Positions 1-64,000 of a stretch of DNA of 64,000 nucleotides are shown here, piece by piece. The translations under genes were made by a program, and so were the position numbers. This stretch comes from Meloidogyne chitwoodi (taxonomy: Eukaryota; Nematoda; Chromadorea; Rhabditida; Meloidogynidae): the NCBI GenBank assembly GCA_015183035.1, contig JACZZP010000021.1, positions 62,001-126,000 on the forward strand, written 5' to 3'. Position 1 is the stretch's first letter. Every line of letters begins with the position of its first letter. Below the pieces are notes generated by a model, which saw nothing but the letters and a program-made list of their open reading frames with translations, was not told the origin of the DNA and did no database searches.

Positions 1-3000
1 ATTTATGATTCTCCTCTACTCCTCTATTTTGATGGATCACATTTTAATGGAGTAATCAGCACAGGAGGGCTCTTTGGACAACCTTACTGTTTAGAGTGCG
101 AAACTGTATACTCTCGTCCGCAACAACATGCTACATCATGTCGAGCAAGATGTTTAAATTGCTCAAGAGTAGGGCCTCAATATCCCTGCTCTCCAAGGAA
201 CAACTTTTTTAAAAAATGTAAAGGGTGTTCCAAGAAATTTAACAACGATGAATGCTACATTCATCATTTAAATTGCAACTTCTGCCAACAGTCAAAACGT
301 TGTGAAAAATGTGGAGTAATATGGAGTACAACATTAAACAACAGAGCTGGAAGAAAAGGACATGTTTGCAATGAGAGATATTGTAAGCTTTGTATAGGAT
401 TCCACGATCCGAAGAGGGGATGTTTCGTTAAACCGCTAGAGTCGAAGGTTCAAAAGCCATACAGAATTGTGGTTTTTGATCTTGAGACAATGCAGCATCT
501 GGCGACAAATAACAACAAAAGAAAGCATCAAACAAATTTTGTAGCTGCAAGAGTAACTTGTCCTCTCTGCATAAATGAGGAGCAAAATGAGTGCAGAATA
601 TGTGGGAGCAGTCGACTCATAACTTTTTCAGAGCGTCCATTTTTTCAAGACTGCAGTTGATTCAAAAAAGGTCTGTGCAGATCCAATAGTCTCCTTTGTT
701 AAGTGGCTCCTTCAAACAACAAAGGAATTCGACACAATAGCCTTCTCTCACTTTGGAGGAAAGTTTGATATGGTTATAGTGTTCAGAGAGCTTTTCCTTC
801 TTGGCTTCACTCCCGAAATGTTAAAAAATGGAAATAAAATGTATGAGATGAAAGTGAGAATTGGGAAAAAGAACACGCTCATCTTTAGGGACAGCTTCAA
901 CTTGATGCCGATGTCCTTGGCATCACTTGTCCCAGCATTTGCTCTTGAGGTTGAAGATAAGCCGTTCTTCCCTCACCTTTCAAATCAACCTAAGAACTAT
1001 GGAAAAGAAATTTTTCCTTCCCCATCCGATTATTTCGCGAATGGGATGATGCCTGAGAAGAGGAAGGAGTTTGATCAATGGTACACTCTTCATAAAGAAG
1101 AATCTTTTCTTTTAGATGAAGCTTTGGCCTCATACTGCACCAATGATGTGGAGATCTTGTTAGCTGCTCTTATAGCTTTCAGGCGAGAATTTATGGAAGT
1201 TAGCAAAAGAGGACCTTCTCAGAGAGCAGCTTCAAATAGAGCACATAATGGTATTGATGTACTCCACCAATCGATGACCATCGCTTCAGCCTGCATGAAT
1301 CACTTCAGGACAAATCATCTGAAGGAAGATCATCTTGCTCTCGTCCAGAAAAGGGTTACGACAACGCAGATAATCAGAGCAAACTTGCTCTGAAATTTTA
1401 AAAATGGTATTTGGAGGAGCATGGAGTAGAAGTCCAAACTGCGTATTCAAGAGGAGGAGAGAAAAAAGTAGGAAATTATAAGTTGGATGGATGGATTGAG
1501 GAGGAGAAAATGGAATAGAAGTAAATGGGTGCGTATGGCATGGGTGCGAGCGTTGTTATCCTGAATACAATATATTGCTCCCCAACGGAGTTTCAGCAGG
1601 TAAACAACGTGAAAAGGATGAACTTCGATTAAATTTCATCAAAAGTCAAGGAATTACAGTCCAAATCTTCTGGGAGTGTGAAATAAGGAGAATGTTGGAT
1701 AAAAACAGAGAAATGAGGAGAAGCTTCAAAAATTATGTGGACAATGGACCCATCGATATACGCTCTTCCTTTTTTGGAGGGAGGACTGGTCCATTGCGGC
1801 TCTTCTACACTCCAAGAGCCGGGGAGGTGATTTCATATTATGATGTCACCTCCCTCTATCCTTACATCAATGTGACCACTAAATATCCTGTGGGTCACCC
1901 AGAAGTGCACATCTTGAACAAAGATGTGATTTGGACAAGGCCTGAAGATAATACTTTCGAACTAGCAATTCTGAAAGTATTTGTCATTCCTCCGAGGAGC
2001 ATCGACATCCCAGTGCTCCCCATGAAGATTGGAGAGGATGACGAGCGACTCCTCTTTCCTCTTTGTGCAAAATGTGCAAGAGAGCAACCTGGAGGAGGAG
2101 TAAATGAGAATTACTCCTGTCCTCATTCAGACACGCAACGTGGCTGGGTGAGTACCTGTACCTCAATTGAGCTGAATGCAGCTCTTGAGGAAGGATACAG
2201 GGTGACAAAATTATTTCGAGTTTTGGAATACACTCGATCAGATGATACATTATTTGCTCCATACATCCGAGAATTTATGGCAGCAAAAATACACTCCTCT
2301 GGATTTGATGAGAAGATGAAGGAAAATATGAAGAGGAGGAGAAATTCATCAAAGAATGTAAAGATAAATTTGGAATTTTAATTGAGAGGAGTAAGATGGA
2401 ACCAAATAAAGGGAAAAGAACACAGTCCAAATTGATGTTGAATAATTTATGGGAAGATTCTCCCTAAGAAATGAAGGACTTTCTCAATGTGCCATCATAA
2501 ACAACACTGCTGAACTCTGCAAATTCTACGAAGACAAATCAATTGTTATTTCGAGCATAGACGAACTTATTTCAGGTATTTTGCTCATCAATTATATTAA
2601 AAAGGACTGGATCGAGGAACATGCATCGTCCAACGTAGTCATCTCTCTATGGACAACTTCAGCTGCACGTTTACATTTGCTCCGTGCTATGCAAAAGGTT
2701 GTTCGTACTCCAGGTTGTAAGTTGCTTTATACCGACACGGACTCTCTTATTTTCTCGCATCCTAAAGAGTCGTGCCCACTCCAGCTCGGGGCTCATTTAG
2801 GGGAATTAACTGATGAATACCCCTCCCATGAGATTCTTGAGTTTGTTTGTGGAGGATCTAAGCAATATGGCCTCAAGCTTAGAAAAAAAGAGCGAGGAGG
2901 AGAAGGAGCAGAATTCGACTACACGCTCAAAATTAGAGGAATGACGCTCAACTGGGATGTCGTGGAAAATCAAGGACTAAGATATGACACTTTCAAAGAA

Positions 3001-3220
3001 CAGGTTTTTAACTTATGCAACAACAGGAGAATTAAAACCTATAGATATTTTATACCCTAACTTTTTGCGACCATCAATTAAAGATGGTTGTGTCACATCT
3101 CAATCACAACATAAAATGTATAAACCTGTAGTTTGTAAAGGGGTAATTCGCCCCTCTGATTTTAATGTACTTTATTTTGGCTTCATTAATAATCGCCATC
3201 CTAGAATTTCACCTCCATAA
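1..3220 (+). pseudogene. Protein-primed family B DNA polymerase of a Polinton (pPolB), frameshifted
   Basis: Replicative DNA polymerase of the element. Frame 1 is open from base 1, so the N-terminus is cut by the window edge. A Cys-rich zinc-binding-like stretch (about 100-420) precedes the exonuclease domain. Exo I is FDLETM (frame 1, about 477), exo II HFGGKFD (about 750), exo III YCTNDVE (about 1133). Polymerase motif A is YYDVTSLYPYIN (about 1838), motif B LNNLWGRF (about 2438), motif C YTDTDSLIF (about 2730). Four breaks are visible: a one-base shift in the T run near 640, shifts plus an in-frame stop between about 1390 and 1560, a shift near 2380 and one near 3000. The C-terminus ends in a third frame at 3220. 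Every motif survives, so decay is recent, or some homopolymer indels are assembly errors. Confidence 0.93.
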
Positions 3221-3540
3221 TATTAATTGTACTCCTAATTTATTTTTTACAATGTATTGTTTTTATTTTATTTAATAAATATTTTTCAAAAAAATGAGTA
3301 AATTTTATAGTTAAGTTTAGTGAAATGTGCACATTTGGAGGAGGAGGAGAAAAATTAAAAAAATTAATTTATGGAGAAATGTGCAAAATTAAAAAAGGAG
3401 GAGGAGTAAAGGAGAAGGAGGAAAGAGAAAACTAAGAGAATGTAGATATAAATTATTAATAGCTATTAAATATTTCTAAGTAATTAAAAGTAATCTTTTC
3501 GCAATCAGGGCATAGATAAAATTCATATTTGAATTCATTT

Positions 3541-3795
3541 TCAGAGTGTGGAATAAAAATTTTCGGTTGATAACGTCCCAAAACAAATTTTAAAACACTC
3601 GTAACACCATTTTCCAGCTTTAAAATAATTGATAAGTAAGCTAAGTCTCGCTCCCATATCTAATCTTACTCCCTCTTTAATTGATAGATTAAGAGCATTC
3701 AAATAAATTCTGCTGAATTCTCTATACTTACATACTCCACTAACAAATTTTATAAATTCTTCATCCTCCTCTTGAGTTAGAAATGAGTTGCACAT
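3541..3795 (-). CDS. Small hypothetical protein (84 aa)
   Basis: Short open frame from an ATG at 3795, lying between the end of the polymerase and the promoter-like region at 3.94 kb. The product is slightly acidic at its N-terminus and has two C-terminal cysteines (WCYECFKICFG). No family is recognised. It may be a small Polinton gene or chance; there is no second copy in the window to test conservation. Confidence 0.3.
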   Translation of the reverse strand: MCNSFLTQEEDEEFIKFVSGVCKYREFSRIYLNALNLSIKEGVRLDMGARLSLLINYFKAGKWCYECFKICFGTLSTENFYSTL

Positions 3796-3943
3796 TTTTT
3801 AAGAGAAATTTTTTAAAAAAAAACTTGTACTTTTTAAAAATGAATTTGAAAAATGATCTGTAAAAAATTTATTGTAAGAATTTTAATTTCTTACTCTAGA
3901 TTTAGTATGAGTAGTTTAGTACATGTGTAATTCGCGTGCACCC

Positions 3944-3951
3944 TATAAATA
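3944..3951 (+). promoter_or_regulatory. TATA-box-like element TATAAATA
   Basis: TATAAATA sits in an unusually GC-containing context (GTGCACCC before, CACGCACGT after) inside very AT-rich flanks. It lies about 1.1 kb upstream of the PAZ-like gene in the same orientation, so it could drive that gene; this is inference. Confidence 0.4.
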
Positions 3952-4024
3952 CACGCACGTATACCTAACTCAAGCACCTCCAATTGTCTTTAAAATTCTA
4001 TATTTTTACTCAAGTTTAGCTTCT

Positions 4025-4680
4025 ACACCTTAGTTCTGTACTTTTTCCCCTATAATAAGCAACTTCCAAATCTCAATTCTGTTTTTTAAAATTAAATTCA
4101 AACTTCTATTTCTTAATTATGCAATTTTCCTCCCTAAAATCAATAACTTCCAACTCTTAATTATGTTTTTATAATTAAAGTTAATCTTCCATTCTTTAAT
4201 TCTGTACTTTTCTCCCTAAAATCAATAACTTCAAACTCTTAATTATGCTCTTAAAACATTGTTATAATGCTGCAATTTTCTCCTCAAAATCAACAACTTC
4301 AAACTCTTAATTCTGCTTTTAAGAAATAAATTACAACTCTTCTCCACATCCTTAATTCTGCATTTTCCCCATAAAATAAACAACTTCCATCACTTAATTT
4401 TGCTCTTAAAATATAAATTTTACTTTTTAATTTTCTCTTAGAAAATAAATTAATTTATCCTCCTCCACTTTTCCTCCTCGTCCTTCTCTTTTTTCGCTTT
4501 CCTCCTACTCTCCCCTTTTCCTCCTTCTCATTTTCTCTTTCACCTACTCCTCCTCCTACTTTTCCTCCTCCTCCTTTTTTCTCTCACCTACTCCTCCACA
4601 TTTCCTCCTCCTATTTTTTTTCCTTCAACTACTCCTCATTTATTCTCCTCCTCACTTATTTTACTCTCCTTCTTTTAAAA
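4025..4680. repeat. Degenerate ~80-bp tandem repeats and CTCCTC pyrimidine tract
   Basis: From 4025 to about 4420 a unit containing CTGTACTTTTCTCC, then AAAATCAATAACTTC, then CTCTTAATTCTG recurs about five times at 66-86 bp spacing (near 4040, 4120, 4203, 4269, 4355). From about 4450 to 4680 and again 4780-4870 the plus strand is dense in CTCCTC/TCCTCC. No gene is seen from 3796 to 5049. Confidence 0.6.
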
Positions 4681-5049
4681 AATATAATTTGGTTGAGCTA
4701 AAAATAATAAAATATGAGGGACCATCTTATATTTAATATTTAGAAAATTTAAATTTATTTAAAATTTATATTTTAAATTAATTTTTCCTCCTCCTCATTT
4801 TTCTCATCTTTCACCTACACCTCCTCCTCCTTGAATTACAACTAACTCTCAGCTACACCTCCTCCTCTCAAGTAGTAAACGAGCAAAAATATTAATTAAA
4901 ATTTTTGGGGCGGAGCTTATTATTAATTTTTGATGAGGTCTGGTATTTAAGCTAAAATTTTTTATCTTTAATTTTATAATAATCATTTTAATAAATATGA
5001 ATTCTAAAAATAAATTACTCCTCCTACTCCTCTTCTAATAAAGTTATTG

Positions 5050-5577
5050 ATGAGTGCTGTAATATTTTATCCTGTTGCGGCGAAATCCTTAAAGGATCAA
5101 TTTAATCATCCGGACAATAGAGCTATTATTTTGAAAGCACTACTAGGTCGTAAAGTACAAACGACCTATCTTGACAAAAATGGATTTAAAAAAAGATTTA
5201 TGATTGATGGCCTCTCAAGAAGAGGAGCAAATTCAATCAAATCATATGGGAAATTGCCTTTCCCATATAATGTGAGCGTTGCAGCTCACTTTTATGCACG
5301 ACATAGAATTCGTCTGCGCTTTCCATACCTCCAATGCATTATTGAGAGGTTTCCATTTGGAGGAGAGGATAGACATTATCCTCTCGAACTCCTAGAATTT
5401 GTCAAAGAGAAGAGCAAGGAGGAGGAGGAGAAAACTAAGATATTCAAATGGATGGATCAACTCCCATCTGATATTTCAACAAAATGTAATATCTCTGAGG
5501 AGCAAGAGTCTAAGGAGACAAATATTTCGGATGACACACAGATGTATTGCTATAGCGGTGATCTGAGCCAATGGTAA
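5050..5577 (+). CDS. Stand-alone PAZ-like (Argonaute small-RNA 3'-end-binding) protein carried by the Polinton
   Basis: 175 aa from ATG 5050; a TTG three bases earlier could also open the frame. Residues about 24-118 resemble an Argonaute PAZ domain: LLGRKVQTTY, then KKRFMIDGLSRRGA, then SVAAHFYARHRIRLRFPYLQ and finally YPLELLEFV. These match the family pattern of a LkGlkV-tty strand, an r-f-i-gls strand, V-YF--(Y/R)-I-L--P-L and yPlEl--iv. No MID or PIWI domain follows; the tail is charged and acidic (KEEEEK, then Ser/Asp-rich) to a stop at 5575. In Argonautes, PAZ anchors the 3' end of guide RNA. Position between polymerase and protease, intact frame and GGAGGA-rich base use like neighbouring Polinton genes argue it is cargo of the element. 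Inference: captured host Argonaute fragment, possibly an RNAi decoy. Assignment is by pattern only. Confidence 0.68.
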   Translation: MSAVIFYPVAAKSLKDQFNHPDNRAIILKALLGRKVQTTYLDKNGFKKRFMIDGLSRRGANSIKSYGKLPFPYNVSVAAHFYARHRIRLRFPYLQCIIERFPFGGEDRHYPLELLEFVKEKSKEEEEKTKIFKWMDQLPSDISTKCNISEEQESKETNISDDTQMYCYSGDLSQW

Positions 5578-5606
5578 TTTTTCCAAAATGGAAGAAAATT
5601 TTATTT

Positions 5607-6092
5607 TTAATACTTATTTGTTCTTATTCTTAAATTTTTATAATTTTTTATAATTTTATTCACAATTTTAATAACAAACAAATCTGTATTTTGTTTTGAT
5701 ACTAATAAATTAATATATTGAGTAAATGTGTAATTCTGTGATAAATAATAAATTAGGGAAATACAATGGTGAGCACAAGTTTTTGAGAAGGGGGATTGAT
5801 AGGGGTTTAAATTTCTTTTTACATTTTTAAAATTTTTTAAAAAGGAGTTTATAATACATGAACTTATAGGTAATGATAAACTATCAAAATAATATACTTG
5901 GTCTTTTTCTAAATAAAGAGTAACCCAATGTGATCCTTCCATCTCATGAGAGTCTAAATTGACAATAAGAGCTGTAGGATATGTTGATATTGAGTTAGGA
6001 GTAGGGAGCAAGTCACACGGAAAACACCCTAGAAAAATTTTGCTCGTCTTTTGATTTGATCTCAATATTTGAATTATCTGAGTGCTGTACAT
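5607..6092 (-). CDS. Adenain-like cysteine protease (Polinton maturation protease)
   Basis: 161 aa, ATG at 6092. The C5/Ulp1-fold catalytic elements appear in order: GSHWVTLYL (catalytic His, about residue 54), VYYFDSLSLP (acidic residue, about 69), and YQSPFSKTCAHHC (oxyanion Gln followed by nucleophile Cys, about 98-110). This spacing is that of adenovirus-type proteases. In Polintons the enzyme is thought to process capsid proteins. The frame is intact; its 5' end overlaps the preceding membrane-protein frame by about 80 bases in another frame. Confidence 0.88.
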   Translation of the reverse strand: MYSTQIIQILRSNQKTSKIFLGCFPCDLLPTPNSISTYPTALIVNLDSHEMEGSHWVTLYLEKDQVYYFDSLSLPISSCIINSFLKNFKNVKRNLNPYQSPFSKTCAHHCISLIYYLSQNYTFTQYINLLVSKQNTDLFVIKIVNKIIKNYKNLRIRTNKY

Positions 6093-6445
6093 TTCTACGC
6101 AAAATGTTTACTCGAACCCAAAGTATTGATCGAAGTTGATAAATAATTAAACTTATAATAAGAAGAATATACATACAAATCATTCCCCAGCAAAATATAT
6201 GTCCATATATATCTTGTGGTGACTCCTTACATAATTGAATAGAAGGAAAAATTACTCCCAAAAGGACTTGGAGCTGAAATTTTTTCAATTGTAGAATTTT
6301 TCTTAGGATAGCCCAATTGTCGTAAATATTCTGAATATTCTGGTAGATTTTCAAAGTCTACACTCCCAAAAGTAGTTAGAGTATTAACCAAAGGAGCAAA
6401 AGCGCGAAGTAAAAATAAAATTTTTGCAAAATTTTTAAAAAACAT
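6013..6445 (-). pseudogene. Small membrane protein, apparently frameshifted
   Basis: A frame starting at ATG 6445 has a hydrophobic N-terminus (ILFLLRAFAPLV) and runs to a stop at 6227. A second frame, open from about 6354 to 6013 but lacking an ATG at its beginning, has a clear transmembrane segment (CMYILLIISLIIYQL) followed by basic residues. The two look like halves of one two-hydrophobic-segment protein, with a one-base shift close to 6230. No family recognised. If both were real and separate, the second would need a non-ATG start. Confidence 0.45.
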
Positions 6446-6485
6446 TATTTATTAAGAATGAATGAAAAATAAACAATTTTGTGGT

Positions 6486-7820
6486 TTAAATAGTAGTATC
6501 ACTTGTTATCGATCTATTTTTGTCTAACATGATAAGTGCATCTGTTTCTCCCATCACTATTAGCATCGCTCCGCCCTCTGGAATCGGTTGACTAAATTTA
6601 ATATTTACAGCTGTTGACCCATTTTTAATTAAATCAAAAGTTCCTCCACTATCTTCTCCGCTATTTGTAAGATTGAATACATACATGCAATGAGTCCTCC
6701 CATATTGAAGATATGTTATACCATTGCTTTCTGATGTACCTGAAAATCCTATCGCCTCATTCATATCATAAAATGCTCTAACATAACGATTTGAACCATA
6801 ATCTAAATCGTAGAGTGCTTGGGGATAAGAACGTCCATTCGCTATAATACTAATTTCTCTAACTCTAAATGGTTGGAAATTAAAAGGACTTGTTTCCGAA
6901 GTTCCAACATAATCTGTATTGGCTACTAAGCCTAATGTAATACGTCGAGGAATCTGATCCATAAAAAGATTGGCATTGAACTCATATCTCCCTTGACTAA
7001 TAAATAAAGCTTTCATCATAGTTTTCCTAATTGCATATCGAGCAGGTTTAAGATCAAGGCTCCTAGCAATATTTAGAGATAACCCATCCATCAAATCCAT
7101 TTTTTTCACATAGAGTTTACAACTAAGTACTTCAAAATGGTATCGTGTCGGTTGAACATCTGGAACAGCCACAGCTGGAGGAGGTGCAATAAGAACAAAT
7201 TTTGTCTCATTAGGTAATATTTCTATGTCTATTTCGCAATGATTTATAAGATACTGAGGCTGATTGAAAAGATCAGCATCTAACTTAGAAATAAATTGAA
7301 CTTTTCGGCTATTTACAAATAAACCTTTTCTAGCATTAAAACTTGCTCCTGACTCTAAGGATGTACTTGTATCATAATAATAACCAGCAGCATTTAGATG
7401 TGAATTTTTTGCTCCTTGGGAGTAGGATAATTCATGAGAAAAGTAAGTTTTATACGCATAAAGAGAGTTTGAATTAAATATTTCTCTTCCATTTACACTT
7501 ATTCTCATATTATTAATAAATGTACTCCCTATCATTTGAATAGGAGCAACATTTTCATCAAGACCTATATTTATTAATTGTCCATTTGCATTTTCTTTGC
7601 GGATACGAAATTCAGTGTAAAGATAACATTTGGAAAGGTCAATAAAGTTTTCACTTGAATAAATTTTAAAATGATAGGGTGTATCAGTCAAAGGATTACT
7701 AGGTAGAGTTTCAAAGACTTTGGAGGAGGATATGCTTACATTTGTTGGGGGAATATGAAAGAAATCTAGAGCATTTGTAATTGAGTCAACACTATCTTTA
7801 TCAATTTTATGAAATGCCAT
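6486..7820 (-). CDS. Polinton major capsid protein (double jelly-roll type, F54H12.2-like)
   Basis: 444 aa, ATG at 7820. The sequence matches the conserved nematode Maverick protein typified by C. elegans F54H12.2, a family identified as the Polinton double-jelly-roll major capsid protein. Visible marks are the N-terminal FFHIPPTNVSI, the strand-rich pattern with MIGSTFINNMRISVNGREIF, FVLIAPPPAV, RRITLGLV and the C-terminal IPEGGAMLIVMGETD. The length is typical and the frame is intact. It sits between the protease/membrane block and the small capsid-associated gene, the usual morphogenesis cluster. Confidence 0.88.
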   Translation of the reverse strand: MAFHKIDKDSVDSITNALDFFHIPPTNVSISSSKVFETLPSNPLTDTPYHFKIYSSENFIDLSKCYLYTEFRIRKENANGQLINIGLDENVAPIQMIGSTFINNMRISVNGREIFNSNSLYAYKTYFSHELSYSQGAKNSHLNAAGYYYDTSTSLESGASFNARKGLFVNSRKVQFISKLDADLFNQPQYLINHCEIDIEILPNETKFVLIAPPPAVAVPDVQPTRYHFEVLSCKLYVKKMDLMDGLSLNIARSLDLKPARYAIRKTMMKALFISQGRYEFNANLFMDQIPRRITLGLVANTDYVGTSETSPFNFQPFRVREISIIANGRSYPQALYDLDYGSNRYVRAFYDMNEAIGFSGTSESNGITYLQYGRTHCMYVFNLTNSGEDSGGTFDLIKNGSTAVNIKFSQPIPEGGAMLIVMGETDALIMLDKNRSITSDTTI

Positions 7821-7823
7821 CGT

Positions 7824-8272
7824 TTAATAAAGACCAAAAGCGTCTGAACGTTTTCTCTTTTTTAAAATATTTCCAATAATTGTTTGATGTGAGGGAATTT
7901 TCTTTCCTTTTATACTCTTTTTTCCTGAACCAAATTGTTTTGGAAGACCGCTTTTCTCTAAGAGTGTATCTACTCCTCTTTTTCCCTCATTAATAAAAGA
8001 CTCTTTTATAGGTTCACCTTGATTTACTTTTCAAGAATGCGCTGTCCTGTATTAAGAGCCTCTGAGGATACACTTGTCCCAACTCTACGTATAATAGGGA
8101 GAAAAAATCTCCATAATCCTCTCATAATATCTCCTACTCCTGCTCCTCTTTGTCCATACCCTCGCTGGTATGGCAATGCTCCTTTGAAATAATAATTCTC
8201 CTCTCCACCACCACCATTTTGATCTAAAAAATTAAACTCTACTAAACTTGTATCAAATCGAACATGAACCAT
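7824..8272 (-). pseudogene. Small capsid-associated protein (Gly-rich, basic tail), one frameshift
   Basis: ATG at 8272; the first frame has a Gly-rich stretch (GYGQRGAGVGDIMRGLWRFF) and ends at 8024. The continuing homologous sequence is in another frame to a stop at 7824, with a basic end containing GKKSIKGKK and KRKRSDAFGLY. The layout (amphipathic GLWRFFLPIIRR, then lysine-rich tail) is that of small Polinton virion proteins compared by others with adenovirus cement or core proteins. A one-base indel near 8030 separates the halves. Immediately upstream of the major capsid gene, spacing 3 bases. Confidence 0.6.
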
Positions 8273-8328
8273 TTTTTATTAATAAAAATAAAATAAATTA
8301 CAATAATAATACGAGTATTTATATACTT

Positions 8329-10194
8329 TTAAAAATTTATCACTTTTTTAAAAATCAACACTATGCTTACAGTACCATATGCAAATGGTACAAGTCTCCC
8401 ATTATCCATTGTTCTTAATTCAACTTCAATTTCATTAACTTCTCTAGGGAGTACTTTGACATAAATGGGTGAGTCATAAATTTTCTCATGATATTCTCCA
8501 TGTATTGCTCCAGAAACAGAAACAATTCTCAGTAATGAACTTAGAGAATTTCCAACAATCATATTTTCAGTAAGTCCTTTTGCATAAATTGCAAAACTTG
8601 AAAATCCTCCTCTTAAGTCACAACCATACTTGGCAATTTCATTATTTTGTACAAATTGTGGATTAGCAAATCCTAAAACATATCCTAATTGAGGAGAAAA
8701 TGATAAATATTTGATACTTGAATGAGTGAAAGATAATTTAAATCTTTTAAAATCAGAGTGATAAGTAATTGAAATGGAGTCAATAATTTGTTTTAAAAGA
8801 GTAACTGTATATGCCGTTTTCTTAACTTTGTTCCCCTTTCCAAACAATATTTCAAAAACATCTTGTTTTTCTTCTTCCTTTTTAGATTTTAAACCTATGG
8901 CATCTAATACACTTTGTGATGTTTGAGTTGAACTAGTTTTTTTATCCAATCCTATAATATTCAAAACATCAGTCGAATTTCTCACTTTCTCTTGAGTTTG
9001 AGGAGGAGGAGAAGCAGGAGTAGTAGTATGAGGAGGAGTAGTAGTATGAGGAGGAGGAGTAGCATGAGAAGTATTAGGAGGAGGAGAAGCACGAGGAGGA
9101 TTGATAGGTTTTACTTTTGTATCATTCTCTTTTTTATCCAATCCCATTATACTCATAACACTATTTCCTGTTGCACTATTATCCTTTTTCTTTGAATTAT
9201 CTAAACCCATAATACTCAAAACAGTAGATACTTGATCTTGAGTTTGAGGAGGAGGAGAAGCAGGAGGAGGAGGAGAAATAGGAGGAGGAGTGATAGGTTT
9301 TATTACTGTTTCATTATTCTCAATAGTTGAATTATCTAGACCTATAGTACTCAATACACTAGAATTTTTAATCTCTTCTATTTTATTTTTCTTCTCTGGT
9401 GGAGGCTCCTCTTCATTATTTTCAGAGTATGAAGATTTATCTAATTTACTTTTCTCATCGATATCTGGTGAAGGAGAGCTAGATTCCTTTTGAGGTGTCT
9501 GAGGAGTAAGAGGAGGAGGAGAAGGAGAAGCCGGAGGAGGAGTAATAGGAGGAGTGATATGTTCCTTCTGAGGTGTAGGAGGAGAAGAAGCAAGAGGAGG
9601 AGTAATAGATTCCCTTTGAGGTGTAAGAGGAGGAGAAGGAGAAGCAAAAGGAGGAGTAATAGGTTGCTTTTGAGGTGAAGGAGGAGGAGAAGGAGAAGGA
9701 GAAGCAAAAGGTGGAGTAATAGGTTCAGGTAATTTAGTATTAATTTCCACTGTACCCTCAATTCTAGAGGGAGTTTTTATCACATGTTCACGTTTATGTC
9801 TACGAAATTTTACATTGAAAATACTTGGTTTTTTAACTAATCCTTCAGATGAGTCTTCAAGAGGTGAAGCTTCAAGAGCTGCACTTTGATGTAGTAAAGT
9901 AGAAATCAAAAATTGAAGAATTTCCTCGGGTGTATTATGTGAACCTTTAGGGACTGGAACTCGTATAACTTGTCCCATTTTATTATTGTCTGTAAAATTA
10001 ATATCTATCCATTGCTCATCAAGAGTCCCAATAGTGGAAGGCCAAGAATATGGATAACTTATACTATGAACACCACATACCCAGTCACGTGCAAAATAGA
10101 GAGGCTTAGGTAAATGAACACGAAATTTATTCGGTTGATTTTGAGGATAATCCGAAACATTACTTAATAAACAAACATAGAAACTATTTGACAT
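8329..10194 (-). CDS. Polinton minor capsid (penton-base-like) protein with Pro-rich insert
   Basis: 621 aa from the ATG at 10194; an in-frame ATG at 10263 would add 23 hydrophobic residues but MSNSFYVCLLSN is the usual family start. The N-terminal part (VSDYPQNQPNKFRVHLPKPL, then WVCGVHSISYP) and the C-terminal part (PREVNEIEVELRTMDNGRLV, FAYGTVSIVLIFKK) match the Polinton penton-like single-jelly-roll protein. Between residues about 150 and 460 is a low-complexity insert of ITPPxASPSPPP blocks with five copies of a short motif of the form VLSxxGLD. The frame is intact despite the repeats. Confidence 0.78.
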   Translation of the reverse strand: MSNSFYVCLLSNVSDYPQNQPNKFRVHLPKPLYFARDWVCGVHSISYPYSWPSTIGTLDEQWIDINFTDNNKMGQVIRVPVPKGSHNTPEEILQFLISTLLHQSAALEASPLEDSSEGLVKKPSIFNVKFRRHKREHVIKTPSRIEGTVEINTKLPEPITPPFASPSPSPPPSPQKQPITPPFASPSPPLTPQRESITPPLASSPPTPQKEHITPPITPPPASPSPPPLTPQTPQKESSSPSPDIDEKSKLDKSSYSENNEEEPPPEKKNKIEEIKNSSVLSTIGLDNSTIENNETVIKPITPPPISPPPPASPPPQTQDQVSTVLSIMGLDNSKKKDNSATGNSVMSIMGLDKKENDTKVKPINPPRASPPPNTSHATPPPHTTTPPHTTTPASPPPQTQEKVRNSTDVLNIIGLDKKTSSTQTSQSVLDAIGLKSKKEEEKQDVFEILFGKGNKVKKTAYTVTLLKQIIDSISITYHSDFKRFKLSFTHSSIKYLSFSPQLGYVLGFANPQFVQNNEIAKYGCDLRGGFSSFAIYAKGLTENMIVGNSLSSLLRIVSVSGAIHGEYHEKIYDSPIYVKVLPREVNEIEVELRTMDNGRLVPFAYGTVSIVLIFKKVINF

Positions 10195-10288
10195 TTTTAT
10201 CACGAATGAAATGAAATACAATAAAATTAACCCTTTTATACAAGTTGGGTTTCGTGAATCCATTCCCTTTCGGGATAACCAACAAATT

Positions 10289-11314
10289 TTACGAGTATAT
10301 CAAAAGTTCCATCAGTTCTTTTTTTCTTTTTATAACCTTCTCTATTCTATACTCCGTATCTGCATCATTCCTAACACGTGACAACTCTTCTCCATAATAA
10401 TATCCCTTGTATTTATCACCAGAATCATTAATAATTTTATATCGAATAGGACGAAATTGATCTTGGACTTGATTGACTTTTAAAATTTGGTCTCCCCAGT
10501 TAGGAATATACCCCTTTTCAAAAGCTCCTTTTCCTATACTCACACGAACAAAATCTCCTTTTTATGTTTAGACTTTTTCTTCTTCTCTGAAAATTCATCT
10601 CCGTACATTTTCTTCCAAACATCTTGAGCATTAGAAAAATTGACATCTAATGGTCGCATCCCATGCACTCTACTCTTTGACTTATTAATTCCCTCCAAGA
10701 TTTTATCTAAAATATCAATCCAATTTAGTGCTTTATTTTGAGCAAAGTATCTATAAAGTCTTTGCTTTACATTTCTAATTGCTCTTTCAGCAACAGACGC
10801 CTTAACGGTTGAATGAGTAGCTTCATTTTTTGAATCTCCTCTTTTCAAAATACTCCTTAACAACTTTATTTTTAAATTCTAATCCTTTATCAGAGAAAAT
10901 TCTATGAGGTTTCATTGGCATTTGATCTATAAGTTTTTTAAATGCTTCAAGCATATCATTAGACCCTTTTGTTTTTACAGGTACTCCAAAGAGGCGTTTA
11001 GAGAGCACATCAACTCCTAAGAGAATATATTTATTTCCTTTATTATGTCTTGAAAGAGCTTGCATGTCCGCTAAATCTACTTGGACATCTGTCATAAATC
11101 CTGCCGCTATAGTTTTTGCTCTTTTAAAATGTACTCTTTTAGGACGCATAAGAGTATATGTTCTATGTCCCTCCAAATAATTTTGCACAACTTTTCTAGG
11201 TAAGTTTTTTACAACTTTTCGCGCTTCATACCATAATCTATCAATTCCTGAATACGCAGCAGGAGAATTTGGATCATTATAGAGATTTTGTAAAAGTTTA
11301 GTAGGATCTGACAT
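10289..11314 (-). pseudogene. Polinton integrase (RVE/DDE family), two frameshifts
   Basis: Retroviral-type integrase that would insert the element. Frame one from ATG 11314 carries the first catalytic Asp (DVQVDLADM) and the second (FSDKGLEF). The third residue is in VKASVAERAIRNVKQ in a second frame (10863-10540). The C-terminal SH3/chromo-like part (GAFEKGYIPNWGDQILKVNQ, YKGYYYGEEL) is in a third frame (10543-10289). Shifts lie in AAAAGAGGAG near 10850 and in AAAAAGG near 10555. All three catalytic residues remain, so decay is recent, or these are homopolymer errors. The stop of the next gene lies only about 4 bases upstream of this start. Confidence 0.9.
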
Positions 11315-11317
11315 TTT

Positions 11318-12409
11318 TTACCACAATGTAGGCTTAAAATTTGAATTATCTTTTTTAGTTAATTTCCTTGTAATTGCTTCTTTTCGCCTCGCTTTTATAA
11401 GGTTTAACATCCACTTTCTTGCTGCTAATTCTGATTGTCTCCTAGTAAATTTTCTTTGAATTCTGATTTCTTCTCCATCAGGAGGACCAGGCCATTTTCT
11501 TTTTAATTTTTGTCGTCTATTAATATCATCTTGAATGCGGGCTTGAACTAATGCAGATTCATTAATGGTAACTTTTTGCTTCTTCAATTTTTCCTTTCTC
11601 TTTAAGAACTCCTTTTTCTTTTGAATTCGGTCACGTTGTTGTTGTGTCAAAGGTAGGTCTTGTTGCTCATCTTCAGGCTCTATATTTTTATCTAAAATGT
11701 TTCTTCTCTTAGAACTTACTGCTTCATCCTCCTCTCGATATCTCTTAATTACTTTTCGTTGTATGGGAGGAGGAGGAGGAGGAGGAGCAGTAGGATGAGG
11801 AGTTAAAGGAGCATTTTGTGCTTCTTCAATTATAGAAGTTGGTTCTTTTTTTAGGACTCTTTTAATTTCTTTTTTCTTTTTCAAATCTGGGGTTTTAGAT
11901 GTTTTTATTTTTTTTCCATTCGTTCCTTTATTTTGTTTTTTTCTTTTAGATACTTGACGTGGAACTGGAGGTGGTGCAAATATATTTCTACTAGTTGTAG
12001 GAAGAGGAGAAGGAGAGTATTGAGAAAGAGATGGAACTAAATTATATGCACGGTTTGGAGGTTGTGTGGGATATGAGGAGGAGGAGAAGGAAATATCGTC
12101 GCTCATCCATAAATCATCATTATCGTCTACAATACTTGTTGCTGGACTAGTAATTTCTGTATTCATAATAGTTCCTCTTGGATTAGATACCATTTGAACC
12201 TTGACAGGTTTATTCTCACTCTCATTTCTCAACTGTAAATAACGTCTTAGTTCCTGATTATAATTTATATTTTTAGCAGATTGATTTTCTTTTTTCCTCC
12301 TAGCTTTTTCAACTTCTCTTTTTGTAAATTCTAAATTCGGTTCACTAATATTAGATGAAGTGAGTCCTCTATAAATTTCTTCGGGTACAAGGATGAATTT
12401 ATTTGCCAT
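11318..12409 (-). CDS. Basic, Lys/Arg-rich Polinton protein of unknown function
   Basis: 363 aa, ATG at 12409. Starts MANKFILVPEEIYRGL, an opening shared by an uncharacterised protein found next to integrase in nematode Mavericks (recalled, not searched). The rest is charged and probably disordered or coiled, with a Ser/Pro-rich middle, a PPPPPPP run near residue 214, and clusters such as KKQNKGTNGKKIK and RKKEFLKRKEKLKKQK that could be nuclear localisation or DNA-binding tracts. Role unknown; a virion core or DNA-condensing protein is possible. Confidence 0.65.
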   Translation of the reverse strand: MANKFILVPEEIYRGLTSSNISEPNLEFTKREVEKARRKKENQSAKNINYNQELRRYLQLRNESENKPVKVQMVSNPRGTIMNTEITSPATSIVDDNDDLWMSDDISFSSSSYPTQPPNRAYNLVPSLSQYSPSPLPTTSRNIFAPPPVPRQVSKRKKQNKGTNGKKIKTSKTPDLKKKKEIKRVLKKEPTSIIEEAQNAPLTPHPTAPPPPPPPIQRKVIKRYREEDEAVSSKRRNILDKNIEPEDEQQDLPLTQQQRDRIQKKKEFLKRKEKLKKQKVTINESALVQARIQDDINRRQKLKRKWPGPPDGEEIRIQRKFTRRQSELAARKWMLNLIKARRKEAITRKLTKKDNSNFKPTLW

Positions 12410-12462
12410 TTTTAATATTATGAATTTTTTAATTCAATATTTGAGCTTTTATACAAACTCTT

Positions 12463-12801
12463 TTATAACATAGATCGAGCCAAGTCTATAAGAATAGGTG
12501 TAAGAAGAGCTGCAAAAACTCCTACTCCTCCTCCTCCTTTTTGCCTTAAAACTTTTCTTGCTCCTCTCTCACTCCTAGCACGACTCATTTTACGAATAAA
12601 TTCTACATGAGGAATTAAACGATTTTTTTGACGAGTAGTAAGTTTATAATGCGACTTTAAAATATTTAAACAAATCTCTACAATTACGAGCAATTGATTT
12701 ATATTTGAATGCCTTAGGATTCGTCGAATATTTCTTTCAGATTTAGTATGAGCTAAAGAGCGTAAAAAATCTTTATTTTCACAAATTAATTTACTAAACA
12801 T
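12463..12801 (-). CDS. Small basic Polinton protein with hydrophobic C-terminus
   Basis: 112 aa, ATG at 12801, three bases downstream of the ATPase stop. Helical and basic: KSERNIRRILRHSNINQLL, IVEICLNILKSHYKLT, RARSERGARKVLRQ, then GGGGVGVF followed by the hydrophobic AALLTPILIDLA. This organisation (basic helices, Gly hinge, amphipathic tail) is shared by a conserved small Polinton-family protein, suggested as virion-associated or membrane-active. The two RS/SERxxRRxLR-like segments look like an internal repeat (residues 21-29 and 76-86). Confidence 0.65.
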   Translation of the reverse strand: MFSKLICENKDFLRSLAHTKSERNIRRILRHSNINQLLVIVEICLNILKSHYKLTTRQKNRLIPHVEFIRKMSRARSERGARKVLRQKGGGGVGVFAALLTPILIDLARSML

Positions 12802-12803
12802 TT

Positions 12804-13463
12804 TTATAAGAATGAAGATTTTGGAATAAAAATTATCTTCTCCTCATCCTCCTTAAATATGTTTGTCCGAAGTCTTAGAGTAGGGTCTGAGGAAGCGTGT
12901 AAATCGATGAGAAGATATCCATAAGGTAAATTAGTTGCTTTTTTATAAGCATCAAGAAAATAGTCAAGCTGACGTGGAAATAATTGTACACCTATATTTC
13001 TAATAGAAAGAGCAGAATTTGGAGAGCGCATGAGTACAATATATTGAGCATTTTGACGTGCAACTTTAATTTTTTTATCAAATAAATTTTGAGTAACAAA
13101 AACAATTGCAAAATTCTGATGATGCGATTTTTTAGTAAATAGCTCTGAAAGATATTTTTCATCTATAGAGAGGAGTAAATCATCAAGAATTAATAATAAA
13201 GGTTTAGGAAATTTTTTAATTAACTCTTCGGATGGAACTCCCGAATAAACATTAACTCCTGATTTTTGAAGAATTGGAATATTATTACTCATTTCTCCAA
13301 AACAATAAAGTATACTTTTAAGTTTAGGTTCAATTAAATCTTGGGAGTCTGCAACAAATTTTAACAAAAATGAACTCTTCCCACTTGAACTAGGACCTGA
13401 CAAAATCATACCAAAAGGTAATTTCAATTTTAAATCTTTATTAGAAAATGTTTGTGATTCCAT
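12804..13463 (-). CDS. Genome-packaging ATPase (FtsK/HerA, A32-like)
   Basis: 219 aa, ATG at 13463. Walker A is GPSSSGKSSFLL (residues about 22-33) and Walker B PLLLILDDLL (about 88-97), followed by a sensor-like FVTQNLF (about 122). Size and motif spacing match the A32/FtsK-like ATPases of Polintons, adintoviruses and related capsid-forming elements, which pump DNA into preformed capsids. The frame is intact and lies next to the integrase/capsid cluster. Confidence 0.88.
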   Translation of the reverse strand: MESQTFSNKDLKLKLPFGMILSGPSSSGKSSFLLKFVADSQDLIEPKLKSILYCFGEMSNNIPILQKSGVNVYSGVPSEELIKKFPKPLLLILDDLLLSIDEKYLSELFTKKSHHQNFAIVFVTQNLFDKKIKVARQNAQYIVLMRSPNSALSIRNIGVQLFPRQLDYFLDAYKKATNLPYGYLLIDLHASSDPTLRLRTNIFKEDEEKIIFIPKSSFL

Positions 13464-13499
13464 ATTTTATATGATTAAAAAATATAAAAAATGAATGTC

Positions 13500-14153
13500 T
13501 TATATAGTATTATCTTTTAACTCATCTTTAACCTCCTCTTTTATTTGAATTTCAGTCTTGATAATTTTTTCCTCCATAAGTTTCTCAACATTGTCATTAG
13601 ATATTGGGAGACCTGTAGTAGAAGCCATTAAACTATCATAAAACTCTTGCAGCTCCTTGTCAAACGGTGCTTGATCAGGAGGTGTAAGCGGACGCAACGT
13701 TTCAGATATTACAAGTGGAGAAGAATTTAAAAGAGGAGTAGATGGAGGAGAAATTTTAGAAGGAGAACTTAAAAGAGGAGGAGGAGAAGTAATCAACTCT
13801 TCGTGCTTTCTTTTTTTATTATTAACATCTTGTGTAGAAGACCCATAGGGTATATTGAGTACTCTTCCTCTATTTTTAATTTTAAAGAAGCAGTGTCCAG
13901 GTAATTCATAAGTCCAGTCAAATGGAACAAAACGTTTTTCATTAACTCTTGTACACCAAATAGTGACTCCATCCTTTGTAATTGCAAAGTCAATTTCAAC
14001 TTCTGAACTTTTGCACCTTCGACACTTCCCTATTTGTTCGTAGGGGACAAAACGCTGTGTCGTGAAACGAGTACTAGAAAGAGTGATACCTCGTGAGCAC
14101 ACAAAAATTTCAACTTGTGGTAAAACTTGAGAATTTAAGGATTTTAGCTCCAT
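13500..14153 (-). CDS. Uncharacterised Polinton protein with duplicated N-terminal motif and Pro/Ser tail
   Basis: 217 aa, ATG at 14153. The N-terminal half has two related segments of about 30 residues: VEIFVCSRGITLSSTRF with RFVPYEQI (residues 14-41), and VEIDFAITKDGVTIWCTR with RFVPFDWTY (residues 52-82). They are separated by CRRCKSS, which has a CxxC. The second half is a Pro/Ser linker (SPPPLLSSPSKISPPSTP) with an acidic/lysine-rich end. No family recognised. It is the outermost gene toward the right end of the element. Confidence 0.55.
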   Translation of the reverse strand: MELKSLNSQVLPQVEIFVCSRGITLSSTRFTTQRFVPYEQIGKCRRCKSSEVEIDFAITKDGVTIWCTRVNEKRFVPFDWTYELPGHCFFKIKNRGRVLNIPYGSSTQDVNNKKRKHEELITSPPPLLSSPSKISPPSTPLLNSSPLVISETLRPLTPPDQAPFDKELQEFYDSLMASTTGLPISNDNVEKLMEEKIIKTEIQIKEEVKDELKDNTI

Positions 14154-15360
14154 TTTTTATGAATGATTGAATATAAAACTAAAGATTAAAAATTTTTCAA
14201 CTTAAATAGTCAGACCTCATCACATTTAAAATTAAGCTCCGCCCACAAAAAGATTACCTAAATTTTATTGTTAAAAATATTTACTCTTATATTCACTAGA
14301 TATGAGGAGAATGAAAAAGATGAGGAGGAGGAATAAAAAAAAGTAGGAGTAGGAATGAAAAAAGAGTAGGAGGAATAAAAAAAGAGGAGGAGGAATGAAA
14401 AAAAGAGTAGGAGGAAATAAAAAAGAGGAGGAGTAGGAATGAAAATTAGGAGAGGAGGAATGAAAATTAGGAGAAGTAGTTGAAAGAAGAGGAGGAGTAT
14501 GTGAAAGAGGAGAATTTCTACTCCATATACATAAAAATAAAAAAAAATTTCTGTAGAAAAAAACCATTGTCCACTTTTCACTTATTAAATATGTAGTCCT
14601 AAAAAGGACTTTTTGGGTTTGAAGTTGACTTTTACACCTGTAATTCAAAAATAAAATTAATAAATAATAATTGAATATATACAAAATTAATAGAGGAGCA
14701 AGAGGAGGAGAAAATTTAGGAGGAGGAGGAAAAGTTAAAAGATGAGAAAAATTAGGAGGAGGAAAAGTTAAAAGAGGAGAAAAATTAGGAGGAGTAAAAG
14801 TTAAAATAGGAGCAATCAAAAGTTGACTTTTTCCTCCCATTACATCTATTAATAATTAAAGTGTTAAAAATTTTATAATTAAATATTCTGAATATTTTAT
14901 ACATTACAAATATTTGACTCCCACTACATCATCTCAAGGGTTTAGAGTTATTAACACCGACGACGACACCATTTAATTACCCTTGATACACAATATTAAA
15001 ATATAATAAAATATCTTAAATAATTAGCTGTCACAGATCAATCAAAAAGTTGACTTCCGACGACACCATCGTAGGATTTTATTACTCACATCTCCCACTC
15101 CCTCTTCCTCATCCCCTCGACATTGGCAAAAGGCTTTGTAGAAAAGGAGGAAAAAGCGCTCGAAAAGTTTAGAAAGCTCGTATAGGATGAGGTTCAATAG
15201 AAGATAAATGTTCGAGAGCGAAAACCCCCTATAGGTTTCGGGTAGAAGAACTGTTCAAAGGGATTAGATGTCACCTGTCACTTGTCAATCAAAAGTTAAC
15301 ACCTAGGCGCCGACGACGACACCGGCAGTGGTATAACTACTGGTGATTATTAACAAATTA
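14154..15360. other. Right flank of the Polinton: purine-rich and GACGACGACACC repeats, no gene
   Basis: 14280-14480 and 14695-14815 are built from AGGAGGA/AAAAGAGGAG tracts; the long open frames there are low-complexity translations. Between 14940 and 15330 the motif CGACGACACC occurs three times (about 14957, 15057, 15313), twice with a preceding TGTCA(C/A)...ATCAA-AAGTT block (about 15031 and 15270), giving diverged direct repeats. 15361-15764 is plain AT-rich sequence. Confidence 0.5.
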
Positions 15361-15764
15361 AAAAATTATTTAAAAAAACTTTAAATTTTTTTAAACAAAT
15401 TTTGTCATATTCATAATAACAAAAATTAAATAAAAAAAAAGTAATAAATTAAAATAAATTTATTTTTTAATTTTAAAATAATTATATTTCCTTAATCTAA
15501 ATAAATAAAATTATTTTTTATTAAACAAAGTTTAATAAAATTTGACAATTTTTAAAGTGCAAAATAATTAAAAAATAATAATTAATTAATTCAGACAAAT
15601 GAAGTAATTTTTTTTGTTTAAATTTAATTAATAATTTTTTAAATAAATCAGATTATTTAAACTAAACTTAAATTTTTAAATTAATTAAAATTTGAGGACT
15701 TCTAAAATTTATAAATAAAGTAAAAATGATTATTATTAATTATTAAATTAATTTTATTTAAAAA

Positions 15765-16263
15765 ATGTTTAAATTAATTTATTTAAATATTTTATTATTA
15801 TTTGTTTGTATTTTAAAAAATAAATCAAATGCTGAAAATGAAATTGAAGGTTCTCTGAAGCAATTAGAATATATTCAAAATATGTATGTATGTAAATTTA
15901 ATTTTTGTTTTATATTATTAAATATTTTTTAAACAGAATTTTAATTTTAAATAATATTTTTTAATAAAAAATATTATTTAAAAAATAATTTATAGTAATC
16001 GTAACAAGCGTTATGGTCCAGGAGGTAGTGGAGATGGAGGAGGGGATGCTGCTGCTCCAGCTGCTCCAGCTTGTGTCTGTGAAAATGTGTACAAATGGAA
16101 GTGTCCTAAATCTGATGATTACGGTTGTAAAGGATGTTTTACCTCTGATTGTCCTAAACCACGACGTTATCGACCACGAAGACCATATGTTCCACTGAAA
16201 CGATATTATGGCAATAGAAGGAGAAATGGGTGGTCAATGAGATGGAAGAAACGAAGGGGATGA
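15765..16263 (+). CDS. Family A secreted protein, copy 1 (128 aa)
   Basis: Two exons, 15765..15883 and 15996..16263. Exon 1 encodes a signal peptide (MFKLIYLNILLLLFVCILKN) and an acidic spacer NAENEIEG. Exon 2 opens NRNKRYGPGGSGDGGG, continues with an Ala/Pro stretch (AAAPAAPA), a Cys-rich segment (six Cys: VCENVYKWKCPK, DYGCKGCFTSDCPK) and a basic Arg/Tyr/Trp tail (YYGNRRRNGWSMRWKKRRG). RNKR could be a furin-type site. Exon 1 and flanks are nearly identical between copies while the middle of exon 2 differs. Function unknown; secretion is inferred from the leader. Confidence 0.75.
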
Positions 16264-16499
16264 TTATATTAAAATAAATATGCAGATTGAAATTATGTTA
16301 GAACTTTTTAATTTCTAATAAATTAAATTCTATAATACTAATTAAAAATAAAAATTTATTTCCCTTTGGTCTAGAAAATTTAAACTTTCTTCATTTAAAA
16401 TTAAATTAATTTAAATTGAAACATTTATCATTAAATAAATTTTTTAATTTTAAATAAATTACTTGATTATTAAAAATGACATCAAAGAAAACTTTAGTT

Positions 16500-16690
16500 T
16501 TCAATTTAAAATGAAATATAAACCTTCCAAAATCGGGAAAACGTAGGGGGGACCAAGCTCTTATTAGGTGATTACTCGGGCTGCTTCTTTGAGGCGAATT
16601 TATTAAAGAACATTAGCAAAGAGAAAGATAACTTACTCTCTGATCTCTGCCTGCCTAATCCACTTAAATTTGGTTATTTAATCATAACCT
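16500..16690 (-). repeat. Copy 1 of the GGTCCCCCCTATGG module
   Basis: Diverged copy of a dispersed ~170-bp block whose core (minus strand) is GAGCTTGGTCCCCCCTA-, with CAGCCCGAGTAATCA and AGAGTAAGTTATCTTTCTCT. Other copies are near 30300, 36760/37080, 40600, 42390, 44620 and 51370. It lies 3' of the family B fragment at 16904-17565, the same relative place as in several other family B genes. Confidence 0.6.
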
Positions 16691-16903
16691 TTTTTAAAAT
16701 TTATATAAAAATATAAACTAAAATTTAAAAAATAAATAATAAAATTTTAGATTTATTTTAAAAGTTTATTAAAGTTGACAGAAAATTTTGATAAAATAAA
16801 TTAATTTGGTTAATTTTTATTAATTTTATAGTCTTATCTTTTTAATTAAAATTAAAAAGATATTTATTTTCCAAAGGCAATTCATGCTTCTTTTTTTTTT
16901 AAT

Positions 16904-17565
16904 TTAGCAAGAGGTAGCCCAGCTTTTATCAAGCGCACAGCATTGCCCCTTTTTATATTTGCTACAAAAATTTGTAGCTGTAGCATTTGTGCAGCCAAAA
17001 GATTTATCTCCACGATCTTTTTTTTAATATAATAATTTTTATTAAAATTTTTTAATGTAAATTATATTTGTCTTGATAATTATTTAACACTCCCTCGAAC
17101 TATTTAGTTTCATAATTATTTACTTTATATTTACAAATAGTATAAATAATTATGAGACTCTAATGAAGGGAATTTGCAGTAAAAAAGAAATATTATAGAA
17201 ATTATTAGAGGTCAGAATTTTGAAAAAATCCGGGACCGGAAAACGGGAAATTGAAAAATGGAACGACCGGGGAATTCCCTGTTTTTTCCAGGTCCAAAAA
17301 TAATCGGGTCCCGGTCGGGAATCCCGGGACTGGGAACCGGGAATTGGAAAATATGACCGGCCGGGACCAGGACCGGGAAAACCGGGTATTCCCGATCTCG
17401 GTGACTCAAAAAAGTTGGGAAAAGGACCGGGACCGATCCCGTTCCAAACTCTATAAATTATATTAATTTTAAATAATATAAAAAGTTTTTTAAAATATTA
17501 ATTTTTTAGAAAGAAATATTTACCATTTTCAGTGATGGTACAAAGTTTTCCTAAACAACTGTGTA
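16904..17565 (-). pseudogene. Family B (Ly6-like) gene fragment, last two exons only
   Basis: Exon 4 is 17016..16904 and exon 3 is 17565..17524. Translation gives HSCLGKLCTITEN for exon 3 and RGDKSFGCTNATATNFC, then QCCALDKSWATSC for exon 4. The family signature CCxCxxxxCN is degraded (the CxxxxCN half is lost), and no signal-peptide or second exon is found because sequence upstream of 17565 is homologous to the 5' flank of family A. Truncated by the family A duplication; a terminal-inverted-repeat element sits in its intron. Confidence 0.6.
17206..17453. mobile_element. hAT-type MITE (TAGAG...CTCTA), GGGACCGG-rich
   Basis: TAGAGGTCAGAATTTTG at the left and a decayed complement CCAAACTCTA at the right; flanks GAAATTAT and TAAATTAT match 7 of 8. 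Interior is GGGACCGGG repeats. Related to the nested elements at 47172 and 54175. Confidence 0.7.
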
Positions 17566-17952
17566 CTAAAAAAAAAAAAAAATTTTTTAATTTTTTTGTA
17601 AATTTTAAATTTTGTGTTTAATTAATAATTTTATTTAAATTTTAACGTCCAACATATAAATTAAAATTATTTTTTATTAAACAAGGTTTGATAAAATACG
17701 ACAATTTTTAAATTAAAAAATAATATAATTTATTTATTAATTCAGACAAAAGAAGTAAACATTTTTTTGTTTAAATTTAATATTAAAAAAAAATTAATTT
17801 CCTTTATTAATTTTTTTTAAAAATAAATCAGGTTACCTATATATTTAAAACCAAACATTTAAGTACATTATTAAATTATAATTTAAAGTTGATCTTCTAA
17901 ATAAAAATATTTATTTTTTAATTATTAAATTAATTATTTTTTAAATTAAAAA

Positions 17953-18391
17953 ATGTTAATTTATATTTATTTAAATATTTTATTATTATTTATTTTTTCT
18001 TTAAAAAATAAGTCAAAAGCTGAAAATGAAATTGAAGGTTCGACTAATAGTTTGAAGCAATCTGAAAATATTCAAAATATGTAAAAATTTAATTTTTGTT
18101 TTATTTAATTATTAAGCAAAATTTTAATTTTATTAATGAATTATTTAATAAAAAAATATTTTTAAATCAATTTATAGTGATAGAAACAAGCGTTATGGTC
18201 CGGGAGGTTGGGGAGAACCAGGAGGGGATGGTGGAGGATATGGTTATGGCAATGGCAATAGATATGGAAATAGATATGGCAATAGATATGGCAATAACTA
18301 TGGATATGGCAATAACTATGGCAATAGTTATGGTTATGGCACTAGTTATGGCAATGGAGGGTATAGATGGTGGTGGTGGAAAAGATGGTGA
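17953..18391 (+). CDS. Family A secreted protein, copy 2 (113 aa, YGN-repeat type)
   Basis: Exons 17953..18080 and 18178..18391. Signal peptide MLIYIYLNILLLLFIFSLKN, spacer AENEIEGS, then NRNKRYGPGGWGEPGGD. Instead of the Cys-rich segment of copy 1 it has a repeat array of YG(N)N/RYG units (about nine Tyr-Gly steps) ending in YRWWWWKRWW. No cysteines in the mature part. Strikingly different middle for a tandem neighbour with near-identical exon 1. Confidence 0.75.
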
Positions 18392-18766
18392 TAAGTATTT
18401 TAAAATAGATACAAAGATTAAAAATTAATTTAAAATAATATAATATTTTTAAATTTTTAAAGGTATAAAATTTAATAAAAATATAATTCAAAATTTAAAA
18501 ATAATTATTTTCTTTATTGTTAATTTAATCTATAGTATTTAAAATTTCTTCGTTAATAAAAATTAATTTAAAGTGTAATAACATCTATAAAAAAAAATTA
18601 AATTTAAAAAAAAACGTAAAACTAATTGTTTTTTTTAATTTTTTTATAAATCAATTTTATTGTTATTTTTTTTAACAATTTTTTATTATTCTAAATTGTA
18701 TTTAAATTAATTAATTAAATAAATTTTTTACTTTAAAAATTTATTTAATAATTTTTAAATAAAAAA
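18392..18766. other. AT-rich spacer
   Basis: Poly-A/T-rich intergenic DNA; nothing recognised. The spacers at 17566-17952 and 19244-19708 are similar; the first holds the conserved family A 5' flank (ATTATTTTTTATTAAACAA). Confidence 0.5.
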
Positions 18767-19243
18767 ATGTTTAAATTAATTTATTTAAATATTTTATTAT
18801 TATTTATTTTTTCTTTAAAAAATAAATCAAATGCTGAAAATGAAATTGAAGGTTCTCCTATAAAACTGAAGCAATTAGAAAATATTCAAAATATGTAAAT
18901 TTAATTTTAAAAATTAAAAAAATATAAAAAAAAATATTAATTTTATTTTAGTAATAGAAAAAGGCGTTATGGTCCAGGAGGTAGTGGAGATAGTTATGGA
19001 GATGGTATGGCTGGTTGTTTTGGTTTTGACGACTCTAAATGTAAATGTCCTTGTTGCCATTGCTTTATAGCCCTAGGAGATGATAAAATGGAAAATGGAT
19101 ATATTACTATTCCTGAAGCTTATAGTAAAAAAGGGGTTGAGGTTAAATTTTGGTGGAAGAGAGGAAAATTTAATAAACAGCTTCTATTAGAAAAATCAGG
19201 AAAATTCAGAAAACTAATAGAATTTCATTATATCAAAAAATAA
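18767..19243 (+). CDS. Family A secreted protein, copy 3 (139 aa)
   Basis: Exons 18767..18894 and 18952..19243. Same leader and AENEIEGS spacer; exon 2 starts NRKRRYGPGGSGDSYGDG, then a Cys cluster (CFGFDDSKCKCPCCHC) and a unique C-terminal 60 residues (GVEVKFWWKRGKFNKQLLLE ... EFHYIKK) replacing the RYY/WWW tail of copies 1, 2, 4 and 5. Intron only 57 bp. Confidence 0.75.
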
Positions 19244-19708
19244 TAGTTTAACAGAATGTAAAATAAAAATTATAATAAATAAAATCTAAGATAATATTTA
19301 AAAATTAATTTTTTTAATAATATAAAAAAATTTAAAATAATTTTTTTAATTTTTATTTAAAATTTAGTTCCCTTAACTTTTTTATTTTTTAAGTTAATTA
19401 AACTTTAAAATTATTTTTCCCTTTGTCTATTTTTTTTTTAATTTAAAATTATAAAACTAAAATTAATTTTAAAGTGCAACATTTTGTCATTAAAAAAATG
19501 TTAAACACAAAAATAAATTGTTGAGATAAAATTAAATTAATTTTTTTAAATAATTTTAAACATATAAATTAATTATTTTAATTTTTTATAAATTAAATAT
19601 TTAATAAATGAAGAGTAGGTAAATAATTTTGTTTAGTTTAGTCTCTCTTTTTTTTTAATTTTGATAGAATTTTTTTATAATTAATTAAAATATTTAGATT
19701 ATAAAAAA

Positions 19709-20108
19709 ATGTTTAAATTAATTTATTTAAATATTTTATTATTATATATTTTTTCTCTAAAAAATAAATCAAACGCTGAAAATGAAATTGAAGGTCCACC
19801 CAAAAGTTTGAGACAATTGGAAAATATTCAAAATATGTAAATTTAATTTTTATATTTAATTGAATATTTTAAGCAAAATTTTAAGTTTACTGATGAATTT
19901 TTTAATAAAAAAATAAATTGATAGTGATCGCAACAAGCGCTATTTACCGGGAGGTGGAGGAGATGGATATGGTGATAGTGGAGGTGGTGGTGGTCCTGCA
20001 CCAAGACGTTATCGACCAAGACCACATGTGCCGCATCGTAAACGATATTATAACAATAGAAGACATGGATATTCAATTAGATGGTGGTGGAGAAAAAGAT
20101 GGTGGTGA
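19709..20108 (+). CDS. Family A secreted protein, copy 4 (103 aa)
   Basis: Exons 19709..19836 and 19925..20108. Same leader and spacer (AENEIEGPPKSLRQ), then DRNKRYLPGGGGDGYGDSGGGGG, a Pro/Arg segment PAPRRYRPRPHVPHRKRYYN and the tail GYSIRWWWRKRWW. No cysteines in the mature chain. Shortest member. Confidence 0.75.
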
Positions 20109-20340
20109 TTATATTAAAATAAATATAAACAGATTAAAATTATTTTAAAAAACTTTATTAATTCTATTATACCAATAATTTAAAATTTCAATAAAGATGG
20201 AGATAAGCCTAAATTAGAGAATAATTTCAATTTTAAAATAAATAAATTAACCGAAAAAAAAATAAATTAAAAATTATTTTCTCTTTAAAATTTTTTCTTT
20301 ATAAAATTAAAATTAAATTTAAAAGTGCAATATTTATCAT

Positions 20341-21197
20341 TAGGGCATCCAAAAATATTGAAATCAATATTTTTTTCGCGAACTAATGGAAGCATGAAAT
20401 GCACGAAAAACACATTTCTAGCTTAGTTTGGAGCTTCTAGGATGGTTTTTGATTTCAATATTTTCAATATTTTTCAATATTTTGGATTTTTGTCAATATT
20501 TCAATATTTTGTCAATATTTTGGACTTTTTTCAAAAATTCGCGTCAAAAATTCGCTTTTTCTTTGTTCTATTATATATTTTTTATTGTTTCAACGCTATT
20601 TCAAATTTTTTAAACATTTTTAGCTGATAACTAAAATTTCAAATAAAAAAAGAATGGCCAAAACTAAATATAAAATAGCCTGGTTTGTGAATGGATTAAC
20701 CGAATAGATGGAAACAATGTTTATTCAACAGGGACCTATCACAATTACCCCCAGATTTTGGTTCTGAGCACAGAACACAGAATCTTGGGAAAATCTGTTT
20801 CAATAAAATTCTGGGGTGCTCGCAGATTCTGAGGAAACACCTCGGAATCTGCGGAAAACTTTCTCAGAATCTGAGGGAATAAAATTCTGGGGAAAATCCA
20901 TAGATCTGTATTTTTTTCCACAGAGCCACAGAATTTCTGTTTCAGTAATTTTCTGTGGTTCTGTATATTTTCTACTATTAGAAAATGTCACCAAAGGTAT
21001 AATATGACAAATTGTCAGTAATGCAAGATGTGACAAAATGTCACCAAGGGTAAAATATGACAAATTGTAAAAAATTTCGTCAATATTTGGTCAATATTTC
21101 ACAGATTTTTCAATATTTCTATCAATATTTTGAGATTTTTTCATCAATATTTATTCAATATTTTGCAACTTTTTCGTCAATATTTTTGGATGCCCTA
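20341..21197. mobile_element. hAT-type MITE TAGGGCATCC, CAATATTTT-rich
   Basis: Perfect ends TAGGGCATCC / GGATGCCCTA, 8-bp direct repeat TTTATCAT on both sides (20333-20340, 21198-21205). Subterminal zones are arrays of TCAATATTTT. The middle contains AGAATCTG-type repeats and TGACAAAATGTCACC motifs shared with other elements. No transposase. Confidence 0.9.
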
Positions 21198-21506
21198 TTT
21201 ATCATTAAACAAAATTATAGACATACACAAACATGAAAAAAGTTGCGATAAAATTAACTAAATTTTGTTATAAATTTTTTATTTAAACTTTTAATTTGTT
21301 TATTAAATTTTTAAATAATTTTTCTTATAAATCAAATATATTTAAATTATAATTAACTTTTTAATTTAATTATAATTAAAAATTAAAGGAATAATAAGGA
21401 AGAAATAGCTAAATAATTTCTTTTTAATTTATTATTCTAAAGTTGTGTGTTTTTAGTTTAGAAAGGCCTACTTTACATATTAAAATGAGATACCTTCATC
21501 GAACAT

Positions 21507-21707
21507 CAGTGATGGGAAAGTTTCAATTCCGGAACTAGGGAACTTCCAAATTTCTGGAACCGGTTGATGATTGCAACTGGTTAAGGAACTAAAACTTGTT
21601 TTTTATCCTCACCTCACAATAGTTTCGGAACTGGAACAATGAAAATAAAAATGCATTTCCGGAACTGTAACTAATTAAGTGGACATTTTGGAACTTTCCC
21701 ATCACTG
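21507..21707. mobile_element. Small MITE CAGTGATGGGAAAGTT, GGAACT-rich
   Basis: CAGTGATGGGAAAGTTTCAA at left; GGAACTTTCCCATCACTG at right. Flanks TCGAACAT and TCACACAT match 6 of 8. A diverged relative may lie in the class 3 lipase intron near 59.6 kb. Confidence 0.75.
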
Positions 21708-21858
21708 TCACACATCTGAGACCCCCCAACATAGGTGAACTTAACATCACATTTTTCCCTGACCTATTCATTGTTTTTCTCCTATTCCTTTACCTCGAAT
21801 TTTTCTAATTAAAATAAAATTATTTATTATTAAATTTAATTTTCTCTCAGACTAAAAA

Positions 21859-22658
21859 ATGTTTAAATTAATTTATTTAAATATTTTATTATTTGTTGTT
21901 TATTTAAAAAATAAATCAAATGCTGAAAATGAAATTGAAGGTCCTCCTCAAAGTTATACTTTCAAGCAATTAGAAAATATTCACAATATGTATGTGAATT
22001 ATATTTTAAAAATTAAAAAATAGAATTTAATTTAAGTAATAGAAAAAAGCGTTATGGTCCAGGAGGAAGTGGAGACAGTTATGGTGATGGTGCTGCTGGT
22101 ATCCCAGGGACCTATTCCACTAAACGACATTTTGACAACTGTCAGTCGACTGAGTGAAATAGTATAATGTGGAGGGAGAAGGAAGCGGGAGTAAGAATAG
22201 CCTACAGTTAGAGAAGTCAACTGATATTTGTCTAACATATGCGTCACTTTTTTGCGACACAGCTCACACCCAGCATCGCAAAAAAGTGACGCATATGTTA
22301 GACAAATATCAGTTGACTTCTCTAACTGTAGGCTATTCTTACTCCCGCTTCCTTCTCCCTCCACATTATACTATTTCACTCAGTCGACTGACAGTTGTCA
22401 AAATGTCGTTTAGTGGAATAGGTCCCAGGTGGTTTCCCAGGTGATTGTTATGCTGTTGACAAAAAATGCAAATGTCCGTGCTGCTATTGTCAAGTTTCTA
22501 CGGAGACTCTAAAGCGTATGCAGATTCAAAGAAGACGATATCTACCGCCAAAACGCTATGTACCACCTCGAAGACCACATGTGCCTCCTAGACGATATTA
22601 TAACAATAGAAGACATGGATATTCAATAAGATGGTGGTGGAGAAAAAGATGGTGGTGA
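21859..22658 (+). pseudogene. Family A secreted protein, copy 5, exon 2 split by a palindromic transposon
   Basis: Exon 1 21859..21989, exon 2 from 22037, interrupted at 22107-22430, resuming to a stop at 22658. Before the insertion: leader, AENEIEGPPQSYTFK and NRKKRYGPGGSGDSYGDGAAG. After it: a Cys cluster (CYAVDKKCKCPCCYCQ) and basic tail with RPHVPPRRYYNNRRHGYS and WWWRKRWW. Reading into the element meets a stop soon, giving a truncated product. Counting one copy of the 9-bp duplication, both sides are in the same frame, so inactivation is due only to the insertion. Confidence 0.8.
22107..22430. mobile_element. Palindromic (foldback) MITE with 9-bp target duplication, MULE-like
   Basis: About 150-bp arms that are near-perfect reverse complements (22107-22256 and about 22275-22426) around a short loop near CACAGCTCACACCCAGCA. 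Flanked by GGTATCCCA (22098) and GGTTTCCCA (22431), 8 of 9 identical. A 9-bp duplication with long inverted repeats suggests a Mutator-like element. Confidence 0.8.
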
Positions 22659-22905
22659 TTATTTTAAAATTCAAATAAATTTAATTTATTAAAAAAAAAA
22701 ATTTTAAAATAATACTTTTATAATATTAAAAATTAATTAAATATAAACTTAATTATTATTCTTGAACTTTTCTATTTTAAATAAATTAAAATAAATTTTA
22801 ATATTCATTCCTGGATACAGAGTCTGGTCCAGATCAATAAAAATAAATCAAGATCCAGATCAAGGATTTTTTAAAATTCCGATCTCTAATAACGTATATG
22901 CTTAT
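22659..22905. other. AT-rich spacer with a decayed hAT right end
   Basis: CCGATCTCTA at about 22879 matches the right terminus of the TAGAGATCGG family; no matching left end was found. GATCCAGATCAAG repeats precede it. Confidence 0.35.
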
Positions 22906-24660
22906 TTACTTGTCACAATTGCAGAGGAATTGTTGACATTCATTATTTGTTGAATCTGGACATTTAATAGTACTACCACTACCTTCACATTTCCAATTAT
23001 AATTTGAAGCATATATTGAAACTGAAAAAATATCAAATGAAGTGGTTGAGGAAGGACATTTATTCTTTGAATGTTCTTTGCAATTGTCATGTTCCAGACA
23101 GCATCTTTATTAAAATAAGAGAAATTTCTTAAAAATTTAATAGAAAATTTGTATTTTTTATAAATTTTAATTATAATTAAAAGATTTATTTAACTGAGGA
23201 CTTGGATTTAATTTTTTAAATTAGTTAATATTTAAGTTTCAACATACTTATCGACTGCATCATGTGGTTCGCCTGAATTGCCAATTCCACAACTTTAAAT
23301 ATTTAATTAATTAATAAGAGGAAATTATATGTGTAATATTCGCTTATAGCCTCAAAAAGTACATATATAGCTTTTGATTTAATTTTTGAATAATTTGAAC
23401 AAAATACAGTAAATTTTAGGATTAAATAAATCAAATTATTAAATTTATATACATATCAGGGATGCATATCGTTCGGTAAAATACGATACAAAATCACCCC
23501 AAAAAATACGATACGATATGCATCCCTGATACATATTCTTAAATTAAATAATTTGAAGAAACATATTTTATTTCCATCTATTTAAAAATATTTAAACAAT
23601 TGTACATACTAACAACCGTAGCCATTATAAAGAACTGGATGATTTTTTAAAATACATTTGGGTTCCTTAGTAGTCATTGCTGTATTGGTTGTGGAAGGTT
23701 TTGTGGTTATTTCTTCTATTTGTTCCTTAAATTGTTTTAAAATTAAATTTTACATAAAAATAAGATAATCATCTAAATATATCTTATTTTATAAATTAAT
23801 TAATTTTTACCTTATCAATAACATTGACTAACATCACAGTTCTATTTATCGTTGGAATATAATTCTTTTCCAATTTACCCAACATCATGTCATATTTTAA
23901 TGAAAAAAGTCCAGAAAAATCATCCAAGACTGGAGGTAATGGGGAATTAGCCATCTCTTCAAAATATTTTTTGTCGACAGAGTTTGATTTAATAATATTT
24001 TCTAAAAATTAAAATTAATTAAAAAATATTAAAAAATACTGTCAAGTTGCATATTATCAGCAAAAAATTGGAAAAGTTGGTGGATAAATTCAATATTGTG
24101 GAGAAGAAGAGGTCCATAAATTAATAAATTAATTTTAATTATTTTTTAAGTGTTTAAGAAATCAAATAGAGTAACTTTTATTGTTTCCTTAAATTTAAAT
24201 TGTTTCCTTACTCTTTAAAAATTGTGGCATCTATTTTAAATGTTTTGTCTTTTTTGTTATGAAAGATTAGCAATCCTCTCAAATCATTATAACATTTTCC
24301 ATTTTCCAAACAATTTTTACAAAGATTGTCCATTTTTTCATTCTTTTTGGTAATTTCAAAAGCCTTTTTTATTTTCCAATTTTTATTTCCAATATTTCCA
24401 AACTGGCTTTGATAACAAAGCAATAAACTTAAAAAAATATTGTAAATTACCGTATATTTTTATTTTTCTGAATATTAAAAATAAATAAATAAAAATAAGT
24501 ACCCTTTCCGCATTGTTAATTTATAATTAATTTCAGAACAAAATGCATTTAAAGTAGAGCATTCTTTAAATGGACCTTCAACAATTATCTTTTCATTATT
24601 GCCAGAAACAAAAATAAATATTAATATAAATATTATTTCAATAAATAAATTGATTAACAT
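22906..24660 (-). CDS. Secreted phospholipase A2 with N-terminal extension (one exon junction unresolved)
   Basis: Hydrolyses the sn-2 ester of phospholipids, calcium-dependent. Exons by eye: 24660..24503 (signal peptide MLINLFIEIIFILIFIFVSG), 24427..24212, a coding-looking stretch ending at 24040, 24001..23811, 23725..23610, 23292..23248, 23104..22906. The PLA2 domain is in the last three: YNGYGCYCGIGNSGEPHD (calcium loop), then KCCLEHDNCKE with the catalytic His-Asp, and CQQFLCNCDK at the end. The chain stops right after CNCDK, shorter than usual PLA2 C-termini. The junction between 24212 and about 24120 cannot be spliced cleanly: an in-frame TAA and no AG acceptor are present, so this copy may be damaged. 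The roughly 200-residue N-terminal region is unrecognised. Confidence 0.72.
23457..23528. mobile_element. 72-bp hAT-type MITE in a PLA2 intron
   Basis: CAGGGATGCATATCG / CGATATGCATCCCTG ends with an exact 8-bp duplication ATACATAT on both sides. Interior is only ATACGATAC-type repeats. Confidence 0.85.
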
Positions 24661-24755
24661 TTTTTATTTAAAAACAAATTTCTAAAAAAATATATTTTAT
24701 AATTTAGGATCAAGTTTATTTAGTTGAAATAAGTTTATTTTTAAGTTAATCATAT

Positions 24756-25660
24756 AACTCTCGTGGTGTAGTGGTTAATGCGTCCGACTTGCACTTAAAA
24801 GTAGGGTTGTTCCCCGTCGGGGGGGGGGGAGGACCACGGGGAAACTTTTCGGGGAATTTTTGGAAAGGGGGGGGGGACGGGGATGGGGAAAAATTTTTTT
24901 TTCGTCACGGGGGGGGGACGGGGAAAATTTTTTAGCGGGGATTTTCGGGGAAATTTTCAATGCCGTAGGCGAAATTTTTTTTAATTATTGCACTTTAATT
25001 GCCAAAAATTGAGCATTTTTATGCCTTAGGTAAGAATTTTAAGGTTTTTTAAACCTCTTAGCAAAAAATTTAATTTTTTTGTGCCGCAGGCGAAAATTTA
25101 AAATTTATTGTACTCTAGTTGCTAAAAATTCACCTTTTAGCGCCGCAGGCAAAAAATTTTGAAGAATAAATGTACTCTAGTTGCAAAAATTTAACCAAAA
25201 AATAACAATTTTTAATGAAATTTAAAGCTAATTTTCTAAAAAAAATCCTCATCGGCATAAATCCTCATCGGCATCTTAAAAAACCACAAAATGAGGATAA
25301 ATCCGCAGATCTGGGAAAACTGTTAGAAAAATAAAGGAAAAAATATACAAATTCGAAATTTTATCGCGACTTTTGAATCGCGAGTGAGATACAAAAATGA
25401 AAAGTTATAAAGGTAAAATAAGAGACGGGGAGTACTTCGGGGAATTTTTGAAACGGGGGGGGACGGGGACGGGGAAAAATTTTTTTTTCGTGACGGGGGG
25501 GGGGGGGGGGGGGACGGGGACGGGGAAAATTTAAAAAAGTATCAAAATTCCCCGGGGTTCGGGGACGGGGACGGGGGCGGGGAACAACCCTACTTAAAAG
25601 GTGACAGAATATTTGCCTGTAGCAATGAGCCCTAATATTTCTTCGCAAGAAGTGCACGAA
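24756..25660 (+). other. tRNA-like sequence with A-box, split by a MITE
   Basis: TCTCGTGGTGTAGTGGTTAA (24758-24777) looks like a tRNA D-arm/A-box, followed by CGTCCGACTTGCACTTAAAAG, then the MITE, then GGTGACAGAAT. No convincing B-box or acceptor-stem pairing was found in the rejoined flanks, so this is a degraded tRNA or SINE head at best. Confidence 0.3.
24802..25592. mobile_element. hAT-type MITE TAGGGTTGTTCCCC, GACGGGG-rich
   Basis: Ends TAGGGTTGTTCCCCG and CGGGGAACAACCCTA; exact duplication CTTAAAAG (24794-24801, 25593-25600). Terminal zones are GGGGACGGGG repeats with G-runs up to about 17. The centre has ~75-bp tandem units containing GCCGCAGGCGAAAATT. Confidence 0.9.
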
Positions 25661-26530
25661 ATGCTTTGTAATTAAATTAAAAAAATTTTTTTTTAATTAT
25701 AAGCAAAATTTTTACTAATTAAAAAGTTGAATAAATAATATAAAGTGATATTAGCAGAGATTAAAATTTTTGATCAAAAATAAATTTATTACACACATTT
25801 ATTTATTTATTATGTACACAAAATATAATTATTTATTAAATATTTTAATTTATTTAAATGAATCATCATTGTATAAAAATATAAAATTTATTTAAAATAA
25901 TAGATTAATATATTAGATAATTTAATTTATTTTAATTAAACAGAAAATAAATAAAATAAATATGTCTACTCTATTTAGTTTGCCTAAAAATAAATAATTG
26001 AAAATTAAAATAGGGATTTTCATAAAATATGTAAAAAAATATTTTTTAAACACTTTATTTTCTTAACTATAAATTTCTTTAATTTTATTATATTTTTTAA
26101 ATTTAATTAATTTTTTTTCTTACAATTTATTTAACTTATATTTTTTCTTTTTGGTAAATTTAGATGAATAAATTTAAAATTTATTTTTTTTAATTACTAA
26201 ATAATATTCTGTTTTCTTCTTTTTTATTAGCCGTGTTTTTTATAAAATTTCAAAAGTTTAATTCAACAAAACTTGCTACTATGCAAGGGAAAAGAGATGA
26301 AATTTTTGGAAGATTTTATAAATGTAAGGATGTTTAATTTGCTGTGACAATCAAAAAAAGATGTAGCGAAAACGATGAGAAAGAAGCTAAAAAATATTTT
26401 TATTGTCAAGGATAAATTCTTTTTTTAATCTCACAAAAATCCTGTCGCGCATCATCTCTACGCTTTTATTGAAAATGAAAAAATAAAACCACAAAAATAA
26501 AAATTATTTTTTCACTTTTTTCTTTCAAAA
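25593..26530. other. AT-rich intergenic region, possible gene relic
   Basis: Mostly poly-A/T. Around 26240-26425 there is a less AT-biased stretch with short frames on the plus strand (for example KRCSENDEKEAKKYFYCQG ending near 26415); it may be an exon or relic of an unidentified gene. Nothing else recognised. Confidence 0.25.
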
Positions 26531-28403
26531 ATGAAAGAAAAACAAATGCTCCAAATAAATAAATTTAAATATTTTTTTATTTTTTATTTTTTCCTTAATT
26601 TGATTATTTTGGTAGAAGGTGAATTTAGTCCAGATTTTGCAAAATGGTTATCGGAAAATTTTGGGGAAGATGTTAAAACACACTTAGAAAGGTTAATTTT
26701 TTTATTAAAAAATTAAAAATATTTTTTTTAATTTCAAAATAAAATTTTTAAAATAAAAAACCTTAGAAAAGTCTCTAACAAATAATTTTTGGGACATTCA
26801 TATTTTTTAAAAAATATTTATTAAATAACTTTACTTTTAAAAAATATTTATTAATTTAAAAAATAAATAAAAATATAATTTTAGAAGAGATCTGGGCTTT
26901 TGGGGGTCTTTTGGCGGTAAAAACGAGCCAGGAGAACAGATTAAACATCAACCTGTAATTTTTGTTCATGGTTATTTTTAATTAAATTAATTAATTAAAA
27001 ATATATTTAAAAAAAAGGTGTTTCTAATCGAGCATGGGATAAAATGAAAAATGCAGCAGATTATTTTAGGTATTTTTTTAATTTTTTAAAAATTTTTTAA
27101 ATTTTAGTCAGCATGGTTACTCATTTGCAGAGCTTTATGGAACAACTTATGCAAATGGAGACGAAGGAAATCCTTTACAGTAAGAAAAAGTTTTATTTTT
27201 TTTCTCTTATAAAATTAAAGTTTATTATTTTAAATATTTAAGTAATAATTAATTGGTGTGTAGAGTAATCATTTCTGTGGTTTATTAGACTCAAATGGTG
27301 TGCTTAAATTTAAAATTTATTTTTTAATTATTTCTGATAATTTAAAGTGTTTATTTACTTAAATAAAATTAAACCCTCTGGCCCTTAAAATTAAAAAAAA
27401 ATTTTTAAACACAAAAACCTGACATTTGTTCACTTATACAGGGAAAGTTAATTTAATTTAAATAAATTATTTAAAAATAAAATATTTAAGATGGGCACAA
27501 TACTCAATGAAATGTCATTATGTAAAATTGGTAAATAAATTATTTAAAAAATTAAAATAAATTAATTAAAAAAAGGTTAGAGCATTAATTGTTGCTATTA
27601 GACTTTACACAGGCAAACAAGGTATTTTTTTATTTTTTAAATTTTAATTAAAATACGTAGTTATTTAAAAGTTGATGTTATTGGTTATTCATTGGGAGTG
27701 CCTGTTTCGAGAAAAGCTATTTTAGGGGGAAGATGTGTTGATACTGGAGAAGATTTGGGGACACCGTGAGTTTCTTTTTTTAATTCCTAAAAAATTTTAA
27801 AATATTTAAAAAAATACTAAAATGTCCATTTCCTTTCAATTAAAGTCTGACAAAATTTGTTGATACTTATGTTGGTGTTGCTGGTCCCAATCATGGAATA
27901 TCTCTCCAACTTGGCTCTTTTTCCCTTCCTGGATGTGGATTAGCTCTTTTGCCAGTTTGTAATGCAAAAACAGGACTTTACTCTTCTGCTTTTTGTCCAT
28001 CCTCTGAAAGTTTATTTCTTCAAGATATTAATAGACAACAACAATATGAAGGAAAATATCGGTAAAATTTTTAAAAAATTAAATTAAATTTTAAATCTAG
28101 TTTTGACTTGAAGATTTATTAAAAATTAAAAAAATATTATATTTTACCTATTTTATAATATTTTTTTAAAATTTAGTTATTCAATATATAGTCAAAGAGA
28201 TCAAATAATTGGTTATACAATTTGTAATATTGTAAGTTATTTTTTAAAATTTATTTTTATTTTTTAAAAATTAGATAACAAGCCAAATACCTTCACAAAA
28301 TGGAGAAAAAGTTTATTCTGATAAAAATCATGATGATACATTTTTAAATTCATTTCAAATTCAAATGGAAATGGTTTTAAATCATAAATCTCAATTTAAA
28401 TAA
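26531..28403 (+). CDS. Secreted LIPS-type lipase (lipase class 2/EstA-like), 316 aa
   Basis: Ten exons: 26531..26691, 26885..26970, 27018..27069, 27108..27179, 27491..27530, 27576..27621, 27672..27765, 27846..28061, 28177..28231, 28275..28403; total 951 bases in frame. Signal peptide/anchor KYFFIFYFFLNLIILVEG. Alpha/beta-hydrolase marks: HQPVIFVHGVSNRAWD (oxyanion strand and HG), VDVIGYSLGVPVSRKA with GYSLG as nucleophile elbow, then VDTYVGVAGPNHGISLQ and an NHDDTFLNSF region that may supply His/Asp. This matches the expanded nematode LIPS family of secreted esterases. The stop at 28401 is followed by a conserved block at 28431-28600 that could be an alternative last exon. Confidence 0.85.
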
Positions 28404-28430
28404 ATAAATATTATTTATTTATTTATTTAA

Positions 28431-28600
28431 TAGAATACCCGAAAAAGTAAAAATTTTTGAAAAAAAAAATTTGAAAAAAATTTCAACAATGTAAAATATA
28501 TTAATACAAAAATGTGTATTATTGGGGGTCATCCCAGTATGTCACCTCTCTATGGTTATGGAACAATTGAGCAAAAATAAAATTATAAATTAAATGTTGA
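28431..28600 (+). other. Conserved lipase tail block (possible last exon), duplicated upstream of two family B genes
   Basis: Contains a short frame IIGGHPSMSPLYGYGTIEQK ending at a stop near 28581. Reverse-complement copies are at about 42905-43000 and 46690-46800. The frame is open in this and the 46.7-kb copy, and interrupted by one stop in the 42.9-kb copy. No splice donor joins it to the preceding lipase exon. Confidence 0.5.
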
Positions 28601-28879
28601 TCTTCTGGATGTTATATATATATTAGAGATCGGCCGAATTCGAATATTCGTCGAATTTTTTTCGAATTATTCGATTCGATATTCGACTTATTTTTTGGAA
28701 AATCGAATAATTTTCGAATTCGAATTTTTACGAATTATTCGATTCGAAATTCGACCGAAAATTTCGGCAAAAATCGAATATTCGATCGAATATCGAATAA
28801 TTTTTTTTGAAAAAAATCCTAAAAATCATCGTTATTTTTGCAAATTTGGCAAAATGTAAAAGGAAATAGTGTGTGTCAG

Positions 28880-29141
28880 GGGTACACCTCAGTTGAGTCA
28901 GCACGATTGAGTCAGACACGGTTGAGTCAGCACGATTGAGTCTCCGTTTCTCATAACTTCGTTTGAAGCCTACTAAATTCGTTCATTTTGGTCTCATTCG
29001 ACTCAGTTCGAAGAGCTCTTTCAAATGAGCTATCATTCGTATTTTTATATAATTCGTATCTAGAAAAAACTTGGGTGAAATATTTTAGACGGTGACTCAA
29101 CCGTGTTGACTCAATCGTGCTGACTCAACTGAACTGCTCCC
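28880..29141. mobile_element. Nested MITE, GAGTCAGCACGATT repeats, 8-bp duplication
   Basis: Arms share CAGTTGAGTCAGCACGATTG in inverted orientation; flanked on both sides by TGTGTCAG. The interior holds the GAAGAGCTCTTT module also seen near 36680 and 37190. Confidence 0.75.
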
Positions 29142-29214
29142 TGTGTCAGAAGAGTGATAAAATAATTTTAATTCACTCTGTCTCTTCTTTTTAGAAAGTA
29201 TTTCCTTTTTTCTA

Positions 29215-29573
29215 GGGTAGGGGACGATACAGAGTCGGCCGATTCAGAGTAGCCGGTTGTTTTTAGCATAACTTTTTTATTTCTTAACCGATCTGAATAG
29301 TTATTTAATTAATTGAAAGAATCCGATAAGTGGATTAATTTAATTAATTGGTCCAATCCAAACAGATCAATCAACAAAAAGTTATAGCGTGATAAGTGGA
29401 AAATTTTGATTTTCGTGTTTTTCGGGCGTAACTTTTTCTAAAATCAACTGATCTGATCGGTCCAATTGATGAAAAGACTCCACTTTTGGAGCTCTTTTGA
29501 ATGATATAAAAATTAGCTGAAAATGTTTAAAATAAAAAAAGTTAAGTATAAGAGCTACTCTGAATCGTCCTTT
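29215..29573. mobile_element. Nested inverted-repeat element GGTAGGGGACGATACAGAG
   Basis: Left GGTAGGGGACGATACAGAG, right CTCTGAATCGTCCTTTACC, flanks share TTTTTTCTA. Limits are approximate. Confidence 0.55.
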
Positions 29574-29961
29574 ACCATTTTTTCTACATTTTTTTTGTCG
29601 TTTGTGAAGAAAAAATATGACAAAATGTCACAAAGGGAAGGTTGAACAAAATGTCCGTAAGGGTAAGTATGACAAAAATGGCAGTAAGGGTAATTATGAA
29701 TGATAAAAGATCAATCCATATACTAAAATAAGAAACTATTTTTCAAAATTCACCTATTTATCCATTTTTCGACCTTTTTAGGGCTTATTTGGAATTATTC
29801 GATATTTGTCGAATAATCGACATTTTTTTGTTAAATTATTCGAAATCGAAGTTTTTTCGAATTATTCGATTCGAATTATTTTTGAGAAATCGAATAATTT
29901 TCGAATTCGAATTATTCGATTCGAATTCGTTATTGGCAAAATCCCGATCTCTAATATATAT

Positions 29962-30813
29962 GTTTTGGTTAACACAAAAATGTTATAAAATAATTAAAAC
30001 ATAAAATAGACAAAACATAAATTAATAAAATATTAATTTTTACTAAACTCAGTAAATATATGTAAATGTCAATTTAATAATATAAACAATTTTATTATTA
30101 TTTTTTTAATTTCATGATCATAAAAATTTATTTTTTTAATTTTAAATTTTTCACATTATATTAATCAAAACATTAAAAATTACACTTAATTTATTAAAGA
30201 AAGAAAATTCCCACAATTAATTATTTTTAATTTTTTAAACAAATTATAAGTACATTAAATTATACATTTAATAAAATTAAAAACAGCTTCAGTTTTAAAT
30301 TCTGAGCTGAGATATAAATCTTTGAAAATCGAAAAACCATAGGGGGGACCAAGCTCTTTTTATATGATTACTCGGGCTGCTTGGGGAAAATTTCTTTAAG
30401 AACATTGTTAATGCAAAGAGAAAGATAACTTACTCTGTGCTCTCTGCCTTTGTCTTTAACCCTTACATTTAGTTATTTAATCATAACTTTTTTTTAAAAT
30501 TTATATAAAAATATAAAATAAAATTTAAAAAATAAATAATAAAATTACATTTATTTTAAAAATTAAAATTTTATAAAATTTGACAAATTTTGATAAATTT
30601 TAATTCCCAATCTTTTTCATTAAAATAAAATTGATAAATTAAATATTTTTGAAAATTAATTTAAATAATTTTTAATTTTATTGAATTTAAAATTTACTCA
30701 TTTTATTTTTTTCTTGGAAAGTAATAAAGTAGATATACAATTTTCAGTTAAAAGATAGATAAAAGATATTTATTTACCCCAATTAGCAATTCATTCTTCT
30801 TTTTTTTTTTAAT
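29962..30813. other. Intergenic block with GGTCCCCCCTATGG module
   Basis: AT-rich DNA that is an inverted counterpart of 42335-42900. The module is at 30297-30490 (minus orientation: GAGCTTGGTCCCCCCTATGG), preceded by CAGCTTCAGTTTTAAATTCTG. Confidence 0.65.
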
Positions 30814-32057
30814 TTAACAATTAAAACTTTTTAAATTACAATAGTGATTTTTATTACACGTACAGCAGGTATAATTATGATCACCTTTATACGAGTTGCA
30901 AATACTTGGACTATCTGTGCAGCCACGAGCAAGAGGTTTTCCATCTTTTAAATATAATAATTTTTAGGTAATTTTTAAATTTAATTATATCTGTCTGGTA
31001 ATTATTCCATACACCCTCTACTATTTGAGTCTCATAAAATATAACTATTCAGAAGAAATTAAATATATAATTTAATAAAATAATTACTATATCAATCTAC
31101 TTTACTTTATAAATTTTAAGACTCAAATGTAGGGGGAATCTGTAGAGATGCGTCGTAAGTGAAATTTACCGTAAGCCGTAACGTAATTTATCACCGTAAA
31201 TCGTTACCGTAAACCGTAAGAACCGTAATTTTTCAATTTTATAATCCTGTTGACAAAAATAGCCCCTTTTTAGTGATGCAATCAAAAATATATGACTTAT
31301 TTTTTAATAGATTTAAAATTTTCAAAAAGAAAGAAAAATAAAAAGAAAATTTTCAATGATATAACCAACAAATATATTGTAAATAATATAGGACCTACGT
31401 CAAGTTACTACCCTAGACTAACACACTAACCACTCAACCATACTCACTCTAATAGGAAAACATTTAATTATTGATAAGTCTTTTCCAGTAAAATTTTTTT
31501 CTCCAAAAATTTCATTTTATTGGGTGTAAATTTTTTACGGTTTTCTCGTAATTAGGTGCCGTAATCCGTGACCGTAATCAAAAATTGCCGTAATTTTTTT
31601 ACAGTTCCGTAACCGTTATTACGGCGCATCTCTGGGAATATATGCCTTAAAAATTAAATAAAATTATATATTAATTTTTAATTATACAAAATCGTTTAAA
31701 TTTTTAAAATATAAATTTTTTAATATTTACCATATTTAATGATGTAACAAGTATCCCAATAATCACATGTGCCATCTAAATATAATTTTATTTTAAAAAA
31801 ATATTTTTTGTAAATTTTATGTTTAATTTATAATTAATTTTTTTATAATTTTATTTAAATTTATTTATAAAAAAATATTTACTCATAGGAGGATCATATG
31901 TTTTATTATCACTATGAAAATTCATTCCAATATAGCATTTTAAGGAATCTAAAAAATGTTATTTTATTTTATTAAATAATTTTTAAAATATTTAACCATA
32001 TTTTTGAATAAATAATAATGAAGTAAATATAAAAATAAATAAAATTTGAAATTTCAT
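30814..32057 (-). CDS. Family B secreted Ly6-like protein, 100 aa (inverted twin of the gene at 53216)
   Basis: Four exons: 32057..31997, 31948..31883, 31775..31731, 30944..30814. Signal peptide MKFQILFIFIFTSLLFIQKY, then SLKCYIGMNF, GTCDYWDTCYIIKYG and exon 4 PLARGCTDSPSICNSYKG ending YTCCTCNKNHYCNLK and a final Cys. The ten cysteines and the CCTCxxxxCN end fit the three-finger Ly6/uPAR fold common in nematode secreted proteins. Exon sequences are almost identical to the copy at 53216-56463, and both carry the same MITE in intron 3. Confidence 0.8.
31143..31634. mobile_element. MITE TAGAGATGCGTCGTAA, TTACGGT-rich, tRNA-like core
   Basis: Ends TAGAGATGCGTCGTAAG and TTACGGCGCATCTCTG; flanks GGAATCTG and GGAATATA match 6 of 8. 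Terminal zones are ACCGTAA/TTACGGT repeats. The minus strand of the centre has TGGTTGAGTGGTTAGTG (A-box-like). Same insertion, opposite strand, as the element at 53639. Confidence 0.8.
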
Positions 32058-33434
32058 AATTAAATATTTAATTATTTATTAAATTTTATTTAAAATTTTA
32101 AATTATTCAGGATTACAATATTACTTAAAATTAACTTTTATATTGGTTTATTTATTAATTCAAAATTTAATCTGTTCAAATAAATTAAAAAAAAATTATT
32201 TTAAAAGCTAAATTTAAATTTATTAAATAAATAAGAAATAACGAATATTAGGAATTTAATTATAATTAAATACGTGTCAATTTATTTAAATAAATTAATT
32301 ATTAAAAAAAGAGAAGAATACCTATTATCTAGGTATTTTAAATATTTTTTTCTAATAAATTGCTGTTTAAATAAAATAATTATTTTATTTAATTTAATAA
32401 AATTATTTTAAGTAATTTTAAAATTAAAATTAAAAAATTAAACAAAAACTAAAAGTCAAATGTTCAACTTCTAAATAGCAAGGTGTGAAATTAAATTAGG
32501 TGGTGGCTGATTTCAATTAACCACAAATTTAATTTAATTTTAAAATTACTTGTTAATTAAAAAATGGAAAGATGGTATAAGTTTTTATGAAAAATATTTA
32601 AAAACATAAAGAAGGGCAAACTTAGAAATAGAAACAAAGGTTGTAAATATTCAAACTGATGGGAAATGCAAAAATAAATAAATCATATTTTGAAATCAAA
32701 GATAAGGACTTAACAACCTATATGTTAAATAATAAATTACAAAATGAAAAAAAAATATATTACTACAAAACTTGACACTTTTCAAGAAGACAGGTAATTA
32801 TTTTGACTTTGTGCAGACAATATTTTATTATTAATTAAGTTTTTTTATTATTTGCGTAGGCAATAATAGCAGACGTATTTTTTTTAAATTTATTTTGAAT
32901 AATAATAAAATGTGATAATTAAATATTTTTTAATTAAATTTAATATAGGTTAATTTTTTCTTTGTAAATAATTTAATATTTTTATAAAATATTAAATAAA
33001 ATAAAATAATTCTATGAACAAAAAAAAAAGATTAAAAAACTAACTAATTTTATTTAAATTTAATTAATTTTTATTCATATAATTTTTTCTCATTTAATTA
33101 TATTTTATAAAAATTATTAATTATTTACCAAAAATATTAAAAAATATATTAATTAATTTTTTAAAAATTAATTAAAATTTAAATAATTAATAATAAAAAA
33201 ATAAAAATCTGTTTAAAAAAGGTTAAAATTTATTTTAGCAGCTGAAAATAATATTTATAATAATTTTATTTATAATGTGAAATAATATTTTTTAGTTATA
33301 AAATAAATCTATTAATTAAAATAAATATTTGAGGTTAATAAAATCCAACCTAAAATTTTTTTTAAACCTAAACTCGACCAGTCATTTTTTCTTAACTTGT
33401 TTGATTTTTAGCTGAATCATTTAAATTAAAAATA
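32058..33434. other. AT-rich 5' flank of the family B gene and spacer
   Basis: 32440-32560 is the reverse complement of a block (AAATCAGCCACCACTTAATT) that also precedes family B genes at 49735 and 52740. The rest is AT-rich without recognisable genes. Confidence 0.5.
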
Positions 33435-35173
33435 ATGTCTTCAACAAATGTTCAACGCCCTCTTATTGCATTATTGGATGAATCTATAATATTAAATTCT
33501 GTACGTTATTTGGGCAGTGCTATTGGGCTTTCTACAAATTTATTTTTGATTTTTCTTATTTTTTATGTTAGTAATTTTTAAAAATAAAATAAAAAATAAA
33601 TTCTGAAAATTAAAAAAAAATTCTGAAAATTAAAAAAAAACTTTTAAAGCAAATAAACAAAAAAATAATAATTTTTTAGAGCAAAAAATTGAGAAAAAAT
33701 CAATATAGTTGGTATATGGCATTACTTGCTTTTGCTGATATTCTTATTGGTATTTTTAATTAAATTAATTATTTTAAATTATTTTAAAGCTTTTGGTCAT
33801 TTTATGCGTACAATTTATATGACTTATGCAGCCTCTAAGGGAATTTTGCTTTATTCAAGACTTATTTGTGTTTGGGTTATTTTTTAAATTATAAATCAGA
33901 ATTTTATCAGAATTTTAACAATTTTTTAAGAATTTTCAGAATTTTTTCAAAATTTTATCAGAATTTTATCAGAATTTTTTCAGAATTTTTCAGAATTTTT
34001 TCAGAATTTTATCAGAATTTATTAAGTTTCAATTTTTTAAAATTTAAGATAAATACGCCAATGAGTATGGGATTTGCTGCAACAAGAATTGCTGTTTTAG
34101 CTATTGCTACAGATCGTTGTTATATGGTATTTAGTCCTCTCAAATATAAATCAAATTTTAATTTGGTAAATAAATTATATTTTTTACTATATTTTCTAAT
34201 AAATATAGAGTTATAATATTTCAGAATTTTTTCAGAAAATTTTTTTCAGAATTTATTCAGAATATTTTTTGTTTCAGAAAATCATTTTAATACTCTTTTC
34301 AATTCAACTCATCTCTATTGCTATCGATACGTTTACTAAAATTTATGGCGGTGATAACACAACACCTTTAACCTTCTGTTCTATGGGTACTTCACAAGGT
34401 CCAATTGCTAACTGGTATGGACAGTTTTATTCAAATAGTTGCTTGATTCTTTTATTTTGTGAGATTTTTAATTATTTATTAATTTAAAATTATTTTAAAT
34501 TAGTAATTTACATTCCTTTTCTAATTATTTATCGAAAAAGAAATTCTTCCCAAAATTCAATAAGTACATCTTATCATTGGAGAATACAATTAGAAGTAAC
34601 TGTTACTACAATTTGGCTATTATTTTTATATGCGTTTCTGTGGGGTGGATCTTATGGAGCTCTTTTATATGCTAATGTACTATATAAATTTTAAAAAATT
34701 ATTTTAGGGTTCGTCCCGTTCCCCGCTGGACTTTTGACTCAAAAAATCACAAAACGGTCCTTCCCCTATAGGTTGCCCCAGGGATTTGATAATCTCCCCA
34801 CATCCCCATTCGTTTCGGCAACATTTCTTGTCCACATTCCCTGATAAATGCCTCTCCGCCCTACTGGGACGAACCCTAAATTATATCTAATTTGAATATA
34901 TATTTCTGATATTTTCAATTTTTACAGTTCACAGACAATCCAAAATTGGTCTCTGGATATATCACCTATACTTTTGGTTTTTTGAGTGCAATGAGTTCAT
35001 CAGCAAGTTTTTTTGTTTATTTAATTAAAAACAAGGAAGTACTTGCACAAACGAAAGAAATTTTAAAAAAATTAAAATCAGCAATTTTTTGTGGTATTTT
35101 GTCTCAAAATAATAATATTACTAACATAAAAAGCACCAGCAATAGTGTCAACAATATTAATAAAGTAAATTAA
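33435..35173 (+). CDS. Seven-transmembrane chemoreceptor, Srsx-like (334 aa)
   Basis: Seven exons: 33435..33566, 33680..33749, 33790..33875, 34049..34165, 34278..34458, 34504..34676, 34928..35173; 1005 bases in frame. Hydrophobic segments follow a 7TM layout: LGSAIGLSTNLFLIFLIFY (TM1), WYMALLAFADILI (TM2), TM3 ending VLAIATDRCYMVFSPLKY, where DRC with the following PLKY is the intracellular loop 2 signature of rhodopsin-like nematode receptors, LILFSIQLISIA (TM4), NSCLILLF..LIYIPFLIIY (TM5), TVTTIWLLFLYAFLWGG (TM6) and VSGYITYTFGFLSAMSSSAS (TM7). The cytoplasmic tail is Lys/Asn/Ser-rich. Expected in sensory neurons. Subfamily assignment is tentative; no NPxxY is present at TM7. Confidence 0.75.
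34705..34878. mobile_element. 174-bp MITE in a chemoreceptor intron
   Basis: Ends TAGGGTTCGTCCC / GGGACGAACCCTA; flanks AATTATTT and AATTATAT (7 of 8). Confidence 0.85.
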
Positions 35174-36052
35174 TTTAAATTAAATAACTTTTATTAAATA
35201 AAATTTGAGAGTAAATTGAAAGAAATATTTTTTTGAAAAAATTATATTTGGTCAGGCCATTTAATCGCGAGCTCATAAAGATGGCCTTAGATACCGCTTG
35301 CTTTACTGATTTTTTGAATTAATATTTCCGTCCATTTAAGTGTTATCTGCTAAATATTATATTAATGAGAAGATTATTTTTTGTAAAATTTAATAAATTT
35401 ATACAATTTCTTTAAAATATAAAAAACCTAAATTTATTCAAAAAATTCCAGGTTAAATCAATAAAGACTGTACAAACTCAATTTTGAATCAAATACTTGA
35501 ATTCGATAAAAAAAGTCAAAAACGCATTATATGTAGTAGCAAATTAATCGTAAAAACAAAGACATTTTGTCAATTAGAGATAATTTGTCACATATTACTA
35601 TCGTAATATTTTTAATTAAATAATTACTCGATATTTTAGGTTGCAAATGCCAAAATAGGTTTTGGGACATGTCAATAGTTCACTTCTAAACACATAATTC
35701 TTCAAAAATAACTACAGATTTGAGCATCTCCCATCAGGGCTGATCCGTGAAAAAAATATGTTATATCCTAAAAATCCGATCTCTAATTCAAAGTATTTTG
35801 CTTTGCAGTTTTCTTCAGACATTTAATTAAAAAATAATTTTAGAAAATATAAAAAAATAAATATTTTTTTATTTGAATAAATTTTTTATATATTGTTTAC
35901 AATTTAAAGTACAAATTATTTAAATATTATTATAATTGAATTAAATATAAAATTAAGTAAAACATCTGCTAGTTTTTTAAATAATTAATTTTCTTTATAC
36001 AATTTCCCTTAAAATTTAAAAAAAAATTAAACAAAAATTTCATATTTTCAAC
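35174..36052. other. AT-rich intergenic region with a decayed hAT end
   Basis: A CCGATCTCTAA terminus lies near 35778 without a clear partner. No gene seen. Confidence 0.35.
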
Positions 36053-37690
36053 TAGGGTTGAGCGGGATCGGGATCCCGACCAACAATCGGGATCGGGATT
36101 TTTAAAATTCAATCCCGATCCCGATCACGATCCCGAGTCGGGATCGGGATTGGCTAAAGTCGGGATCGGGATTTCGCATTTTTTATTCGATACCGATCCC
36201 GGCCCGGGATCGGGATTGAAAATCGGGATCGGGATTTTTCAAAAAATAACCAAAAATTCTCTTTTTCAGCGCTGCAGGCGAAAATTTTAAGGATTTTTAT
36301 AATTCTGTTGCTAAAAATTCATATTTTTTAGTATCATTGGCGAAAATTTTGAAAATTTTCTACAACCCTGTTAAAAAATATTGTTATTTAGCGCCGCAGG
36401 CAAAAAATTATTCCACATTAGTTGAAAAAATTCAACTTTTTTGGTGCCGCAGGCGAAAAATTTTGAATAATTAATCAACATTAGTTGCCTAAATTCGCTT
36501 TTTTTGTGCGCAGAAGAAAATTCAAGGACTTTTAATTTATTTAAAACGTTGCAAAACGAGCGAAAAATAAAGTTCAACGGTAATTAATGTACACAAAATT
36601 CGGCACTATATGAAAGGAAGTCCCTCATCCAATTTTTTCTATATTCTTAAAAAATGGGTAATTTTTATATGTCATTCGAAAGAGCTCTTCGAGCTGAGTC
36701 GAATGACATATAAACTAGTCCGCGGAAACAAATTTGGGCCGAGATACAGGTCCCCGAAAATTGAAAAACCATAGGGGGGGGGACCAACCTCATTTTTGGG
36801 CTGAAAAATTCGAAAATGAGTATGATAGCTCATTCGAAATAGATCTTCAAGACCTATCGAATGAAACCAAAATCAGTTTGATTGAACAATTATGAACAAG
36901 TTATGACGGATCGAAAGTTGCTTGAAACACGCCAAACTTGGACCTATTGGGAGTGTTTTATGACTTCTTCGTTTGGGCGCCCATCTCTGGTTGGCTTTTT
37001 GGTACATGCGTTAATCTACAGCTATAATTACAACAAAATAATTAATTCAGTGAAAATAATTTAGGAGCAGCCGCGGTAATCACTTAGAAAAGCTTGGTCC
37101 CCCTATGGTTTTTCAATTTTCGGTGAGCTGTAACTCGGCCCAAAGTTGTTTCCGTGGACTAGTTTATATGTCAACGACTCAGCTCGAAGAGCTCTTTCGA
37201 ATGACATATAAAAATTAGCCATTTTTTAAGAATATAGAAAAAATTGGATGGGGGACTTCCTTTCATATAGAGCCCAAAATTCTTTATCCATCCGTAGGAA
37301 TCGAACCAAAACCTATTTAACGAAGTAGACTATGCTACTAACCACTCAACCACATTCGCACTTAGATAGAAATCAATTAAATTATTGATAAATTCTTCAC
37401 TTTAATAATTTACGTTCTTCTCCCGTGCAAGAGAGTCAATGAAGATAAGGAGAATGAAAAAACAAAAAATATATAAAATTTCATTTTAATATTTTTATAA
37501 AAAATCGGGATCGGGATTTTGGAGCTAATCCCGATCCCGATACCGATCCCGACACGGGATCGGGATCAGCAAAAACCGGTATCGGGATAATCTCTCGGGA
37601 TCGGGATTAGCAAAAATCGGGATCGGGATTCAGAAAAGTCGGGATAATCCCGACCGATCCCGACCGGGATCCCGATCCCGCTCAACCCTA
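36053..37690. mobile_element. hAT-type composite MITE TAGGGTTGAGCGGG, GATCGG-rich, with tRNA-like core
   Basis: Ends TAGGGTTGAGCGGGATCG / CGATCCCGCTCAACCCTA-type; exact duplication TTTTCAAC (36045-36052, 37691-37698). Terminal zones are ATCGGG arrays. The interior holds ~75-bp GCCGCAGGCGAAAA units (36265-36480), two inverted copies of the GGTCCCCCCTATGG module (36730-36790, 37065-37145) and, on the minus strand, a tRNA-like block with TGGTTGAGTGG (A-box, about 37345) and GGTTCGATTCC (B-box, about 37297). Confidence 0.9.
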
Positions 37691-37980
37691 TTTTCAACTA
37701 ATAATTATTTATTAATAATCGGCAATTTATTTAATAAATAATAGAAAATTTATTAAAATTTCACATTTTTATGTCTAAAATTTTTTAAAGAATTTTTTAT
37801 TTAAATTAAATTTAAAAAATACAAAAAATTTTAAATAAAAATTTATGGCCACATTACTTAGGGGAGCGTTTAAATTATTTTTAGTGCTTAAAAGATGTTT
37901 TTTGGTTTAAAAATATTTCTGATTTTATAAAAATATTCTCAATGATTTTTTTTAGAAATTAATTAAAAATAATTAAAAAC

Positions 37981-39229
37981 ATGTCATTGTTTGAAATAAT
38001 TTCCCAATTTGATTATTGGATTTGTATTATTTTTGGATTATTTTTAAATTTATTTTTAATTTGGCTTATTTTATTTAAAACTCCTAAAGAAATGTTTCAT
38101 CACAGTCGTATTCTTTTTCAAAATTGTTTTTTAGATATTATTTATATAATTGTACTGAGTTTTGGACAACCGGTAAAATAAATAAATATTTTATTTTTAA
38201 TTTAATTTTTAAAGGTTTATATATTTAATAATAATGGAAGTTTATATTATACAGTACCTACAGGCTTGCTTTACATTTTAATGAAAGATAAAATATATTT
38301 TTATTTACATTTAATTATTTGGGAAATAATTTATTTTTTAAATATTTATTGTTTAGCTGTACAATTTATTTATAGATTTTTATTAATTAATTAGTTAGTT
38401 TTTTTGACAATTAAATTAAATTAATTAATTTTTAGTAATTTAACAATTGGATTAATTCGTTATACTTTAATGATGATTGTTGCTTTATTCATTTCTTTTT
38501 TGTATTCAATTTTTATTTTATATAATATTACATATGATAATTTTATTATTGTAGAAAATAAACAATATTTAGTTAATAATAATTCGATAATATTTTTTCA
38601 AGTTTATGATCCTTGTAGAAAAGTATGTTTTTTTAATTAAATTAAGAAATAATAATAAAAAAGTCTAAGTGAAGACAAATAAATAAATATTAACTTATAA
38701 TTACTTTATTTTAATTAAAATAAAATAATTTAATAATAAAATAATAATTTTTTAATTTAAAGACAAGTATTTTATATAAATTATTTATTTCATTTACACC
38801 TATAATTTATTCAATAATTCCATTTTGTATAATAATTATTACTGGAACTAAAATGGTAAAATATATTAAAAATCATGCTTTTCCTGATTCTCAATTGAAG
38901 AATTATGTTAAACAAATTACTAAAAATTTAATTATTTTGGTAAATTAAAAATTAATTTAAATTATTTTTTTAATTTATTTAAGGCAATTATTCCATTTAT
39001 TTGTTTTATTTCAATGACTTTATTTAGTATTTTTCTTATTACTATATTTAATATTGAATGTAATAATTCAACTTTAGAAATATATCCAATTGGATTTTAT
39101 TTTTCATATATTTTATATATTATTATTCATCAAATATCTTTCTTTAATCCAATTATTTGTATTTTAACAAATAAACCTTATAGAATTTTTGTATTTAGTA
39201 ATTTAAATAAAATTGTACCAATTTTATAA
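37981..39229 (+). CDS. Seven-transmembrane chemoreceptor, Srd/Str-superfamily-like (326 aa)
   Basis: Five exons: 37981..38172, 38215..38393, 38436..38622, 38763..38939, 38984..39229; 981 bases in frame. TM1 ICIIFGLFLNLFLIWLILFK followed by the short basic loop KTPKEMFHHSRILFQN and TM2 FLDIIYIIVLSF, as in the Str superfamily. Later segments are LTIGLIRYTLMMIVALFISF, a long extracellular loop ending VYDPC, SFTPIIYSIIPFCIIIITG, IIPFICFISMTLFSIFLIT and TM7 with ISFFNPIICILTNKPYRIFV, whose NP and C-terminal PYR match Srd/Srh/Str receptors. Likely a sensory-neuron chemoreceptor; subclass uncertain. Confidence 0.75.
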
Positions 39230-39593
39230 ATTTTAAATAAAAATATTATTTAAATGTTTTATAATTACCTAGTGGTCGTCTTTATTAGATCAAGCACTTG
39301 ATGATAAAGAAATTTCATAAATTTTGGTAAAAGTTGATTTTGCTGAAGATAAAATTGAATTGAGAGTGATAATTCAATAGAAATTTAAGTTTAAATATAA
39401 ATTATTTAATATTTTTTAATTAAAGTATGTAATAAAAATTTATTTAATTATTAATAGTAAATTGAATTAGACACTTGTTGAAAAATAAAAGCTCCATTAG
39501 AAGCGAGGAAATATTTTATATACATACAATTTTCAGTAAATGATAGATTGATCTTTATTTTCCCAATTAATGCAATTCATTCTTTTTTTAAAT
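39230..39593. other. Spacer between chemoreceptor and family B gene
   Basis: AT-rich; short frames only (for example near 39290-39380), nothing recognised. Confidence 0.3.
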
Positions 39594-40360
39594 TTAGCAA
39601 GATTTTATTAAATTACAATTGTCATTTTGACACGTACAGCATTTGTAGTCCTTATAAAAATTAGTTTTACAATAATTTGTTTCCTCTGTGCAGCCACGAA
39701 TAATAGGTACTCCATCTTTTAAATATAATTAATTTTTAGTTTAAAAAACTTTTTATATAAATTTATTTTTCTTGGAGTGTTTATTCCACTCCAGCAACTA
39801 TTTTAGTTTTATAAAATATATATTTACTATTAATAAATAAATTAAATAAAATTTGATAAAATAATTATAAATCTAATATTATTTATAAATATAAATTGTA
39901 AGACTCAAATAGAGGGAGTCTACTTTAAAAAATAAAATATTAATATATTATATAAATTATTTATTAATTTTTAATAATATAAAATTATTTAAATTTTTAA
40001 AATTTAATTTTTAAAAAATATTTACCTTTTTTAAATTTAACAATGAAACAAGACTTAAACTCCTTCCCTGTACATGTGTCATCTAAATATTAAAAATTAT
40101 TTTTTTTGTATTTTAAATTTTGTTTTTAAGTAATTTATAATTAGAATTTTATATAATTTTATTTAAATTTATTTATAAAAAATATTTACTCATAGGACTA
40201 TAAAATCCTTTCTCCTTAGGAATATTATTAATTCCATCGAAACATTTTAAAGCATCTAAAAAATGTTATTTTATTTTATTAATATTTTTAAAAATATTTA
40301 ACCATTTTTTTGAATAAATAATGCAGCAAAAATAAAAATAATTAAAAGATAAAATTTCAT
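39594..40360 (-). CDS. Family B secreted Ly6-like protein, 100 aa
   Basis: Exons 40360..40303, 40255..40190, 40082..40026, 39715..39594; 303 bases in frame. Signal peptide MKFYLLIIFIFAALFIQKN, then ALKCFDGINN, DTCTGKEFKSCFIVKF, and exon 4 VPIIRGCTEETNYCKTNFY ending KCCTCQNDNCNLIKSC. Ten Cys in the family order. Diverged from the other copies in exon 2 and the first loop. The GGTCCCC module that lies 3' of several other copies is not found here. Confidence 0.78.
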
Positions 40361-41498
40361 AATTAAATATTTAATTATTTAAAAATTGATTTTTTATCTA
40401 AAATAAATTTTAATAAAAATAAATTGGTAATTTTCTGTTCTGTAAGACCCCCTATTTCAGACAAAATTTGAGTGCCAACTATTTTTTTATAAAATTCATT
40501 AATAATAAAATATTAAAAAAAGCTTTAATTCTATAAAATAATGTAAAAATAAAGACTCAGAGTGCTTTGATTAAAATTAATTATTAAAACAAGCCGAATA
40601 GAGTGATTCCTCATAATCAAATTTTTCTCCTCGAAAATAGCTTACTCCCCCCTATGGTTTTTCGTCTTTCACGGACCTGTATCTCAGCTAAAAATTTAGA
40701 TACAAAATTCTTTTTTATATCATCCGACTCAACTCTCTCAGTTCTTTCGAATGATATATAGCTAGAGGAACTATTAACAAATTTTTCCGCATTAGTTGGC
40801 CCTGAAATATGTGTGGAACAGAACAGAAGAAATTTACAATAAAATTTTGAATTATTTAGAATATTAATTATATTTAAAATTAAATTTTTTATATTGGATT
40901 TAAATAATAATATTCAAAAAAATAATTTTTGAAATTATTTAAATTCTGTACAAACAACTATAAAATTAAAAAATTAATTTTTCTATCGTTTTATGTTTTA
41001 ATAAAAATATATTTATTAAACAAATAAAAAATTATAAGTTTTAAAATATTAATACAACGTGATGTAAACTTATTTAAATAAACTTGTCACAAAAAAGAAA
41101 GAATATTTTTTTTTAATATTTTTTAAAATTCTGAAAATATTTTTATTTTAATTTATTTTAAATAATTTTTAAAATTATTTAAAATTTCTAATTTTTTAAA
41201 AAATATTAAAAAATTAATTTGTTTTATTTTTCTTATTATTTCTTCAATATTTATTTAAAATTTTGTTAGATTAAAAAAAATTAAAATAATCTATATTGTC
41301 TTATCAAAAATCAAAAAAAAATATAAATATAAATAATAAAATATAGGCTGTAAAAAGTCAACAGAACTACACCTGTCTTTTTAAAAAAGAGTCTATTTTT
41401 GTAGTTTATTATTAACTGATACAATACACTATAATAATTGTATTCTTTACATAAAAGTTTTTTAAACTAAAAATTATTAATATATATTTATTTAAAAG
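40361..41498. other. AT-rich region with one GGTCCCC-type module
   Basis: 40590-40770 holds a diverged module (CCCCCCTATGGTTTTTCG, then ATCTCAGC and TTCTTTCGAATGATATA). Signal-peptide and middle exons for the fragment at 41499 were sought here and not found. Confidence 0.5.
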
Positions 41499-41659
41499 GA
41501 AATGTACCTTATGATCGTGGCTGCTTAAGTAATAAAGATTTTAAGGAAAATTATTGCAAAAAAGTTAAAAAAGCTAATCCGAGTCTTACCTGTTGTATTT
41601 GTAATAATGCAGAACATTGTAATTTAAAACGTTTAAAAAATGATAAATGCTTATTTTAA
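41499..41659 (+). pseudogene. Family B orphan last exon
   Basis: An exon-4-like frame after a TTAAAAG acceptor: VPYDRGCLSNKDFKENYC, then TCCICNNAEHCNLKR and a final KCLF before the stop. All exon 4 cysteines are kept but exons 1-3 are absent, so this is a truncated duplicate or is used by a distant upstream exon. Confidence 0.6.
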
Positions 41660-43134
41660 AAAAAAGAAGAAGAATGAATTGCTTATTGGGAAAATAAATA
41701 AATAAATAAATCTTTTATCCATCATTTAACTAAAAATTGTAATTTATTTTACATTATTTCTTCTTATAAAAAATAAATAAAATTAGCACTGAATTTGAAA
41801 ATTTATTTATTTTTTTTTTCATTATATTCAAAAATTTTCACTTTTTTCGGGTACTCGCCCTAAATTATTACAAAGTAGTTATAAAATCACAAGAAAATTC
41901 AAATATAGACGAAAAATGTAAAAACAAAAATAAATTAAAAAAATAAGATACATTGTTAAAATGTTGCGTTTTTCATGTATTTTTTGTTGTGATTTTTTGT
42001 AACATTTTAGGCTATAATTAATTTATTTTTTAATTGTCTCTAAAATAAATTATATAATTTATTTTTTTATTTAGAACAAAAAATTTGTAGTAGTTCTGCT
42101 TTCATTTGCTTATTTTACTGATCCGAAAACAGGACTTCAACTTTTTTTTTTAATTTTATTATAAAAAAACTTTAAATATTTTATCTAAAAAATAAATTCC
42201 TTGTCCTCACATTTTTTAAAAATAAAAATTAAAAAATAGTCGCATAATATTTTTGGATAATTTAAAATAAAATTTGTGAGCTTTTAAAAATTAAAAAATA
42301 ATTAATTTTCTTAATTATTTAAAAAACCGGGCCCGGCTTTTTGAAAAGTTCGCTCTCTATAAATAACTAAAGTAAGTGGTAGATGAGTTAATACAAGGGC
42401 AGAGAGCGCAGAGTAAGTTATCTTTCTTTTGTATTGCACAGTTATAAATTCACAACAAAGCAGTCCGAGTAATCATATAAAAAGAGCTTGGTCCCCCCTA
42501 TGATTTTTCGATTTTCGAAGGTTTATATCTCGACTCAGAATTGAAAACTGAAGCTGTTTTTGATGTCATTAAATTTCAAATTTAATGTACTTATAATTTG
42601 TTTAAAAAATTAAAAAAAAATTATTTGTGAAAATTTTCTTTCTTTAATTAATTAAATGTAATTTTTAATGTTTTGATTAATATAATAAGTGATAAAAAAA
42701 TAAAATTAAAAAAATAAATTTTTATGATTATGAAATTTAAAAAAATAAATAAATAAAATTGTTATATTATTAAATTTACATATATTTACAGAATTCATTA
42801 AAATTAATATTTTATTAATTTATGTTTTGTCTATTTTATGTTTTAAGTATTTTATAACATTTTTGTGTTAACCAAAACACCTATATATCACTTCAAAAAT
42901 ATCAACATTTAATCTATAATTTTATTTTTCCACAATTGTTACATTTCCATAGAAAGGTGACATATTGGGCTGACCCTAAATAATACACATTTTTGTATAA
43001 TATATTTTTGCAATTTATTATTAACATAAAAATAACTATATTTGCTACTATAATCTAATAATTGTTGGAATTTGAATAATAATAAAAATAATATTTCTTG
43101 CAAATAAATATTTTTTTATGTCTATTTTGCGAGG
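41660..43134. repeat. Segmental duplicate block: GGTCCCC module plus lipase tail
   Basis: 42335-43010 is an inverted copy of 28431-30490 without the hAT insertion: module (GAGCTTGGTCCCCCCTATGA, 42485), then AT-rich DNA, then TTTTGTGTTAACCAAAACAC and the reverse complement of the lipase tail (42905-43000). 41660-42330 is AT-rich with nothing recognised. Confidence 0.7.
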
Positions 43135-43142
43135 TATAAAAG
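43135..43142 (+). promoter_or_regulatory. TATA box, TATAAAAG
   Basis: GGTATAAAAGCAGAGATTATTTA, conserved almost base for base at 48107-48128, 364 and 305 bases upstream of two family B start codons. Best promoter candidate for family B. Confidence 0.55.
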
Positions 43143-43498
43143 CAGAGATTATTTACACTGAAACATTAAATCTTCTATTCATTAATAAATATATTTAATA
43201 TTCAAATACAATTTATTTTTTATTTAAAAGGATTGGCTAAAGGATGATTTTGGTGTGTTATTGTCTGGGGGAGTGTGTTGGGGGCATTCAACTAATTTTT
43301 TATGCTTTCAAGTTTACTAATTTAATATGTCAAGTATTCTAAATATACTCAAAATAGGGATGGCTGGATGACCAAGAGCGCGCCTCTTTTAAAAAAATAA
43401 TAAAAACAGTCACTTATTAATACCATAAATTTTTTAAAATTTATTTTAAATTTATATTAGATTAATAAATCAATTTTTAAATAATTAAATATTTAATT

Positions 43499-44195
43499 AT
43501 GAAATTTCAACTTTTATTTATTTTTATATTTGTTGCATTGTTTATTCAAAAAAATGGTTAAATATTTTTAAAATATTAATAAAATAAAATAAACATTTTT
43601 TAGATGCCGTAAAATGTTACAATGGAGATAGTATGTTATAAATAAATTTAAATAAAATTATAAAAAAGTTTAATTTACAATTAGATTAAACAAAAAATTC
43701 AAAATTTACAAAAAATATTTTTTATTACTTTATATATATTTTATTTAGTCGGAATATGTACAGGGAGTTATTGTTACGTCGTTCTAAATGGAGACAGTAA
43801 ATATTTTTTTAAATTATATTTAAAATTTTAAACAATTTTATATTATTAAAAATTAATAATTTTTATTATATTAATATTTATTTTTAAGTTACCCCTCCAT
43901 TTGAGTCTCACAATTTGTAAAAACAATAAATTGAGGAAATTATTTTATCAAATTGTATTTAATTTCTTTATGAGACTCAAATAGTAGAGGGTGTGGAATA
44001 AGTAAAAAGAAAGATATAATTTACATAAAATAATTTTAAAAGTAAAAATTATTTTATTTTAAAGCTGGAGCATTTGAAAGTAGGGGCTGCAATCATCTAG
44101 GTTTTTGTAGCCGTTCTACTGCAGATTTTCATCTTCCGGATAGATGCTGTCGTTGTAATAAGGATTTATGTAATACAAAGACTTTTAAATGCTAA
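43499..44195 (+). CDS. Family B secreted Ly6-like protein, 87 aa
   Basis: Exons 43499..43556, 43604..43630, 43749..43796, 44065..44195; 264 bases in frame with phase-1 introns throughout, typical of Ly6-type modules. Signal peptide MKFQLLFIFIFVALFIQKNG, then AVKCYNGD, GICTGSYCYVVLNGD and exon 4 SRGCNHLGFCSRS, DRCCRCNKDLCNTKTFKC. Ten cysteines in order C-C-C-C-C-CC-C-C-C and the terminal CCxCxxxxCN define the three-finger-like family. Role unknown; small secreted effector or cuticle/neuronal Ly6-like protein are options. TATA at 43135. Confidence 0.8.
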
Positions 44196-45494
44196 ATTTA
44201 TAAAAAAAGAAGAATGAATTGCTAATAGGGAAAATAAATAAATAAATAAATCTTTTAACTATCATTTAAATGAAAATTATATATTTACTTTATTATTTCT
44301 TATAAAATATAAATAAAATTATTAAAGCAAATAAATTTTAAAATTAAAAATAGTACATATTTAAATTAAAGGAATTTAATTTAAATAAATTTTTATAATG
44401 AAGATATAGTTAATTTATTAATTTTAATAAAAAAGATAAGGCATTAAAATTGAAGTAAAAAAATTCATTATTTTTCCATAAATTTATCAAAAATTGGTCA
44501 AATTTTATAAACTTTTAATTTTTAAAATAAATCTAATTTTATTATTTATTTTTTAAATTTTATATTTTTATATAAATTTTAAAAAAAGTTATGATTAAAT
44601 AAATATAAAGGTAAAGACAAAGGCAGAGAGCACAGAGTAAGTTAAACTTCTTTTTCTTGAAGAAATTCACCTCAAAGCACTCGGTTAAAATTATATTTTT
44701 TATAGAGATTTGATTTTTCGGTTTTGAGTAATTTTTTAATTTTTTTAATAATTAATTTAATTATATTTTAATTTAAATTTAATAAAATTACCTAAAATAA
44801 TTTTTTAAATTATTATAAAAAAGTACCTATTTTATTTAAACAGCAATTAAAAAAAGGATTATCTTTTTTTAAATAATTTATTTAATTAAATTGACACGTA
44901 ATATAATATTTAATTCTTTAAATCACTAAATATTAAAATTCATTCATTATTTATTTTTTAATAAATTTAATTTTAGCCTTTAAAATTAATTTATAAAGCA
45001 GAAAAAAATCTTTAATAGACAAATTAATTTTATTGTTTATTTGAACAGAATTTAAAGAATATTAAAATTTAATCTTTGGATTAAATAAGACTAATATAAA
45101 ATTTAATTTAAATTTAAATAATATTATATATTAATTCTTTTATTTTAATAAAACTTAAAATCTTTAATTAATGCTTTTAACAAATGTTTTTATTCCATTT
45201 TATGATTTAATTTTAAATAAATTTGAAAATATTGGGTAAATCCTAGTATGACTAAAGCCAAATCTGTAGTTTAAGGAGAAATTTTAAGGAATATAATTGA
45301 TGAATTTTAACAAAATTAAATAAAAAATAAGTTTTATAAATAATCCTAATAAACTTTTTATAAACTGTGGTCCTTAGGTTATAGAGCAAGAATACGACAA
45401 GACTTTAATTAAAATGTTCATTTAATTACTTTTTTTTAAATAAATTTTGTTAATTTAAAAAATTAAATTTAATTAATTAATATTTATTTATATT
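44196..45494. other. AT-rich spacer with partial module
   Basis: 44620-44720 holds the AGAGAGCACAGAGTAAGTTA part of the GGTCCCC module; its CCCCC core is lost. The AAAAGATAAGGCATTAAAAT motif here recurs at 51178, marking the duplicated 3' flank. No gene seen. Confidence 0.5.
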
Positions 45495-46266
45495 ATGAAA
45501 TTTCAACATTTATTATTTATTGTTTTTATTTTTGCTGTATTGTTTATTCAAAAATATGGTTAATTTATTAATTTAAATATTTCTTTTTTAATTATTTAAA
45601 ATTAAATAATTCATATGTATATTTTTAGATGCCTTAACATGCTTTAATGGTGATGGTGATCAAGGACTACGTAATTTTATTTATTTTATTTTTAAAATAA
45701 TAATAAAATATTTTAAAACAAATAAAGTTGAAAATAAATTATAAAAATAAAATAATTTTTTAAATCAAATTATAATATATATTTAGACGGCAACTGTCAT
45801 GAGGCGACTATGTGTTATAAACTTCAAAAAGGCAAATATTTTTTTTAAATTATTTTTTATAATTTAAATTATTTTTTATAATTTAAATTATTTTATATTA
45901 AAAAAAAAATTAATATTATTTCTATTATATTAATATTTATTTTTTACTTCAGATTCCTTTCCATTTGAGTCTCTTAATTAATAAATGTAAATCCAGTAGA
46001 TTTATATTTATTTTATCAAATTATATTTAATTAATTTATAAATAATATATATATTTATGAAATTCAAATACTAGGGATGTGGAATAAGTAAAAAGAAAGA
46101 TTTAATTAAATTAAAAAATTTTAAATTAAATATTATTATATTTAAAGGTGGAAAAACTAAATCTGTTGGCTGCACAAATGATAAAAATTTTTGCAAAATT
46201 TATAAAAAGAGGGACTGCTGTACGTGTAATAGTAGCAATTGTAATAATGCAAGTTTTAATTGCTAA
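45495..46266 (+). CDS. Family B secreted Ly6-like protein, 89 aa (one GC-AG intron)
   Basis: Exons 45495..45558, 45629..45670, 45787..45831, 46148..46266; 270 bases in frame. Signal peptide MKFQHLLFIVFIFAVLFIQK, then ALTCFNGDGDQGL, GNCHEATMCYKLQK and exon 4 KSVGCTNDKNFCK, then DCCTCNSSNCNNASFNC. The donor of intron 3 is AAAAG|GCAAAT, a GC donor in place of GT; phase is kept. Otherwise intact. Confidence 0.78.
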
Positions 46267-46832
46267 ATTTAAAAAAAAGAATAAAATGAATTGCTAATTG
46301 GGGAAAATAAATAAATATCTTTTATCTATCATTTAACTAAAAATTGTAATTTATTTACTTTATTACTTTCAAAAAAATTTAAATTATTAATGATGTAAAT
46401 TTTAATAATAATAAAATTAAAAAAATATTTAATCTTTTTTTTCGTTGAAAAAAAAAGATTAAATATCTGTAACATGAGTGTCATGGTGCCTATCTATACA
46501 AAATTATTTAATTTATTTTATAAAATAGATTTAGAGAAACACATTTTATATTAGTAAATTGAAATTTACATATACCTATTTACTATTATATTTCAGTAAA
46601 ATTAATATTTTATTAATATTGATAAATGTTCTGTCTTTTTAAGTATTTTATAACATTTTTGTGTTAACCAAAACACATATACATCACATTTTAAAATATC
46701 AACATTTAATCTATAATTTTATTTTTCCTCAATTGTTACATTTCCATAGAGAGGTGACAGACTGGGATAACCCCAAATAATATACATTTTGTATTAATAT
46801 ATTTTTGCAATTTATTATTAAAATATAACTAA
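46267..46832. other. Spacer with a lipase-tail duplicate
   Basis: 46640-46800 is a copy of the block TTGTGTTAACCAAAACACAT followed by the reverse complement of the lipase tail (frame open, ending IEEK). Rest AT-rich. Confidence 0.6.
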
Positions 46833-47171
46833 TAGAGATCGGGATTTTCCAAAAATCAAATTCAAATCAAATTCAAATCAAACAATTTGATATTTGAAAT
46901 TATTTGATTTCCCAAAAATAAATCAAATCAAATTCAAATCAAACAATTTGATATTTGAAATTATTTGATTTCCCAAAAATAAATCAAATCAAATTCAAAT
47001 CAAACAATTTGAAAAATATTTGATTTCAAATAATTTGACCAAAAAATTTCAAATATTTGATCAAATATCAAATAATTCAAAATAGGCCCTAAAAAGGTCA
47101 AAAAAGGCTAAATAAGTCTGAATTTTGAATAATAGTTTTTAATTTTAGTATATAGTAGATTGACTTTTTAT

Positions 47172-47334
47172 TAAATACCGGAATTTTTAAAAAATCGGGT
47201 CCGGGTTCCGGGTTTTTAAATATGAAACGACCGGCCGGGACCCGAACCGAGTAAACCCGGAATTCTGAGTCCCGATTTAAACCCGGTGACTCCAAAAAGC
47301 CGGGTAAATGGGCCCGGACCCGTTTCGGTCTCTA
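47172..47334. mobile_element. Nested MITE, CCGGGTCCGG type
   Basis: Right end CCGTTTCGGTCTCTA-like, left end decayed (TAAATACCGG); exact duplication CTTTTTAT on both sides. Same element at the same internal site as 54175-54349. Confidence 0.8.
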
Positions 47335-47351
47335 CTTTTTATCATTCACAC

Positions 47352-47564
47352 CAGAGTTGCCGCGGGTTGAGCTCAAGTGTCGGGTCGGGTTTCGGGTCAT
47401 CTAAAATTCCTCGGTGCGGATTCGGGTAATGCTGAAAGAGTCGGGTCGGGTTTCCGGGTCGGGTTTCCAGGTCGGGTTTCCGGGTCGGGTTTCCAGGTCG
47501 GATTTCCAGGTCGGGTTTCCGGGTCGAAAAAAGACCGGGTTTCGGGTAACCCGCGGCAACCCTG
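47352..47564. mobile_element. Nested MITE CAGAGTTGCCGCGGGTT, GGGTCGGGTTTCC repeats
   Basis: Ends CAGAGTTGCCGCGGGTT / AACCCGCGGCAACCCTG, exact duplication ATTCACAC. Interior is seven or more GGGTCGGGTTTCC(A/G) units. Confidence 0.85.
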
Positions 47565-48110
47565 ATTCACACTTACCCTTACTGACATTTTGTAATATTT
47601 ACCCTTACGGACATTTTGTCCAACCACCCCCTTTGTGACATTTTGTCATTTTTTTTTCAAAGGACCGAAAGAAATGCATAAAAATAAATACTTTGTAAAA
47701 GAAGGAGACATAGTGAATATAAAATTATTCTATCACTCTGCACACGATATTTCCTTTTCCAATATTAGACATAATCCAGAAAATCAAATAATTTCAAAGT
47801 ATTTGATATTTGATCAAATATTTGATTTCCCAAAAATAAATCAAATCAAATTCAAATCAAACAATTTGATAATATTTGATATTTGAAAATTATTTGATTT
47901 CTCAAAAAATAAATCAAATCAAATTCAAATCAAACAATTTGAAAAATATTTGATCAAATATTTGAAAAAATTTGACAAATATTTGAATTTGGCCGATCTC
48001 TAATAACTAACTAGTATATTTATTACTATAATCTAATATTTGTTGGAATTTGAATAATAATAATAATATTTTTTGCAAATAAATATTATTTTTGTGTCTA
48101 TTTTGAGAGG

Positions 48111-48118
48111 TATAAAAG
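48111..48118 (+). promoter_or_regulatory. TATA box, TATAAAAG
   Basis: Second copy of the conserved GGTATAAAAGCAGAGATTATTT block, upstream of the family B gene at 48416. A short downstream ATGGCTAAAAGATGG (about 48212) follows an acceptor-like TTTATAG and could mark a leader exon. Confidence 0.5.
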
Positions 48119-48415
48119 CAGAGATTATTTATTTTGAAAGATTAAATCTTCTGTTCAGTTAGGTATATATTTTTTTAATATATTAAATATTCACTTACAT
48201 TTATTTATAGATGGCTAAAAGATGGTTTGGGTATGTGTTTTTTTAGGGGATTGCTTCGGTGAGAGCATTCAAATTATATTTTGGCGTTTAAATCCTTTGA
48301 CCTTAAAAGAGTCCTAGCGGGCCTGTCAACGTTTTTTAATATATAAAATTTTTTAAATTTATTTTAAATTTATTTTAGATTAAATATCAATTTTTAAATA
48401 ATTAAATATTTAATT

Positions 48416-49230
48416 ATGAAATTTCAACTTTTATTTATTTTTATTTTTGTTGCATTGTTTATTCAAAAAAATGGTTAAATATTTTTAAAAATATTAATAA
48501 GATAAAGTAACACATTTTTTAGATTCCTTAAAATGCTACAATAGTGGTAAATGTTTTTTTTGAATTGAAATAAAATTATAAAAGAAGCCTAATTATTAGT
48601 GCTCGGCGACCCGGATTTTCTCAAAATATCCGGATTAATCTCGAAAAATCTCTACTCACAAAATCCGGATCAGAATCCGAAAAAATTATTTTTCCGAACA
48701 CTACTAATTATAAATTAAAAATAAAATTAACAAAATAAAATAAATAATTTTTTTAAATCAAATTGTATATAGACATGAATAGTGGTACATGTAATGGAAA
48801 CTTTTGTTACAGCATTAAAAATAGTAAATACTTTTTTTTTTAAATTATTTTTAAAAATTTAGATATTTTTATTTATTATTAAATATCATTTCTAGTATTT
48901 TAATATTAATTTTTTAATTTAGAATCCCCGTCCATTTAAGTCTCACAATTTATAATTGTAAATTACCGTAAATTGAGAAAATTATTTTATCAAATTATAT
49001 TTAATTTGTGAGATCAAATATAGAGAGGAAGTGTAATAATTACCATTAATGATATAATTTAATTAAAATAATTTTTAACCTAAAAATTATTATATTTAGA
49101 GCATGAAAAAATGAACAAATTTGGCTGCACAAATGATGCAAATTATTGTAAAAAGCATGTTAAAGTAGATTCTAAATGCTGTATGTGTAATAAAAAAAAT
49201 AACTGTAATGACGAAAAGTTGAAATGTTAA
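48416..49230 (+). CDS. Family B secreted Ly6-like protein, 87 aa
   Basis: Exons 48416..48473, 48523..48546, 48773..48823, 49100..49230; 264 bases in frame. Signal peptide as in the copy at 43499; then SLKCYNS, SGTCNGNFCYSIKN and exon 4 KFGCTNDANYCKKH, KCCMCNKKNNCNDEKLKC. Ten cysteines kept. A 107-bp MITE sits in intron 2. Confidence 0.8.
48597..48703. mobile_element. 107-bp hAT-type MITE TAGTGCTCGG in a family B intron
   Basis: Ends TAGTGCTCGG / CCGAACACTA (one mismatch), exact duplication CTAATTAT (48589-48596, 48704-48711); interior AATCCGGAT repeats. Confidence 0.85.
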
Positions 49231-50238
49231 ATTTCAAAAAAAAAAAGACGAATGAATTGTTAATTTAGAAAATAAATATCTTTTATCTATCATTTAACTA
49301 AAAATTGTATATTTTATTAACTATTGGAAATGTTTTAGTAATTTTTTAATTAACAAGTAATTTTAAAATTAATAAAATTTGTGTAATAATCAAGAGGGTT
49401 TCGATGGGGTTGATGGGAGCTTTTATTTAAGAAAGAAATTAAATCCAAATTAAGTCGAAGAATTTATTTAAGAAATGTTTAAATATTTATTGAGTCCAAA
49501 TGGAAATTATAATAAGCGACGATTATTGAATACTTTTTAAAAGAACACAAACAAGTGAACATATAAGTAAAAATGATAACAAGGAACTAACTACATTGGG
49601 GAGAAAGGGCAGATTATTTATAGGCCTGCATAATATATAATTTGGGTCAAACGTAAAAAGGGTCAACATTATAAAAATGGGAAAACGACTAAAGGGTCAA
49701 TTGAATAATATCACATTTGAATGAAAATTAAATTTCTGTTTAATTGAAAGCAGCCACCACTTAATTTAATTTCACACTTTATTTACTATTGAGAAGTTGA
49801 ACATTTGGCTTTTAATTTTTTTTTTAATTTTTTAAAATATTTTTAAATACCTAATTAATTTATTTAGTAAATTAGAGATTTTTAAATAAAATTATTTTAT
49901 TTAAACAGCAATTTATTTAAAAAAATACTTAAAATACCTAGATAATAGGTAATATTCTCATTTTTAATTTAATTTATTTAAATAAATTAACACGTATTGA
50001 ATTATTTAATTATAATTAAATCCCTAACTAGTTATTTATTATTTATTTAATAAATTTAATTTTAGCTTTTAAAATATTTTTTTAAATTTATTTGAACAGA
50101 TTAAATTTTGAATTAATAAATAAACCAATATAAAAGTTAATTTTAAGTAATATTGTAATCCTGAATTATTTAAAATTTTAAATAAAATTTTAAATAAAAT
50201 ATATCATTATAATTTAAATAATTAAATATTATTTAATT
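49231..50238. other. AT-rich spacer carrying the family B 5' flank block
   Basis: 49725-50235 matches 52700-53215 and the reverse complement of 32060-32560 (CAGCCACCACTTAATTTAAT, then AACAGCAATTTA, TACCTAGATAATAGGTA). 49380-49720 is unique; no gene recognised. Confidence 0.55.
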
Positions 50239-50957
50239 ATGAAATTTCAACTTTTATTTATTTTTATATTTGTTGCATTGTTTATTCAAAAAAATGGTTA
50301 AATATTTTTAAAAATTATTAAAAAAAAATAAAATAATATTTTTTAGATTTCTTAAAATGCTATGATGGTTATGGTATTGATAGTCCTATTAGTAAATCTT
50401 TTTGTTATAAATAAATTTAAATAAAATTATAAAAAATCCTAATTATAAATTAAACACAAATTTAAAATTTATAAAAAAGATAATTATATTTTTTTAATAA
50501 AATTATATTTAGATGACACATGTAATAATGGGACTAATTGTTACATCGTTAAATATAGTAAATATTAAAAAAAATTTATATTTTAAAAATTTAAATATTT
50601 TTAAGGCAAACTCTCCCTCCATTTGAGTCTCAAAATTTATATTTGTAAAGCGAATTAGATTGATATAGTAATTATTTTATTAAATTATATTTATTAATTT
50701 CTTCTGAATAGTTATATTTTATGAGACTCAAATAGTAGAGGATGTGGAATAAGTACCAAAAAAGATATAATTTACATAAAAAAATATTTTTACCTAAAAA
50801 TTATTATATTTATTTAAAAGATGAAAAACCTTTTTCTCGTGGCTGCACAAATAATAAAAATATTTGCAAAAATATAAATATTTATAATAATTATACCTGC
50901 TGTACGTGTAAAATAAATGACTATTGTAATTTAAAACAATTGAAATGCAAAAAGTAA
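50239..50957 (+). CDS. Family B secreted Ly6-like protein, 94 aa
   Basis: Exons 50239..50296, 50347..50391, 50513..50557, 50821..50957; 285 bases in frame. Same signal peptide; then FLKCYDGYGIDSPI, DTCNNGTNCYIVKY and exon 4 PFSRGCTNNKNICKNINIY, YTCCTCKINDYCNLKQLKC with a KK end. Ten cysteines. A module copy (51365) lies 3'. Confidence 0.8.
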
Positions 50958-51364
50958 AAAAGAAGAATGAATTTCTAATTTGGGAAAATAAATAAATATC
51001 TTTAATCTATCATTTAACTGAAAATTGTAATTTTACTTTATTATTTCTCATAAATTAAAATTATTAAAGCAAATAAATTTTAAAATAAATAATAGTACAT
51101 ATTTAAATTAAACGAATTTATAATTTAAATAAATTTTTACAAAGAAGATAGTACATAATTTATTAATTTTAATAAAAAAGATAAGGCATTAAAATTGAAA
51201 AAATTAACCAAATTCAGTATTTTTCCATTAATTTATCAAAATTTTATTAAATTTTATAAACTTTTAATTTTTAAAATAAATCTAATTTTATTATTTATTT
51301 TTTAAATTTTAGTTTATATTATTATATAAATTTTAAAAAAAGTTATGATTAAATAACTAAATGT

Positions 51365-52545
51365 AGTGAATTAAGCAGGTAGAGAATGCAGGGTAAGTTA
51401 TCTTTCTCTTTTCATTACAGTGTCTTTTAATAAATTCATCTCAAAGCAGCCCGAGTAATCACATAAAAAGAGCTTGGTCCTCCCTATAGTTTTTTGATTT
51501 TCAAATCAGGGTTGGGTCGAAATTGGAAAAAGTTCGAAATCGAAATTCCTTCGAAATCGAAATTTTTTAATTTCGCGAAATCGAAATAATTCGAAATAAA
51601 AACCTCGAAATTTCGGTTTTCGAAATCGAAATCGAAATAATTCGAAATAAAAACCTCGAAATTTCGGTTTTCGAAATCGAAATCGAAATAATTCGAAATT
51701 CTCAAAAAAATGATAAAAAAAGTAGAAACCTTAATTATAATTGCAATTTTTGCACTTGGCATCAGGGTTGTTACGAGTTGACCTCAAATGTCGGCTTGGG
51801 TTAATTTTTATAAAGTTTGGATTATTTTAGCGCCGCAGGCGAAAAATTTTGAAAAATTTTAAACCTATGCGTTGAAAATTAAACTTTTTAGTGCCATTGA
51901 TGAGAATTTTTTAAATCCCTGTTGCAAAACAATTCCCTGTTAAGCCGCAGGCGAAAATTTTTTAAAATAATTGTACTTTACCTGCCAAAAATTCACCTTT
52001 TTAGCACCGCAAGCAAAAATATATGACTTATACATATTTTTTCTAAATTTAAAATGTCTTAAAACTAAGGAAAAATAAATCAAATAATAATTACTGTCCC
52101 CAGATATTGTGCAAATAACATAGGAATCGAACCCACATAAAGATCACTATCATAAAGTAACACACTAATCACTCAACCAGGCTCGTACTAAGAAAGAAAA
52201 CGTTTTTAGTTATAATGAATCCTTCCTTTTAATATTTTTCTCTTCCCGAATCAAAGTAAAACACCCGCCCCTTGGATGCCATTTTTTCAAAAAATACAAT
52301 CTTTAGGGGTGTAAAAAATACTCGTAGTGAATCGAAATTATGAAAAGTTCGAAATCGAAATTCCTTCGAAATCGAAATAATTCGAAATAAAAACCTGAAA
52401 TTTCGGTTTTCGAAATCGAAATCGAAATTTCGACCCAACCCTGTTTCAAATGTTTATATCTCGGCTCAGAATTTAAAACTGAAGCTATTTTTGATGTCAT
52501 TCGAATCAGCTCAACGAATTCTTTCGATCTTATAAAAGATAATAT
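51365..52545 (+). repeat. GGTCCCC module split by a MITE
   Basis: Left part 51365-51506 (AGAGTAAGTTATCTTTCTCT, then CAGCCCGAGTAATCACATAA, GAGCTTGGTCC). Right part resumes at 52444 (TTTATATCTCGGCTCAGAAT, then CATTCGAATCAGCTCAACGA). The MITE 51507-52443 separates them. Other modules show the uninterrupted order. Confidence 0.75.
51507..52443. mobile_element. hAT-type MITE CAGGGTTGGGTCGAAA, CGAAAT-rich, with tRNA-like core
   Basis: Ends CAGGGTTGGGTCGAAAT / ATTTCGACCCAACCCTG, exact duplication TTTCAAAT (51499-51506, 52444-52451). Arms are TCGAAATCGAAAT arrays. Core has GCCGCAGGCGAAAA units (51830-52015) and, on the minus strand, CTGGTTGAGTGATTAGTG and GGTTCGATTCC. Confidence 0.92.
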
Positions 52546-53215
52546 TTTAAATTATACTTTTTGTTAATAGATTTATTTAATAAAATTGTTTTTAATTATT
52601 TAAATAATTTAATTGTACAGCAATTAAAAGAAGAAACAATTAAAGACAAATATTTTTAATAATACCATCTTTCCATTTTTTAATTAACAAGTAATTTTAA
52701 AATTAATAAAACTTGAATGAAAATTAAATTTCTGATTAATTGAAATCAGCCACCACTTAATTTAATTTCACACTTTATTTACTATTGAGAAGTTGAACAT
52801 TTGGCTTTTAATTTTTATTTAATTTTTTAAATAATCAATTTATTTAGTAAATTAAATTTTTAATTTTAAAATTACTTAAAATAATTTTTTTTTAATTATT
52901 TTATTTAAACAGCAATTTACTAAAAAAAATATTTAAAATACCTAGATAATAGGTATTCTTCTCTTTTTTTAATAATTAATTTATTTAAATAAATTGACAC
53001 GTATTTAATTATAATTAAATCCCTAATATTCGTTATTTCTTATTTATTTAATAAATTTAAATTTAGCTTTTAAAATAATTTTTTTTAATTTATTTGAACA
53101 GATTAAATTTTGAATTAATAAATAAACCAATATAAAAGTTAATTTTAAGTAATATTGTAATCCTGAATAATTTAAAATTTTAAATAAAATTTAATAAATA
53201 ATTAAATATTTAATT
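52546..53215. other. AT-rich 5' flank of the family B gene
   Basis: From 52700 a near copy of 49725-50235 and of inverted 32060-32560; nothing else recognised. Confidence 0.5.
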
Positions 53216-56200
53216 ATGAAATTTCAAATTTTATTTATTTTTATATTTACTTCATTATTATTTATTCAAAAATATGGTTAAATATTTTAAAAATTATTTA
53301 ATAAAATAAAATAACATTTTTTAGATTCCTTAAAATGCTATATTGGAATGAATTTTCATAGTGATAATAAAACATATGATCCTCCTATGAGTAAATATTT
53401 TTTTATAAATAAATTTAAATAAAATTATAAAAAAATTAATTATAAATTAAACATAAAATTTACAAAAAATATTTTTTTAAAATAAAATTATATTTAGATG
53501 GCACATGTGATTATTGGGATACTTGTTACATCATTAAATATGGTAAATATTAAAAAATTTATATTTTAAAAATTTAAACGATTTTGTATAATTAAAAATT
53601 AATATATAATTTTATTTAATTTTTAAGGCATATATTCCTATAGATGCGCCGTAATAACGGTTACGGAACCGTAAAAAATTACGGCAATTTTTGATTACGG
53701 TCACGGATTACGGCACCTAATTACGGGAAAACCGTAAAAAATTTACACCCAATAAAATTATATTTTTGGAGAAAAAAATTTTACTGGAAAAGACTTATAA
53801 ATAATTAAATGTTTTCCTATTAGAGTGAGTATGGTTGAGTGGTTAGTGTGTTAGTCTAGGGTAGTAACTTGACGTAGGTTCAATTCCTATATTATTTACT
53901 AGAGATCGGGATTTTCCCAAAATCAAATTCAAATCAAATTCAAATCAAAGAATTTGATATTTGAAATTATTTGATTTCCCAAAAATAAATCAAATCAAAT
54001 TCAAATCAAACAATTTGAAAAATATTTGATTTCAAATAATTTGACCAAAAAATTTCAAATATTTGATCAAATATCAAATAATTCGAAATAGGCCCTAAAA
54101 AGGTAAAAAAGGCTAAATAAGTCTGAATTTTGAAAAATAGTTTTTAATTTAGTATATAGTAGATGACTTTTTATTAGAGACCGGAATTTTGAAAAAATCG
54201 GGTCCGGGTTCTGGGTATTTGGAATAAATGACCGGCCGGGACCGAACCGGGTAAACCCGGAATTCCGGGTTCCGATTTAAACCCGGTGACTCAAAAAAAA
54301 AACGGGTAAAGGGGCCCGGAAACGGGGCCCGGACCCGTTCCGGTCTCTACTTTTTATCATTCACACCAGAGTTGCCGCGGGTTGAGCTCGTGTCGGGTTT
54401 CGGGTCGGGTTCGAAAATTCCTCGGGTCGGGTTTCGGGTAATTGTTGTAGTGGATTTACACTACTATAAAAGAACTATTGTTCTTACTATAAAAGGTTCA
54501 CTTTGGTCTCCACTTTGTTCATTATTTAATATTGTCCCATTGCTATTTCCCAAATATTCCTATTACTATTTCCCAACTTCATCTTCATTGTTATTTCCTT
54601 CAGATAAATATTATTTATAATTGTTTGTATATTCTTCGATATACAACAGTAATGCTGAAAGAGTCGGGTCATTTTCCGGGTCGGGTTTCGGGTTATTCTG
54701 AAAGAGTCGGGTCGGGTTTCGGGTCGAAAAAAAGGCCGGGTTTCTGGTAACCCTGATTCACAGTTACCCTTACATTTTGTAATACTTACCCTAGACATTT
54801 TGTCCAACCACCCCTTTGTGACATTTTGGCATTTTTTTCAAAGGACAGAAAGAAATGCAAAAAAATAAGAAATACTTTGTAAAAAAAGGAGACATAGTGA
54901 ATATAAAATTATTCTATCACTCTTACACACGATATTTCCTTTTACATTAATATTAGACATAATCCAGAAAATCAAATAATTTCAAATTATTTGATATTTG
55001 ATCAAATATTTGATTTCCAAAAAATAAATCAAATCAAATTCAAATCAAACAATTTGAAAAAAATTTGATCAAATATTTGAAAAAATTTGACAAATATTTG
55101 AATTTAGCCGATCTCTATTATTTACAATATATTTGTTGGTTATATCTAGGGGTCGGATTTATATGGATTTCCATATTTTTTTCCTGGACTCTGTAGGCTC
55201 TAAAACGTCCAAAAAACATGTTTTTTTTCATGTGTTAGTTAATAGTATTCAAGTTATCACTCAATATTTTCAATATTTTTCCATATTTTGGCGTTCTGTC
55301 CATATTTTCCATATTTGTCAATATTTTGGCTTTTTATCCATATTTTAGGCCATAAATATTAATATTTTTCAAGAAAAAATCAATATTTTCCATATTTTGG
55401 CGTTCAGTCCATATTTGTCCATATTTTGGCTTTTTATCCATATTTCAGCCATTAATATTAATATTTGCAGGCCCGTTCCGAAAAGAGACGATAGATATAA
55501 ACGCGTGGACAGAATGCCAAAAATTAACATTGACAAATGGGTCGGTTCAAAACTACCAGAAAATTTAGAAAAATTGTATTTAGTCCAAAAATACGAAATA
55601 AAATTAGTCTAAAAACACGAAATACACAAGACAAAATACGAAAGTTGCCCATCCCTGGTGTATAGTACACGGTTCATCCAAGAAAATTTAGAAATGTACT
55701 TAATTACTAATTGTGAACAAAATAATGATTTTTGAAGTGTTTTGAATATATGTAAAATAAAAAATTTTAATGTTAAAATTTCGTATTTATCTGTCCATAT
55801 TTGGTCCATATCTAGAAATTTAATCCATATTTCAGTCAATATTTTTCGATTTCCAGTCCATATTATATGTCCATATTTTTCGATTTATAGTCCATATAAA
55901 TCCGACCCCTACTTATATCATTGAAAATTTGTCTTTTTATTTTTCTTTCTTTTTGAAAATTTTAAATCTATTAAAAAATAAGTCATATATTTTTGATTGC
56001 ATCACTAAAAAGAGGGTATTTTTGGCAACAGGATTATAAAATTGAAAAATTACGGTTCTTACGGTTTACGGTAACGATTTACGGTGGTAAATTACGTTAC
56101 GGCTTACGGTAAATTTCACTTACGACGCATCTCTACAGATTCCCCCTACATTTGAGTCTCAAAATTTATAAAGTAAAGTAGATTGATATAGTAATTATTT

Positions 56201-56463
56201 TATTAAATTATATTATTTAATTTCTTCTGAATAGTTATATTTTATGAGACTCAAATAGTAGAGGGTGTGGAATAATTACCAGACAGATATAATTAAATTT
56301 AAAAATTACCTAAAAATTATTATATTTAAAAGATGGAAAACCTCTTGCTCGTGGCTGCACAGATGGTCCAAGTATTTGCAACTCGTATAAAGGTGATCAT
56401 AATTATACCTGCTGTACGTGTAATAAAAATCACTATTGTAATTTAAAAGGTTTTAATTGTTAA
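53216..56463 (+). CDS. Family B secreted Ly6-like protein, 100 aa, with a 2.8-kb transposon-filled intron
   Basis: Exons 53216..53276, 53325..53390, 53498..53542, 56333..56463; 303 bases in frame. Signal peptide MKFQILFIFIFTSLLFIQKY; then SLKCYIGMNFHSDNK, GTCDYWDTCYIIKYG and exon 4 PLARGCTDGPSICNSYKG, YTCCTCNKNHYCNLK. Nearly identical to the minus-strand gene at 30814. Intron 3 (53543-56332) contains the outer MITE with a composite MITE and another element inside. Whether splicing still spans it cannot be seen, but splice sites are intact. Confidence 0.78.
54175..54349. mobile_element. Nested MITE TAGAGACCGGAA
   Basis: Ends TAGAGACCGGAA / TTCCGGTCTCTA, exact duplication CTTTTTAT (54167-54174, 54350-54357); GGGTCCGGG repeats inside. 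Confidence 0.88.
54367..54755. mobile_element. Nested MITE CAGAGTTGCCGCGGGTT carrying a solo LTR
   Basis: Left end CAGAGTTGCCGCGGGTT, right end decayed (GGTAACCCTG); flanks ATTCACAC and ATTCACAG. Longer than the copy at 47352 because of the insertion at 54443-54648. Confidence 0.85.
54443..54648. mobile_element. 206-bp solo LTR
   Basis: Starts TGTTGTAG and ends ATACAACA (TG...CA with 7-bp inverted ends), flanked by the exact 5-bp duplication GTAAT. Comparison with 47428 (GGGTAATGCTG, uninterrupted) gives the empty site. CTATAAAAG inside is a TATA candidate. Confidence 0.85.
55147..55911. mobile_element. MITE TAGGGGTCGG, CCATATTTT-rich
   Basis: Ends TAGGGGTCGGATTTATATGG and its complement; flanks GTTATATC and CTTATATC (7 of 8). 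Arms are arrays of TCCATATTTT. Confidence 0.85.
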
Positions 56464-56826
56464 ATTAAAAAAAGAAGAATGAATTGCTAATTGGGGAAAA
56501 TAAATAAATAAATCTTTTATCTATCATTTAACTGAAAATTGTATATCTACTTTATTACTTTCCAACAAGAAAAATAAAATGAGTAAATTTTAAATTCAAT
56601 AAAATTAAAAATTATTTAAATTAATTTTCAAAAATATTTAATTTATCAATTTTATTTTAATAAAAAAGTGGGGATTAAAACCAATAAAAATTGGTCAAAT
56701 TTTATAAACTTTTAATTTTTAAAATAAATATAATTTTATTATTTATTTTTAAATTTTAGTTCATATTTTTATATAAATTTTAAAAAAAGTTATGATTAAA
56801 TAACTAAATGTAAGGGTAGTTGTGAA
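56464..56826. other. 3' flank of the family B gene
   Basis: AT-rich, matches the 3' flank of the copies at 44195 and 50957 (TTATCAAAA..., AAGTTATGATTAAATAACTA). Confidence 0.45.
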
Positions 56827-57561
56827 CAGTGCTTGGAAGGTCATACCAAAATCATACTCATACTCATACCTCGGTATGAAGTATGGTATGATGTATGAGG
56901 TCTAAAAAAGGTCGGTATGATGTATGAGTATGAGACCTAAAAAAGTGCAAATATGAGTATGATGTATGAGCAGTTTTTCCCTAAATTGACATTTTGAAAT
57001 CCTTTGGTTCTAAGGAATATTATGAATATTTAACAGTTATTGACTCTTTAGAATTGGACAGTGAAGATGTACTTAAATTTTGGCAATCTAACAAAAAAGT
57101 ATTTTGAGTTTTTTAATAATACAAAATTTTTAGAAGTTTTCAATACTTGGAAAAGTTGCAGAATCAATTCTTGCCATTCCTGCAACAACAGGTTCTGTAG
57201 AGCGGATGTTTAGTCAGATGACACTTCATTCAATTGGTCATAAATCATCAACTGGAGATAACAGGCTTAAAAATAGAATTTTAACGTCATTTAACAAAAA
57301 GTACTTGGATATTTAATATTTATTTTTTGTCAATAAAAACTGTAATAAAATATTTCCATGTATGAGAAGTATGAGTATGATGTATGAGGTCTAAAAAAGG
57401 TCGGTATGTTGTATGAGTATGATGTATGAGGCTAAAAATGGCAGGTATGAAGTATGAGTATGATGTATGAGGGAAAAAATTGACTATGTATGAGTATGAG
57501 TATGATAAAATTAGCCGGTATGAAGTATGAGTATGAACAAAATCGAAAATTCCAAGCACTG
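56827..57561. mobile_element. hAT element relic CAGTGCTTGG with transposase C-terminus
   Basis: Ends CAGTGCTTGGAA / TTCCAAGCACTG, exact duplication GTTGTGAA (56819-56826, 57562-57569). Arms are TATGAGTATGATG arrays; the centre encodes a piece of hAT transposase. Confidence 0.93.
57001..57316 (+). pseudogene. hAT transposase C-terminal dimerisation domain (relic)
   Basis: Two exons, about 57001..57098 and 57134..57316, with a 35-base GT-AG intron. First part EYYEYLTVIDS then EDVLKFWQSNKK; second ILGKVAESILAIPATTGSVE followed by RMFSQM. This is the standard hAT C-terminal pattern (DxLxFWxxN, then lAxxxLxIPAtsxxxERxFS). DNA-binding and catalytic parts are absent, so the element depends on another source of transposase. 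Confidence 0.85.
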
Positions 57562-57729
57562 GTTGTGAATAAAAAGGCAGAGAGCACAGAGTAAGTTATT
57601 TTTCTCTATCATTTTCCTTTACAAATATTTTCTCTTCTTTTTAAAAATAATTAATGATTTTCTTCTATAAAATTAATTTTTTAATTTTAATAAAAATTTA
57701 AAAAATTTAAATATTTTTATAAAATTATT

Positions 57730-59984
57730 TTAATCATTTAAACATCCGTTTCTTCCATATTTTTCAACTTTATAACCAAAATAGTTTCTGTGATGAGATG
57801 TTCTATAGAACCTTAAAAAATATTTTTAAATTAAAAATTATTAAAAAATAATTAAATTAAATTACCAAAGTGAATTACTACAATTATCATCATCTTCATC
57901 CATATCATCACAAATAATAAAGTCATCAAAATCATCTTCATCATCAATATCATCCATTCCATTATTATACCATATCTATTATTAAATTAAATTAGATCGA
58001 CTTTTCCCGATATTTTATTTCCCGGGACAGAATCCCGTTTTCAATTTTGGTTTTAATATTAGAGACCATTGCGGGACAGCTCTCCCACCTCCCCCGCAAT
58101 CCCTAGGATTAGATGTATTTGTTGAATGATGCGGGATTAAACGCGCGGGATCCCGTCCCGCACTCCGTTTTTAAATGTAATATCAATCCTGAATGTGAGA
58201 TCCCAGTTTATATCCATTTTTAATTATTAATAAAAATATAACTCACTTCAGTTCTATAATGTTGATATCCCTCAAAATATCTAATAGGTAAATGAACAAT
58301 AACATCACGATAATTAACAACACGATAATTATAATAAGGAAGCTTTAATAAATAATTGAGAAGAAAGATTATTTTTAATAAATTTATTTGAATAAAAATT
58401 AAATTTTTGAAAAAAGGACATTTTGTCCAATTATTTAAAAAAATTTTAAAATAATTTACTAGCTGATCCATAGCTGCAGCCCAAACCCAATCTCCTGTCC
58501 TAGGCTGTCCCAGCGTTAATAATTTAATATTTTGGGATTTAATTAGCCCACTTGAACAAATTTCTGCTGCAGCAAGTGATGCTAGAGCACCACCTAGTGA
58601 ATGGCCTGTTACCTAATTTTAAAAATTTTTTTGAAAAAAAAATTTTTAAACAATTAAAAATATATACCCAAAGTTCATAATCTTTATAAATTTTTATTAA
58701 ATTTAAAACAGAATTTATTAGTCCCTCAGAACTTAATTGTTGATAAATTTCAGTAAAATAGGTAGCTACCTTTAAATAAATAAATTTAAAAAAATAAATA
58801 ATTTTAATATTTTATTTAACTTTTCCTCCTATAAACCATTCTGTTTGTTTAGTAAAAACAATTTCAGAACTTTCCAACATTAATTGAGTAAATGAATTTG
58901 TTCCACTGAAATAAATTAAATTTTTTTTTAAATTTTTTTAAATTAAAAGAAATACCGAAAAGATAAAATTATTGCTTTATCATCATGTGAAAGAGCAACA
59001 AAAGCTGCACAGATTTGACTTTGATGACCATTACAAGCGACTTTTGTGACATTATAAAGCTTAAATTAATTTTTTAAATAATTTTTTTTTAATTTTATTT
59101 ATGGCGGGAAGCGGGGGTTAAATGAAAATTATTATTACTTTTAAGGATAATAAGCTCAAAATATTAAAAACTACTTATTAAAAATATAAAAACAAAATAA
59201 ATAACTGTGACCCAAACTTTCATAATATTTTATAAAAAATATTTAAAAATAATATTTTACCTCAATTATATTTTTTTAAATTCTTTGTTTATTAAAATTT
59301 AAAAAATATTTTTTTTTAATTTACCTCTGAATTTTTAAATGTTTTATTTAGACATAAAAGTATATTTTCTTCATTAGCATATGCAGCTGCAGACATTGGA
59401 AAGAATTTATTACGAGTCAAATCATTATTAAATTGATATTTTTTTAATTTTACAGGCAATTTTCTGTCATTTTGTAATACCTTAAATTTATTTTAATAAA
59501 TTTTAAAATTATTATTAAAAAGAAAAATGTCAAAAAGAAAATATATATTTTATTTAAAGCTGTTTTACAATGAAATAAAAGTATAGGTATGTTCGGAATT
59601 TGAAAAATCAGTAGGAAACTATAAAATGATAAAACAGAAATCAAAAAGGTAAAATTATGAATTCCAGCAACTAGTTTCGAGTTCCGGACGATCATTTCAA
59701 ATTTTCAGATTACCAGTTTCCATTCCCTGATTTTTCAAAATTTTGGTCTAATAATTTAATATACTTACCTTTTTTAATTTTTTATTATAATAATGTTGAT
59801 TAAATTTATTTAATAAAATTTTTGAATTAATTTGAAAATTTTTAATTAAAGAAGGAGAAAAATAATTATCATCATCTTGTTGTTTTTTAATTATTCTTGT
59901 TGAATAATTTGAATAAATTTTAAAACAATTAAATTGATAAATATTTAAATAAAATAAAAAATAAATTATTAAAAATAAAAACAT
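57730..59984 (-). CDS. Secreted class 3 lipase (alpha/beta hydrolase), 367 aa
   Basis: Nine exons: 59984..59769, 59480..59325, 59059..58956, 58905..58821, 58769..58668, 58612..58460, 58342..58247, 57975..57866, 57811..57730; 1104 bases in frame. Signal peptide MFLFLIIYFLFYLNIYQF. Domain marks: MSAAAYANEENILLCL, AIILSFRGTNSF (oxyanion strand), VTGHSLGGALASLAAAEICS (nucleophile Ser), LGQPRTGDWVWA, RVVNYRDVIVHLP (acid Asp) and GYQHYRTEIWYN (His), as in lipase class 3. C-terminal CSNSLWFYRTSHHRNYFGYK matches the nematode family end. An Asp-rich loop (DDIDDEDDFDDF) precedes it. The 117-base intron 58343-58459 has no stop and a length divisible by three, so retention would add 39 residues in frame between the Ser and Asp. 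Confidence 0.88.
57976..58246. other. Lipase intron with GCGGGA/CCCGGGA-rich insertion
   Basis: Islands such as TTTCCCGGGACAGAATCCCG and GCGCGGGATCCCGTCCCGC contrast with AT-rich flanks and look like a decayed MITE; no clean ends or target duplication found. Confidence 0.4.
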
Positions 59985-60367
59985 TTTTTTTTTATTTAAA
60001 AAAATTATTTTTTTTTTAAATAAAATGAGTAAAAAATATTAAAATTAAAATTTATTTAATTTCTTATCAGTAAAAAATGACAAAATTTTTAAGGATTATT
60101 TTTAAAAAATAAATTTTTTAAATATTTATTGATTTTTTAAAATATTTTAATTTTTTTAATATTTATTTTTTAATTACTTAATTATTATATAACATTTAAA
60201 GGAGAGAATTTATTTTATTTTTTTATTAATATTTATTAAATTGCTTATTTTTAGAAAAAAGAAAGATTTTTTTACAAAAAATAGTTTAAAAAGAAAAATT
60301 TTTTTACAATTTAAAATATAAATATCTTCAAATTTTTAAAATGAAAATTTTATAAAAATTCATAATT

Positions 60368-60912
60368 TTAATGAGGTTTATTACAATTATTACTATAACA
60401 ACATTTAGTTATACCATCACACAAATCTTTTGGATGTAAACATTTGTAAAAAACATTTCCTTTAAATTTTTAAAAATTTTTAATAATAAAATTATAATTT
60501 TTTTTAAGCTTTTAGACACTTTATTTTTACGCCGCAAAACTTTTCTTTTTACTTTTACACTTAAAAATGGTCAATGGACATAATGGTCAATCATTAATTT
60601 AGTTCCTTTTATATTTTAACTATTAATCTGACTATTATTTCTATTGACCATTTCTAAGTGTAAAAGTAAAAAGTTAATTTTAGGGTAAATAAAGGGAAAA
60701 TACCATAAAGTTTAAATTTTTTTATTAAAAAATACCTCTTTGTGTTGTAGTTGAGCAACCTATCGATGGTTCTTTACAAATTCTTTGTTCTATAAAAATA
60801 TAAATTTATTAATTTAATTAATTTTTTATTATTTTTCGAAAAAAAAATTTTTTACGAGTATTCTCATTCATTCCATACCAACACGAATTTACTGATCCAC
60901 CATAAACGACAA
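60368..60912 (-). pseudogene. Family B-like (Ly6-type) gene, 3' exons only; 5' part displaced by an LTR element
   Basis: Exons 60912..60856, 60789..60736 and 60459..60368, all phase consistent: VVYGGSVNSCWYGMNEN, then QRICKEPSIGCSTTTQR, then NVFYKCLHPKDLCDG and TKCCYSNNCNKPH. The CCxxxNCN end is the Ly6 signature, though divergent from other copies. The first visible exon has a TTTAAAG acceptor at 60913-60916, only 22 bases from the LTR at 60938, so the signal-peptide exon, if it exists, lies beyond the window. Labelled broken on that basis. Confidence 0.6.
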
Positions 60913-61794
60913 CTTTAAAAAAAATAAATTATATTTTTGTCATAGTTATTTAATCATTATCGTCATAGTTATTTAATCATTACTTTTAATAATTTCACGC
61001 CCAATTTTCTGGCCCATAAAAGGAAATGAAATACCGACTAAGAAGCTTCAGTTCTCAATAATTTTCCACCAGCTTAGAGTTGGTGTTCCACTTCCCCAAC
61101 CTTTCTTATATTTTACTTGTTGAATAAAACTTTTAAAAGAGAAAAGCCTTTTTCTTTATTTTTGGCGGGCCAACCGCGCTCCGGGAGTTGGATTCGTCCA
61201 ACTCTCGGGGCCCAACGGTTTGGCGAAACTGCCCCATAAAATGGCGCCCTGGGTGGATGTGGATGGAACAAAATGTAACATTCCGTTCCACTTAAAATAT
61301 TTTATCCTAACCTAAATATTAAAACCCCATCAATAAAAATGTGTTTTAACTACTTTAAATTTATTAAAGAATTTCTTCTAATATTATTTATTTTCCGTTC
61401 ATCATCAATCAAATAATTTGCTCGAAAAATTTTTTTTGCACAACTAAATTTTTCTTTCCGCCTAAAATAAATATTTATTAAACTAATTCTGCACAACCAC
61501 TCCCAATTTTTTCCTTTCGTTTTCTCCGAAAAAAAAAAAAAAAATTCACGCCTAATTATTACAACTTATTCAAACAGTACGTATTTAAACAACTCAAGAA
61601 TCTTATAATATTAAATTATTTCTTTAATATTTAAATATTAATTTATTAATATTTATCTACTACATTAAATTAATAATTATTTTATTAATATTATTATTCT
61701 TATTTGATAAAAATATTCTCCCCAATAATTATATTAAATAATTAAATATTATTTGTTTAAAGAAGAAGAAGAAGCAGAAGAAGAAGAAGGAAGA

Positions 61795-62222
61795 AGGAAA
61801 GAAGGACCATACAAGGAAGGAAGAAAGGACCATACAAGGAAAGAAGGACCATACAAGGAATAAAGAAGGACCATACAAGGAAGAAAGAAGGACCATACAA
61901 GGAATAAAGAAGGACCATACAAGGAAGAAAGAAGGACCATACAAGGAAGAAAGAAGGACCATACAAGGAAGAAAGAAGGACCATACAAGGAAGAAAGAAG
62001 GACCATACAAGGAAGAAAGAAGGACCATACAAGGAAGAAAGAAGGACCATACAAGGAAGAAAGAAGGACCATACAAGGAAGAAAGAAGGACCATACAAGG
62101 AAGAAAGAAGGACCATACAAGGAAGAAAGAAGGACCATACAAGGAAGAAAGAAGGACCATACAAGGAAGAAAGAAGGACCATACAAGGAAGAAAGAAGGA
62201 CCATACAAGGAAGAAAGAAGGA
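61795..62222. repeat. 22-bp minisatellite, about 19 copies
   Basis: Unit GACCATACAAGGAAGAAAGAAG, with slightly variant units (GGAATAAAG, GGAAAGAAG) at the left end and near-perfect copies from about 61925 to 62220. As 22 is not a multiple of 3, all three minus frames are open as SLYGPSF/VWSFFLPCM-type repeats; these are not genes. Confidence 0.95.
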
Positions 62223-62654
62223 CGAAAGAAGGAACTGTGGTGAAATCCTTGAAGAGGCGTGAAGAAGTGGCCATATTTTGCAAACAAACTTGGAGGACTT
62301 TGGCAAATTAGGATTTTCTACTTCAGGCTTTTTAAATTGGAAGGCTAGAACTAATCAAGAGGTGCCATAATAATAAGAAGAAGAAAAAAAAATAAAAAAT
62401 TTCCAGGAACCTCGCCGTTATATAAATATCGGCCGGTATTTATATAATCCCTACAAAATTAGGGCAAAAAGCTAGCTACAAAGAAGAATAATAAAGAAAT
62501 AAAAATAAATTAAAGCACGAGGAGCAATTCTTGGAAATACTAAAATATTAAAATAAATAAAATTTGAAGAAAAGACGCGCGCATAGGCACTAAAAGAAGT
62601 TTTATCTTCCGACAATCAGGCTAGAAGTAGAAACACTTGGAACTGAGGAAAGAA

Positions 62655-63825
62655 ATGGAAGAAATCAAAAGTTTGTTTAAGAAAGCTGAAGCCACATTGG
62701 AAGTAAACCATTCTGGATTACCGTTCCCACACTATTATAGCGGCTTTGAGGATTTTACAACGTACCTAAAGAAGTTTAATCGAATTGCCACCTGCCAAGC
62801 ATGGATACCTTCAAGATGTGCACAAATCCTTCCTTTGTATTTAACAGGCTCAGCCTTGGCCATCTATGAGGAAATGTCTGATGTTGAGAAGAAATCTTGG
62901 AAAACTCTGGTGGAAGGCTTGGAAAAGAGATTAAGGAAAACATCAACGAAGGAAGTTTCCAGGCAAAAATTGATTGAAAGACGACAGAAGGAAGGGGAGA
63001 CAGTAGAAGAGTTCGCACAAGGCCTTAGGGATCTTGTAGAGCGGGCATATCCTGATTCTTCGCTGGAACTCGATTTTTTCAAGGATTTTCCTCAACGCCG
63101 AAGCAGAAATAAACTTGAAAGTTGAACAAGAAAGAATGGCCAAGAACTTCCGTGATGAACAATGCAGGCAACAATTCCGATCAGGACTTCTACCAGAAAT
63201 AAGGGAAAAAGTTATTTTTATGAAAGAGCCGGGTTCTCTAGAAGATGCGGTCGCTCAAGCACGAAAAGTGGAGGAATTAACATACACATTAAAAGAGGAT
63301 ATTTTGAAGAAAATAAAGAAAAATGAGGTGAAAGAAGCTCTGGCAGAGATAAATGAAATTCGGTTAAATCAGGACCAATATGAGTACGGATCCCAAGATG
63401 AGGAATATGAAATGACAGATCCATACAATGGGCAAACTTCGAATTTTTTTGATGATCAATGGAGAGAAGAATTGAAAAATAATCAAGAAGAAGAGGAAGA
63501 TTTAGACGTATATGATCAATGGAGAGAAGAATGGGGAGATGAAGAGGGAGATGACCAATGGGATGGAGATGATGAGGATCAATTGGAAGAAGGCGAAACG
63601 GATCAAGGAAAAGGAGGTCGGATCAACGCAAGCTTCTTTCCATATATATGCATACTGGCTTTAATTTGCATTTTGTTGCCAGTCGTTGATGCTCAAGAGA
63701 TTTTTGACCAAACTATGCCCATTATCAAATTGAATGAACTGAGTTCTTTGGTAGAAAAAGAAAATGCAAAATGTTTTGACGTAGCTGCAGCTAGAATGAT
63801 TGGTTGCATTTACTGGCTCTACTGA
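62655..63825 (+). pseudogene. gag-like polyprotein with one frameshift, fused to a signal-peptide-like tail
   Basis: First frame from ATG 62655: a retrotransposon gag capsid region (FPHYYSGFEDFTTYLKKFNR, LPLYLTGSALAIYEEM, RQKEGETVEEFAQGLRDLVE) ending at 63125. The homologous continuation (CRQQFRSGLLPEIREKVIF) is in another frame to 63825; the shift falls near 63080-63095. An acidic region with two DDQWREE-type repeats follows, then a strongly hydrophobic segment SFFPYICILALICILLPVVD and about 45 residues with two Cys, resembling the start of an envelope-like or other membrane protein. No zinc knuckle, protease or pol. Probably a pol deletion derivative. Confidence 0.75.
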
Positions 63826-63940
63826 AGTTTGGCTAAACGTTAAATCTGGATGTTCTGAAGATTTAAAAAGAATAAACCAAAATAGAAAAAAAAATTGATA
63901 CGTCCCATTAGTTAATTTGTTGTGACCCCCCGGTGTAGAA

Positions 63941-64000
63941 TGTCATAGTTATTTAATCATTATCGTCATAGTTATTTAATCATTACTTTTAATAATTTCA
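63941..64000 (+). repeat. Start of right LTR (cut by window edge)
   Basis: Identical to 60938-60997 over all 60 visible bases. Confidence 0.9.

Follow-up and report, generated by a model that had tools for sequence, protein, structure and literature searches.

The DNA analysed here, referred to as the window, is a stretch of 64,000 nucleotides from Meloidogyne chitwoodi (C14:62001-126000, in a genome of 47.5 Mb and 30 contigs). A complete Polinton of 17.9 kb (C14:59438-77341), whose left 2.56 kb fall outside the window, encloses a stand-alone PAZ gene (Table 1). The terminal inverted repeats of about 980 bp are 98% identical over 988 aligned columns, in inverted orientation. Both ends of the element begin with AGTAGTTATACC, and the sequence GGTGAT found outside each of them is a 6-bp target duplication. 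The inverted repeats, the target duplication and the family-B polymerase identify the element as a true Polinton, as had been proposed.

Table 1. Features of the Polinton that carries the PAZ gene, in window positions
Feature	Position	Strand	Description
Family-B DNA polymerase	1..3060	+	Enters from left of window; broken into frames 1-660, 623-1393, 1500-2381, 2446-3060
Stand-alone PAZ gene	5050..5577	+	175 aa from first ATG; stop-to-stop 5014-5577
Protease-like frame	5607..6107	-	Cysteine-protease-like His and Cys motifs, by eye
Putative major capsid protein	6486..7823	-	445 aa; open, conserved
Putative virion protein	8329..10299	-	656-aa open frame
Integrase region	10289..11317	-	Broken; three frames, 10289-10561, 10540-10878, 10823-11317
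A32-like packaging ATPase	12804..13466	-	Open
Right terminal inverted repeat	14361..15341	.	Left partner C14:59438-60419, outside window

The DNA_pol_B_2 profile matched the third polymerase frame, 1500-2381, with an E value of 2.2e-17 (63.6 bits against a cut-off of 25.8). The integrase region matched rve (E 5.8e-5) and an IS481-type profile (E 8.3e-10), both under their cut-offs, and the ATPase frame matched Pox_A32 slightly under its own (E 2.4e-4, 21.1 bits against 22.8); in both cases, the gene setting is as expected for a Polinton. The three frames to the right of the PAZ gene are, in order, presumably a protease, what we take to be the major capsid protein, and what we assume to be a virion protein. 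For the first, no supporting profile match was obtained and the PDB search was empty; the second, a candidate for the double jelly-roll capsid protein of a Polinton, matched nothing meaningful by sequence in Pfam, NCBIfam or the PDB, and the third had no profile match. Homologues recur across the genome, with 47 matches to the protease-like protein, 62 to the capsid-like protein and 65 to the ATPase; the integrase also had 62 matches, 43 of them in a single frame of 349-379 aa. The element shares with nematode Polinton/Maverick elements the inverted repeats, the 6-bp duplication, the family-B polymerase and the integrase-like, A32-like ATPase, protease-like and putative capsid genes, and it differs from known elements in one extra gene, PAZ.

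This gene lies between the broken polymerase and the protease-like frame, where the original prediction had placed an Argonaute-type PAZ domain devoid of MID and PIWI, and the PAZ assignment holds by both profile and fold. PF02170 matched residues 22-121 of the protein (E 6e-7, 29.9 bits against a cut-off of 28.8), and the best solved relative is the PAZ domain of human AGO2 (E 1e-3 with a single sequence, 1.5e-8 with a profile). The AlphaFold model has a mean pLDDT of 88-96 per ten-residue block across residues 21-120. Foldseek returned 59 PDB matches to this model at E <= 0.001 and 600 at E <= 10, and the 50 listed are all Argonaute/PIWI-family chains, to which the window protein is 12-26% identical in the structural alignments. 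No Dicer chain was found among the matches listed in either the Foldseek PDB or the profile search, which supports an Argonaute-type PAZ while leaving room for a Dicer donor. The absence of MID and PIWI was borne out as well: the frame stops 54 residues past the Pfam match, with an acidic tail whose last residue is Trp, and there are no PIWI matches within 10 kb. The likeness to the Argonaute (AGO/PIWI) PAZ extends from the profile and the predicted fold to the helical segment in front of the domain and to most of the 3'-end contact residues; unlike an Argonaute, the protein is short, lacks the N, MID and PIWI domains and is encoded by a virus-like transposon. Likeness of fold alone is no proof of function.

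The AGO2 residues that contact the 3' overhang include H271, R315, H316, Y311 and Y338, according to the available part of one study (PMC5896489), and Y311 and F294 are used as pocket residues in the accessible text of another (PMC13083262). We read the equivalent positions from a sequence alignment with human AGO2. Among the 28 members of the window family, R315 is kept in 27 and H316 in all 28, with F312 being Phe in 26 and Tyr in 2. Other positions are altered, H271 being replaced by Tyr in 26/28, Y311 by His in 27/28 and R277 by Lys in 20/28; the place of Y338 is taken by Tyr, Phe or His in 26/28, T337 is not kept, and F294 falls in an unaligned loop. A second, diverged lineage (described below) keeps Y311 and R315 in 16/16 proteins and H316 in 15/16, and by eye has His at the H271 place in 16/16. 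The retained pocket residues are consistent with a predicted binding of RNA 3' ends, although affinity for RNA may be altered or lost in the window lineage, because H271, Y311, R277 and T337 are changed there.

The Trp-terminal tail is found in 17 of 28 members of the database alignment and in 18 of 27 distinct proteins of this genome, against 1.0% Trp overall, and the tail Trp is often in acidic surroundings or part of a GW. This raises the possibility of a dominant-negative partner: the PAZ protein would attach, possibly by its tail, to Argonaute, Dicer or GW proteins instead of RNA and disrupt silencing complexes. The SPMMV P1 suppressor binds AGO1 through WG/GW hooks, as reported in the available part of PMC2904775. 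Such a partner does not need the RNA-contact residues, which are mostly kept, and the tail is missing in the second lineage and replaced by a different end in a third, so we regard this explanation as rather improbable.

The frame was originally described as intact beside a broken polymerase and integrase. This stands for the PAZ core, which is open both in the window copy and in a sister copy (C3:368467) that is 99% identical to it over residues 9-175, but not for the N-terminus, since the sister protein has 192 aa, and the stretch that encodes its N-terminal part lies in a different frame in the window copy. The openness of the window PAZ is weak evidence alone, because the same element also has open ATPase, protease-like and putative capsid frames. 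The functional evidence for the gene comes from other copies.

The 12 closest pairs of PAZ genes (dS 0.05-0.22) have dN/dS values of 0.04-0.25, indicating purifying selection; pairs further apart approach saturation, and their values (0.11-1.29) are uninformative. When PAZ was compared with the capsid-like gene across 12 elements, with the sister copy substituted for the PAZ of the window, dN was higher for PAZ in all 66 pairs, by a median factor of 2.6. For the seven pairs with a capsid-like dS below 1, dN/dS was 0.12-0.24 for PAZ and 0.06-0.20 for the capsid-like gene, and the dS of PAZ was also 1.5-5 times higher, so that its faster change is partly not at the protein level. The PAZ gene is kept yet changes faster, a pattern that fits a counter-defence gene and a less constrained gene alike.

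A genome search with query P0001 gave 39 matches, 33 of them in stop-free frames of 111-218 aa, and the 36 PAZ frames that were read, some of them truncated, correspond to 27 distinct proteins. Merging the searches with P0001, the PAZ family, a second-lineage query and a third-arrangement query resulted in 71 PAZ features; these genome-wide counts of PAZ and Polinton features are lower bounds and, because many copies are near-identical, they are not independent. PAZ stands beside Polinton genes in 51 of the 71 features: each of these has a match to the polymerase, the ATPase or the capsid-like or protease-like protein within 10 kb, a zone that covers 3.8% of the genome. Another twelve have a PIWI exon within 10 kb and belong to host Argonautes, one gene accounting for two of them as separate exons; none is near both. 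Among the eight features near neither, four are isolated, one is an open frame of about 200 aa (C25:897481) and one is a broken second-lineage copy (C2:1660818). The remaining two (C6:512515 and C6:538106) are decayed copies with stops and equal scores, with no Polinton marker within 10 kb. Seen from the Polinton side, PAZ was detected within 12 kb of 43 out of 54 capsid-like features (11 without) and 42 out of 48 polymerase features (6 without).

The position and strand of the gene vary by lineage: in some it is opposite polB, in others it sits between polB and either the protease or the ATPase, or directly past the protease. The gene or its block has seemingly been moved or inverted more than once, as position and strand differ among C14, C3, C30 and others. 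This variation bears on a further explanation, in which the PAZ protein would serve the element's own nucleic acid by holding free 3' ends, be it on the linear genome during replication or once packaged or on transcripts, and so aid replication or packaging. Protein-primed replication, which is established for family-B polymerases of the Polinton type, leaves free 3' ends, and 34 of the 51 Polinton-near PAZ features are no further than 2.5 kb (372-2450 bp) from a polymerase match. The 1si2 PAZ structure contains, by its title, a deoxynucleotide overhang. Binding of DNA by the AGO2 PAZ is mentioned in the part of PMC6361761 that was available. However, PAZ prefers RNA, its place and strand are not constant between lineages, and the capsid-like gene changes more slowly. 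Taking both sides together, we consider a role on the element's own nucleic acid unlikely.

In the Polintons of the second lineage, the capsid-like protein shares about 31-33% identity with that of the window, and the PAZ gene is the one directly past the protease. A profile match marks the C-terminal half of this gene as PAZ (E 1.7e-5 and 3.5e-5, below the cut-off). In a PF02170 scan of ten further sequences, P0009 (30.9 bits) and P0026 (29.0) scored over the cut-off, while P0020 (27.9), the second-lineage frames (25.2 and 24.2) and the third-lineage frames (24.7 and 18.0) scored below it; three first-exon pieces had no family match in the Pfam scan. A profile comparison between the window and second lineages matched over 67 columns with a probability of 97.9. 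The second-lineage AlphaFold model, based on 16 database proteins, had the human AGO2 PAZ as its sole listed PDB match with E < 1 (E 7e-3, rmsd 9.3), a weaker result than that of the window-lineage model.

A small GT-AG intron directly before a QYFYVRHR motif was read in 8 of 12 second-lineage loci, and the other four read through, as judged from the sequence alone. The predicted proteins of other Meloidogyne species, including M. graminicola, are gap-free across this point. In a third arrangement (C3, C12 and C25), the first-exon frames are identical, and the one copy that was read has an intron about 5 nt from the second-lineage position. On these genomic readings, divergent PAZ genes are present in divergent Polinton lineages, two of them containing a small intron. 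The intron-bearing transposon PAZ loci are L057-L064 (C13, C5, C1, C8, C28, C27 and C4) and L066. A comparison with the host yielded no shared intron, as the ALG-like host gene L001, the sole one compared, has its intron elsewhere than the second lineage. Since one genome houses many different PAZ-bearing lineages, the protein might work for host and element jointly, binding element-derived small RNAs and tempering copy number or excluding rival Polintons; the sequence holds no pointer to such a role, and we deem it very unlikely.

Two protein searches returned 27 and 49 relatives of the PAZ protein, all of 90-232 aa, a shortness that is partly built in because the searches admitted only 0.55-1.75 times the query length. 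The named sources are Meloidogyne enterolobii, M. incognita, M. hapla and M. graminicola, Heterodera schachtii and H. trifolii, and Globodera rostochiensis, with the nearest named protein, from M. enterolobii, being 68% identical to the window PAZ. Relatives thus occur in further tylenchid nematodes, those in other genera being known here as proteins alone. Some are already labelled 'PAZ domain-containing protein' in databases, without context. Among viral resources, BFVD had no match to PAZ at E <= 1e-3 (best 9.9e-3), two PAZ proteins matched none of the PHROGs families, and IMG/VR contained no relative for three PAZ queries or for the capsid-like and ATPase proteins.

In other settings, PAZ is a host domain, and the two decayed, stop-bearing copies on C6 lie away from Polinton matches, as could be expected if a host Argonaute exon had recently been duplicated into transposons, or if the gene were a functionless chance insertion. 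A full-length search (217 candidates, about 495-1575 aa admitted), which sees close relatives alone and misses Argonautes as distant as human AGO2, gave no protein at E <= 10. The closest host PAZ exon (C28:1693649) is just 38% identical over query residues 33-119. In a tree of 33 rows that included host sequences, the 27 family rows all fell on one side of a branch labelled 91/85, which is not a starred branch. The phylogeny suggested at the outset grouped the family in this way but did not settle the donor clade, because, of its six host rows, three are long and less than half filled. A fragment of a host Argonaute was rejected on the lack of a close full-length protein, the distance of the closest exon and the tree grouping. 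Considering also the purifying selection, the diverged Polinton lineages and the relatives in other genera, a recent host origin or chance insertion is largely refuted and extremely unlikely.

The PAZ profile and predicted fold, the Polinton context in many copies and diverged lineages, the purifying selection in close pairs, the change faster than that of the capsid-like gene and the retained contacts lead us to favour, with about even confidence, a Polinton-borne stand-alone PAZ gene that was probably captured from an Argonaute and is likely to be a silencing suppressor that would cap the worm's small RNAs at their 3' ends. The PAZ pocket would bind small RNAs, namely the Dicer or RdRP products directed against the transposon; host Argonautes would then be loaded less well, in effect starved, and the transcripts of the element would escape silencing. 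The acidic Trp tail of the commonest lineage may, as a guess, provide a further contact with the host's silencing proteins. Since PAZ domains on their own bind weakly, a decoy of this kind would need high expression. The proposed role resembles that of viral silencing suppressors (p19-type and SPMMV P1) in denying small RNAs to Argonaute or interfering with Argonaute. The p19-type suppressors hold small RNAs; to our knowledge, neither they nor SPMMV P1 are PAZ domains. More tentatively, a single old capture of an Argonaute PAZ may have given rise to this decoy of small-RNA 3' ends, which would be the first PAZ-only suppressor of a virus or transposon, present in major Polinton lineages of plant-parasitic nematodes and engaged in an arms race with a piRNA-less defence.

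Clade IV nematodes are reported, in the available text of PMC4323106, to have neither piRNAs nor PIWI and to keep transposons in check without piRNAs, and the same text describes 22-26-nt triphosphate RNAs antisense to transposons in the cyst nematode Globodera pallida. In another clade IV species, a later paper reports piRNA-like small RNAs against transposons (PMC9203780, in the part available), and in Meloidogyne, the CSR-1 type is amplified and PRG-1 is absent, according to the accessible part of PMC5934874. If it is a suppressor, the PAZ of these transposons would directly record a counter-defence against clade IV silencing and represent a new way of suppressing silencing, in which a virus-like element took a domain from the very machinery that polices it. 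We found no description of a Polinton-borne PAZ gene in the open literature, among the titles and abstract openings of the matches listed, although the nematode Polinton survey of Jeong (2023) may mention one; the available parts of PMC11071308, PMC11071296, PMC5934874, PMC4901422 and PMC6361761 do not describe a PAZ-bearing Polinton. The protein is small and well folded by prediction and should express easily, which makes the idea testable at once.

Polymerase-PAZ pairs were also observed in inverted arrangement at C12:2248547-2255245 and at C6:112987-116651 and 135181-138845, and in partly tandem arrangement at C26:1781322-1787999. The C12, C26 and second C6 loci have no capsid-like, ATPase or integrase matches within 10 kb. 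The arms at C12 are 100% identical over 3465 nt, and C6 has a 1519-nt palindrome centred in PAZ. The pairs could be derivative elements or assembly fold-backs, for which reason the capsid-less ones were kept out of the evidence. The window itself contains, at 22104-22429, a near-perfect inverted repeat of 154 nt (99%) with an 18-nt spacer.
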